Assembly (NCBI GenBank): GCA_902801685.1 | Contig: CADCIZ010000009.1 | Span: 1-37,837, forward strand | DNA: 37,837 bases | Direction: 5' to 3' | Source: an uncultured Erysipelotrichaceae bacterium | GTDB taxonomy: Bacteria; Bacillota_I; Bacilli_A; RF39; UBA660 | In this document: piece after piece, positions 1 through 37,837 of the stretch | Layout of the letters: each line of letters starts with the position of its first letter | Numbering within the stretch: position 1 is the stretch's first letter | Program-made: the position numbers and the translations under genes | The notes under the pieces: model-generated | The model's database searches: none | Seen by the model: the letters and a program-made list of their open reading frames with translations, nothing else | What the model was told of the DNA's origin: nothing

Positions 1-105
1 TTTTAAAAAATATAGTTTTTGAAGTCTTTTGGCGTGGGATTCTTTTCCAAATTTAATTTTTTTTATAAAAGCTATTGACTTTTAATAGTTAGCCTTTCTA
101 AGGTA

Positions 106-134
106 ATTATATCATTTACTAATTCCTATTTCAA
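106..134 (-). promoter_or_regulatory. Promoter firing leftward out of the window
   Basis: Read on the minus strand there is TTGAAA (129-134), a 17-bp spacer, and TATAAT (106-111), a near-consensus housekeeping promoter. Transcription would start near 99 and run leftward off the window. The first 100 nt of the product contain no start codon with a ribosome-binding site that I can see. It may be a leader or a small RNA whose body lies outside. No RNA family was recognised. Confidence 0.6.
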
Positions 135-140
135 TATAGA

Positions 141-167
141 AAAAGAAAAAAATGACATAAGTCATTT
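141..167 (-). terminator. Terminator of the cold-shock gene
   Basis: AAATGAC (150-156) and GTCATTT (161-167) form a 7-bp stem with an ATAA loop. On the minus strand it is followed by a T-rich run (150-141). It sits 13 nt past the stop of the cold-shock gene. The stem is short and not GC-rich, so it is a moderate-strength intrinsic terminator at best. Confidence 0.55.
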
Positions 168-179
168 CTATACATCGAA

Positions 180-398
180 CTACACAAGCGCATCTTTAAG
201 TTCAATAACATTTTTTGCTTGTAAGCCTTTATCAGTTCTAACTAAGTCGAATTTAACATATTGTCCTTCAACTAGTGTTTTATAACCTTCTGATAAAATT
301 GCTGAGTAATGAACAAAAATATCTTCTTGATCATTATACTCAATAAATCCAAAGCCTTTTTCGTTATTAAACCATTTAACTTTTCCAGTAATCATCAT
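180..398 (-). CDS. csp: Cold-shock family RNA chaperone (CspA-like)
   Basis: This 72-residue protein has the full length of a single cold-shock domain. It carries both RNP motifs, KGFGFIEY (RNP1) and DIFVHYSAI (RNP2), whose aromatic residues stack on single-stranded RNA or DNA. Such proteins act in the cytoplasm as RNA chaperones, often at low temperature or in stationary phase. The first of two adjacent ATG codons is chosen because GGGAG lies 8 nt upstream of it. The gene is monocistronic: it is divergent from agrB on the right and has its own terminator on the left. The specific paralogue name (cspA, B, C) cannot be assigned. Confidence 0.93.
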
Positions 399-434
399 TC
401 ATACATCTCCCTTCTAGTAATCTCTTACGATATC

Positions 435-463
435 AGTATATCATAAATTGATACTCTAATATC
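435..463 (-). promoter_or_regulatory. Weak candidate promoter of csp
   Basis: On the minus strand a TATACT -10 element (435-440) lies 17 bp downstream of a poor -35 (GATATT-like). It would leave a leader of only about 30 nt before the csp start. Long cold-shock leaders usually start further upstream, so another start site is possible. The stretch 464-643 shows no other gene. Confidence 0.35.
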
Positions 464-643
464 TATTTTTCGTTCGACATATTTCGACAAAAGCCGAACA
501 GATTAATTATATAATAAATTTATACTTAATTTCATTAATTTGCCATAAAACAATATTTTTCTTGCATCAAAATAATTTTTCTTATACTTATATAATACTT
601 TTATCATTTAAAGCAAATAATTAATTACATAGTTCAAGAAGCC

Positions 644-672
644 TTGTCGAATACATTTTTTATATCTATAAT
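644..672 (+). promoter_or_regulatory. Promoter of agrB-agrD
   Basis: TTGTCG (644-649), a 17-bp spacer and a perfect TATAAT (667-672) stand just upstream of agrB. They predict a leader of roughly 15 nt that includes the ribosome-binding site. Paired LytTR-type binding repeats, expected if AgrA drives this promoter, are not obvious by eye in 540-643. Confidence 0.6.
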
Positions 673-692
673 GCAGTTAATAGGTGAGGAGT

Positions 693-1310
693 ATGAAGAA
701 AGTAATCATTAATCACTGGATGAAAATTATAAAAGAGAAAAAAAATTTTAATGATAAAAAATTATCTGAAATAGAGTATGGTCTTACTGGATTATACTTA
801 ACAATTTCTAAACTAATAGTAATTGTAGTCGTAGCTTTAATACTGGGAATATTTAAGGAAATGATAACATTCTTACTTATATATAATATATTAAGAATGC
901 CTTCATTCGGCATTCATGCAACAAAAAGTTGGATTTGTCTTGTATCATCATTAATCATATTTATTGGATTTCCAATACTATGTATAAACATTAAATTAAC
1001 AACAACAATTAAAATAATTATAGGATTTTTTGGATGTATACTTATGTTTAAAAATAGTCCAGCAGATACAAAAAAAAGACCAATAGTTAATCACAAAAGA
1101 AGATTAATATATAAAATTATTTCAACAATACTTGCAATTATTTTTGTAACCTTAAGTATATTAATAAAAAATAATTATATATCCAATTGCTTAATATTTG
1201 GATTAGTTCTTCAAAATATATTAATATCACCATTAACATATAAAATATTTAAACAACCATATAATAATTATAAAGAATTTTTAAGATTAAATCCAAATTT
1301 TCTGAATTAA
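693..1310 (+). CDS. agrB: AgrB-like autoinducer-processing protease
   Basis: AgrB is a membrane cysteine endopeptidase. It cuts the C-terminal tail off the AgrD precursor and helps form the cyclic peptide signal. This 205-residue protein is highly hydrophobic with several membrane segments. It has the catalytic His75 and Cys82 spaced as in the family (FGIHATKSWIC), followed by the PADTKKRPI segment typical of AgrB. The start is set at the ATG at 693 because AGGTGA at 682-687 precedes it; a GTG at 684 lies inside that site. agrD follows 50 nt downstream on the same strand. The cognate kinase and regulator are on the opposite strand. Confidence 0.9.
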   Translation: MKKVIINHWMKIIKEKKNFNDKKLSEIEYGLTGLYLTISKLIVIVVVALILGIFKEMITFLLIYNILRMPSFGIHATKSWICLVSSLIIFIGFPILCINIKLTTTIKIIIGFFGCILMFKNSPADTKKRPIVNHKRRLIYKIISTILAIIFVTLSILIKNNYISNCLIFGLVLQNILISPLTYKIFKQPYNNYKEFLRLNPNFLN

Positions 1311-1360
1311 GTTATACATGTTATTTAGCATTAACATATATAATAGAAAGGAGGGTCGTT

Positions 1361-1480
1361 ATGGGATTTTTTGCAAATATTTTAGCTGCACTTGGTATTG
1401 GAAGTGCTGCAACTGGAAGTCAAGCTTGTCATTGGTTTTTAATTGACGAACCTGAATGCCCAGAAAGTTTAATTAAATAA
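1361..1480 (+). CDS. agrD: AgrD-like autoinducing peptide precursor
   Basis: This 39-residue gene is preceded by a strong AAAGGAGGG site 6 nt upstream. The peptide has the three AgrD parts: an amphipathic hydrophobic N-terminus (MGFFANILAALGIG), a signal core with one cysteine (Cys23, CHWFLI), and an acidic C-terminal recognition tail (DEPECPESL), which parallels the DEVEVPKEL tail of staphylococcal AgrD. AgrB would cleave before the tail and leave a thiolactone of 5 or 6 residues (CHWFL or CHWFLI). A second cysteine (Cys33) within the recognition tail is unusual. The position directly after agrB supports the call. The mature signal length is inferred. Confidence 0.88.
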   Translation: MGFFANILAALGIGSAATGSQACHWFLIDEPECPESLIK

Positions 1481-1491
1481 ATAGAATTATA

Positions 1492-1538
1492 TAAAAAAAT
1501 GATTGTAAAGAATTAATATAGAAAACAATCGTTTTTTT
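1492..1538. terminator. Bidirectional terminator between agrD and agrC
   Basis: GATTGT (1501-1506) and ACAATC (1525-1530) form the core of a stem. Flanking A and T runs (1492-1499 and 1532-1538) extend it to about 14 bp with one G-T pair and an 18-nt loop. The A run on one side and T run on the other allow termination of both convergent transcripts. Confidence 0.7.
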
Positions 1539-2838
1539 ATATTTTTTTCTTTAACTTTATAATTAATATTTGTGAAAACACATTTTTTGTAATTTCTTTT
1601 TTATTTGATAATCTTTTATTACTATCGACTATTTTTTTTACTAACTGAAGCCCATAACCTCGATCTTTTCCTTTATTTGATTTCAAAATATTCTTCGATT
1701 CTATATTTTGTATTTCGTGATTATTTTTAATAATTATATACATATTATTATCGGCAACATGCATATCAATATTAATAAACTTTTCTTTGATATTACAAGT
1801 TTCATCTATGGCGTTATCTATAAATACTCCCAATATTTCACAAATATCTACAATATCATTATCATCAATATTAGATAATAATTTATTAGTAATTAGTTTA
1901 TCAATATTAAGATTAAAACTAATATTTTTTTCTTTCATATTTAGTAATTTGTTATAAATTAATCCCCTTATCCCACCTTCAGGAAGTTTTAAAGTCATAT
2001 CCATTATTTCGTTATATAGTTTATTATTATGATTAATTAGAGAATTAACATATTTTTTCACCTTTTCATCTTTCGTCATAGATACGATGGTTAAAAGCTG
2101 ATTTTTGTTTTCGTGATTCATTATTCTATATTCATTAATAACATTTTCTTGAGATTGTAAACTATCTAAACTAGTATTATATTTTAATTTTATTCTATAA
2201 TATCGATTCTGATAGTTTAATATAACGACTGTTATAATTACATAAATTATAGATATTAGTATATTAATTGTTACAGATATTTTAACATTATTCTGAAAAT
2301 AAGTAGATGCAAATACAGAAGTAATACCAAAAACAGTAAAAGAAATAAATAATATAAATTTTTTTACATTAATATTTAAAGTAATTTTATAAAAAAAATT
2401 ACAAATACAACTAAATATTCTTACTTTAGAAATAATAATTGTTATTAATCCTATAAAACAATCAAAAATAATTTGTAATTTAAGTGATGTTGTAATATTA
2501 CTCATTTTTAAGTTAAATACCATATTACAGAGCAAAACCAGAATTGCTTCACTTAAAATTATTAATATCTCTCCAATAAAAACAGCAACAATACATTTTT
2601 TAATATCATCACTCATTATATACTTACAAAAGAAAATTGCTATTATTATCGTTCCAACTCCTTTTATTAAAGTTGGTGAATATTTATAATTTAAAAATGT
2701 AAACAATGTCAATAATACTATTAATAAATGCGTTTTGTATTTTTTTAATATTTCATTTTTTCTAAATAAGTTACACCATACAACTACTTCAGAAAAAGAT
2801 AATATATAATCAGATAAAAATTCAAATATTAGATTCAT
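1537..2838 (-). CDS. agrC: AgrC-like sensor histidine kinase
   Basis: This 433-residue kinase is the likely receptor for the AgrD-derived peptide. The first 210 residues form about six hydrophobic membrane segments. A linker follows with the probable phosphoacceptor His242 (MNHENKNQL), and then a GHKL ATPase domain with an N box (GVFIDNAIDE, Asn342) and a glycine box (KDRGYGLQLVKK, near 391-402). This is the HPK10/AgrC layout. The start codon overlaps the stop of agrA (ATGA), so the two are translationally coupled, with agrA first. That order is the reverse of staphylococcal agrC-agrA. Ligand specificity is inferred from the neighbourhood only. Confidence 0.88.
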   Translation of the reverse strand: MNLIFEFLSDYILSFSEVVVWCNLFRKNEILKKYKTHLLIVLLTLFTFLNYKYSPTLIKGVGTIIIAIFFCKYIMSDDIKKCIVAVFIGEILIILSEAILVLLCNMVFNLKMSNITTSLKLQIIFDCFIGLITIIISKVRIFSCICNFFYKITLNINVKKFILFISFTVFGITSVFASTYFQNNVKISVTINILISIIYVIITVVILNYQNRYYRIKLKYNTSLDSLQSQENVINEYRIMNHENKNQLLTIVSMTKDEKVKKYVNSLINHNNKLYNEIMDMTLKLPEGGIRGLIYNKLLNMKEKNISFNLNIDKLITNKLLSNIDDNDIVDICEILGVFIDNAIDETCNIKEKFINIDMHVADNNMYIIIKNNHEIQNIESKNILKSNKGKDRGYGLQLVKKIVDSNKRLSNKKEITKNVFSQILIIKLKKKI

Positions 2839-3539
2839 AATATCATCTCCTTTTTATATTTGTTTGAAAGTAAATCAGTATAATAGTTGTTATCAAAATA
2901 TATTATCCTTTTACTGTAATCAATTCTTGATATTCTAGTCTTATTTACAATACAAGCTCTATGTGTTTGAATAAATCTATCATCTAACATTAATTGTAAT
3001 TTTGATAATGACTTACGTACTTTATACTCAATATAATCTGTTTTAATAGTTGTTCTTCTTTCAAAAGTATCTTTGGATAAATATAATATATCATTTAAAT
3101 CAATAATATATGTATTTGTTCCATCTTCAATTCTTAAAACTCTTTTCATTTTTATAAGATTAATTGCTTTATGAAGAACTTGATTTAATCTTTTATCCAA
3201 ATTATCGAATTTATTAACAAATGACAAAAACATTAAATCATTATTTAATATAATATGTCCTAATTCATCATGCCCTGTTAAAAAAATAATTACACTTTCT
3301 AAATCTTTATGTCTTATTTCTCTTGCAACATCTATACCAGATCTAGATGGCGTCTCAATATCTAATATATAAATTCTAAATGGGACTTTTGATTTTAAAA
3401 ACTTCATGAAATTATCATTATAGTCTGAATAAAGATACTTATTATAGTTATATTTATTTGTTTTCATGAATTTATCAACTAATTTTGTTACTCTTTCTAA
3501 ATCTCTTTTATTATCATCACAAATAGCTATATTTATCAT
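2835..3539 (-). CDS. agrA: AgrA-like LytTR response regulator
   Basis: This is a response regulator of 234 residues. It has an N-terminal receiver domain (acidic pocket near CDDN, phosphoacceptor Asp60 in YILDIE) and a C-terminal LytTR DNA-binding domain (about 135-234, including RFIQTHRACIVN). It would be phosphorylated by the adjacent AgrC and activate agr-type promoters. The start is the ATG at 3539: AAGGAG stands 8 nt upstream, and a GTG at 3548 lies too close to that site to be used. The gene ends in TGA overlapping agrC by four bases. Confidence 0.88.
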   Translation of the reverse strand: MINIAICDDNKRDLERVTKLVDKFMKTNKYNYNKYLYSDYNDNFMKFLKSKVPFRIYILDIETPSRSGIDVAREIRHKDLESVIIFLTGHDELGHIILNNDLMFLSFVNKFDNLDKRLNQVLHKAINLIKMKRVLRIEDGTNTYIIDLNDILYLSKDTFERRTTIKTDYIEYKVRKSLSKLQLMLDDRFIQTHRACIVNKTRISRIDYSKRIIYFDNNYYTDLLSNKYKKEMIL

Positions 3540-3581
3540 TAAATCCACTCCTTCCTTGTTAACATTCAGCTAACCGCACAT

Positions 3582-3610
3582 ATATTATCATAAAAATATA
3601 TAAATTGCAA
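3582..3610 (-). promoter_or_regulatory. Promoter of agrA-agrC
   Basis: On the minus strand there is TTGCAA (3605-3610), a 17-bp spacer and TAATAT (3582-3587), giving a leader of about 35 nt before agrA. It lies between the end of the ribosomal operon and agrA. The gap 3549-3662 shows no clear hairpin terminator after rplQ, so read-through from the ribosomal operon into agrA is possible. Confidence 0.55.
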
Positions 3611-3662
3611 ATATATATAAGAAAATTAGACTATTTATGAACAAAAAAAAGAAAAAGACACA

Positions 3663-4019
3663 TTATTTTGCATCTTCCTCAACTAATTCTAATATTACCA
3701 TTAAAGCATCATCACCACGACGTTCTGTTAACTTTAATATTCTTGTATATCCACCATTACGATTAGCATATTTTGGTGCTAATTCATCAAAAACTTTTTT
3801 AACAACTACACTGTCATTATGCATAAAAGCTAATGCTTTTCTTCTAGCAACTAAAGACCCGTCCTTACCATAAGAAATCATCTTATCAACAAATTTGCGA
3901 ACTTCTTTAGCTCTTTTTTCTGTTGTTTCAATTTTTCCATTCATAAGAACATCTCTAGTTAAGTTTGCAAGCATACTTCTTCTATGCTTATTAGTACGTC
4001 CTAATTTTCTGTAAGCCAT
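3663..4019 (-). CDS. rplQ: 50S ribosomal protein L17
   Basis: L17 binds 23S rRNA near the exit-tunnel side of the large subunit. The 118-residue protein begins [20 protein letters not shown], the family signature, and has the bacterial length for Firmicutes. It is the last gene of the alpha operon, 17 nt after rpoA, with AGGAGG upstream of its ATG. The next gene on the strand (agrA) is unrelated, so the ribosomal cluster ends here. Confidence 0.97.
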
Positions 4020-4036
4020 ACAAATCCTCCTAACTA

Positions 4037-4987
4037 TTAATCATCTTCACGGAATTTAAGTCCCATTTCTTTAACTTTTTCCATTACCTCTTTCAAAGAT
4101 TTTTTACCTAAATTACGAACTTTCATCATTTCTAACTCAGATTTTGCAGTTAAATCACCTAAAGTATTAACACCAGCTCTTTTTAAACAGTTATATGCAC
4201 GAACTGAGAAATCTAAATCATCAATTGATGTTTCTAATTTTTTTAGCTTAGTATCTTCCTTTTTAGCATTCATTATACCTGTAATATCAGCAATCTCATT
4301 AATTTCAGCAACAATATTTAAATGTTCAATCATAATTCTTGCAGCTAATGCCATTGCTTCTTCAGGTCTAATTGATCCTTTTGTACTAACTTCCATAATT
4401 AATTTATCGTAATTAGCATCTTGACCTATACGAGCGCTTTCTACTTCATAACTTACTCTTTCAATTGGAGAATAAATTGCATCTATTGCGATAAAACCAA
4501 CTTCTTCTCCTTCAATATATTTTTTATTCTCATTAGCAGGTACATATCCTCTGCCGTTTGCAATAATAATATCCATATTTAGTTTTCCGCCCTTAGCAAG
4601 GGTAGCAATTTCTTGTTCTGGATTAACTATTTCAATATCAGAATCTTTTTCGATATCTCCTGCAGTTACAACACCTTCATTATTAGCGTGTAAGCTTAAC
4701 TTTTTTGTTTCATTAGATTTATTTCTAACGACAACGTTTTTTAAATTAAGAACGATTGTTGTAACATCTTCAACAATACCATCAATTGTCTGGAATTCGT
4801 GCATTACACCATCAATTTTTACTGCAACTATTGCTGATCCAGGCATGCTTGATAACATTATTCTTCTAAGAGAATTTCCTAAAGTAGTACCAAATCCTCT
4901 TTCTAATGGTTCAAGTTCAAATTTACCGTAATTTTTATTATCAACATAATCAGTTATTTTATAAATTGGTTTTTCAAATTTTAACAT
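4037..4987 (-). CDS. rpoA: RNA polymerase alpha subunit
   Basis: Alpha dimerises to start RNA polymerase assembly and contacts UP elements and activators. The 316-residue protein has the N-terminal domain ([20 protein letters not shown]) and the C-terminal helix-hairpin-helix domain ([18 protein letters not shown], then VRNLGKKSL). The start is placed at the ATG at 4987, preceded by AAGGAGTGATAAA. A longer reading to 5035 runs back into rpsK and would add 16 unrelated residues. It lies 17 nt after rpsK and 17 nt before rplQ in the usual alpha-operon order. Confidence 0.96.
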
Positions 4988-5004
4988 TTTATCACTCCTT
5001 TTTA

Positions 5005-5388
5005 TTAACCACGTGGACGCTTTGGTGGACGACATCCATTATGTGGAACTGGTGTAACATCAGTTATAGATGTAATTTCTAAACCTGCTGTTTGAAGTGA
5101 ACGAATAGCTGTTTCTCTACCTGATCCTAAACCTTTTACATAAACTTCAACTTTTTTCATTCCCATATCTACAGCTGCCTTACCTGCTGCTTCAGCACTC
5201 ATACCAGCTGCAAATGGAGTTGACTTCTTACTTCCTTTGAAACCTAAAGTTCCAGCAGAAGCCCAACTTACTGCGTTACCATCTTTATCACTTATTGTAA
5301 CTATTGTATTATTAAATGTTGAATGAATAAAAGCTTTACCTTCTGGTACAGTCTTTTTTACTTTCCTTTTTCTTGCCTTGTAAGCCAT
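5005..5388 (-). CDS. rpsK: 30S ribosomal protein S11
   Basis: S11 lies on the platform of the small subunit near the anticodon of the E-site tRNA. The 127 residues match the usual bacterial length. They include the conserved [16 protein letters not shown] segment and the C-terminal [15 protein letters not shown] tail. AGGAGG precedes the ATG. It sits between rpsM and rpoA, the standard order. Confidence 0.97.
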
Positions 5389-5409
5389 TGTTTAACCTCC
5401 TTTTAACAA

Positions 5410-5775
5410 CTATTTCTTCTTATTAGCAACTACTTTTCCTCTACCTTTACGAGTTCTAGCATTTCTATTTGTTCTTTGTCCTCTTACTGGTAGACCTTTT
5501 TTATGACGAGTTCCTTGATAAGAATTAATCTCCATTTTAGTTTTAATATTCATGTTAACTTCACGACGTAAATCACCTTCAGTTAGATATTTATTTACCT
5601 CATCACGAATAGCTACTAATTCATCATTAGATAAACTACCTGCTTTTTTGTTAACATCAACTTTAGCATCTTTTAATATTGTTTTAGCTAAACTTCTTCC
5701 TATACCATAAATATAAGTTAAAGAAATTTCGATTCTTTTATTATTTGGTATATCTACACCTTTAATACGTGCCAT
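5410..5775 (-). CDS. rpsM: 30S ribosomal protein S13
   Basis: S13 is in the head of the small subunit and forms bridges to the large subunit. The 121-residue protein begins [19 protein letters not shown], has the helix-two-turn-helix region ([13 protein letters not shown]), and ends in a basic tail including [16 protein letters not shown]. The start is the ATG at 5775, with AGGAGGTG just upstream. A longer open frame to 5823 has no ribosome-binding site and overlaps rpmJ. The rpmJ stop codon almost touches this ribosome-binding site, so the pair is probably coupled. Confidence 0.97.
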
Positions 5776-5788
5776 AAAACACCTCCTA

Positions 5789-5902
5789 TTAACCTTGTCT
5801 TTGCTTATGTTTAGGGTTTTCACAGATTACCATTACTTTACCCTTACGTTTAATAACTTTGCATTTTTCACACATTTTTTTTACTGATGGTTTAACTTTC
5901 AT
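5789..5902 (-). CDS. rpmJ: 50S ribosomal protein L36 (zinc-binding form)
   Basis: This short gene encodes 37 residues starting [15 protein letters not shown], the exact usual size of L36. Cys11, Cys14, Cys27 and His32 form the zinc ribbon, so this is the zinc-dependent paralogue. It lies between infA and rpsM as in most bacteria, and AGGAGGTATA precedes its ATG. L36 packs against 23S rRNA close to the peptidyl transferase side. Confidence 0.96.
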
Positions 5903-5912
5903 ATTATACCTC

Positions 5913-6128
5913 CTACTTTCTATAGGTTATACGCCCACGTGTTAAATCGTATGTTGATATTTCAACAACAACTCTATCACCAGCTAAGATACGAATCATA
6001 TTCATTCGCATTTTACCTGAAACGTTGGCCTCAATTACGTGTTTATTAGCTAGTTCAACTTTGAACTTATAGCCAGGTAACACCTCTAATACTTTTCCTT
6101 CCATTTCAATAACATCATCTTTTGCCAT
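5913..6128 (-). CDS. infA: Translation initiation factor IF-1
   Basis: IF-1 is a small OB-fold protein that occupies the A site during initiation and works with IF-2 and IF-3. The 71-residue product begins [19 protein letters not shown] and carries the family's RGRITYR ending. The ATG at 6128 is preceded by AAAGGAGTGATAAG. Upstream in-frame ATGs (to 6155) lie before that site and are not used. In most Firmicutes map stands between adk and infA; here there is only a 97-bp gap. Confidence 0.96.
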
Positions 6129-6228
6129 CTTATCACTCCTTTTTATATCCATCATACAAGTGAATTATGACTTGTCATTATAGGATAGTATCATTACCAT
6201 AGTTTCATATCAAATTAGAGTTGCTCCT
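6129..6228 (-). promoter_or_regulatory. infA leader region with two small inverted repeats
   Basis: This gap holds ACAAGT (6156-6161) facing ACTTGT (6170-6175). At the adk stop there is a 7-bp stem, ATTAGAG (6214-6220) with CTCTAAT (6227-6233), without a good T-run. A weak promoter-like pair (TTGATA, 17 bp, TACTAT) can also be read on the minus strand. It occupies the place normally taken by map. A secondary promoter or processing site for the alpha operon is plausible but unproven. Confidence 0.3.
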
Positions 6229-6876
6229 CTAATCTATTATATCTTTAATTTGTTTATGAGTATTACACATATCAACATTTCCATCAATATGATATAAGAT
6301 ATTTTTTTTCTCAAAATAATTAATTAAAGGAGCAGTTTCCTCTAGATATGCATTATATCTTTTTTCATATGTTTCAGCATTGTCATCTTTTCTATGCTTT
6401 AACTCTATATTACAGTCATCACATAGATTTTCATTTCTAGGTTTTAACTTATCTGAATTAACATTGTAAATACGATTACAATTTGGACAAGTTCTTCTAC
6501 CAGTAATTCTAGATGAAGCAATACTTTTATCAATATCGATTGCAAAAACATAATCTATTTTATTACCAATTTCTTCTAACATTTCATCATACTTTTCTGC
6601 TTGATTAATTGTTCTTGGAAATCCATCTAAAATATATCCATTCTTACAATCTTCTTCATTTATTCTATTCTTAATTAATTCAATAATGATTTCATCACTA
6701 ACAAGTTTTCCTTGTTCCATTATCAATTTAATCTCATTAGATAGTGCATCACCTTTTTCAGTCGCACCTCTAAGTAAATCCCCTGTAGAAATTTGTGGAA
6801 TTGAATACTCTTTAGTTAATATTTGAGCTTCAGTTCCTTTCCCCGCAGCAGGCGGAGCAAGTAAAATTATATTCAT
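6229..6876 (-). CDS. adk: Adenylate kinase (zinc LID form)
   Basis: Adenylate kinase interconverts AMP and ATP with two ADP. The 215-residue protein is the long bacterial form. It has a P-loop (APPAAGKGT, residues 7-15), the AMP-binding TGDLLR and GFPRT motifs, and a LID with four cysteines (130, 133, 152, 155) that bind zinc, as in Gram-positive enzymes. The P-loop begins with Ala7 and has Ala10 where GxPGxGKGT is common, a modest deviation. Its ATG overlaps the secY stop by one base (TAATG), so translation is coupled. map does not follow it. Confidence 0.96.
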   Translation of the reverse strand: MNIILLAPPAAGKGTEAQILTKEYSIPQISTGDLLRGATEKGDALSNEIKLIMEQGKLVSDEIIIELIKNRINEEDCKNGYILDGFPRTINQAEKYDEMLEEIGNKIDYVFAIDIDKSIASSRITGRRTCPNCNRIYNVNSDKLKPRNENLCDDCNIELKHRKDDNAETYEKRYNAYLEETAPLINYFEKKNILYHIDGNVDMCNTHKQIKDIID

Positions 6877-8132
6877 TAAAATCTACGTCTCCTATTTTTT
6901 CTTCCGTTCTCATAAGTTCTACTTTTTAATTGACTTTCTAATTGTTTATATGTTTCAAGTGCAACACCAACAACAATTAATAGTCCAGTACCACTTATTG
7001 AAATTATGTGCGATAAACTAGATACTTTACCCAATATTATTGGTAAAGCAGCTAGAATAGCTAAGAAGAATCCACCTACAATAGTAATTCTCTTTAATAC
7101 TTTACTTACATAATTAGTAGTTTCATCACCAGGTCTAACTCCAGGAATATAACCACCATTTTTATTTAAGTTTTCAGCCATTTCTTTTGGCTTTAATTGC
7201 ATAAATGTATAAAAGTAAGTAAATAATATAATTAAGATAATATATATTAATAAACCTGTTGTAGTTGTATAATTAATATATTTAGAAACTACTAATGTAA
7301 ATGTTTCATTTTTTACAAAACTAGCAATTATTTGTGGAATAGCCATAATAGCCGATGCAAAGATTACTGGTATTACTCCTGCACTATTTAATTTGAATGG
7401 TATATAACTTTGATTTGAAATTGTAGATGTTGATTTATTTGCGTACTGAATAGGTAACCTACGTTCAGCAGATTCAACATAAATAACTCCTACAATTACA
7501 ACTAAGAATACCAATATAAATAGTGAGAATAATAGAATTCCAATAAATCCATCAGGAATAAGTGCAGTCCATAAATTAACAAACATAGAAGGTAATACAT
7601 TAATAATACCTGCCATAATTATTAAGGACATACCATTACCTAATCCTTTAATAGTTATTTGATCACCTATCCACATTAATAGAGCAGTACCTGCAGTAAG
7701 AATTAAAGCATATAGCATATAATCCATTGCTGTTCCATTTGAAATATATGCAAATGAATACATATATCCTTGAACAAATGCAAGTATAATACCAAGAACT
7801 CTTGTAATTTGATTTAACTTACGACGTCCAACTCCTCCTTGTTTACTCAAATCTGATAAATATGGAATAATATCCATAGATAAAAGTTGAATAATAATCT
7901 GAGCTGTAATGTATGGTGTAACACTTAAAGCAAATATAGATGCTTTTTCAAATGCTCCACCACTCATCGCATTAAGAATTTCAAAGAAACTTAAATTCTT
8001 AGTTGATACAGTTGCACCAGGAACAGTAATACTAGCTCCAAGTTTAAATATAAATAAAGCTACCAATGTAAATCCAATTTTTTTTAGTAAATCTCTATTT
8101 TTCGGATTGAATAACTGCTTAATGATTTTCAA
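6876..8132 (-). CDS. secY: Protein translocase channel SecY
   Basis: SecY is the ten-helix membrane channel of the Sec pathway; it works with SecA and SecE. The 418-residue protein has the expected hydrophobic segments, the plug region, and the cytosolic loops with conserved basic residues (for example RRLPIQYANK). The start is a TTG at 8132 (TTGAAAATCATT), with GAGGTGA upstream inside the end of rplO; no ATG suits the position. The gene follows rplO by one base and is coupled to adk downstream. Confidence 0.96.
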   Translation of the reverse strand: MKIIKQLFNPKNRDLLKKIGFTLVALFIFKLGASITVPGATVSTKNLSFFEILNAMSGGAFEKASIFALSVTPYITAQIIIQLLSMDIIPYLSDLSKQGGVGRRKLNQITRVLGIILAFVQGYMYSFAYISNGTAMDYMLYALILTAGTALLMWIGDQITIKGLGNGMSLIIMAGIINVLPSMFVNLWTALIPDGFIGILLFSLFILVFLVVIVGVIYVESAERRLPIQYANKSTSTISNQSYIPFKLNSAGVIPVIFASAIMAIPQIIASFVKNETFTLVVSKYINYTTTTGLLIYIILIILFTYFYTFMQLKPKEMAENLNKNGGYIPGVRPGDETTNYVSKVLKRITIVGGFFLAILAALPIILGKVSSLSHIISISGTGLLIVVGVALETYKQLESQLKSRTYENGRKNRRRRF

Positions 8133-8133
8133 A

Positions 8134-8577
8134 TTAAATCACCTCAGCTTTTCCACCCATTTTTTCTATTGATTCTTTAGCAGAATTTGAGAATTTATGA
8201 GCCTTAACAGTTAATTTCTTTTCTAATTTACCATTTCCAAGAACCTTAACACCATTAAGTTGATTCTTTAAAATTCCCATTTCTTTTAGTATTTCTGGAG
8301 TAACAATTGCTCCATCTTCAAATTTATTTAAATCACTTAAATTAATTACAGCATAAACTGTTTTAAATTTTGCATTTGAGAAACCTCTTTTTGGTAATCT
8401 ACGGAATAAAGGTAATTGTCCACCTTCGAATCCTGGTCTAACTCCTCCACCACTACGAGCGTTTTGTCCTTTATGACCTTTACCACTAGTTTTTCCTAAG
8501 CCACTACCTGGCCCACGTCCAACTCTTTTTCTTGTTTTAAAAGCATTCTCATTAGGTTTTAATTCATGTAACTTCAT
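8134..8577 (-). CDS. rplO: 50S ribosomal protein L15
   Basis: L15 is a late-assembling large-subunit protein with a long glycine- and arginine-rich N-terminal extension ([20 protein letters not shown]) that threads into 23S rRNA, and a globular C-terminal half. The 147 residues match the family. Its ATG overlaps the rpsE stop by one base, leaving no room for rpmD (L30), which normally separates rpsE and rplO. Confidence 0.97.
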
Positions 8578-9191
8578 TATCTAATCTCCTCCACTTTTTT
8601 ACCACGTAGACGAGCAACTTCTTCTACAGTCTTTTGTGCCTTTAATGCATTAAGTGTAGCATATGCCATATTAATTTTTGTATTAGAACCAAGTGATTTA
8701 GATAAAATATCTTTAATACCAGCCATTTCAAGTACTGAACGAACAGGACCTCCTGCTTTTACTCCTGTACCTTTAGCTGCTGGCTTTAACATAACTCTAC
8801 TAGCGCCTTCAACACCAATTGCCTCGTGTGGAATTGTACGTTCATCAACAATAGATACCTTAACAATATTCTTAGTTGCATTTTGTACTGCCTTCTTAAT
8901 TGCATCTGGTACTTCATTAGCTTTACCAGTACCAAGTCCAACTTTACCTTTCTTATCTCCAACTACTACAACGGCTGAAAAACGGAAATGACGTCCTCCT
9001 TTTGTTACTTTTGTAACACGACCAATTGAAATAACATCTTCTTCATAAAGTTTTGGCTGTTTTTGACGATTTCTAGGACGTCTGTCTCTTTTTTGACGAG
9101 GTTGTTTCTCGAACTTTTTACCTTGGTTTTTTTCAGCAGAAGACTCATTTGTTTTTTCTACTGTTTCAACCTTTTTTGTATTTTCTTCCAT
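8577..9191 (-). CDS. rpsE: 30S ribosomal protein S5 with an extended N-terminus
   Basis: S5 contributes to decoding accuracy and the mRNA entry helicase region. From about residue 50 the protein shows the S5 double-stranded RNA-binding domain ([19 protein letters not shown]) and C-terminal domain ([19 protein letters not shown]). The first 45 residues are a charged, low-complexity extension rich in Glu, Lys, Gln and Arg that is not part of the core; total length is 204 against about 165 in typical Bacilli. AGGAGG stands upstream of the ATG. Translation is coupled to rplO. Confidence 0.96.
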
Positions 9192-9203
9192 AAATCCCTC
9201 CTA

Positions 9204-9566
9204 TTAGAATTCTAAGCCATTCTCACGTGCAGCTTCAGCCAAAGCTTTAACACGACCATGATATAGGTATCCACCTCTATCAAATACAACTTTTGATATT
9301 TTTGCTTTTTTAGCTTTTTTAGCAAGCAACTCTCCTACTTTAGTTGCAGCTTCAACATTTCCACCATTAGTAAGTTTTAATTCACTCTCTAATGATGATG
9401 CACTAACTAAAGTAACTCCAGCTTCATCATCGATGATTTGAGCAAAAATATTATTATTTGATCTAAAAACATTTAATCTTGGTACATCTTTAGTACCAGA
9501 TACTTTATTTCTGATGCGACTATGTCTTGCGATTCTTGCATCATTTCTAACAACTTTTTTGATCAT
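9204..9566 (-). CDS. rplR: 50S ribosomal protein L18
   Basis: L18 binds 5S rRNA and helps anchor it in the central protuberance with L5. The 120-residue protein carries the conserved [18 protein letters not shown] and [20 protein letters not shown] segments. It lies between rplF and rpsE with short gaps, in the normal spc order. Confidence 0.97.
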
Positions 9567-9584
9567 ACTTACTCTCCTCTCTTA

Positions 9585-10118
9585 TTATTTAGAAGCTTTC
9601 TTTCCTTCTTTACGACGTATATGCTCATCAGCATATCTAATACCTTTTCCTTTATAAGGTTCAGGTTTTCTAATACTTCTTACCTCAGCTGCAAATTGTC
9701 CTACTAATTGTTTATCAATGCCCTTAACAAATAATTCAGTATTACTTGGAGATTCCAAAGTTATACCTTCAGGAACACTTACTTTAACAGGATTAGAATA
9801 TCCAGCTGAAACAACTAATTCTTTTCCTTTTACTTGAAAACGATATCCAACACCAACTGCTTCAAGTTTCTTAGAATATCCATCAGTTACACCAACAATT
9901 AAATTATTAATGTTAGCATTTGCAGTACCATGAAAGTTTTTAAAATTATCATTCTTTCTTGTTACTTTAACCTCCACATCAGTTACTTCAACACCAATGT
10001 TTTTATTAATTACAGTAGAAAGTTCTCCTTTTGGTCCTTTTACTGTAACTATATTTCCATCAACATTTACAGTTACACCTGCTGGGATACTAATTATTCT
10101 ATTTCCAACACGACTCAT
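9585..10118 (-). CDS. rplF: 50S ribosomal protein L6
   Basis: L6 lies near the sarcin-ricin loop and factor-binding site. The 177-residue protein begins MSRVGNRIISIPAGVTV. It contains two tandem L6 folds and ends with the conserved EPYKGKGIRY stretch. The usual bacterial length is about 178. It follows rpsH by 13 nt. Confidence 0.97.
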   Translation of the reverse strand: MSRVGNRIISIPAGVTVNVDGNIVTVKGPKGELSTVINKNIGVEVTDVEVKVTRKNDNFKNFHGTANANINNLIVGVTDGYSKKLEAVGVGYRFQVKGKELVVSAGYSNPVKVSVPEGITLESPSNTELFVKGIDKQLVGQFAAEVRSIRKPEPYKGKGIRYADEHIRRKEGKKASK

Positions 10119-10131
10119 AATAATTTCCTTT

Positions 10132-10524
10132 CTACCAAATGTAAGCTAATACTTCTCCTCCAAGTGAAGCCTTTCTTGCATCCTTATCTGTCATCAATCC
10201 TTTAGATGTTGATATAATTGCAATACCAAGTCCACTTAATACAGTAGGAATTTCTTCAGCTTTTGCATAAACACGTAATCCTGGTTTTGAAATTCTCTTA
10301 AGGCCAGTGATTACACGTTCTTTTCCACTATATTTTAAGTAAAGAACGATATTATCTTGAATATTATTCTTTTTAATTTTGTAATCAGATATAAATCCTT
10401 CTTCTTTTAAAATTCTAGCAATTTCATTTTTTATTTTTGAAGCAGGTACTTCAACTTCATTATATCGCATTTGATTTGCATTACGAATACGAGTAAGCAT
10501 ATCTGCGATTGGATCTGTTACCAT
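10132..10524 (-). CDS. rpsH: 30S ribosomal protein S8
   Basis: S8 binds the central domain of 16S rRNA early in assembly. In many bacteria it represses the spc operon by binding its mRNA; no such site was verified here. The start is the ATG at 10524 ([16 protein letters not shown]), with AAGGAGG 6 nt upstream. The 130-residue product ends in the conserved [10 protein letters not shown] longer frame to 10545 overlaps the rpsZ stop and has no ribosome-binding site. Confidence 0.97.
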
Positions 10525-10538
10525 AACTTTCCTCCTTC

Positions 10539-10724
10539 TTACCAACTAGATTTTTTCATTCCTGGTATTTGTCCTTTATAAGCTAATTCTCTAAAACAAA
10601 TTCTACAAATGCCATATTTTTTAAGTACAGCATGAGGACGACCACATCTATTACAACGTGTATACTTACGTACCTCGAATTTAGGTTCACGACTAGCTTT
10701 TACCTTCATACTTTTCTTAGCCAT
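10539..10724 (-). CDS. rpsZ: 30S ribosomal protein S14, zinc type (S14Z)
   Basis: This 61-residue protein is the short zinc-binding S14. It has two CxxC pairs (CNRC and CRIC) that hold one zinc ion, and it ends in [11 protein letters not shown]. The long zinc-free paralogue would be about 89-100 residues. It lies between rplE and rpsH, the standard place, with AGGAGG upstream. In annotations it is often called rpsN type Z. Confidence 0.97.
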
Positions 10725-10739
10725 ATTTTCCTCCTAAGT

Positions 10740-11279
10740 TTATTTTTTAAATGGCATACCGAATCCTTTTAAAAGATCGTAAGCTTCTTCGTTTGTTTTT
10801 GCAGTTGTTACAAAAACTATATCCATACCACGTACTTTAATAACTGAATCATATTCTATTTCTGGAAATATTAATTGTTCAGTTAATCCTAAAGTATAGT
10901 TACCTCTTCCATCGAATGCCTTATTTGATATACCTCTAAAATCTCTTACACGTGGCAATGTAATACTGATTAATTTATCTAAGAAGTTATACATTTTTTC
11001 ACCACGAAGTGTAACCTTACAACCAATAGCTTGACCTTGTCTTAATTTAAATCCAGCAATTGATTTTTTAGCCTTAGTAGCAACTGGAGATTGACCAGTA
11101 ATTATTTTTAAATCAGCCATAGCAGCCTCTAACATTTTAGAGTTAGATGATGCATCACCACAACCAATATTTACTACTATTTTTTCTAATTTAGGTACCT
11201 CATTAACATTTGAATACTTATACTTATCTTTTAATTCAGGAACGATATCGTTTTTATATTTTTCTTTTAGGCGGTTCAT
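10740..11279 (-). CDS. rplE: 50S ribosomal protein L5
   Basis: L5 holds 5S rRNA in the central protuberance and touches the P-site tRNA. The 179 residues include the conserved [31 protein letters not shown] and [18 protein letters not shown] segments. Length and neighbours (rplX before, rpsZ after) are standard. Confidence 0.97.
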
Positions 11280-11296
11280 ATATACCCTCCTTCCAA

Positions 11297-11605
11297 TTAA
11301 TCAAGATTTGAATTAGATTTTTTACTAACTCTTATCTTCTTACCATTTTTATCAGTAGAATGTCCTATTCTTGTTGCTTTCTTGGTTTTAGGATCAATAA
11401 TCATTACGTTTGAAGCATGAATAGATGCTTCAATATCGTTTATAGAACCAGCTTGTTGTCCATTTCCTTTAACATGTTTTTTAACAATATTAACACCTTC
11501 AACAACAACTCTGTTTTCTTTTCTTAATATTTTAATGATTTTTCCTTCCTTACCTTTATCTTTTCCAGCAATGACAACTACTTTATCACCAGTTTTAAAG
11601 TTCAT
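11297..11605 (-). CDS. rplX: 50S ribosomal protein L24
   Basis: L24 starts large-subunit assembly and has an N-terminal KOW domain, visible here as [20 protein letters not shown]. The ATG at 11605 (MNFKTGD) is preferred over one six bases earlier because GGAGG lies 7 nt upstream of it and only 1 nt from the earlier codon. The product is 102 residues. Confidence 0.95.
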
Positions 11606-11623
11606 TTTCATTCCTCCAAACCA

Positions 11624-11992
11624 CTATAACACTTCTTTAGCAAGTGATATAATTTTCATAAAATTCTTATCACGTAATTCACGCGCTACAGGTCCAAATA
11701 CACGAGTTCCAACTGGACTCTTATCATCTTTAATAATAACAGCAGCATTATCATCAAATTTGATATATGATCCGTCAGTTCTTCTTAGACCAAACTTTGT
11801 TCTAACGACAACTGCTTTTACAACTTTTCCTTTTTGTACAGTTCCGTTAGGAGTTGCTTTTTTAACTGTTGCAACCACTATATCTCCAATATTACCAGTC
11901 TTTACTTTACTGCCCCCAAGAACACGAATTACAGATAATTCTTTAGCTCCTGAATTGTCAGCAACTTTTAAACGACTTTCTTGTTGAATCAT
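11624..11992 (-). CDS. rplN: 50S ribosomal protein L14
   Basis: L14 lies at the subunit interface and is the binding site of the silencing factor RsfS. The 122-residue protein starts [19 protein letters not shown], the usual start and length. AGGAGGATAATT precedes the ATG at 11992; the longer frame to 12016 would add eight residues before that site. It is followed by rplX. Confidence 0.97.
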
Positions 11993-12016
11993 AATTATCC
12001 TCCTATTCTTCGGCAA

Positions 12017-12277
12017 TTATAGTATAACTGCTTTTTCTACTACTTCTACTAAACGGAAATGTTTAGTTTTAGATAAAGGTCTTGTTTCAGCGATTCTTAC
12101 TTTATCGCCAACTTTTGCTTCATTCTTAGCATCATGTGCAGCATATTTTTTAGAATATTTAACTCTTTTACCATATAATTTATCTTTTTTATATGTTTCT
12201 ACTAAAACAGTAATTGTTTTATCGTTAGCATTACTAACAACTTTTCCAACTAATTCACGAGTTCTTTTTTCTTGCAT
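12017..12277 (-). CDS. rpsQ: 30S ribosomal protein S17
   Basis: S17 is a primary 16S rRNA-binding protein with an OB fold. The 86 residues include the typical [19 protein letters not shown] start and the [18 protein letters not shown] ending. It lies 8 nt after rpmC, with AGGAGG before its ATG. Confidence 0.97.
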
Positions 12278-12285
12278 AAATCCTC

Positions 12286-12483
12286 CTATTTACTTTCTAA
12301 TTCACGTTCGCGTAAGATTGTTTTCATACGTGCAACTAATTTTCTTAATTCATTAATTCTATGAGGTTTCTCTAAAGATCCTGTTGCTTGTTGGAAACGT
12401 AAGTTAAATAATTCTGCTTTAGTCTCTTCAATTTTAGAAACTATTTCTTCAGTAGATAATTCTCTTATTTCTTTATTAGTCAT
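12286..12483 (-). CDS. rpmC: 50S ribosomal protein L29
   Basis: L29 is a two-helix protein next to the exit tunnel and part of the docking site for SRP and trigger factor with L23. The 65-residue chain carries the conserved [19 protein letters not shown] signature. Its ATG overlaps the rplP stop by one base, so the pair is coupled. Confidence 0.97.
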
Positions 12484-12902
12484 TATCTAGCACCTTCCTT
12501 TTTAACAAATTTACATTTGATTGGGAGTTTGTGCATAGCAAGTCTTAATGCTTCACGAGCTATCTCTTCAGATACTTCTCCTACTTCAAACATAACTTTA
12601 CCTTCTTTAACTACTGCAACCCATGAATCATGAGCACCTTTACCTTTACCTTGACGAGTTTCAAGTGGCTTCTTTGTTAATGATAAGTGTGGAAAAATAT
12701 TAATCCATACCTTTCCTCCACGTTTCATATAACGAGTCATTGCAACTCTGGCAGCTTCGATTTGACGGTCAGTAATCCAAGCACCTTCTAAGGCTTGTAG
12801 ACCATATTCACCAAAACTTACTTTTGTATTTCCTTTTGCTTTTCCATCATAAGAAAGGCGATGGGGATTACGATATTTAGTTCTTTTTGGAATTACTGCC
12901 AT
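12483..12902 (-). CDS. rplP: 50S ribosomal protein L16
   Basis: L16 helps position the A-site tRNA. The 139-residue protein begins [20 protein letters not shown] (Bacilli usually have MLxPKR) and contains the conserved [19 protein letters not shown] region and the [19 protein letters not shown] helix. It overlaps rpsC by 26 nt; the ribosome-binding site GGGAGG lies inside rpsC. Confidence 0.96.
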
Positions 12903-13554
12903 CTTTCATACCTCCCTTATTTTTAGCAGGTAAGATTTCTCCTTTACAAATCCATACTTTAACACCAATTTTACCATAAGTAGTATCAGCTTCTTTATGA
13001 GCATAATCAATATCTGCTCTTAAAGTATGTAGTGGAATAACTCCTTCTGTATATCCTTCAGTACGAGCCATATCTGCTCCTCCTAAACGACCTGATACAG
13101 CAGTTTTAATTCCTTTTGCTCCTGCCTTCATAGTATTTCTAATCGCTCTTTTTTGAGCAATTCTAAATGATACACGTCCTTCAATTTGACGAGCAATATT
13201 TTCAGCAACTAATGCAGCATCTAAATCTGGATTCTTAACTTCTTTAATAGAAATTTGAATATTCTCATCTGCTAGCTTAGCAACTTCTTTTTTTAGTTTC
13301 TCAATTTCTTCACCACCGTGACCAATTACAACACCTGGTTTAGCAGTATTGATAATTATATTAGTCACTTTTGGATTTCTTTCAATAAGAATACTTGAAA
13401 CTGATGCGTCTTTTAGTCTTTTACTTAAAAACTTACGAATCTTAACATCTTTATCCAAGAATTTTGCAAAATCTTTATTATCTGCATACCATTTAGATTC
13501 CCAAGTCTTATTAATTCCCATTCTAAGTCCTATAGGACTAACTTTTTGACCCAC
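12877..13554 (-). CDS. rpsC: 30S ribosomal protein S3
   Basis: S3 forms part of the mRNA entry tunnel and has helicase-related basic residues. The 225-residue protein shows an N-terminal KH-2 domain ([18 protein letters not shown], close to the canonical IGxxG) and a C-terminal domain with [20 protein letters not shown]. Start [14 protein letters not shown] and length fit the family. It is in the usual order after rplV. Confidence 0.97.
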
Positions 13555-13574
13555 AAGTTTTCCTCCTTTACAAA

Positions 13575-13910
13575 TTATTTCTCGTCACTTACAACGATTG
13601 TAATGTGACTTGTTCTTTTCTTAATTGGATCTACGTGTCCACGTGAACCAAATTTCATTCTTTTCATTGTTTGACCTTCATTAACATATGCTTCTTTAAC
13701 ATATAATTTAGTTTTATCTAAACCTAAGTTGTTTAAAGCATTAGCTACTGCTGATGTTAAAACCTTCTTAGTAAGTCTAGCAGCTTCGCTATTATAATTA
13801 CTAACAATTTCATCAGCTTTTTGAACGTCTTTACCACGTATTAAATCAACTACTAAACGAGCCTTACGTGGAGGGATTCTTAGTCCCTTTGCAATTGCTC
13901 TTGCTTCCAT
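13575..13910 (-). CDS. rplV: 50S ribosomal protein L22
   Basis: L22 touches all six 23S domains, and its beta hairpin lines the narrowest part of the exit tunnel. The hairpin tip is visible as [20 protein letters not shown]. The 111 residues are the normal length. Changes in this hairpin cause macrolide resistance in other bacteria; nothing unusual is seen here. Confidence 0.97.
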
Positions 13911-13930
13911 CTTATCTTCCTTCCTAGGTT

Positions 13931-14197
13931 TTATTTCTTATCGTCGCCGTGACCACCAAACTTACGAGTTGCCACGAATTCTCCTAATTTATGTCCTACC
14001 ATATCTTCAGTAACATATACTGGAACAAATTCTTTTCCATTATGAACAGCAAAGGTATTACCTACAAATTCAGGGAAAATTGTTGAACGACGAGACCAAG
14101 TTTTAATAACTTCTTTCTTTTCAGAACTGTTTACTTTTTCAACCTTTTTCATTAAATGTTCATCAACAAAAGGTCCTTTTTTTACACTTCTTGCCAT
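13931..14197 (-). CDS. rpsS: 30S ribosomal protein S19
   Basis: S19 is in the 30S head next to S13. The 88-residue protein begins [19 protein letters not shown] and has the conserved [19 protein letters not shown] and [16 protein letters not shown] segments. AGGAGG precedes the ATG. It lies between rplB and rplV. Confidence 0.97.
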
Positions 14198-14211
14198 AAT
14201 TATTTTCCTCC

Positions 14212-15042
14212 TTATTTCTTACGACGACGTACTATTAACGCGTCAGATTGTTTTTTACCTTTACGTGTCTTATATCCAAGTGCAGGTTTACCCCAAGGAG
14301 TAACTGGTCCTTTACGTCCGATTGGAGCACGACCTTCACCACCACCATGAGGGTGATCATTAGGGTTCATAACAGAACCACGAACTGTAGGTCTAATACC
14401 CATATGTCTTTTACGTCCAGCTTTTCCTAAACTTACTAATTCATGATCTTCATTTCCAACTTCACCAATAACAGCACGACAAGTACTTAATACTTTACGC
14501 ACCTCTCCACTTGTTAAACGAAGTAAAGTGTATTTCCCTTCAGTACCAAGAATTTGTACACTTGTACCAGCAGAACGTGCCATTTGAGCACCTTTACCAG
14601 CCTTAAGTTCAACACAGCATACTACAGTACCATCTGGAATATTTTTAAGTGGTAAGCAGTTACCAACTTTAATATCTGCATTATCTCCACTTTCAATTTT
14701 ATCTCCTACCTTAAGTCCCTTAGGAGCAATTATATATCTCTTCTCACCATCTGCATATTTAATAAGTGCGATATGAGCAGATCTGTTTGGATCGTATTCA
14801 ATTGAAGCAACAGTTCCCTTAATACCATCTTTAAGTCTCTTGAAATCAATGATACGGTATTTTCTTTTCTCACCGCCACCTTGATGTCTAACTGTAATTC
14901 TTCCTTGATTATTACGACCACCATTTTTCTTTAATGTAACAAGTAATGATTTTTCTGGAGCCACTTTAGTTAACTCACTATAATCTAAAGTAGTCATACC
15001 ACGTCTACCATTAGTTGTTGGTCTATAACTTTTTATTGCCAT
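14212..15042 (-). CDS. rplB: 50S ribosomal protein L2
   Basis: L2 is needed for subunit joining and peptidyl transferase activity. The 276-residue protein starts [20 protein letters not shown]. It carries the C-terminal [20 protein letters not shown] stretch containing the histidine important for catalysis. The sequence of this gene is locally richer in GC than its neighbours, as expected for a highly conserved glycine/arginine-rich region. Confidence 0.98.
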
Positions 15043-15060
15043 ATGATTTCCTCCTTTAGA

Positions 15061-15342
15061 TTAATCAAGTTCAATAGAACTTCCTTCTTTTAATTTTACA
15101 ATAGCCTTTTTAACTCTATTAGTGTATCCAGAATAACGTCCAACTCTTTTCTTTCTTGGATGAACATTAATTGTATTTACACTTTCTACTTTAACATTGA
15201 AGATAGCTTCAATTGCTTGTTTAATTTGAGTCTTATTAGCTTTTACATCAACACTGAATGTATAAGTATTTTCAGTCTCTTTTAAATTTGAAGCCTTCTC
15301 AGTTATAATTGGAGCTTTTATAATATCTCTATAATTATTCAT
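15061..15342 (-). CDS. rplW: 50S ribosomal protein L23
   Basis: L23 rims the exit tunnel and docks trigger factor and SRP. The 93-residue protein has the [14 protein letters not shown] start and the [20 protein letters not shown] loop typical of bacterial L23. The gap to rplD is one base, so the two are probably translationally coupled. Confidence 0.97.
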
Positions 15343-15343
15343 A

Positions 15344-15967
15344 CTATGCTAAAGCCTCCTCTATAGTTTTAATTGCAGACTCTTCTACTATTAAAACATC
15401 AGCAGATACAATATCTAATGTATTAATTTCACTAGCTTCTAGTAATAATACATAATCAAGATTACGAGTTGCTAAAATAACATCATCAGTTAACTCATTA
15501 ACAACTATTAATACATTTCTTTCTGCCTTTAAATTGTTTAAGATATTCTTCATATCTTTAGTCTTATTAGATTCTAGTTTTAAATCATCTAAAACGATTA
15601 ATTCCTTATCTAATACCTTGTAAGATAAAGCACTCTTTAATGCTAATCTTCTTTCTTTGCGATTCATTTTAGTTGTATAGTTTTTGAATTGTTGTCCGAA
15701 TGCTACAGCACCATGATACCAATGAGGTGCACGAATAGAGCCTTGACGAGCACGTCCAGTACCCTTTTGTCTCCATGGTTTTCTACCACCACCAGAAACA
15801 TCGCTTCTACCTTTAACACTTGCAGTACCCTGACGAGTTGCATTTTGTGCTAACTTAATTGCATCATATAAAACTGTATCATTTGGAGTAATTCCGAAAA
15901 CATCTTTATTTAATGTAATATCTTTAACTTTCTCACCGTTAATATTTAATACATCTATCTTTTTCAT
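15344..15967 (-). CDS. rplD: 50S ribosomal protein L4
   Basis: L4 lines the exit tunnel with L22; in Proteobacteria it also represses the S10 operon. The 207-residue product has the extended loop [20 protein letters not shown] and [19 protein letters not shown] that reaches into the tunnel. Whether it acts on the leader upstream of rpsJ here is not known. Confidence 0.97.
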
Positions 15968-15982
15968 CAGTATTCCTCCCTA

Positions 15983-16738
15983 CTAATTTCCTTCCTTAGT
16001 AGTTTCTTCTGTAACAACTTCTTCAGTTGCTTCAGTAGTTTCAACTGATTCTGTTTCTTCTACTTTAGGTTCTTCCTTAATATAAGAAACTAAATTTTCA
16101 GTCTCAACCTTTTTAGGATTCTTAACAGCAGTTTTGATAATTACAAGACCCTTTTTAGGCCCTGGTATATTACCACTAACCAATATTACATTATTTTCCT
16201 TATCAACATCTACAACCATTAAATTTTGAATCGTTACAGTAAGTGTTCCCATATGTCCAGGTAATGCTTTACCCTTGAAAACACGCATTGGTCTCATAGT
16301 TCCCATTGATCCAGGTCTTCTGTGATAATGAGATCCATGTCCCATAGGTCCTCTTGATTGACCATGTCTTTTAATAACACCTTGGAACCCTTTTCCTTTA
16401 GTAGTTCCAGTTACATCAATAATCTCCCCTGGTTCAAATAACTCAACTGTTACTTCTTGTCCCAAAGTATAATCATTGATATCTACACCTTTTATTTCTC
16501 TAAAGAAGCGCTTAGGTGTAGTCTTTGCTTTTGCTGTGTGACCAGCAGAAGCTTTAGTCGCTAACTTTTCTCTCTTTGTATCGAATCCAAGTTGAATAGC
16601 CTCATAACCGTCATTTTCAATTGTTTTAATTTGAGTAACAACATTAGGTTCAACTTCAACAACAGTTACAGGAATCAACTTACCAGATTCAGTAAATACT
16701 TGAGTCATTCCAATTTTACGACCTAAGATTCCTTTCAT
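15983..16738 (-). CDS. rplC: 50S ribosomal protein L3 with an acidic C-terminal tail
   Basis: L3 is one of the first proteins to bind 23S rRNA and sits near the peptidyl transferase centre. The core (about residues 1-210) is typical, with [13 protein letters not shown] and [16 protein letters not shown]. After the core comes a low-complexity tail of roughly 35 residues dominated by Glu, Thr and Val, giving 251 residues against about 209 in Bacillus. The tail is likely solvent-exposed and disordered. Confidence 0.96.
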
Positions 16739-16749
16739 ACTTTTCCTCC

Positions 16750-17058
16750 TTATTTAATTATTCTGATATCAACACCACTAGGAATTTCTGCATGAGCTAA
16801 TGCTTCAATAGTCTCCTTAGTAGGATTAATAATATCAATTAGTCTTTTGTGTGTTCTTTTTTCAAATTGTTCACGTGAGTCCTTGTATTTGTGAACAGCT
16901 CTTAAGATAGTAATCTTTTCAACTTCAGTAGGAAGTGGAATAGGACCACTAACTTTACCACCATTACGCTTTACAACCTCAACAATCTTCGCACAAGCCT
17001 TATCTAAACTCTTGTGTTCAAACGCCTTCAATTTGATACGAACCGTAGTCTTAGACAT
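16750..17058 (-). CDS. rpsJ: 30S ribosomal protein S10
   Basis: S10 is in the 30S head; in many bacteria it also pairs with NusB in antitermination. The 102-residue protein contains [20 protein letters not shown] and [20 protein letters not shown]. It is the first gene of the S10-spc-alpha operon, with GAGGAGGG upstream of its ATG. rpsL, rpsG, fusA and tuf, which often precede it, are not in this window. Confidence 0.97.
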
Positions 17059-17180
17059 ATAATCCCTCCTCGCCTATATCAAGTATAGACTTGCTCCGTG
17101 TAAAAACCCAATAAACCATTTAAATTATTTACAACTTAACCTGGCGTATCAGCAACCTCACACATCAACGCACGTCACAC
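17059..17180 (-). promoter_or_regulatory. S10 operon leader
   Basis: The transcript from the promoter at 17188-17215 would have a leader of about 120 nt with locally higher GC than the surrounding intergenic DNA. Close to the gene there is a small stem CAAGT/ACTTG (CAAGTCTATACTTG on the minus strand) just before the ribosome-binding site. Leader-mediated autoregulation of S10 operons by L4 or another protein is known in other bacteria. I could not match this leader to a family by eye. Confidence 0.45.
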
Positions 17181-17187
17181 ATACAAA

Positions 17188-17215
17188 ATTATATCAGAAT
17201 ACAAAAAAAAATCAA
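17188..17215 (-). promoter_or_regulatory. Promoter of the S10-spc-alpha operon
   Basis: On the minus strand there is TTGATT (17210-17215), a 16-bp T-rich spacer and TATAAT (17188-17193). A TG two bases before the -10 makes it an extended -10 promoter. It is well placed to drive the whole ribosomal cluster to rplQ, about 13.5 kb. Confidence 0.75.
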
Positions 17216-17350
17216 GCACTTTTCTTAATTTTTTTCACTATTTTTGAAATTTGTACAAACTTTTGACACAACATTATCCTTTTTTCTATCATTAATTCAT
17301 CAATATTATTACCACTTATAATAACATCAGTCCATTTTACTATGCCATTT

Positions 17351-17394
17351 ACAAAACAACTCCCACCAAATGATATTCAATCATTTAGTAGGAG
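17351..17394 (-). terminator. Terminator downstream of the pilin-like gene
   Basis: Arms 17360-17374 and 17380-17394 form a 15-bp stem with a 5-nt loop. Read on the minus strand, the two non-Watson-Crick positions are U-G pairs, whereas on the plus strand they are C-A mismatches. This points to minus-strand transcription. TTGTTTTGT follows on that strand. It would end the transcript about 190 nt after the pilin-like stop codon. Confidence 0.7.
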
Positions 17395-17425
17395 CACAAG
17401 TATATCTACTTTTCTTATTACATAT

Positions 17426-17556
17426 ATAGTTGAACTCCCACACCTAAGGTGCCGTCGTTCAACACTAACGGCAGACAATGTAAGTGCTGCCTACCCCAAT
17501 AATTTACTTCACAATAATTCTTTTCGAATATAGTCCTACCTTCGTAGTTCAACTAT
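17426..17556 (-). ncRNA. Structured 3' RNA element (unidentified)
   Basis: A perfect 11-bp inverted repeat (17426-17436 and 17546-17556) encloses a GC-richer region with further stems: GCCGT/ACGGC (17451-17455 with 17468-17472) and GGCAG/CTGCC (17470-17474 with 17487-17491). These two share bases and so exclude each other. A local arm at 17565-17570 can also compete for the outer stem (AACTAT with ATAGTT). The region has no convincing reading frame and precedes the terminator at 17351-17394. It could be a 3' UTR element, a small RNA, or an element tied to recombination of the adjacent gene. I recognise no family. Confidence 0.4.
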
Positions 17557-17581
17557 TGCAAATTATAGTTCTACACCTCAA

Positions 17582-18594
17582 TCACTCATTTGAGATTAAA
17601 GATTTTGAGAGTACTATAATTGGACGAACCGCGAAGAAGTAGGCGTGCACACTGGTGATGTTGGCTCCACCTTCGTTGGTCACAACCCGCATATCGGACG
17701 TCGAATCATCATTCACATTCATTATCCAATAACTATAATTACTATTATATACCCAATTTGGTGTTGTATTTGTCGTTATATATTTCTTTGGTGTTGGATT
17801 TGGTTCATAATACTCATATCCTAAATTATTTGTCAATTCATCTATTATCAACAATCTTGATTCACTTGCTGCTGGAGCTTTATCTGCTTTCCAAGCATCT
17901 ACTACATATTTAACTTCACTTTGGGCATATGATGTTGTACAGCCTGAATCTGTATTATTTGATCCTGTTCCATATCCACAATTTACGCTTGAATAATATG
18001 CCATTCCTCCATAACCATTGTTATCATATGCTGTTTGATAACATCTTGAATCTGACGAATCACATACATACATATTTACATGGTTATTTGCTGTTCCTAC
18101 TCCACCATAAGTATTTACTTCTTGAACACTTAATGGTTCTGCTTTTAATAATGCTACTGTAGATTCTTTTGCTCCACTTGCCTTTATTACTCTATAATCT
18201 ACTCCATTATAAGTAATTTTATCACCTACATTATATGCTGTATATGTTGGTGATTTATCACTTCCATACGCATAATCTACTGTTCTTCCAGCAACTGTAC
18301 AACCAGTTAAATACACAGATGAATCATCATTTAATTGGGTAGTTGAACATTCTACTTTATTTCCACTATACTCAATTGTAAGTTGATCTACTGATGTTGG
18401 GAAAGTTCCTGTATCTAATAGATATCCAGCTATTGCTAGTTCAATTGAACGTCCATAAGCATCAATACTTCTCTTATCTGCTGCAATTCTTGCTTTTCTA
18501 ATTATATTCATCACTAACGGTGTAACGATTAAAGCAAGTATTGCCATAATAACTAAAACAGCTATAAGCTCAATAAGCGTGAAACCTTATACAT
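17582..18594 (-). pseudogene. Type IV pilin-like protein, frameshifted at the prepilin site, with a hypervariable-looking 3' end
   Basis: The reading frame encodes GFTLIELIAVLVIMAILALI, the canonical prepilin cleavage/methylation motif and hydrophobic helix. It is followed by about 300 residues rich in Tyr, Asn, Ser and Thr with paired cysteines, and it ends near VRPIIVLSKS, a phrase reminiscent of C-type-lectin/FGE-like folds. A TAA stop (18587-18589) sits directly before the Gly codon. Restoring one missing G after ATGTATAAG would give MYKGFTLIEL, so the signal-peptide end is frameshifted. Without it, translation could start only at the ATG at 18547, inside the helix and with no ribosome-binding site. 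The patch 17624-17704 has 46 of 81 bases G/C and 12 of 27 codons ending in C, unlike the AT-rich remainder. It may be a decayed gene, a silent cassette, or a sequencing error. Confidence 0.7.
17624..17704 (-). other. Candidate variable region (DGR-like) at the 3' end of the pilin-like gene
   Basis: This patch of 27 codons has 46 of 81 G/C bases, while the 60 bases upstream in the gene (17701-17760) have 15 of 60. None of the 18 codons just before it end in C; 12 of 27 within it do. It encodes a stretch running from STSDMRVV to AYFFAVR and then enters RPII. NNC-rich codons just before a (G/A)VRP motif are what adenine mutagenesis of AAC-rich template codons produces in diversity-generating retroelement targets. 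No reverse transcriptase or template repeat is present in the window, so this is an inference from composition and position. Confidence 0.45.
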
Positions 18595-18637
18595 AATAAC
18601 ACATTTCTAACGAATAATCTACTGTTTTGTCGTTAAA

Positions 18638-18663
18638 ATATTAATTTATGAAAAAATTAATAT
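18638..18663 (+). promoter_or_regulatory. Perfect inverted repeat before the HTH gene (operator candidate)
   Basis: ATATTAATTT (18638-18647) and AAATTAATAT (18654-18663) form a perfect 10-bp inverted repeat with a 6-bp spacer. It ends one base before the GGTGA ribosome-binding site of the tandem-HTH gene. It lies in the divergent region shared with the pilin-like gene, so it suits autoregulation by that protein. Confidence 0.5.
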
Positions 18664-18672
18664 GGTGAAATT

Positions 18673-19125
18673 ATGTTTAATAATAGATTAAAAGATTGTA
18701 GGGAGGATTTAGATTTAACTCAAAGTGAGTTAGGTTACATGTTTGGTGTATCTGATAGTGCGGTTAGAAGTTGGGAAAATGGTCATTATACTATTCCTTT
18801 ACCTAAACTTTGTAAGTTCTGTAGTATGTTTGATTATTCTATTGATTATGTAATGGGGATTATTAAGAGAAATATTAAATATGGCTCTTTTAGTATTGAT
18901 AAATTAGTTATTTGTAATAGATTAAAAAGTATTAGAAGAAGTTTAAAGTTATCACAACAGGAATTATCAAATAGGTGTAAGATTGCTCAAACTACTTATA
19001 GTGGATATGAGTGTGGTAAGTATTTAATTAATACTACTAATTTATATTCTTTATGTAAAACATTTGATATATCTATGGATTATCTAATGGGTAGAAAGAG
19101 TAGTCCTAAGATTGTTGAAAAATAA
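18673..19125 (+). CDS. Regulator with two tandem XRE-type HTH domains
   Basis: The 150-residue protein consists of two copies of a Cro/C1-type helix-turn-helix. Copy one is at about 5-60 (LTQSELGYMFGVSDSAVRSWE ... DYSIDYVMG) and copy two at about 82-141 (LSQQELSNRCKIAQTTYSGYE ... DISMDYLMG). Each ends with the (S/D)-DY(V/L)MG hallmark of small repressors. It presumably binds DNA as a compact unit, perhaps at the adjacent inverted repeat. GGTGA lies 4 nt upstream of the ATG. It is on the plus strand between the pilin-like gene and the DUF3791 gene, and ends at a shared terminator. Its target is unknown. Confidence 0.85.
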   Translation: MFNNRLKDCREDLDLTQSELGYMFGVSDSAVRSWENGHYTIPLPKLCKFCSMFDYSIDYVMGIIKRNIKYGSFSIDKLVICNRLKSIRRSLKLSQQELSNRCKIAQTTYSGYECGKYLINTTNLYSLCKTFDISMDYLMGRKSSPKIVEK

Positions 19126-19134
19126 ATACATGTA

Positions 19135-19169
19135 AAAAATCAATGAATTATTTTTGTTCATTGATTTTT
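19135..19169. terminator. Bidirectional terminator between the HTH and DUF3791 genes
   Basis: AAAAATCAATGAA (19135-19147) and TTCATTGATTTTT (19157-19169) form a perfect 13-bp stem with a 9-nt loop. The A and T runs at its feet serve both convergent genes. It overlaps the last codons of the minus-strand DUF3791 gene. Confidence 0.75.
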
Positions 19170-19375
19170 GCTTGTTTAATAAGATTATCTATATCTTCAT
19201 ATGCATTTTCTAATCGTTCTATATGATAAAATTCATATCCATCAAATACTCTTTCTACTAGATTATACTTTTGTAATTCTTCCATTACTTCTTTAGCATT
19301 TTTATTTTTATAATATGCATAATTTTCAATTAAGTATATAAAAAATTCCATTTCTTTACTCAATTCTTTACTCAT
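19148..19375 (-). CDS. DUF3791-like small protein
   Basis: The 75-residue acidic, helical protein resembles the DUF3791 family (FFIYLIENYAYYKNKNAKEV ... EDIDNLI pattern). Such proteins are commonly encoded next to DUF3990 genes, as here. The family match is by recall of the pattern, and the function is not established. It is the last gene of a three-gene minus-strand unit, 4 nt after the 91-residue gene. Its position suggests an antitoxin or accessory subunit. Confidence 0.6.
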   Translation of the reverse strand: MSKELSKEMEFFIYLIENYAYYKNKNAKEVMEELQKYNLVERVFDGYEFYHIERLENAYEDIDNLIKQAKINEQK

Positions 19376-19379
19376 ATAA

Positions 19380-19655
19380 TTAATTCTCCAATCTCATGAA
19401 ATTCACATTTCGTGGATTTCCTGTTACTCTTTCAACTACCCACATATTGAATATATCATTAGAACCTATATCCCACATAGCATTATTAATATCTGCACAT
19501 ATATGATATGTTTTTGAAGTTAAAAACTCTTTTGCTGCTTCCATTTCATCTAAATTGAAAGTACTCATTATTTTTTCAATAACTTCTTTATCATTAAGAA
19601 AAAGATATTCAGGCATAAATCTTTTCATTGGTCCTACATTCATACTAATATTCAA
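19380..19655 (-). CDS. Small unknown protein in the DUF3990 unit
   Basis: This is a 91-residue protein with no family I recognise. It has a helical middle (EVIEKIMSTFNLDEMEAAKEFL) and Trp-containing segments near the C-terminus. Its ATG overlaps the end of the DUF3990 gene by 11 nt, and its stop is 4 nt before the DUF3791 gene, so the three are co-translated. It is probably a partner of the DUF3990 protein. Confidence 0.65.
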   Translation of the reverse strand: MNISMNVGPMKRFMPEYLFLNDKEVIEKIMSTFNLDEMEAAKEFLTSKTYHICADINNAMWDIGSNDIFNMWVVERVTGNPRNVNFMRLEN

Positions 19656-20121
19656 CTCCTTTATATGATAGTTTTGAAATTGCCTTTTCTGTTTTAAATG
19701 TATATTGATCTTTCAATTTAAATGTTTTTAATTCTAAAATAGCAGTTGCTTTTGTTATCAAATTACGAGTATAAAGGTTTAATACTTGATAAGTTCCATC
19801 ATTCGCAATAGGACCAATTACAACATCATAATTATCATAATAGTCTTTATCTATTCTATTCTTTAAGACATAATTAAACCATTCCTCATCAGCAATTTCA
19901 AATTTCTTCATATTAAGTTTATTAAGCTCACTATCATCTATTTCATATATAGATACAATGGGTCTACCAATTTGTGTTGAATTTGCTTTTTTTATTGCCC
20001 AAGACTTTGCTTGATTTATATCTGGTGTTAAATAAAATCCTTGACCAAAATCTCTATTTTTTGCAGAATAATGTAAACTTGGTTCTTTTACCTCAACATT
20101 ACTTCCATGATACAATTTCAT
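19645..20121 (-). CDS. DUF3990-like protein (ADP-ribosyltransferase-like fold suspected)
   Basis: The product begins MKLYHGSNVEVKEPSL and contains RDFGQGFYLTPDINQAKSWA, the DUF3990 signature. YHGS and GFYLT recall the His and Tyr motifs of H-Y-E type ADP-ribosyltransferases. A catalytic role is inferred, not shown. The ATG at 20121 is favoured, with GTGGTG just upstream; an in-frame ATG at 20136 has no ribosome-binding site. It is the first gene of the unit with the 91-residue protein and the DUF3791 protein, an arrangement resembling a toxin-antitoxin operon. Confidence 0.7.
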   Translation of the reverse strand: MKLYHGSNVEVKEPSLHYSAKNRDFGQGFYLTPDINQAKSWAIKKANSTQIGRPIVSIYEIDDSELNKLNMKKFEIADEEWFNYVLKNRIDKDYYDNYDVVIGPIANDGTYQVLNLYTRNLITKATAILELKTFKLKDQYTFKTEKAISKLSYKGVEY

Positions 20122-20140
20122 ATACACCACTTCCATCTAT

Positions 20141-20169
20141 ATAATATCATTTTTTTATCATTAATGAAA
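20141..20169 (-). promoter_or_regulatory. Promoter of the DUF3990 unit
   Basis: On the minus strand there is TTTCAT (20164-20169), a 17-bp spacer and TATTAT (20141-20146), giving a very short leader before the ATG at 20121. It is divergent from gpsA. Confidence 0.45.
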
Positions 20170-20230
20170 CAGTTTTTATGGAAATAATCACTATTATATG
20201 TTACTATTATTTTAGAAAAGGAATGATGAA

Positions 20231-21196
20231 ATGAAAATAGGTATTATTGGAACAGGAGTATTTGGTATAGCTATTGCATCTATGCTTCATAAAAATGGTA
20301 ATGATATTACTATGTGGACTAAGTTTGAAGATGAACTTAATGATTTAAAGAAAAATATGGTAAGAAATAATTTAAATAATTATAGAATAGCTAATGATAT
20401 TAAATTTACAAATAATATAGAAGAAGTATGTATTGATAAAGATATTATTTATATTGCAGTACCTGCGGAGTTTGTGTCAGTTACATGTCAAAAGGCTATA
20501 CCTTACATAAATAAACAACATATATGTATTGCATCTAAGGGAATAGAGGAGAGTAGTTTAATGTTTTTACCAGATATAGTTAAACAATTGTTTAATACGA
20601 ATAGAGTAGGGGTAATATCTGGTCCTACGTTTGCAATAGATATAACTAATAATGCACCAATTGGACTATCTCTTGCTAGTTATAATCCCGAAACAAGTAA
20701 AATAATATATAAATCATTAGATAATAATTTTGTTAAAATTTTTATAACTAATGACGTTATCGGTACTTGTATTTGTGGAGCGGTTAAAAATATACTTGCA
20801 ATTGCGAGTGGTATTATAAATGGATTAGGATATCCTATATCAACCCAAGCCATGCTTATTACACAGTCTCTGCATGATGTTAAAGAACTTATTAATAAGT
20901 TAGGTGGTACAGGTTCTACTATTTTATCATTTGCAGGGTTTGGAGATATAATTTTAACTTGTACTAGTGAAAAAAGTAGAAACTATACACTTGGTAAAAT
21001 GATTGGAAGTAGGGTAGAGAATAGTAAAATTAATGAATATATAAATAATACTACTATTGAAGGTCTTACTGCCCTTAGAAGTTTTCATAATATAATTAAT
21101 GATAAAAATATTGATATTCCAATTATTAATTTAATATATGATATTGTATACAATAAAAAGAATCCAGATGAACTTACTGAATTCTTAACAAAATAA
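20231..21196 (+). CDS. gpsA: Glycerol-3-phosphate dehydrogenase [NAD(P)+]
   Basis: GpsA reduces dihydroxyacetone phosphate to sn-glycerol 3-phosphate, the backbone of phospholipids. The 321-residue protein has the N-terminal dinucleotide-binding motif GIIGTGVFGIAIA, the SGPTFAIDI segment (usually SGPSFA) and the catalytic-region CGAVKNILAIASGI. The usual length is about 330-340. It stands alone on the plus strand with AAAGGAATGATGAA before the ATG, and ends at a terminator shared with the convergent rpsR operon. Confidence 0.95.
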   Translation: MKIGIIGTGVFGIAIASMLHKNGNDITMWTKFEDELNDLKKNMVRNNLNNYRIANDIKFTNNIEEVCIDKDIIYIAVPAEFVSVTCQKAIPYINKQHICIASKGIEESSLMFLPDIVKQLFNTNRVGVISGPTFAIDITNNAPIGLSLASYNPETSKIIYKSLDNNFVKIFITNDVIGTCICGAVKNILAIASGIINGLGYPISTQAMLITQSLHDVKELINKLGGTGSTILSFAGFGDIILTCTSEKSRNYTLGKMIGSRVENSKINEYINNTTIEGLTALRSFHNIINDKNIDIPIINLIYDIVYNKKNPDELTEFLTK

Positions 21197-21217
21197 AAAG
21201 GTTATTGAACCCTTTTT
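21195..21217. terminator. Bidirectional terminator between gpsA and rpsR
   Basis: AAAAAGG (21195-21201) pairs with CCTTTTT (21211-21217) and is extended by TT/AA around a 4-nt loop with one bulged C. It lies between the convergent stop codons and has A and T runs on both sides. Confidence 0.65.
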
Positions 21218-21219
21218 TA

Positions 21220-21435
21220 TTATCTAACAAATCCAATTAATGCCATATGACGTGCATATTTTACTTGTCTAGCAACTTCTCTTTGATGTTTAGCGCATGT
21301 ACCTGTAACTCTTCTAGGTAAGATTTTATTTCTATCTGCACTAACATATCTTCTAATATCTTCAACATTTTTATAATCTAAATCATGTCCTGCACACATT
21401 TGACATACTTTTTTCTTTTTTCTATATTCAAACAT
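21220..21435 (-). CDS. rpsR: 30S ribosomal protein S18
   Basis: S18 pairs with S6 on the platform. The 71-residue protein has the conserved RKKKVCQMCAGH start, with cysteines that may bind zinc, and ILPRRVTGTCAKHQREVARQ. It is the last gene of the rpsF-ssb-rpsR operon, with AGGAGG upstream. Confidence 0.97.
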   Translation of the reverse strand: MFEYRKKKKVCQMCAGHDLDYKNVEDIRRYVSADRNKILPRRVTGTCAKHQREVARQVKYARHMALIGFVR

Positions 21436-21447
21436 ATTTTCCTCCTT

Positions 21448-21939
21448 TTAATCTAGGAAGTTTTCATCAATTGATACACTCTCACCAAAATCAGCAAATG
21501 GATCATTATTTGTAGGTGCTGGTGTTGGCGTCGTAGTTGAATCATTATTTGTAGTTTGAAAATCGTATGGAGTTGTTTGAGTTTGTGAATCTCCACTAGG
21601 AACAAAGCCTCCATCATTAGTTCCTTTTTTATCTACAAAATCAAAATTTTCAACATTTACATCTGTTGTATATCTCTTTGTGCCATCTTGAGCTGTGTAA
21701 CTTCCTGTTCTTATACTTCCGTCTATACAGATTTGATTTCCTTTATCAAAATATCTAGCAATTATCTCAGCTTGTTTACCCCAAGCAACGCAATTAATAA
21801 AATCAGTTTCTCTAGTGCCATCTTGGCGAGCAATTCTTCTATTAATTGCAACAGAAAATCTTGTATATCCCATATTAGATGGAGTATATCTTAACTCTGG
21901 TTTAGCAGTAATTCTGCCAAGTAAAACTACTTTATTCAT
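21448..21939 (-). CDS. ssb: Single-stranded DNA-binding protein
   Basis: SSB coats single-stranded DNA and recruits replication and repair proteins. The 163-residue chain has an N-terminal OB fold (MNKVVLLGRITAKPELRYTP ... FINCVAWGKQAE), a Thr/Asn/Pro-rich linker from about residue 110, and an acidic tip. The tip ends ENFLD here, not the usual DDDLPF, so the partner-binding peptide deviates. It lies between rpsF and rpsR as in Bacilli. Confidence 0.95.
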   Translation of the reverse strand: MNKVVLLGRITAKPELRYTPSNMGYTRFSVAINRRIARQDGTRETDFINCVAWGKQAEIIARYFDKGNQICIDGSIRTGSYTAQDGTKRYTTDVNVENFDFVDKKGTNDGGFVPSGDSQTQTTPYDFQTTNNDSTTTPTPAPTNNDPFADFGESVSIDENFLD

Positions 21940-21949
21940 ATTACCTCTC

Positions 21950-22252
21950 TTATTTATCTTTTCTAATTACTAAATGTCTTATTACATCTGAATTAATTAA
22001 AGCAAGTCTATCAAATTCTTTTACTGCTTTATCATCTTTAGCATCTAAATTAATAACATAGTAATATCCACTCTTATAAGTATCATTACCTTTCTTAATT
22101 TCATAAGCTAATGTCCTTTGTCCCCAAGCATCAACATTAGTTACCTTCGCACCATTCTTTTCTAAAGTCTTTTGAAAATTAGATGCTACTTTCTTAATAT
22201 CTTCTTCACTAATTGTTGGCTTAACGATAAACATAATCTCATAATTTCTCAT
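21950..22252 (-). CDS. rpsF: 30S ribosomal protein S6
   Basis: S6 binds S18 on the platform; the complex often represses its own mRNA. The 100-residue protein begins MRNYEIMFIVKPTISEED and includes WGQRTLAYEIKKGNDTYKSG. It heads the operon rpsF-ssb-rpsR, and its ribosome-binding site is enclosed in the leader hairpin described next. Confidence 0.97.
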   Translation of the reverse strand: MRNYEIMFIVKPTISEEDIKKVASNFQKTLEKNGAKVTNVDAWGQRTLAYEIKKGNDTYKSGYYYVINLDAKDDKAVKEFDRLALINSDVIRHLVIRKDK

Positions 22253-22261
22253 TATCTACAC

Positions 22262-22311
22262 CTCCTTATGGTCATCTGGCCCAAACAGGGCAAGGAGTAA
22301 ATTAATACTCG
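22262..22311 (-). promoter_or_regulatory. rpsF leader hairpin sequestering the ribosome-binding site
   Basis: On the minus-strand RNA, CUCCUU (22297-22292) can pair with the ribosome-binding AAGGAG (22267-22262). It encloses an inner stem GCCC/GGGC (22291-22288 with 22282-22279) and a purine-rich internal loop. A leader bound by the S6:S18 complex is known upstream of rpsF in many bacteria, and this arrangement matches that idea. I did not verify the conserved CCG motif of that family. Confidence 0.6.
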
Positions 22312-22317
22312 TTAAAG

Positions 22318-22346
22318 ATTATAACAGAATATTTTCGGTTTGTAAA
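22318..22346 (-). promoter_or_regulatory. Promoter of rpsF-ssb-rpsR
   Basis: On the minus strand there is TTTACA (22341-22346), a 17-bp spacer and TATAAT (22318-22323), with TG before the -10 (extended -10). It places the start near 22311 and a leader of about 60 nt, which is the hairpin described above. Confidence 0.75.
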
Positions 22347-22416
22347 CTAATTTTTTTAAGTTTTAATACTATCTTATTATTTCTGAATTTAAGGAATTAT
22401 CATCTTCACCAAAAGG

Positions 22417-22602
22417 TCACATTACTGAATCACGCTTTTCTTTGTTATTTTCTATAATACTTGCCTTACATATTTCATATACTTGATTATACTTTTGTGC
22501 ATATAATTCTACATTTTCTGAAAAATTTAATAATTCTTCTTTTGGTTGCATCAAAAAATACGTTTGTGTCATTTGTGTTGCTAAAAAATCAATATTTTCC
22601 AT
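22417..22602 (-). CDS. Small unknown protein, 61 residues, with an in-frame extension past TGA
   Basis: The gene starts MENIDFLATQMTQTYF and is preceded by AAAGGAG 9 nt before the ATG, so it is likely translated. It is helical and has no family I recognise. It ends at TGA (22417-22419), but the same frame continues for 15 sense codons (PFGEDDNSLNSEIIR) to a TAG at 22369-22371. If TGA were TGG the protein would be 77 residues with a WPFG segment. It follows ung by 44 nt and probably belongs to the same transcript. Confidence 0.7.
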   Translation of the reverse strand: MENIDFLATQMTQTYFLMQPKEELLNFSENVELYAQKYNQVYEICKASIIENNKEKRDSVM

Positions 22603-22646
22603 TTCGTATTATTCTCCTTTCATTATTATAAAGTAATATTTATAAT

Positions 22647-23312
22647 TCACCAATTTATTTCTTTTACACCAAACTCTTTTAAATACTTATTGCATTTGCT
22701 AAATGGTTTAGTTCCAAAAAAGCCACGAGATGCAGAAAGTGGAGAAGGGTGCGCACTTTCAATAATTTTGTGGATTGGATTAGTTATAAGAACTTTCTTA
22801 CTTCTAGCAAAATTTCCCCACAAAATAAATACTATAGGTTTATCTCTATCATTTAAATATCTAATAATATTATCTGTAAATATTTCCCAGCCTTTATTCT
22901 TATGAGATAAAGGTTTATCCGCCTCAACAGTCATAATAGAATTTAAAAGCAATACTCCTTCTTTAGCCCAATCTGTTAGGTCAGTAGAAGTTCTACTAAT
23001 ACCTAAATCACTTTTTAGTTCTTTAAAAATATTTAATAGTGAAGGAGGCATTTTAACCCCATTATGTACTGAAAAACTAAGTCCATGAGCTTCACCTAAT
23101 CCGTGATATGGATCCTGTCCTAGAATAACCACCTTAACATTATCATAGTCTGTAAATCTTAAAGCATCAAATATATTTTCATATGGTGGAAATATAGTTT
23201 TATTTTTATATTCATTTTTAACAAATATGCCTAACTTTTTAAAATATTCTTTTTGCATTTCATCTTTTAAAACTATATCCCATTTTTTATTAATTACACT
23301 TGTATTTCTCAT
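22647..23312 (-). CDS. ung: Uracil-DNA glycosylase (family 1)
   Basis: UNG removes uracil from DNA to start base-excision repair. The 221-residue enzyme has the water-activating motif GQDPYHG (Asp67) and the DNA-intercalating HPSPLSASRGFF motif, both intact. The length matches the family. Its start overlaps the end of lgt by 23 nt, so the two share a transcript. Confidence 0.96.
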   Translation of the reverse strand: MRNTSVINKKWDIVLKDEMQKEYFKKLGIFVKNEYKNKTIFPPYENIFDALRFTDYDNVKVVILGQDPYHGLGEAHGLSFSVHNGVKMPPSLLNIFKELKSDLGISRTSTDLTDWAKEGVLLLNSIMTVEADKPLSHKNKGWEIFTDNIIRYLNDRDKPIVFILWGNFARSKKVLITNPIHKIIESAHPSPLSASRGFFGTKPFSKCNKYLKEFGVKEINW

Positions 23313-24072
23313 TTTTACATCTCCAATTATATATTAATATTGTTATACCTATTAGTATCATTAATATTGATACAACTTGCGCAATTTTAATATTAAATAA
23401 CATCAAACTATCTTGACGCATTCCTTCTACTAAACATCTTTCACTACCATACATTATTAAATAAATTGATGTATATAGACCTTTTTTGTCTATTTTTAGT
23501 AGGGTAAATATTAATAATACAATAAATATTATAAAACACCATATTGATTCATAAAGAAAAGTAGGGTGATAATACTGATTATTTATATACATACCATCTA
23601 TTATAAAATTAGGTATATGTAATGACTTAAGATGTGTATATGTAGTTATAGGTCCATATGCTTCCTGATTAAAAAAGTTTCCCCACCTACCTATTGCTTG
23701 TCCAAGAGGTAGCGCTAAAACTATTATATCAGTTAATTTTATTATACTAAGTTTTTTCTTTTTACAAAAATATATTAAATATATTAATCCAACAATTATG
23801 CCACCATGAATTGCAAGACCACCTTCCCATATTTTTAAAATATCAATAGGGTATTCCATATAATAATCTAAATTAAATATTACATAATATAATCTCGCAC
23901 CAATTATAGCAATTATTACTAAATTAAATAACAAGTCACTTATTTGTTTTTTGCTTAGACTTATTTTATTTCTGTTTTTATAAATTATTAACGAGCCTAA
24001 AGAAAAAGCTACTAAAAGAAAAAAAGAATACCACTTTATCTCAAATCCACCTAATTTAAGCATAGTACTCAT
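23290..24072 (-). CDS. lgt: Prolipoprotein diacylglyceryl transferase
   Basis: Lgt attaches diacylglycerol to the lipobox cysteine of prolipoproteins at the membrane. The 260-residue protein has about seven membrane segments, the conserved GGLAIHGGIIVG, and the signature GRWGNFFNQEAYG. A probable substrate in this window is YidC, which carries a lipobox. lgt overlaps the preceding YvlD-like gene by four bases (ATGA). Confidence 0.95.
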   Translation of the reverse strand: MSTMLKLGGFEIKWYSFFLLVAFSLGSLIIYKNRNKISLSKKQISDLLFNLVIIAIIGARLYYVIFNLDYYMEYPIDILKIWEGGLAIHGGIIVGLIYLIYFCKKKKLSIIKLTDIIVLALPLGQAIGRWGNFFNQEAYGPITTYTHLKSLHIPNFIIDGMYINNQYYHPTFLYESIWCFIIFIVLLIFTLLKIDKKGLYTSIYLIMYGSERCLVEGMRQDSLMLFNIKIAQVVSILMILIGITILIYNWRCKNEKYKCN

Positions 24073-24473
24073 TTATGTACTTCCTTTAATAATTTGTCTA
24101 CAAATAAATGATCAATAACGGCATTTAAAATCGAGATAAATATTGAGGCAAAAAATAAAGAAAATATTCCTTTTATTTGAAAATGAGATTGTAAAATTAA
24201 ATCAGTTAATTTTAATATAATTATATTTATAATAGGATAGAACAAACCAAATGATATTGCAGTTAGAGGCAAAGTAATCCAAAAAAGTAAAGGTTTTACT
24301 GTTTTATTAAATGCCCAAATAATTATTACTGCAATAAATCCCCAAATATAATAATGACTTTTATCTACAATAATTGTATTTTTAAATATTAATGAGGTTA
24401 TAATTAATACTAAAGTATATCCTATAAAGTGGCACAATAAATCTAATACATTTGAAACAAAATTTTTATTCAT
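24069..24473 (-). CDS. YvlD-like membrane protein (phage-holin 4_2 family)
   Basis: This is a 134-residue protein with four hydrophobic segments. The central NKTVKPLLFWITLPLTAISF matches the pattern of the YvlD/holin 4_2 family (N-x-x-x-(K/R)P-x-L-x-x-(L/I)-T-(L/F)-P). These proteins are not true phage holins; their role is linked to envelope stress in some Bacilli but is not well defined. It is the first gene before lgt and ung. Confidence 0.75.
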   Translation of the reverse strand: MNKNFVSNVLDLLCHFIGYTLVLIITSLIFKNTIIVDKSHYYIWGFIAVIIIWAFNKTVKPLLFWITLPLTAISFGLFYPIINIIILKLTDLILQSHFQIKGIFSLFFASIFISILNAVIDHLFVDKLLKEVHK

Positions 24474-24496
24474 ATCATCTCTCCCAAACTAACAAT

Positions 24497-24525
24497 ATTT
24501 TATCAATTTTTTTTACTATTGTAAA
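24497..24525 (-). promoter_or_regulatory. Promoter of the yvlD-lgt-ung unit
   Basis: On the minus strand there is TTTACA (24520-24525), a 17-bp spacer and TAAAAT (24497-24502), just after the uvrB stop. No strong terminator is seen after uvrB, so part of the expression may come from read-through. Confidence 0.45.
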
Positions 24526-24533
24526 TGATATAA

Positions 24534-26480
24534 TTACATATCTGATTTCAATTCAAAGATAGCATCTCTGATTTCCATTGCTCTTTCAAAATCTAGATTT
24601 TTTGCAGCTTCCTTCATTTCTTTTTCTAACATTTCTATAGTCTTTTTAGGATTATCACGTTTTTCTTTTCTTAATGAAATACCTTTATTATCATTATTAC
24701 TAATTACTTCTCTTATTTCTTTTATAATTGTCTTAGGAATAATACCATGCAACTCATTATACTCATTTTGAATAGTTCTTCTTCTGTTAGTTTCATTAAT
24801 TGCAATAGACATTGCTTCACTAACCTGATTTGCATACATTATTACTTTTCCATTTGCATTTCTAGCAGCTCTACCAATAGTTTGTATTAAACTTCGACTA
24901 CTACGTAAGAAACCTTGTTTATCTGCATCTAAGATTGCAATCAAGCTAACCTCCGGTATATCTAGTCCTTCCCTTAATAAGTTAATTCCAACTAAACAAT
25001 CATATTTTCCTTTTCTTACATCTTGAATTATTCGCATTCTTTCTAAAGTTTTAACCTCAGAATGTAAATAAGCAACTTTGATACCTATATTTTTTAAATA
25101 TTGTGTTAACTCCTCAGCCATACGAATGGTAAGGGTTGTGACTAATGTTCTTTCATTTTTTTCTATTCTATCATTAATTTCACTTACTAAATCATCTATC
25201 TGATTTTCTTCTGGTCTTACTTCTATTACCGGATCAAGTAATCCTGTTGGACGAATGATTTGTTCAACAACATCACTAGATACTTCAAGTTCATAATCTC
25301 CTGGAGTTGCTGATACAAAAATTACATTGTCAATTTTACTTTCAAATTCGTCAAATTTTAATGGTCTATTATCTAAAGCGCTAGGTAATCTAAATCCATA
25401 ATCAACAAGAACTGTTTTACGTGCTCTATCACCATTATACATTCCTCTAACTTGCGGAATGGTAACATGTGATTCATCAATTACAAATAAAAAATCATCC
25501 CCAAAGAAATCTATTAGTGTAGTAGGAGTTTCACCTGTAGAACGTAGTGATAGTGGAGCAGAGTAGTTTTCAACTCCACGACAAAATCCAGTTTCACTTA
25601 ACATTTCTATATCATAATTAGTTCTCTCTTCTAACCTTTGATATTCTAATAATTTGTTTTCACTTTTAAATTTAGCTAGTTGTTCTGCCAATTCTTTCTT
25701 TATTAATTCAATTGCTTTTTCAAGTTTTTCTTCACTCGTTACGAAGTGACTTGCTGGAAATATAGTTATTGTTTTTTTATTATTTTTAATACTGCCAGTA
25801 AGAATATCAAACTCCGATATTCTATCTATTTCATCACCAAAAAATTCAACCCTAATACCACTGTTATGTTGATTTATAGGAATTACTTCTAGAATATCAC
25901 CATTTACTCTAAATGTACCACGTTTAAAATCAATATTATTTCTTTCATAAAGCATATCAATTAATTTGCGAATAATTATATCTCTATCAACTTCTTCACC
26001 TACAGATAAAGTTAATGTTTTATTTTTGTATTCCTCAATTTCTCCAATACCATATATACATGATACTGATGCAACTACAATAACATCTTTATAATTTAAT
26101 AGACTTGAGGTTGCCGAGTGTCTTAGTTCATCAATTTCATCATTAATAGATGCATCTTTTTCAATATAAGTGTCAGTTTTAGCAACATATGCTTCGGGCT
26201 GATAATAATCATAATAGGATACAAAGTACTCAACATGATTTTCTGGAAAAAGTTCTTTCAGTTCACCATATAATTGTCCTGCAAGAGTTTTATTATGAGC
26301 TAAAACTAAAGTAGGTTTATTGACTTCTTTTATTACATTGGCAATAGTAAATGTTTTTCCAGTTCCTGTTGCACCAAGTAATACCTGTCTTTTCTTACCA
26401 CTTTTAATACCATTAACTAGTTTTTTAATTGCCTCTGGTTGATCACCACTAGGATTATACTTTGATACTAAATTAAACAT
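24534..26480 (-). CDS. uvrB: UvrABC system protein B
   Basis: UvrB is the damage-verification helicase of nucleotide excision repair. The 648-residue protein has a Walker A motif (GATGTGKT), the beta-hairpin region ([11 protein letters not shown]), the helicase motif VIFVSATPG, the arginine-finger region QTIGRAARN, and a C-terminal UVR domain ([21 protein letters not shown]) that contacts UvrC. Length is normal. uvrA, often adjacent, is not in the window. Transcription appears to start from its own promoter overlapping the parB terminator. Confidence 0.97.
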
Positions 26481-26495
26481 AGTTTCACCTCTTAT

Positions 26496-26508
26496 GTATT
26501 GACAATAC
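26496..26508. promoter_or_regulatory. 13-bp palindrome over the uvrB -10 region
   Basis: GTATTGACAATAC is a perfect inverted repeat around a central A. It overlaps the candidate -10 of uvrB, so a repressor bound there would block initiation. It is not the Bacillus LexA box (GAAC-N4-GTTC). A lineage-specific SOS operator is possible but unproven. Confidence 0.4.
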
Positions 26509-26530
26509 TACAAAAAGTAAAATTAGTCAA
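26502..26530 (-). promoter_or_regulatory. Promoter of uvrB
   Basis: On the minus strand there is TTGACT (26525-26530), a 17-bp spacer and TATTGT (26502-26507). The ribosome-binding site AGAGGTG precedes the ATG at 26480, so the leader is short. Confidence 0.5.
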
Positions 26531-26556
26531 ACAAAAAAGAATGACTAATCATTCTT
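26531..26556 (-). terminator. Terminator of parB
   Basis: AAGAATGA (26537-26544) and TCATTCTT (26549-26556) form an 8-bp stem with a CTAA loop. TTTTTTGTTTG follows on the minus strand. It starts at the parB stop codon and separates parB from uvrB. Confidence 0.75.
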
Positions 26557-28297
26557 ATTGCTTTTCAATTTTAAATACAACTTGATATAAATTATCTAAA
26601 TTATATTCTTCAGTTTCAATTTTATAACCACTATTCTCAATTGCTTGTGAACACTTTCTTATTAAATTAATAATTGTCTTAAAATCAATAGTTGGTTGTT
26701 TATTTTGTGTCTTTGGCATAATTGGATCATACTGATCATTATAGTCATTAACAATTATTGGTTCAGGAACTTTCTCAAATTGAGTTTGTGACTTAGCATT
26801 ATTATCAATAGTATTATTTAAATTATCATCATATCCAAAATTATTTTTTGAATCATTTTCATTATTTTGAGTTGCATCTATTATAGGTGATGTACTAATA
26901 GCTGAATTAGTATTTGTCTCCTGATTATTTAAACTAAATGAAGTATAAGTATTCAATGAGTCTTTTGGTTCTGCAAACGAATTATCTAAAAAATGTGATT
27001 CATCAGAAACTGGATTTAAATTATCTTTTGATGATACTTGATTACTATTTAATGAATTGAATCCTGGCATATCAATATTCTGAAATTCATTAATATTAGA
27101 TTGTGGTTCATTAATTGTATTTAAACTCGATGAATTAAATTCCTGAAAGTCATTCATAGGTTGACTTATTGATTCCATTGGATATTCATTAATCGGGTTC
27201 AAATCTGGTATAGAAAAACCTTGATTATTATTTTGAGATTGTATAATTGGGGTTGGGTTCTCATTAATTGGATTTAAACCTGGTATATCAATACCATTTT
27301 CTAGCGTACTATTCTGTGGTTGATTAATTATTTCTCTTCCAACTACTGAAGGTTGATTTGCTTTAGCTAATACATCATCAATTGACATTGTAGGTATTGT
27401 TTCAACCTGTAACGGTTGGGTATTAACTTGTGTAACATCTTGAACAGTTGGTTTTTCCATAAATGACACACTTGGTGTCTCTTCACCATCAAAACTTGAA
27501 TTTTGTTGAAAATTATTATTAATAAATGGAGTTGGAATACTTGGTTCAACAAAGTTATTTATTTGTTGTGAAGGTTGTTGGACTCCAGAAATATTTACAT
27601 CTGAAACATTTGATCCTGGCATAATAGGAGTAAGTGAATCAGGGGTATTATTATATATATTATTAAATTCATTCATATTATTATTCATTTTTTCTATCTC
27701 CTCATCTGTCTTTCTTACTGTTAATCTTTCATTAATTATTCTTTCTAATAATTCATTTTGTTTCTTTTGTGATTCTAACTTTAAAAGTGATCTTGCATGT
27801 CGTTCAGAAATTTGCTTTTTCATTAATGCATCTTGAACTTCATCAGATAACTTTAAAAGTCTAATTTTATTGGCAATTGCTGATTGACTTTTTCCCATTT
27901 TTTGTGCTAATTGGTCTTGAGTCATATAACCAATATCAAGTATTCTTTTATATGATATTGCTTCTTCAATTGCATTTAAATCTTTTCTTTGAATATTTTC
28001 TACAACCGCTATTTCAGAACTTTCTTTATCATTCACATCCATAATAATTGCCGGTATATTATCATTTCCCGCAAGTATATTAGCTTTATATCTTCTCTCC
28101 CCAGCAACAAGTTCATACTTATCTCCAAGTTTACGTACAATTACTGGATTAATGACACCATGTTCTTTAATAGACTCAGATAATTGCATTATTTCTTCTT
28201 CATCAAAATATTTCCGAGGTTGAAACCTATTAGGCAATATATCATTGTTTGATAGATAAACAACTTTATTTATGTATTTTTGTTCTGTTTCTTGCAT
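26555..28297 (-). CDS. ParB/Noc-family chromosome-binding protein with a long Asn/Gln-rich linker
   Basis: Residues 8-200 are a ParB N-terminal CTPase and HTH region: NDILPNRFQPRKYF, the CTP-binding AGERRYKA (65-72), ENIQRKDLNAIEEA (100-113), and the HTH around TQDQLAQKMGKSQSAIANKI. The last 50 residues (from about 530) look like the dimerisation end. Between them, about 205-525, lies a low-complexity linker rich in Asn, Gln, Ser and Pro with degenerate repeats of the form LNPINE. Usual ParB/Noc proteins have about 280 residues; this one has 580. Its place beside rsmG and mnmG near oriC fits noc, but no ParA partner is in the window, so spo0J and noc cannot be told apart. The repeats TGGGAAAT overlap its promoter. 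Confidence 0.9.
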   Translation of the reverse strand: MQETEQKYINKVVYLSNNDILPNRFQPRKYFDEEEIMQLSESIKEHGVINPVIVRKLGDKYELVAGERRYKANILAGNDNIPAIIMDVNDKESSEIAVVENIQRKDLNAIEEAISYKRILDIGYMTQDQLAQKMGKSQSAIANKIRLLKLSDEVQDALMKKQISERHARSLLKLESQKKQNELLERIINERLTVRKTDEEIEKMNNNMNEFNNIYNNTPDSLTPIMPGSNVSDVNISGVQQPSQQINNFVEPSIPTPFINNNFQQNSSFDGEETPSVSFMEKPTVQDVTQVNTQPLQVETIPTMSIDDVLAKANQPSVVGREIINQPQNSTLENGIDIPGLNPINENPTPIIQSQNNNQGFSIPDLNPINEYPMESISQPMNDFQEFNSSSLNTINEPQSNINEFQNIDMPGFNSLNSNQVSSKDNLNPVSDESHFLDNSFAEPKDSLNTYTSFSLNNQETNTNSAISTSPIIDATQNNENDSKNNFGYDDNLNNTIDNNAKSQTQFEKVPEPIIVNDYNDQYDPIMPKTQNKQPTIDFKTIINLIRKCSQAIENSGYKIETEEYNLDNLYQVVFKIEKQ

Positions 28298-28323
28298 ATT
28301 TTCTCCTTTCTATCCTAGAATAT

Positions 28324-28352
28324 ATATTACTACATTCTGGGAAATAATGCAA
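28324..28352 (-). promoter_or_regulatory. Promoter of parB
   Basis: On the minus strand there is TTGCAT (28347-28352), a 17-bp spacer and TAATAT (28324-28329). AAAGGAG precedes the ATG at 28297. One copy of a direct repeat lies in the spacer and another just upstream. Confidence 0.6.
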
Positions 28353-28367
28353 TAACATTTGGGAAAT
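28333..28367. repeat. Direct repeats at the parB promoter
   Basis: CATTCTGGGAAAT (28333-28345) and CATTTGGGAAAT (28356-28367) share TGGGAAAT in the same orientation at a spacing of 22 bp, about two helical turns. One copy is inside the promoter spacer. This is the usual geometry for a repressor binding one face of the DNA. Confidence 0.55.
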
Positions 28368-28381
28368 ATTTTTATTTTAAT

Positions 28382-28413
28382 AAAAAAGTAAAGAAATTCT
28401 ATATTTTCTTTAC
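28382..28413 (-). terminator. Terminator overlapping the end of the 197-residue gene
   Basis: GTAAAGAAA (28388-28396) pairs with TTTCTTTAC (28405-28413) around a 7-nt loop. A T-run follows on the minus strand (28387-28382). The upstream arm contains the last codons of the gene. Confidence 0.7.
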
Positions 28414-28992
28414 CTTCTTTAAATATAAGTATTCATCTATATGAATTTGATTCTTATTAATTTCTAAATTGTATAAATTTCTAAAATGTTTCATAAAACA
28501 TATATTATATGGCTTATATCTACTACAACTATTACTAAATTGAATTACATTTCTACTTTGATAATCCCTTAAATTGAAAATAAGTATAAATTTATCATCT
28601 TTTTTTAATATAGTAACAAAATTAGAAATATTATAATAATTATTATCACTTACCCAAGTAATAGACAAATCACTATTTATATCTTCATAATCACATATAT
28701 AATTTTTTTCTTGTTCATAAGAATTATATACTTTTTGTATTTGTTCTTTACTTGTACACATATTTATTTCATTATATATATTATATATATTCTTATTTTT
28801 TATATCGTTATATAGTATTTCGAATAACTCATATACTTGATAATCTTTTTTTTTAATTTCAAATAATTTTATTTTACTATCTTTATTATCATCTATTTTC
28901 CAATATAAATCTCCATTATTCATTAATTGAATCTTCAATAGTTTATTATCTTCAGTTAGTATTACTTGATCAGTTTTTTTTATAACATCCAT
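28399..28992 (-). CDS. Unknown protein between rsmG and parB
   Basis: This is a 197-residue protein I do not recognise. It is rich in Asn, Tyr, Lys and Ile, with alternating hydrophobic strands and two cysteines near SCSRYKPYNICF; no signal peptide or membrane segment is seen. GGGGGA lies 9 nt before the ATG. It follows rsmG by 24 nt and is probably co-transcribed with mnmG-rsmG. Its composition matches the surrounding genome, giving no sign of recent transfer. Confidence 0.75.
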   Translation of the reverse strand: MDVIKKTDQVILTEDNKLLKIQLMNNGDLYWKIDDNKDSKIKLFEIKKKDYQVYELFEILYNDIKNKNIYNIYNEINMCTSKEQIQKVYNSYEQEKNYICDYEDINSDLSITWVSDNNYYNISNFVTILKKDDKFILIFNLRDYQSRNVIQFSNSCSRYKPYNICFMKHFRNLYNLEINKNQIHIDEYLYLKKVKKI

Positions 28993-29016
28993 TTTATATA
29001 TCCCCCTATAGTGGAA

Positions 29017-29718
29017 TTATAACATATTTTTCTTTATTTCAGAAGGGTTTCTTGGATATTTATTATTAATTTTCCCTTTTTTTACTATTTTATAAATAGT
29101 TCTATCACTATCTTCTATTGGAAGTTTAAAATGATTAATTTCAATTATTTCAGAATTTAATACTTTTAAAGCATTTTTATAGATATTACTCTCTTCAGAC
29201 TTTCCTTTGAGTGCAATAAAGTATGCATTTATTTTTGTTATTGGTATTGCATATTCAAGTAAAATATTTAGAGGAGCAACTGCACGAGCAGTAACTATAT
29301 CAAACTTATTTTTGTTGTTATGTGCATAATCTTCTATTCTAGAATGTATTGTTTCAATATCTTTTAATCCTAGATTATGAATTACATCATTTAAAAATTT
29401 TATTCTCTTATTTAAAGAATCAACTAATGTAAGCTTGATATGCGGATAAAATATCTTTATTACCATTCCAGGAAATCCTGCACCAGTTCCTATATCACAT
29501 AATGTATCACAAGTATTTAAATCTATTACTTTCATAATAGTTAAAGAATCATAAAAATGTTTTAGATATACTTGTTTTTTTTCGGTAATTCCTGTTAAAT
29601 TCATTACCTTATTATATTCAATAAGCATTTCATAATATTTTTCTAACTTATTTAGTTTATCATCATCTACATCAATTCCTAATTCATCTAAATATTTAAT
29701 AAATTCATTTTCTGTCAT
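29017..29718 (-). CDS. rsmG: 16S rRNA (guanine527-N7)-methyltransferase
   Basis: RsmG (GidB) methylates G527 in the 530 loop of 16S rRNA using S-adenosylmethionine; its loss can give low-level streptomycin resistance. The 233-residue enzyme has the SAM-binding motif CDIGTGAGFPGMVIKI and the TARAVAPLNILLEYAI segment. It overlaps mnmG by 14 nt, the usual gidA-gidB order. Confidence 0.96.
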   Translation of the reverse strand: MTENEFIKYLDELGIDVDDDKLNKLEKYYEMLIEYNKVMNLTGITEKKQVYLKHFYDSLTIMKVIDLNTCDTLCDIGTGAGFPGMVIKIFYPHIKLTLVDSLNKRIKFLNDVIHNLGLKDIETIHSRIEDYAHNNKNKFDIVTARAVAPLNILLEYAIPITKINAYFIALKGKSEESNIYKNALKVLNSEIIEINHFKLPIEDSDRTIYKIVKKGKINNKYPRNPSEIKKNML

Positions 29719-31573
29719 AGAAATACTCCTTTTTTATATATACCATAATTAATGATATATCTACAGGATTAACACCGCTAATACGCATAGCCTGCCCAAT
29801 TGATGTAGGACGAATATTTTCTAATTTTTGTCTTGCTTCACTTGCTAAATTTTTTATTTTTGAATAATCAATATCACTAGGTATTTTTTTAGAATCAAGT
29901 TCATTAAACTTCTCAGCATCTTTTAACGCTTTTTTAATATATCCTTCATATTTAACACTTATCTCTACTTGTTCTAATACATCTTTAGAATATTTCCCAA
30001 ATAAATCTTTTAAATAATCTATTTTTATTTCTGGCCTTTTTAATAAATCATATAGTGTAATTGAATCTTTTATTTCAGTTGTATTCATTTCTCTTAAGAA
30101 ATTATTTCCCAAACTATTAGGTATAATCTTTTTAATTTTCAATTCATTAATTAACCTATCAATTGATTCCTTTTTATCTACAAATTTTTTATATTTTAAA
30201 TCACTTATTAGTCCTATTTGATAACCATATTCTGTAAGCCGCATATCAGCATTATCATTACGTAATAATAATCTATATTCAGCACGTGATGTAAGCATAC
30301 GATATGGATCCATTATTCCTTTAGTTATTAAATCGTCAATAAGTACTCCTATATAAGCTTCACTTCTTTTAAGTATTAATGGATCTTTACCTTTTAGCTT
30401 TAATGAAGCATTAATTCCTGCAATAAGACCTTGACAGGCAGCTTCTTCATAACCACTAGTCCCATTAATTTGACCAGCAGTATAAAGATTTTCAATTACC
30501 TTTGTTTCTAAAGATAAATTTAATTGTCTAGAGTCAATGGCATCATATTCGATTGCATAAGCATATTTTAAAATTTTAGCATTCTCTAATCCAGGTAAAC
30601 TATGTACCATTTTCTCTTGTACATCTACAGGCATACTTGTTGAAAAGCCTTGTAAATATATATCATCATAATAAATACTTTCAGGTTCCAAAAATAACTG
30701 ATGTCTTTCTTTATCACTAAATCTTACTATTTTATCTTCAATAGATGGACAATATCTAGGACCAACTCCTTTAATATCATCAAGTCCACCATACATACTT
30801 GATTTATTTAGATTATCTTTAATAATTTTATGTGTATTTTCAGTTGTATATATTAAATGACATGGCACTTGATTATTAACATTATAATAAATATTATTAT
30901 CAAAGCTAAATGTATAAGGAGTATCATCTCCAGTTTCTACTCGAGTCTTACTAAAATCAATACTTGATTTATCTATTCTAGGAGGAGTACCTGTCTTAAG
31001 TCTTTTAATATTAAAACCTAACTTTTTTAAATTATCACTTAAATAATTGCTTGTTTGTTCTCCATGTGGACCTTTCCTTATTCTTGTAGAACCTACTAAA
31101 ATATCTGATTTAAGATATGTTCCTGTAGTCATAATAACAGTTTTAGACTTAATTTTATTTCCATCTTCAAGTATTACACCTTTTACTTTATTATTTTCAA
31201 CAATCAATTCTTTAACCATTGCTTCAAGTATTTCAAGATTATTAGTAGATTTTAATGTTTTTAACATTTCTTTTGGATAAGTAATTTTATCTGCTTGTGC
31301 TCTTAAAGATCTAACAGCAGGACCTTTAGAACTATTTAACATCTTCATTTGAAATAAAGATTTATCTGCATTTCTACCCATCTCTCCACCTAAAGCATCT
31401 ATTTCTCTAACAATTATTCCTTTAGCAGAACCACCAATCGATGGATTACAAGGCATATCAGCTATATTATTTATATTTCCCGTCACTAATAAAGTTTTAT
31501 GATTCATACGTGCAGATGCTAATGCAGCTTCACATCCAGCATGTCCTCCACCAATTACAATTACATCATACAT
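29705..31573 (-). CDS. mnmG: tRNA uridine-34 5-carboxymethylaminomethyl modification enzyme MnmG
   Basis: MnmG (GidA) works with MnmE to modify the wobble uridine of several tRNAs, using FAD and methylene-THF. The 622-residue protein has the N-terminal FAD motif VIGGGHAGCEAA, the conserved PCNPSIGGSAKG, and the GINASLKLKGKDPLIL and TSRAEYRLLLRNDNAD segments. It ends in TGA inside rsmG. The partner gene mnmE is normally directly upstream; here an unknown 288-residue gene lies between them. Confidence 0.97.
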   Translation of the reverse strand: MYDVIVIGGGHAGCEAALASARMNHKTLLVTGNINNIADMPCNPSIGGSAKGIIVREIDALGGEMGRNADKSLFQMKMLNSSKGPAVRSLRAQADKITYPKEMLKTLKSTNNLEILEAMVKELIVENNKVKGVILEDGNKIKSKTVIMTTGTYLKSDILVGSTRIRKGPHGEQTSNYLSDNLKKLGFNIKRLKTGTPPRIDKSSIDFSKTRVETGDDTPYTFSFDNNIYYNVNNQVPCHLIYTTENTHKIIKDNLNKSSMYGGLDDIKGVGPRYCPSIEDKIVRFSDKERHQLFLEPESIYYDDIYLQGFSTSMPVDVQEKMVHSLPGLENAKILKYAYAIEYDAIDSRQLNLSLETKVIENLYTAGQINGTSGYEEAACQGLIAGINASLKLKGKDPLILKRSEAYIGVLIDDLITKGIMDPYRMLTSRAEYRLLLRNDNADMRLTEYGYQIGLISDLKYKKFVDKKESIDRLINELKIKKIIPNSLGNNFLREMNTTEIKDSITLYDLLKRPEIKIDYLKDLFGKYSKDVLEQVEISVKYEGYIKKALKDAEKFNELDSKKIPSDIDYSKIKNLASEARQKLENIRPTSIGQAMRISGVNPVDISLIMVYIKKEYFYDRK

Positions 31574-31597
31574 TTAAATCCCTCCATTTACCTCGAT

Positions 31598-31626
31598 ATT
31601 ATATATCATATTAATAATTTTAACAA
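31598..31626 (-). promoter_or_regulatory. Promoter of mnmG
   Basis: On the minus strand there is TTGTTA (31621-31626), a 17-bp spacer and a perfect TATAAT (31598-31603), followed by GGAGGG before the ATG. mnmG-rsmG-unknown can thus be transcribed apart from mnmE. Confidence 0.65.
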
Positions 31627-31660
31627 TAAGAAAAAATTTTTATTATTAATAAACCAATCT

Positions 31661-32527
31661 CTATCTAAAGTAATGATATCTTTCACTAATAGGAACCAGT
31701 CTTTTAATTGATTTTACTTCTTTTTTTAAAATTTCTTCTTTTTCATTATAATGTAAGTTTTTTATCTGAGATTCTTTTTCATATTTTAATTTATCATCAT
31801 TCCAAACAAATTTACATACTCTATGTATTTTCCAATCCATTAGTAAAAAATTATAAAATCTTTCATATATATTTATATTTGATGTTGTAATTATTCTAGG
31901 CGTTGTATTAAAATATGAATCAAAACTATATTCATAAGGATGACCATATTCTTTAGGATTATGTGGAATAGTAATTAAATTACCATTTGAATTAAATCTT
32001 TCAATTGAATCATATCCTAAATAACATACTACAATATCTTTAAAAAAACTTAATAATTCCTTTTTTAACTTTTTATTTTTAGGACTATTTAAATATTGTA
32101 TTCCATCCATATCACTTAACCAATGAATATTTATTACTTGATTAATAGAATCAAAAAAATTATTACTAGAATAAGCATGATTAAAAAATTTTAGTATTTG
32201 ATACTTAAACTCATATATTGAATTATCTTTTTTATCAAATTTCAACCAATACATTTCATCATTTATTTCTTTAATTAATTGATCAAATTCTTTATTATCA
32301 CAATTATCTATTCCTTTTATTAAAACATCTCCTTTTATATAAAAACTAATATAAGTCAAAAATGCATTTGTAACAATATTTTGCCACCCATCATGTCCAG
32401 TTTCACCGAATGGATAATTAAAATCAATTAAATCTCCTTGAGGTGATAAATATCCAATAAATGGCTTCCAACTGGCAATTTCACGAGCTAATATTGGTCT
32501 TTCTAAGTTTATATAATCTATACTCAT
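31661..32527 (-). CDS. Unknown protein between mnmE and mnmG
   Basis: This is a 288-residue soluble-looking protein with no family I recognise. It is rich in Tyr, Asn, Asp and Lys and has many aromatic residues (for example GETGHDGWQNI, YLGYDSIERF, HPYEYSFDSYF). There is no membrane segment. It starts 9 nt after the mnmE stop and is probably co-transcribed with mnmE. Base composition and codon use match its neighbours. Confidence 0.75.
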   Translation of the reverse strand: MSIDYINLERPILAREIASWKPFIGYLSPQGDLIDFNYPFGETGHDGWQNIVTNAFLTYISFYIKGDVLIKGIDNCDNKEFDQLIKEINDEMYWLKFDKKDNSIYEFKYQILKFFNHAYSSNNFFDSINQVINIHWLSDMDGIQYLNSPKNKKLKKELLSFFKDIVVCYLGYDSIERFNSNGNLITIPHNPKEYGHPYEYSFDSYFNTTPRIITTSNINIYERFYNFLLMDWKIHRVCKFVWNDDKLKYEKESQIKNLHYNEKEEILKKEVKSIKRLVPISERYHYFR

Positions 32528-32536
32528 AGTAATAAA

Positions 32537-33886
32537 TCACTTCCCCAAACAAAAATTACTAAATAATTGATCAAATAAATCCTCCTTATAATTAATTCCT
32601 AAAATATCTCCTAAGTATTCAGATGCCTCATTTATCTCGACTTCCACTATGTCAATAGGCATTCCTTCTTCTATGGCTTTAATACTTTTATCAATACTAA
32701 TAATTGCTTTTTCTATTAAACTAATACTTCTAGCACTACTTAAATAATTAAAATCTTTTATATTTATCTTATCTAATTCATACATTTTGGTAATTATATC
32801 CTTTAATTGATCAATACCTATATTATTTATAGTTGACATATATACAACATTATTTAAATTACTATCGTCAATCTTTTTTTCTAAGTCTATCTTATTAACT
32901 ATAATGATATAATTCTTATCCTTAATCTTGTTTAATATATCTAACTCTTCTTTAGTAATTTCAGTATTATTATTAAGTACAAATATTATTAATGATGCTT
33001 TATCTATTAAATCTAAACTTTTTTTTACACCAATACTTTCAACTACATCATCAGTATATCTAATTCCTGCAGTATCAATTAAATTAAGTCTTATGCCATT
33101 AATATCAACAGAACCTTCAACTATATCACGAGTAGTACCTGGTATATCAGTAACAATTGCTTTATCTTCTTCTAGTAGTTTATTTAAGATACTACTTTTA
33201 CCAACGTTAGGTTTTCCGATAATTACTGTATCTATTCCATCTTTAATAATCTTTGAATCTTTAGAATTATTAAGTAATGTATGTAACTCATCAGATATTT
33301 CAACTAATTTTGGTTTAATAATTTCATTACTAAGTACAGTAATATCATCATATTCAGGAAAATCAATATTAACTTCAATATTAGACTCAATATCACTAAT
33401 CTTTTTTCTTATATCCTTAATTTTATTAGATGTACTACCACTTAATTGATTAACTGCCATAGATAATGATTTTTCCGATTTAGAATCAATAATATCCATA
33501 ACGCTTTCTGCTTCAACTAAATCAATTCTTCCATTAATAAAAGCACGTTCAGTAAACTCACCAGGATTAGCAAGTCTACACCCACTTTTTAAAAGTAAGG
33601 TAAGTATTCTTTTTGCACTAGCAACACTACCATGTGCATTTATCTCAATTATATCTTCACGAGTATAAGTATTAGGTTCTCTCATTACTGATACCATTAC
33701 TTCATCTATTAATTCATCTCCATCATAAACATGCCCATAATTAATAGTATGATCATTTACTTTTTCCAAATTCTTACCAATAAACACTTTATTGGCAATA
33801 CTAATTGCTTCACTACCACTCATTCTTATTATAGATATCGCACCTGGAGCAAGTGGGGTAGATATTGCACAAATTGTATCATTCAT
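32537..33886 (-). CDS. mnmE: tRNA modification GTPase MnmE
   Basis: MnmE (TrmE) is the GTPase partner of MnmG. The 449-residue protein has the N-terminal THF-binding domain, a helical domain, an inserted G domain with GKPNVGKSS, DIPGTTRD and DTAGIR, and the C-terminal FCLGK box whose cysteine is essential. Length is normal. Its ribosome-binding site GGAGG directly follows the T-run of the terminator behind jag. Confidence 0.97.
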   Translation of the reverse strand: MNDTICAISTPLAPGAISIIRMSGSEAISIANKVFIGKNLEKVNDHTINYGHVYDGDELIDEVMVSVMREPNTYTREDIIEINAHGSVASAKRILTLLLKSGCRLANPGEFTERAFINGRIDLVEAESVMDIIDSKSEKSLSMAVNQLSGSTSNKIKDIRKKISDIESNIEVNIDFPEYDDITVLSNEIIKPKLVEISDELHTLLNNSKDSKIIKDGIDTVIIGKPNVGKSSILNKLLEEDKAIVTDIPGTTRDIVEGSVDINGIRLNLIDTAGIRYTDDVVESIGVKKSLDLIDKASLIIFVLNNNTEITKEELDILNKIKDKNYIIIVNKIDLEKKIDDSNLNNVVYMSTINNIGIDQLKDIITKMYELDKINIKDFNYLSSARSISLIEKAIISIDKSIKAIEEGMPIDIVEVEINEASEYLGDILGINYKEDLFDQLFSNFCLGK

Positions 33887-33894
33887 ATATAAAC

Positions 33895-33922
33895 CTCCAA
33901 AAAAATACTACAAAGTAGTATT
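33895..33922 (-). terminator. Terminator behind jag
   Basis: AATACTAC (33904-33911) and GTAGTATT (33915-33922) form an 8-bp stem with a 3-nt loop. A run of T follows on the minus strand. Because it lies between jag and the mnmE ribosome-binding site, mnmE probably depends on read-through or on a promoter not seen. Confidence 0.65.
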
Positions 33923-34517
33923 AGTTTTCAACATATTTAATTGTTACACATCTATTTGGTTCTTCACCAATACTTTCTGTTTCTATATTATAATAGTTAT
34001 TTGCAACATTATGTACAAGTCTTCTTTGATATGAATTCATTGGATCTAACTTAGTATCAGTCTTACTAGATAATACTTCATTAATAATCTTTTTAATATC
34101 ACTTTCAAAGAATCTTTCTTTCTTTTCTCTATAATTAGATATATCTAGATTAATCTTAATATTAAACTTAGTCATATTTCTAACTACTTGTCTTACTATA
34201 AATTGAATAGCAGATAAATTCTTACCATCTTTACCAATTAAAACTCTATTATCATTGCTCTTAATCTTAACAGTAAATATTTTATCATCAGCATCTACAA
34301 TTACAGTAGATTTAATATTCATCTTAGCAAGTAGAGTAGTTAAGAATTCTTTTACATAAGATTTAATCTCATCAACCTTAATAACTTCCATATGATAAGC
34401 ATCATCTTCCACATAATCTCTTGTAATTATTTCATCATCATATACATCTAATTCTTCTAAACATTTCATTCTACAGTTTTCTTCAGTTTTATCTTCAAAG
34501 TTATATACATTAATCAT
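33921..34517 (-). CDS. jag: RNA-binding protein Jag/KhpB (KH and R3H domains)
   Basis: Jag (KhpB, EloR) is an RNA-binding protein associated with YidC and cell elongation in Firmicutes. The 198-residue protein has an N-terminal Jag_N-like segment (about 1-50), a KH domain (VLIGKDGKNLSAIQF), and an R3H domain (LDPMNSYQRRLVHNVA ... ESIGEEPNRCVTI). Its ATG overlaps the yidC stop by one base. The gene order rpmH-rnpA-yidC-jag-mnmE is that of Bacilli. Confidence 0.95.
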   Translation of the reverse strand: MINVYNFEDKTEENCRMKCLEELDVYDDEIITRDYVEDDAYHMEVIKVDEIKSYVKEFLTTLLAKMNIKSTVIVDADDKIFTVKIKSNDNRVLIGKDGKNLSAIQFIVRQVVRNMTKFNIKINLDISNYREKKERFFESDIKKIINEVLSSKTDTKLDPMNSYQRRLVHNVANNYYNIETESIGEEPNRCVTIKYVEN

Positions 34518-35524
34518 TATTTCTTACTCCTTTTAACTAATAAATTTTGTCCAATTGTAAATGAACTATTAGTAATCCAATAAATTATAATAGCAGTAGA
34601 CATCGAGAATGATGTAAATACTATTAAAATCATCATTATATTCATCATAGTCTTCATTTGTTTAGCTTGATCTGCTCCCATATTCGCACCACTATTAAGT
34701 TTAAATGAGAAATATGTAGCAACTCCAACTAGTATTGGTAATATTAGATATATGTAATTACCAGATGACATCCCAGATATTGGTGTAGTAGCCATATTAA
34801 ATACCAAGAATTTGTCTTCAAATAATACTGGTAATCTATATAATGCTTCATAGAAAGCAAGGAATAATGGTATTTGAATAATTCCAAATAAACATCCAGA
34901 CATAGGATTAATGCCATGCTTTTTATAAATAGCCATCATCTCTTGACTCTTCATAGCCATAGATTCTTGATCATTTTTATTTTTATATTTCTTCTCAATC
35001 TTTGATAAATCATCTTGAGCAAGCTTCATTAACTCAGATTGTTTAGCAGCCTTTCTTGTAACAGGAAATAATATTAATCTAATAAGTAGAGTAGCTGCAA
35101 TTACAGCTAAACCATAATTTTTAAGTATTTGACCTAATTGAATTAGTACCCAAGCAAGTGGCTTAACAAAGAATGTTGTCCATAATCCTTCATAACCACC
35201 TGACGATACTTTAAAGTTTTTACAAGAAACTAACTTATTAACATCAAGTAGCGCTTTTTTCTTCTTATTATATTCAGATTTAGTTATATCATCATTCTTC
35301 AATTTTTTATCTAAACTTTTAAGTTGTTTTTCACGAGTTGTTTCATATAACTTAATTATATCCTTATCTGTTGGTTTACATAAAATATTAGATGGTAATG
35401 TTTGACCTGTTGCTTCATTCTTAACTATTTTACCATTTACATCTTTTAATTGTTTAGTACATCCAGTCATTACAACTAATAAAAGAACTAAAAATACTAT
35501 TTTAAACTTACTATTATTTTTCAC
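34517..35524 (-). CDS. yidC: Membrane protein insertase YidC (lipoprotein form)
   Basis: YidC inserts membrane proteins alone or with SecYEG. The 335-residue protein begins with a lipoprotein signal peptide (lipobox VMTGC, Cys22). A soluble segment follows, then about five membrane helices; the conserved hydrophilic-groove arginine lies in LLIRLILFPVTRKA. The segment from about 60 to 110 is charged and may be a spacer. It overlaps rnpA by 11 nt. Maturation would require Lgt, encoded in this window. Confidence 0.95.
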   Translation of the reverse strand: MKNNSKFKIVFLVLLLVVMTGCTKQLKDVNGKIVKNEATGQTLPSNILCKPTDKDIIKLYETTREKQLKSLDKKLKNDDITKSEYNKKKKALLDVNKLVSCKNFKVSSGGYEGLWTTFFVKPLAWVLIQLGQILKNYGLAVIAATLLIRLILFPVTRKAAKQSELMKLAQDDLSKIEKKYKNKNDQESMAMKSQEMMAIYKKHGINPMSGCLFGIIQIPLFLAFYEALYRLPVLFEDKFLVFNMATTPISGMSSGNYIYLILPILVGVATYFSFKLNSGANMGADQAKQMKTMMNIMMILIVFTSFSMSTAIIIYWITNSSFTIGQNLLVKRSKK

Positions 35525-35861
35525 TTTTTCCCTCCTTAATTAATTTCAATATTTTAAAAGCACAATACAAATCTTCACTCATCTCACTAAAAGATTTTTC
35601 TAATACGCCTTTCCTTAATATTATAATACAATTAAATGAATTTTCATAGCATTTCTTATCAATTATATTTTTAATTTGCCTTTTTAGTTTATTTCTAACA
35701 ACTGCGTTGCCTATTTTTTTACTAACAGATATACCAAATTTATAAACATCATTACTTTTTCTTTCCTTATATATAATATAATCCTTATATTTAAAAGACC
35801 TATTATTTTTTATAATTCTACTAAATTCTCTGTTATCTTTTAATATGTTTATCTTTTTCAT
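35514..35861 (-). CDS. rnpA: Ribonuclease P protein component
   Basis: RnpA assists the RNase P RNA in cutting 5' leaders from tRNA precursors. The 115-residue basic protein carries the family core VVRNKLKRQIKNII (RNR box) and KFGISVSKKIGNAV. It lies between rpmH and yidC, the conserved origin-proximal order. Confidence 0.95.
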   Translation of the reverse strand: MKKINILKDNREFSRIIKNNRSFKYKDYIIYKERKSNDVYKFGISVSKKIGNAVVRNKLKRQIKNIIDKKCYENSFNCIIILRKGVLEKSFSEMSEDLYCAFKILKLIKEGKSEK

Positions 35862-35880
35862 AAATAAAACTCCTTAAAAA

Positions 35881-35903
35881 CAAAAATCACTACTAGAGTG
35901 ATT
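35881..35903 (-). terminator. Terminator or attenuator between rpmH and rnpA
   Basis: AATCACT (35885-35891) and AGTGATT (35897-35903) form a 7-bp stem with a 5-nt loop. TTTTTGTTTTT follows on the minus strand. It lies between the rpmH stop and the rnpA start. Partial termination here would keep L34 in excess over RnpA. Confidence 0.7.
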
Positions 35904-35904
35904 A

Positions 35905-36027
35905 TTAATGAGATAATACTTTACGACCTTTTCTTCTTCTTCTTTTAATAATACTAGTTTTCATTCTAGCCATAAAACCTAATTTCTTACTTCTTCTATG
36001 TTTATTTGGTTGATATGTTCTTTTCAT
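35905..36027 (-). CDS. rpmH: 50S ribosomal protein L34
   Basis: L34 is a very basic, 40-residue protein ([18 protein letters not shown] ... GRKVLSH), four residues shorter than the usual 44, mainly in the middle. The ATG at 36027 has GGAGGTGTACG upstream; the longer frame to 36096 adds residues that lie over the promoter. It is the first gene left of oriC, as in most bacteria. Confidence 0.96.
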
Positions 36028-36067
36028 CGTACACCTCCAATACCTATTATTTCTGCTTGCTTTATCA

Positions 36068-36096
36068 ATTATATAGATTTTTTCTTGGTTTGTCAA
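36068..36096 (-). promoter_or_regulatory. Consensus promoter of rpmH-rnpA-yidC-jag
   Basis: On the minus strand there is TTGACA (36091-36096), exactly 17 bp, and TATAAT (36068-36073), a perfect consensus promoter. It lies about 40 nt before rpmH. Confidence 0.9.
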
Positions 36097-36148
36097 TTAA
36101 TTTTTTTAATTATTCATTCAAATTCGTGTTTTTCCTTATATATAATAT

Positions 36149-36182
36149 TAAAAATCAAGAATAATATTACTTATTCCTGATT
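36149..36182 (-). terminator. Terminator of the Rpn-type nuclease gene
   Basis: AATCAAGAATAA (36153-36164) and TTATTCCTGATT (36171-36182) form a 12-bp stem. The single mismatch becomes a G-U pair on the minus-strand RNA, and a T-run follows there. It isolates the nuclease gene from the rpmH promoter. Confidence 0.7.
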
Positions 36183-36188
36183 AAATAA

Positions 36189-37049
36189 TTATAATTCTTT
36201 AATTTCTTCAATAGATAATCCTGTTACTTTAGATATTATTTCTTTAGATACATTTTCCATCTTCATCTTACGTGCCATATCTAAAGTATTCTTTTCAGTT
36301 ACCTTTTTAGTTACTTCTTTAGTTAAAACTTCTTTCATATCATCCATCATAAGTTTTTCACGATTATAATCAAATACTAAATCATCATCTTCACTAAACT
36401 TTTTCACAATATCACCAATCTCTTTTAAAACTGTATTATCCTTTGTTATTTTATCAATAACAGATTTACTATTAGTACCAATAATTCCTAACCATATATC
36501 AGTTTCGGATAATTCGTCCTTGTTAGTTATATTGTAACATAATTTAGCATAATATAAAATATTTATGTTAATTATTTCAATTGATTTTGAATAAATTGAA
36601 CCTGTATTTACACTTGTTAAATAAACAACGTCATAATGTTCTTTCTTGTAATCAACTGTGTTAAGATTAATCTGATAATAATTACTTATCTCTGTATAAT
36701 CTTCACCAGGCTTTAATTCTTTATCTATCATTCTAAATATAAAAGATAATTTTCTATTAATCACTTTTTGTCCAAATGAAGTATTAATTTCTATTGATAC
36801 ATACTCATGATTTAACTTACAAACTAAATCAACTGTATTTTTCCTATTCTCTCTATTATCACCAATTAATTCAGGATTAAGTAAACTTATTACTTTTATA
36901 TCCTTCTACAAAATAACAGATAGAAAACTATTTAAACTTTCTAGGTGATTAGAATCACCAAAAATTAACTTAAAGCATTTATCAAAGTATACAGGTATTA
37001 CCTCATCTTCGTATAAACTTTCCATATAAATATCTTTATCTCTACTCAT
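36189..37049 (-). pseudogene. Rpn-family nuclease/transposase-like gene interrupted by TAG
   Basis: The full frame starts at the ATG at 37049 after a GGAGG site and runs 286 codons to 36189. Codon 48 is TAG (36906-36908), between FLSVIL and KDIKVISLLNPEL. After it come the PD-(D/E)xK-like elements KNTVDLVCKL and VSIEINTSF (Asp and Glu-x-Asn), then a helical C-terminus ending NVSKEIISKVTGLSIEEIK, typical of the Rpn/PDDEXK_2 family. Such proteins promote RecA-independent recombination or are transposase relatives. The downstream part alone (191 codons from 36764) lacks the first catalytic residues. The rest of the frame is undamaged, so the break is recent, suppressed, or a sequencing error. 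Confidence 0.8.
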
Positions 37050-37276
37050 AAAACCTCCATCACGTATTGAGTTAGAATTAAATAACTATAAATCTAAACA
37101 AATTACACCTCACTTCTAGTTAGAAATATAATTATTTAATTTTCCCTCTATTATTATTATTCAACATAACTTTTAAATTTCCTTCTTTTTTCGACAAATT
37201 TTTTTAAAAAAGAATTAATTTTATATTATATATAACATATAGTCAATTAATAATATAATATTTTAGTAGATAGTGA
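37050..37276. other. AT-rich intergenic DNA without a recognised gene
   Basis: This stretch between the broken nuclease gene and the gene remnant is extremely AT-rich. It holds long A/T runs and no reading frame with a ribosome-binding site. It is probably part of the origin flank and carries the promoter of the nuclease gene, which I could not place with confidence. Confidence 0.5.
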
Positions 37277-37441
37277 GAGTGGGATAACAGAAAAAAAATA
37301 AGCATTTTATTTATCTATATAAAATATCACATAGAATTGAAGAGTTATCAAAAAAAAAATATTTCAATAAACAGATTAATAAATGAATGTATAGAATTCG
37401 CAATTAATAATTTAAATAATAATAAGATTAATGATAAATAA
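37277..37441 (+). pseudogene. Remnant of a small protein, possibly ribbon-helix-helix
   Basis: An open frame of 54 codons ends at TAA (37439-37441). Its second half, KKNISINRLINECIEFAINN, is protein-like and recalls the second helix of Arc/CopG-type ribbon-helix-helix proteins. There is no ATG, GTG or TTG with a ribosome-binding site, and the frame is bounded upstream by TGA. Two A-runs (8 and 10 bases) offer places for frameshifts: a different frame reads KISHRIEELSKK up to the second run. It is probably a decayed gene or chance coding-like sequence near the origin. Confidence 0.3.
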
Positions 37442-37480
37442 GATACCAACTAGTTATTTTTTTAGTATAAATGAAAATTA

Positions 37481-37704
37481 TGTGTATATAATTAAGTAAA
37501 TGATGTTTATAATTTTTCAAAATAATATTATAAACACTTAAATTAATATTAATTATCATAGTTATGCAAATTACTATATTAATTGTATTCCCTTATAATC
37601 TATAATTAAAACCAAGTTTTCCACAAAAAATCGACTTATGCACATTGTGTATGAATGTTTATAATATTTTATGTTTATAAGTTTTGCACATAAAATGTGG
37701 ATAA
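37481..37704. other. Replication origin oriC (DnaA box cluster)
   Basis: A cluster of DnaA-box sequences lies in very AT-rich DNA between rpmH and the expected dnaA: TTTTCCACA (37617-37625, +), TTATGCACA (37636-37644, +), TTTTGCACA (37682-37690, +) and a perfect TTATCCACA on the minus strand (37696-37704). One-mismatch copies occur at 37481-37489, 37562-37570 and 37646-37654. The place next to rpmH, rnpA, yidC, mnmE, mnmG, rsmG and parB is the classic oriC neighbourhood. The unwinding region may be the AT tract at 37705-37740 or that at 37500-37600. Confidence 0.85.
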
Positions 37705-37748
37705 GTTAAAAAAATTAAGTAATTCTTAGCTTTTTTTCTGTCAATAAC

Positions 37749-37778
37749 TTGAGATAAATTCCTATAAAAAGGTATAAA
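37749..37778 (+). promoter_or_regulatory. Probable dnaA promoter
   Basis: TTGAGA (37749-37754), an 18-bp spacer and TATAAA (37773-37778) face right, toward the place where dnaA is expected beyond the window. Just after it come two copies of TTTGATTAATGCC and a short palindrome. Confidence 0.5.
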
Positions 37779-37785
37779 ATTATTT

Positions 37786-37822
37786 TTTGATTAATGCCTA
37801 TTTGATTAATGCCGTAGGCATT
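37786..37822. repeat. Direct repeat and palindrome before dnaA
   Basis: TTTGATTAATGCC occurs at 37786-37798 and 37801-37813, 15 bp apart. The second copy runs into AATGCC-GTA-GGCATT (37808-37822), a 6-bp inverted repeat. It would be in the 5' leader of the dnaA transcript and could be a protein-binding site or a leader hairpin. Confidence 0.5.
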
Positions 37823-37837
37823 ACTTTCTTATATGGA

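Follow-up and report, generated by a model that had tools for sequence, protein, structure and literature searches.

The stretch of DNA analysed here (37,837 nucleotides, referred to below as the window) very likely carries a complete agr locus for quorum sensing from an uncultured gut bacterium, with a six-residue thiolactone, CHWFLI, as its predicted signal. The precursor gene agrD lies on the same strand as the upstream agrB, and genes for a GHKL-type kinase and a LytTR regulator are located downstream, facing agrBD. The genome gave a single AgrB match and a single AgrD above cut-off; a second AgrD match was weak (E 1.04) and is not an AgrD.

The agrD open reading frame of 39 codons (1361-1480, forward strand) translates to MGFFANILAALGIGSAATGSQACHWFLIDEPECPESLIK, a peptide of 39 residues with two cysteines, Cys23 and Cys33. 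Direct reading of the DNA places a strong ribosome-binding site, AAGGAGGG, at 1348-1355 on the same strand, five bases 5′ of the ATG. The peptide was recognized by the NCBIfam model TIGR04223 (quorum_AgrD) with 25.7 bits against a cut-off of 19 (E 9.2e-06), and its score with PF05931, the Pfam model of staphylococcal AgrD, was 18.4 bits, under the gathering cut-off of 22.7. It possesses the Cys23 nucleophile, hydrophobic residues and the acidic P-x-x-P tail DEPECP that mark AgrD peptides, and this pattern recurs in the family; in other genomes, relatives with the conserved leader and tail also sit 3′ of agrB. By these features the open reading frame is a genuine gene for an AgrD precursor and not a chance occurrence. 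The initial annotation had read it as an AgrD and had proposed a new candidate autoinducing peptide adjoining its AgrB; the first proposal is borne out by the TIGR04223 score and the upstream agrB, and the second is supported as well. Its warning that filters for short open reading frames would miss the gene proved unnecessary, since a public NCBIfam model detects agrD above cut-off. The precursor is of an ordinary kind, yet undescribed, and the predicted signal is one more agr signal. The peptide was not found in the published literature, which was searched by topic and not by peptide letters, and among the matches listed no report was plainly about agr in these uncultured Bacilli. A search of solved structures gave no relative of AgrB or AgrD at E up to 1, the one antibody chain that appeared (E 0.97) being a chance match.

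The agrB gene (693-1310, forward strand; alternative GTG start at 684) encodes a predicted membrane peptidase and cyclase that scored 111.8 bits with PF04647 (cut-off 23). A candidate promoter, TTGTCG-17-TATAAT, precedes it at 644-672 on the forward strand and matches the consensus at 10 of 12 positions; overall, the scan that yielded it was not above chance (34 found vs. 36.1 expected). Where the agrBD and agrCA transcripts converge there is an inverted repeat (1478-1553; 29-nt arms, 83% complementary), possibly a two-way terminator. It was absent from the list produced by the terminator scan, which demands more G-C pairs.

The genes for the AgrC-like sensor histidine kinase (1537-2838) and the AgrA-like response regulator with a LytTR DNA-binding domain (2835-3548) are on the reverse strand. 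As expected of AgrC and AgrA partners beside agrBD, the GHKL-type kinase domain PF14501 (43.7 bits) and the LytTR domain PF04397 (55.9 bits) were both over cut-off, and the receiver domain PF00072 in the regulator was just below it (29.7 bits, cut-off 30.2). With the staphylococcal equivalog models NF046015 (AgrC) and NF046049 (AgrA) the scores were 45.8 of 500 and 63.8 of 400 bits, respectively; the best NCBIfam match of the regulator was quorum_RR_AgrA, at 63.8 bits far under the equivalog cut-off of 400. The only solved relatives of the kinase at E up to 0.001 were two S. aureus AgrC sequences (E 2.6e-07 and 6.6e-07). AgrC identity over eight relatives, with the near-identical L034 left out, was 17-32% in the sensor half and 41-57% in the kinase half, and a less conserved sensor half is what one would expect of a receptor keeping pace with a changing signal.

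Of 291 sampled genomes of the family, 195 carry an AgrB and 119 gave matches in a family-wide AgrD search. The best 80 of 95 confirmed loci from an AgrB scan of species genomes were taken, and the remaining places from the 119-genome AgrD search were added. The AgrDs were extracted with a model based on 74 seeds, which yielded 168 different parsed peptides; no two of these are identical across the final 40 residues, but they are not independent. The seeds were required to have an acidic D/E-E anchor, which biases the sample toward regular members. Excluded beforehand were two copies of the window (L001, L240), a weak match elsewhere in the genome (L003), four loci cut at contig ends (L064, L076, L080, L103), one locus that was cut and unparsed (L078), and L004, L005 and the out-of-family loci, which hold another type of AgrD and belong to a separate comparison. 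From the set of 20 other-type AgrDs we had left out L144 (peptide identical to that of L119), L135 (a doubtful frame of 108 residues) and L140 (internal stop). The relatives are labelled as uncultured Bacilli, Erysipelotrichaceae and Tenericutes, among others; one named relative, Candidatus Faecisoma, is placed by NCBI in Mycoplasmatota incertae sedis. The gene order csp, agrB, agrD was near constant. With duplicates of some loci included in both counts, csp was found in 154 of the 168 loci examined and the kinase gene was downstream and opposite in 145 of the 146 loci in which one was found. No kinase was found in 22 of the 168 loci, and 19 of these 22 lie no more than 1500 bases from a contig end.

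The size of the ring, left open in the initial annotation as five or six residues, was addressed by alignment with the AgrDs of the relatives and with the 20 AgrDs of five-residue type, and the alignment favours six. In S. aureus, AgrB cuts its precursor between M32 and D33, and D33 and E34 are essential (PMC10196373). Precursors were aligned on the D-E anchor, with ring positions counted negative before the cut and tail positions counted from the first tail residue (D1-E2-P3-E4-C5-P6). In all 20 other-type AgrDs the nucleophile (Cys, Ser or Thr) is exactly five residues before the cut. In the family it is at −6 in 159 of 168 peptides (149 Cys, and 10 Ser or Thr in peptides lacking a nearby Cys), the window AgrD also having a spacing of six and not five; Cys is at −7 in seven of the 168 and at −5 in two.

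The pattern of variation was followed in 156 near pairs, which are AgrD pairs with at most four differences outside the core and are not independent of each other. Positions −5, −4, −3, −2 and −1 differed in 78, 70, 45, 74 and 72% of these pairs, respectively, and positions −10 to −6, comprising the conserved GSQA and the ring Cys, in 0-2%, +1 in 1% and +2 in 0%. Further out the leader is moderately variable (the maximum, at −12, being 48%), and differences at tail positions 3, 4 and 8 were seen in 12-21% of pairs. In these alignments the edges of the hypervariable block are sharp, the block being Cys plus five residues. Because of this block, and because the nucleophile is at −6 as compared to −5 in the other AgrDs, the predicted ring is CHWFLI. 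The evidence indicates a ring of six residues, not five, and settles the question as far as sequence can. On the forward strand of the window the precursor would accordingly be divided into a leader (residues 1-22, 1361-1426) ending in GSQA, the predicted mature ring Cys23-His-Trp-Phe-Leu-Ile28 (1427-1444) and a putative AgrB-recognition tail, DEPECPESLIK, containing the P-x-x-P motif (1445-1477).

A five-residue ring CHWFL, from which Ile28 would leave with the tail, is an unlikely product. Five is the commonest ring size among the known signals tabulated in PMC12312760 and also in the 20 other AgrDs examined, and it would suit the two family members with Cys at −5, but position −1 varies just as strongly as the other block positions (72% of near pairs) with +1 near constant (1%), and the D-E anchor lies one residue further from the nucleophile than it does in five-ring precursors. 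The ring size in the family is not rigid, in view of the peptides with Cys at −7 or −5 and of L004 (G076) and L005 (G268), which represent family genomes holding five-residue-type AgrDs, perhaps acquired from elsewhere.

The 149 AgrDs that have Cys at −6 carry 145 different ring cores. Family members such as L035, L037 and L043 share with the window AgrD the GSQAC leader, a tail that reads DEPECPxSLIK or nearly so, and the gene order, whereas the window core agrees at no more than one of its five positions with that of any of the eight nearest relatives listed. The comparison yields a clear-cut rule of ring size that covers a large group known here mostly from metagenome-assembled genomes, and the rule leads to concrete, synthesizable signal predictions for bacteria that have perhaps not yet been grown.

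Some further observations concern the cores. A second Cys is found inside the ring core of L037 (CHCWFI), L097 (CSCWVL), L187 (CACFVW) and L178 (CSTLIC), and could yield alternative rings. Tandem agrD genes with differing rings occur in two genomes, with two genes in G053 and three in G029 (L059/L163; L180 plus L161). Covariation between the last ring residue and tail position 3 gave a Fisher p of 0.0007 over the 168 peptides and was rejected, as independent tree pairs were not significant (7 pairs, median p 0.25).

The active site of AgrB is intact in the window and conserved throughout the family, with Gly, His and Cys present in 146 of 146 sequences and Arg in 144 of 146. These residues, known to be important, correspond to R70, G75, H77 and C84 of S. 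aureus AgrB (PMC10196373). From the known agr pathway we infer the cleavage site, ring chemistry, export, sensing and regulated genes. AgrB would recognize the tail DEPECP, cut AgrD between Ile28 and Asp29 and keep the peptide bound to its own cysteine by a thioester before passing it to Cys23, giving the six-residue thiolactone. The leader would be removed afterwards, perhaps at the conserved GSQA. The genome encodes two proteins of the Rce1-like family PF02517, which by analogy to MroQ we take to be candidates for leader removal. The secreted ring would be sensed by the facing AgrC-like kinase, which would then activate the LytTR regulator.

Compatible with this scheme is a variant in which the product is released without an exotail and its free N-terminal Cys rearranges to give an all-amide cyclic hexapeptide, a possibility that we rate at somewhat below an even chance. 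The residues before the ring Cys are near invariant and therefore carry no specificity, while the exotails of staphylococcal signals differ (PMC12312760), and exotail-free thiolactones of Listeria are described to rearrange likewise (PMC11297923). However, a constant exotail that is kept on the signal would give the same sequence pattern.

The second cysteine, Cys33 (tail position 5, 1457-1459), had been singled out in the initial annotation with the remark that most AgrD tails have none. This holds outside the family, where 18 of the 20 other-type tails lack Cys (2 of 20 have one) and none of the 20 has it at position 5. It does not hold inside the family, where 92 of 168 tails contain a Cys. 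The residue is not a peculiarity either: Cys is the majority residue at position 5 (89 of 168) and swaps with Met (51), Ala (12) and Thr (11), with Ile (3), Ser (1) and Val (1) making up the remainder. On a tree of 146 AgrBs, built quickly with a simple model, at least 13 changes between Cys and not-Cys are required at this position. Cys33 falls inside P-x-x-P, which was proposed as an AgrB recognition motif (PMC8748961). Since position 5 exchanges with Met, Ala and Thr, we consider Cys33 to be part of this recognition tail and not a site of special chemistry. In the aligned tails Cys33 has the pattern of a side chain that can be exchanged and not that of a nucleophile, and it would act as a small hydrophobic contact of the motif that is thrown away with the tail.

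That Cys33 is chemically active, for example by closing the ring in place of Cys23, by forming a disulfide or by relaying a thioester to AgrB, appears highly improbable. Position 5 was constant in 155 of the 156 near pairs and Cys is its commonest residue, which would agree with such a role, but the other 79 of the 168 peptides have Met, Ala, Thr, Ile, Ser or Val there, the state changes repeatedly on the AgrB tree, and the same AgrB active site is found in all 146 loci examined. Moreover, the 20 other AgrDs have Glu, Lys, Leu, Ile, Val or Met at this position.

The ring cysteine itself is also replaced in some relatives. All ten AgrDs that have no Cys at −4 to −8 carry Ser (4) or Thr (6) at −6, residues that fill just 22 of 840 core positions. 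The six Thr AgrDs are on separate branches and require six changes on the AgrB tree, and in their loci (L216, L112, L214, L225, L149 and L171, the last a longer copy of L129) the His-Cys pair of AgrB is intact. The out-of-family AgrD L120 likewise has Thr as the nucleophile. The agr signals tabulated in PMC12312760 close via Cys or Ser only. The replacement of the ring Cys by Thr suggests threonine-lactone signals, and since Thr at −6 recurs, the AgrBs are intact and the tabulated signals are restricted to Cys and Ser, Thr-closed lactones are a testable prediction. The natural Cys-to-Thr swaps also form a test of the tolerance of AgrB in the choice of the ring-closing residue. It seems to us about equally probable as not that in these uncultured gut Bacilli the agr ring has grown across the whole family from five residues to six, in rare cases to seven, that a single recognition tail (mostly DEPxxP) was retained while the five ring residues diverged with hardly any repeats, and that the ring Cys was repeatedly converted to Thr, giving threonine-lactone signals that are absent from the published signal table.

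Six-residue agr rings as such are already known and not new. The C. acetobutylicum signal CVLVTL is listed as a six-residue ring (PMC12312760), and rings of this size are predicted for a clostridial group (PMC10301443). The agr system of C. acetobutylicum (synthetic peptide R6T0) resembles the window locus in its six-residue ring beginning with Cys and its separate agrBD and agrCA units (PMC12312760, PMC10301443); it differs in belonging to another bacterial group and in that its agr units precede a LanM-like gene (PMC10301443). The resemblance to the clostridial signal CLWFT that the initial annotation had pointed out is superficial. Like CHWFLI, CLWFT of C. perfringens has Cys followed by hydrophobic and aromatic residues, but it comprises five residues, not six, and CVLVTL is the analogue in ring size (PMC12312760). 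With the S. aureus agr system the window locus shares the AgrB active site, an acidic tail straight after the ring, a hypervariable ring, a LytTR regulator and a kinase that matches AgrC. It is unlike S. aureus, which has a five-residue ring and one agrBDCA operon (PMC12312760), in its six-residue spacing and convergent agrBD and agrCA units. The window AgrD also scores below the staphylococcal Pfam cut-off, as described above.

The region between csp and agrB was enriched in TTCGACA/TGTCGAA, which we assume to be the Spo0A box, with occurrences in 57 of 138 distinct upstream regions vs. 2, 6 and 2 in three shuffles. The window has three matches between the two genes (473-479, 483-489 and 645-651), and its small genome encodes a Spo0A. 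Control of agr by Spo0A was considered and is not claimed because most boxes are on the csp side, read toward csp and are far from agrB. TGTCGAA in the orientation of agrB was found in only 5 of the 138 regions, including that of the near-identical relative L034; the window has it at 645-651.

In the relatives, direct repeats in the region preceding agrB were clearly in excess at a lag of 21 bases only (z 3.8, eight shuffles; lags 8-33), with z 0.5 at lag 20 and negative values for the rest. The window's own region upstream of agrB has no clear 21-base repeat pair, and for this reason autoinduction is not claimed for the window locus. In many relatives (e.g., L175, L096 and L202) repeat pairs with a period of 21 bases are present at about −80 to −95 from agrB. 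This is the spacing used by LytTR regulators, and the repeats suggest autoinduction in these relatives.
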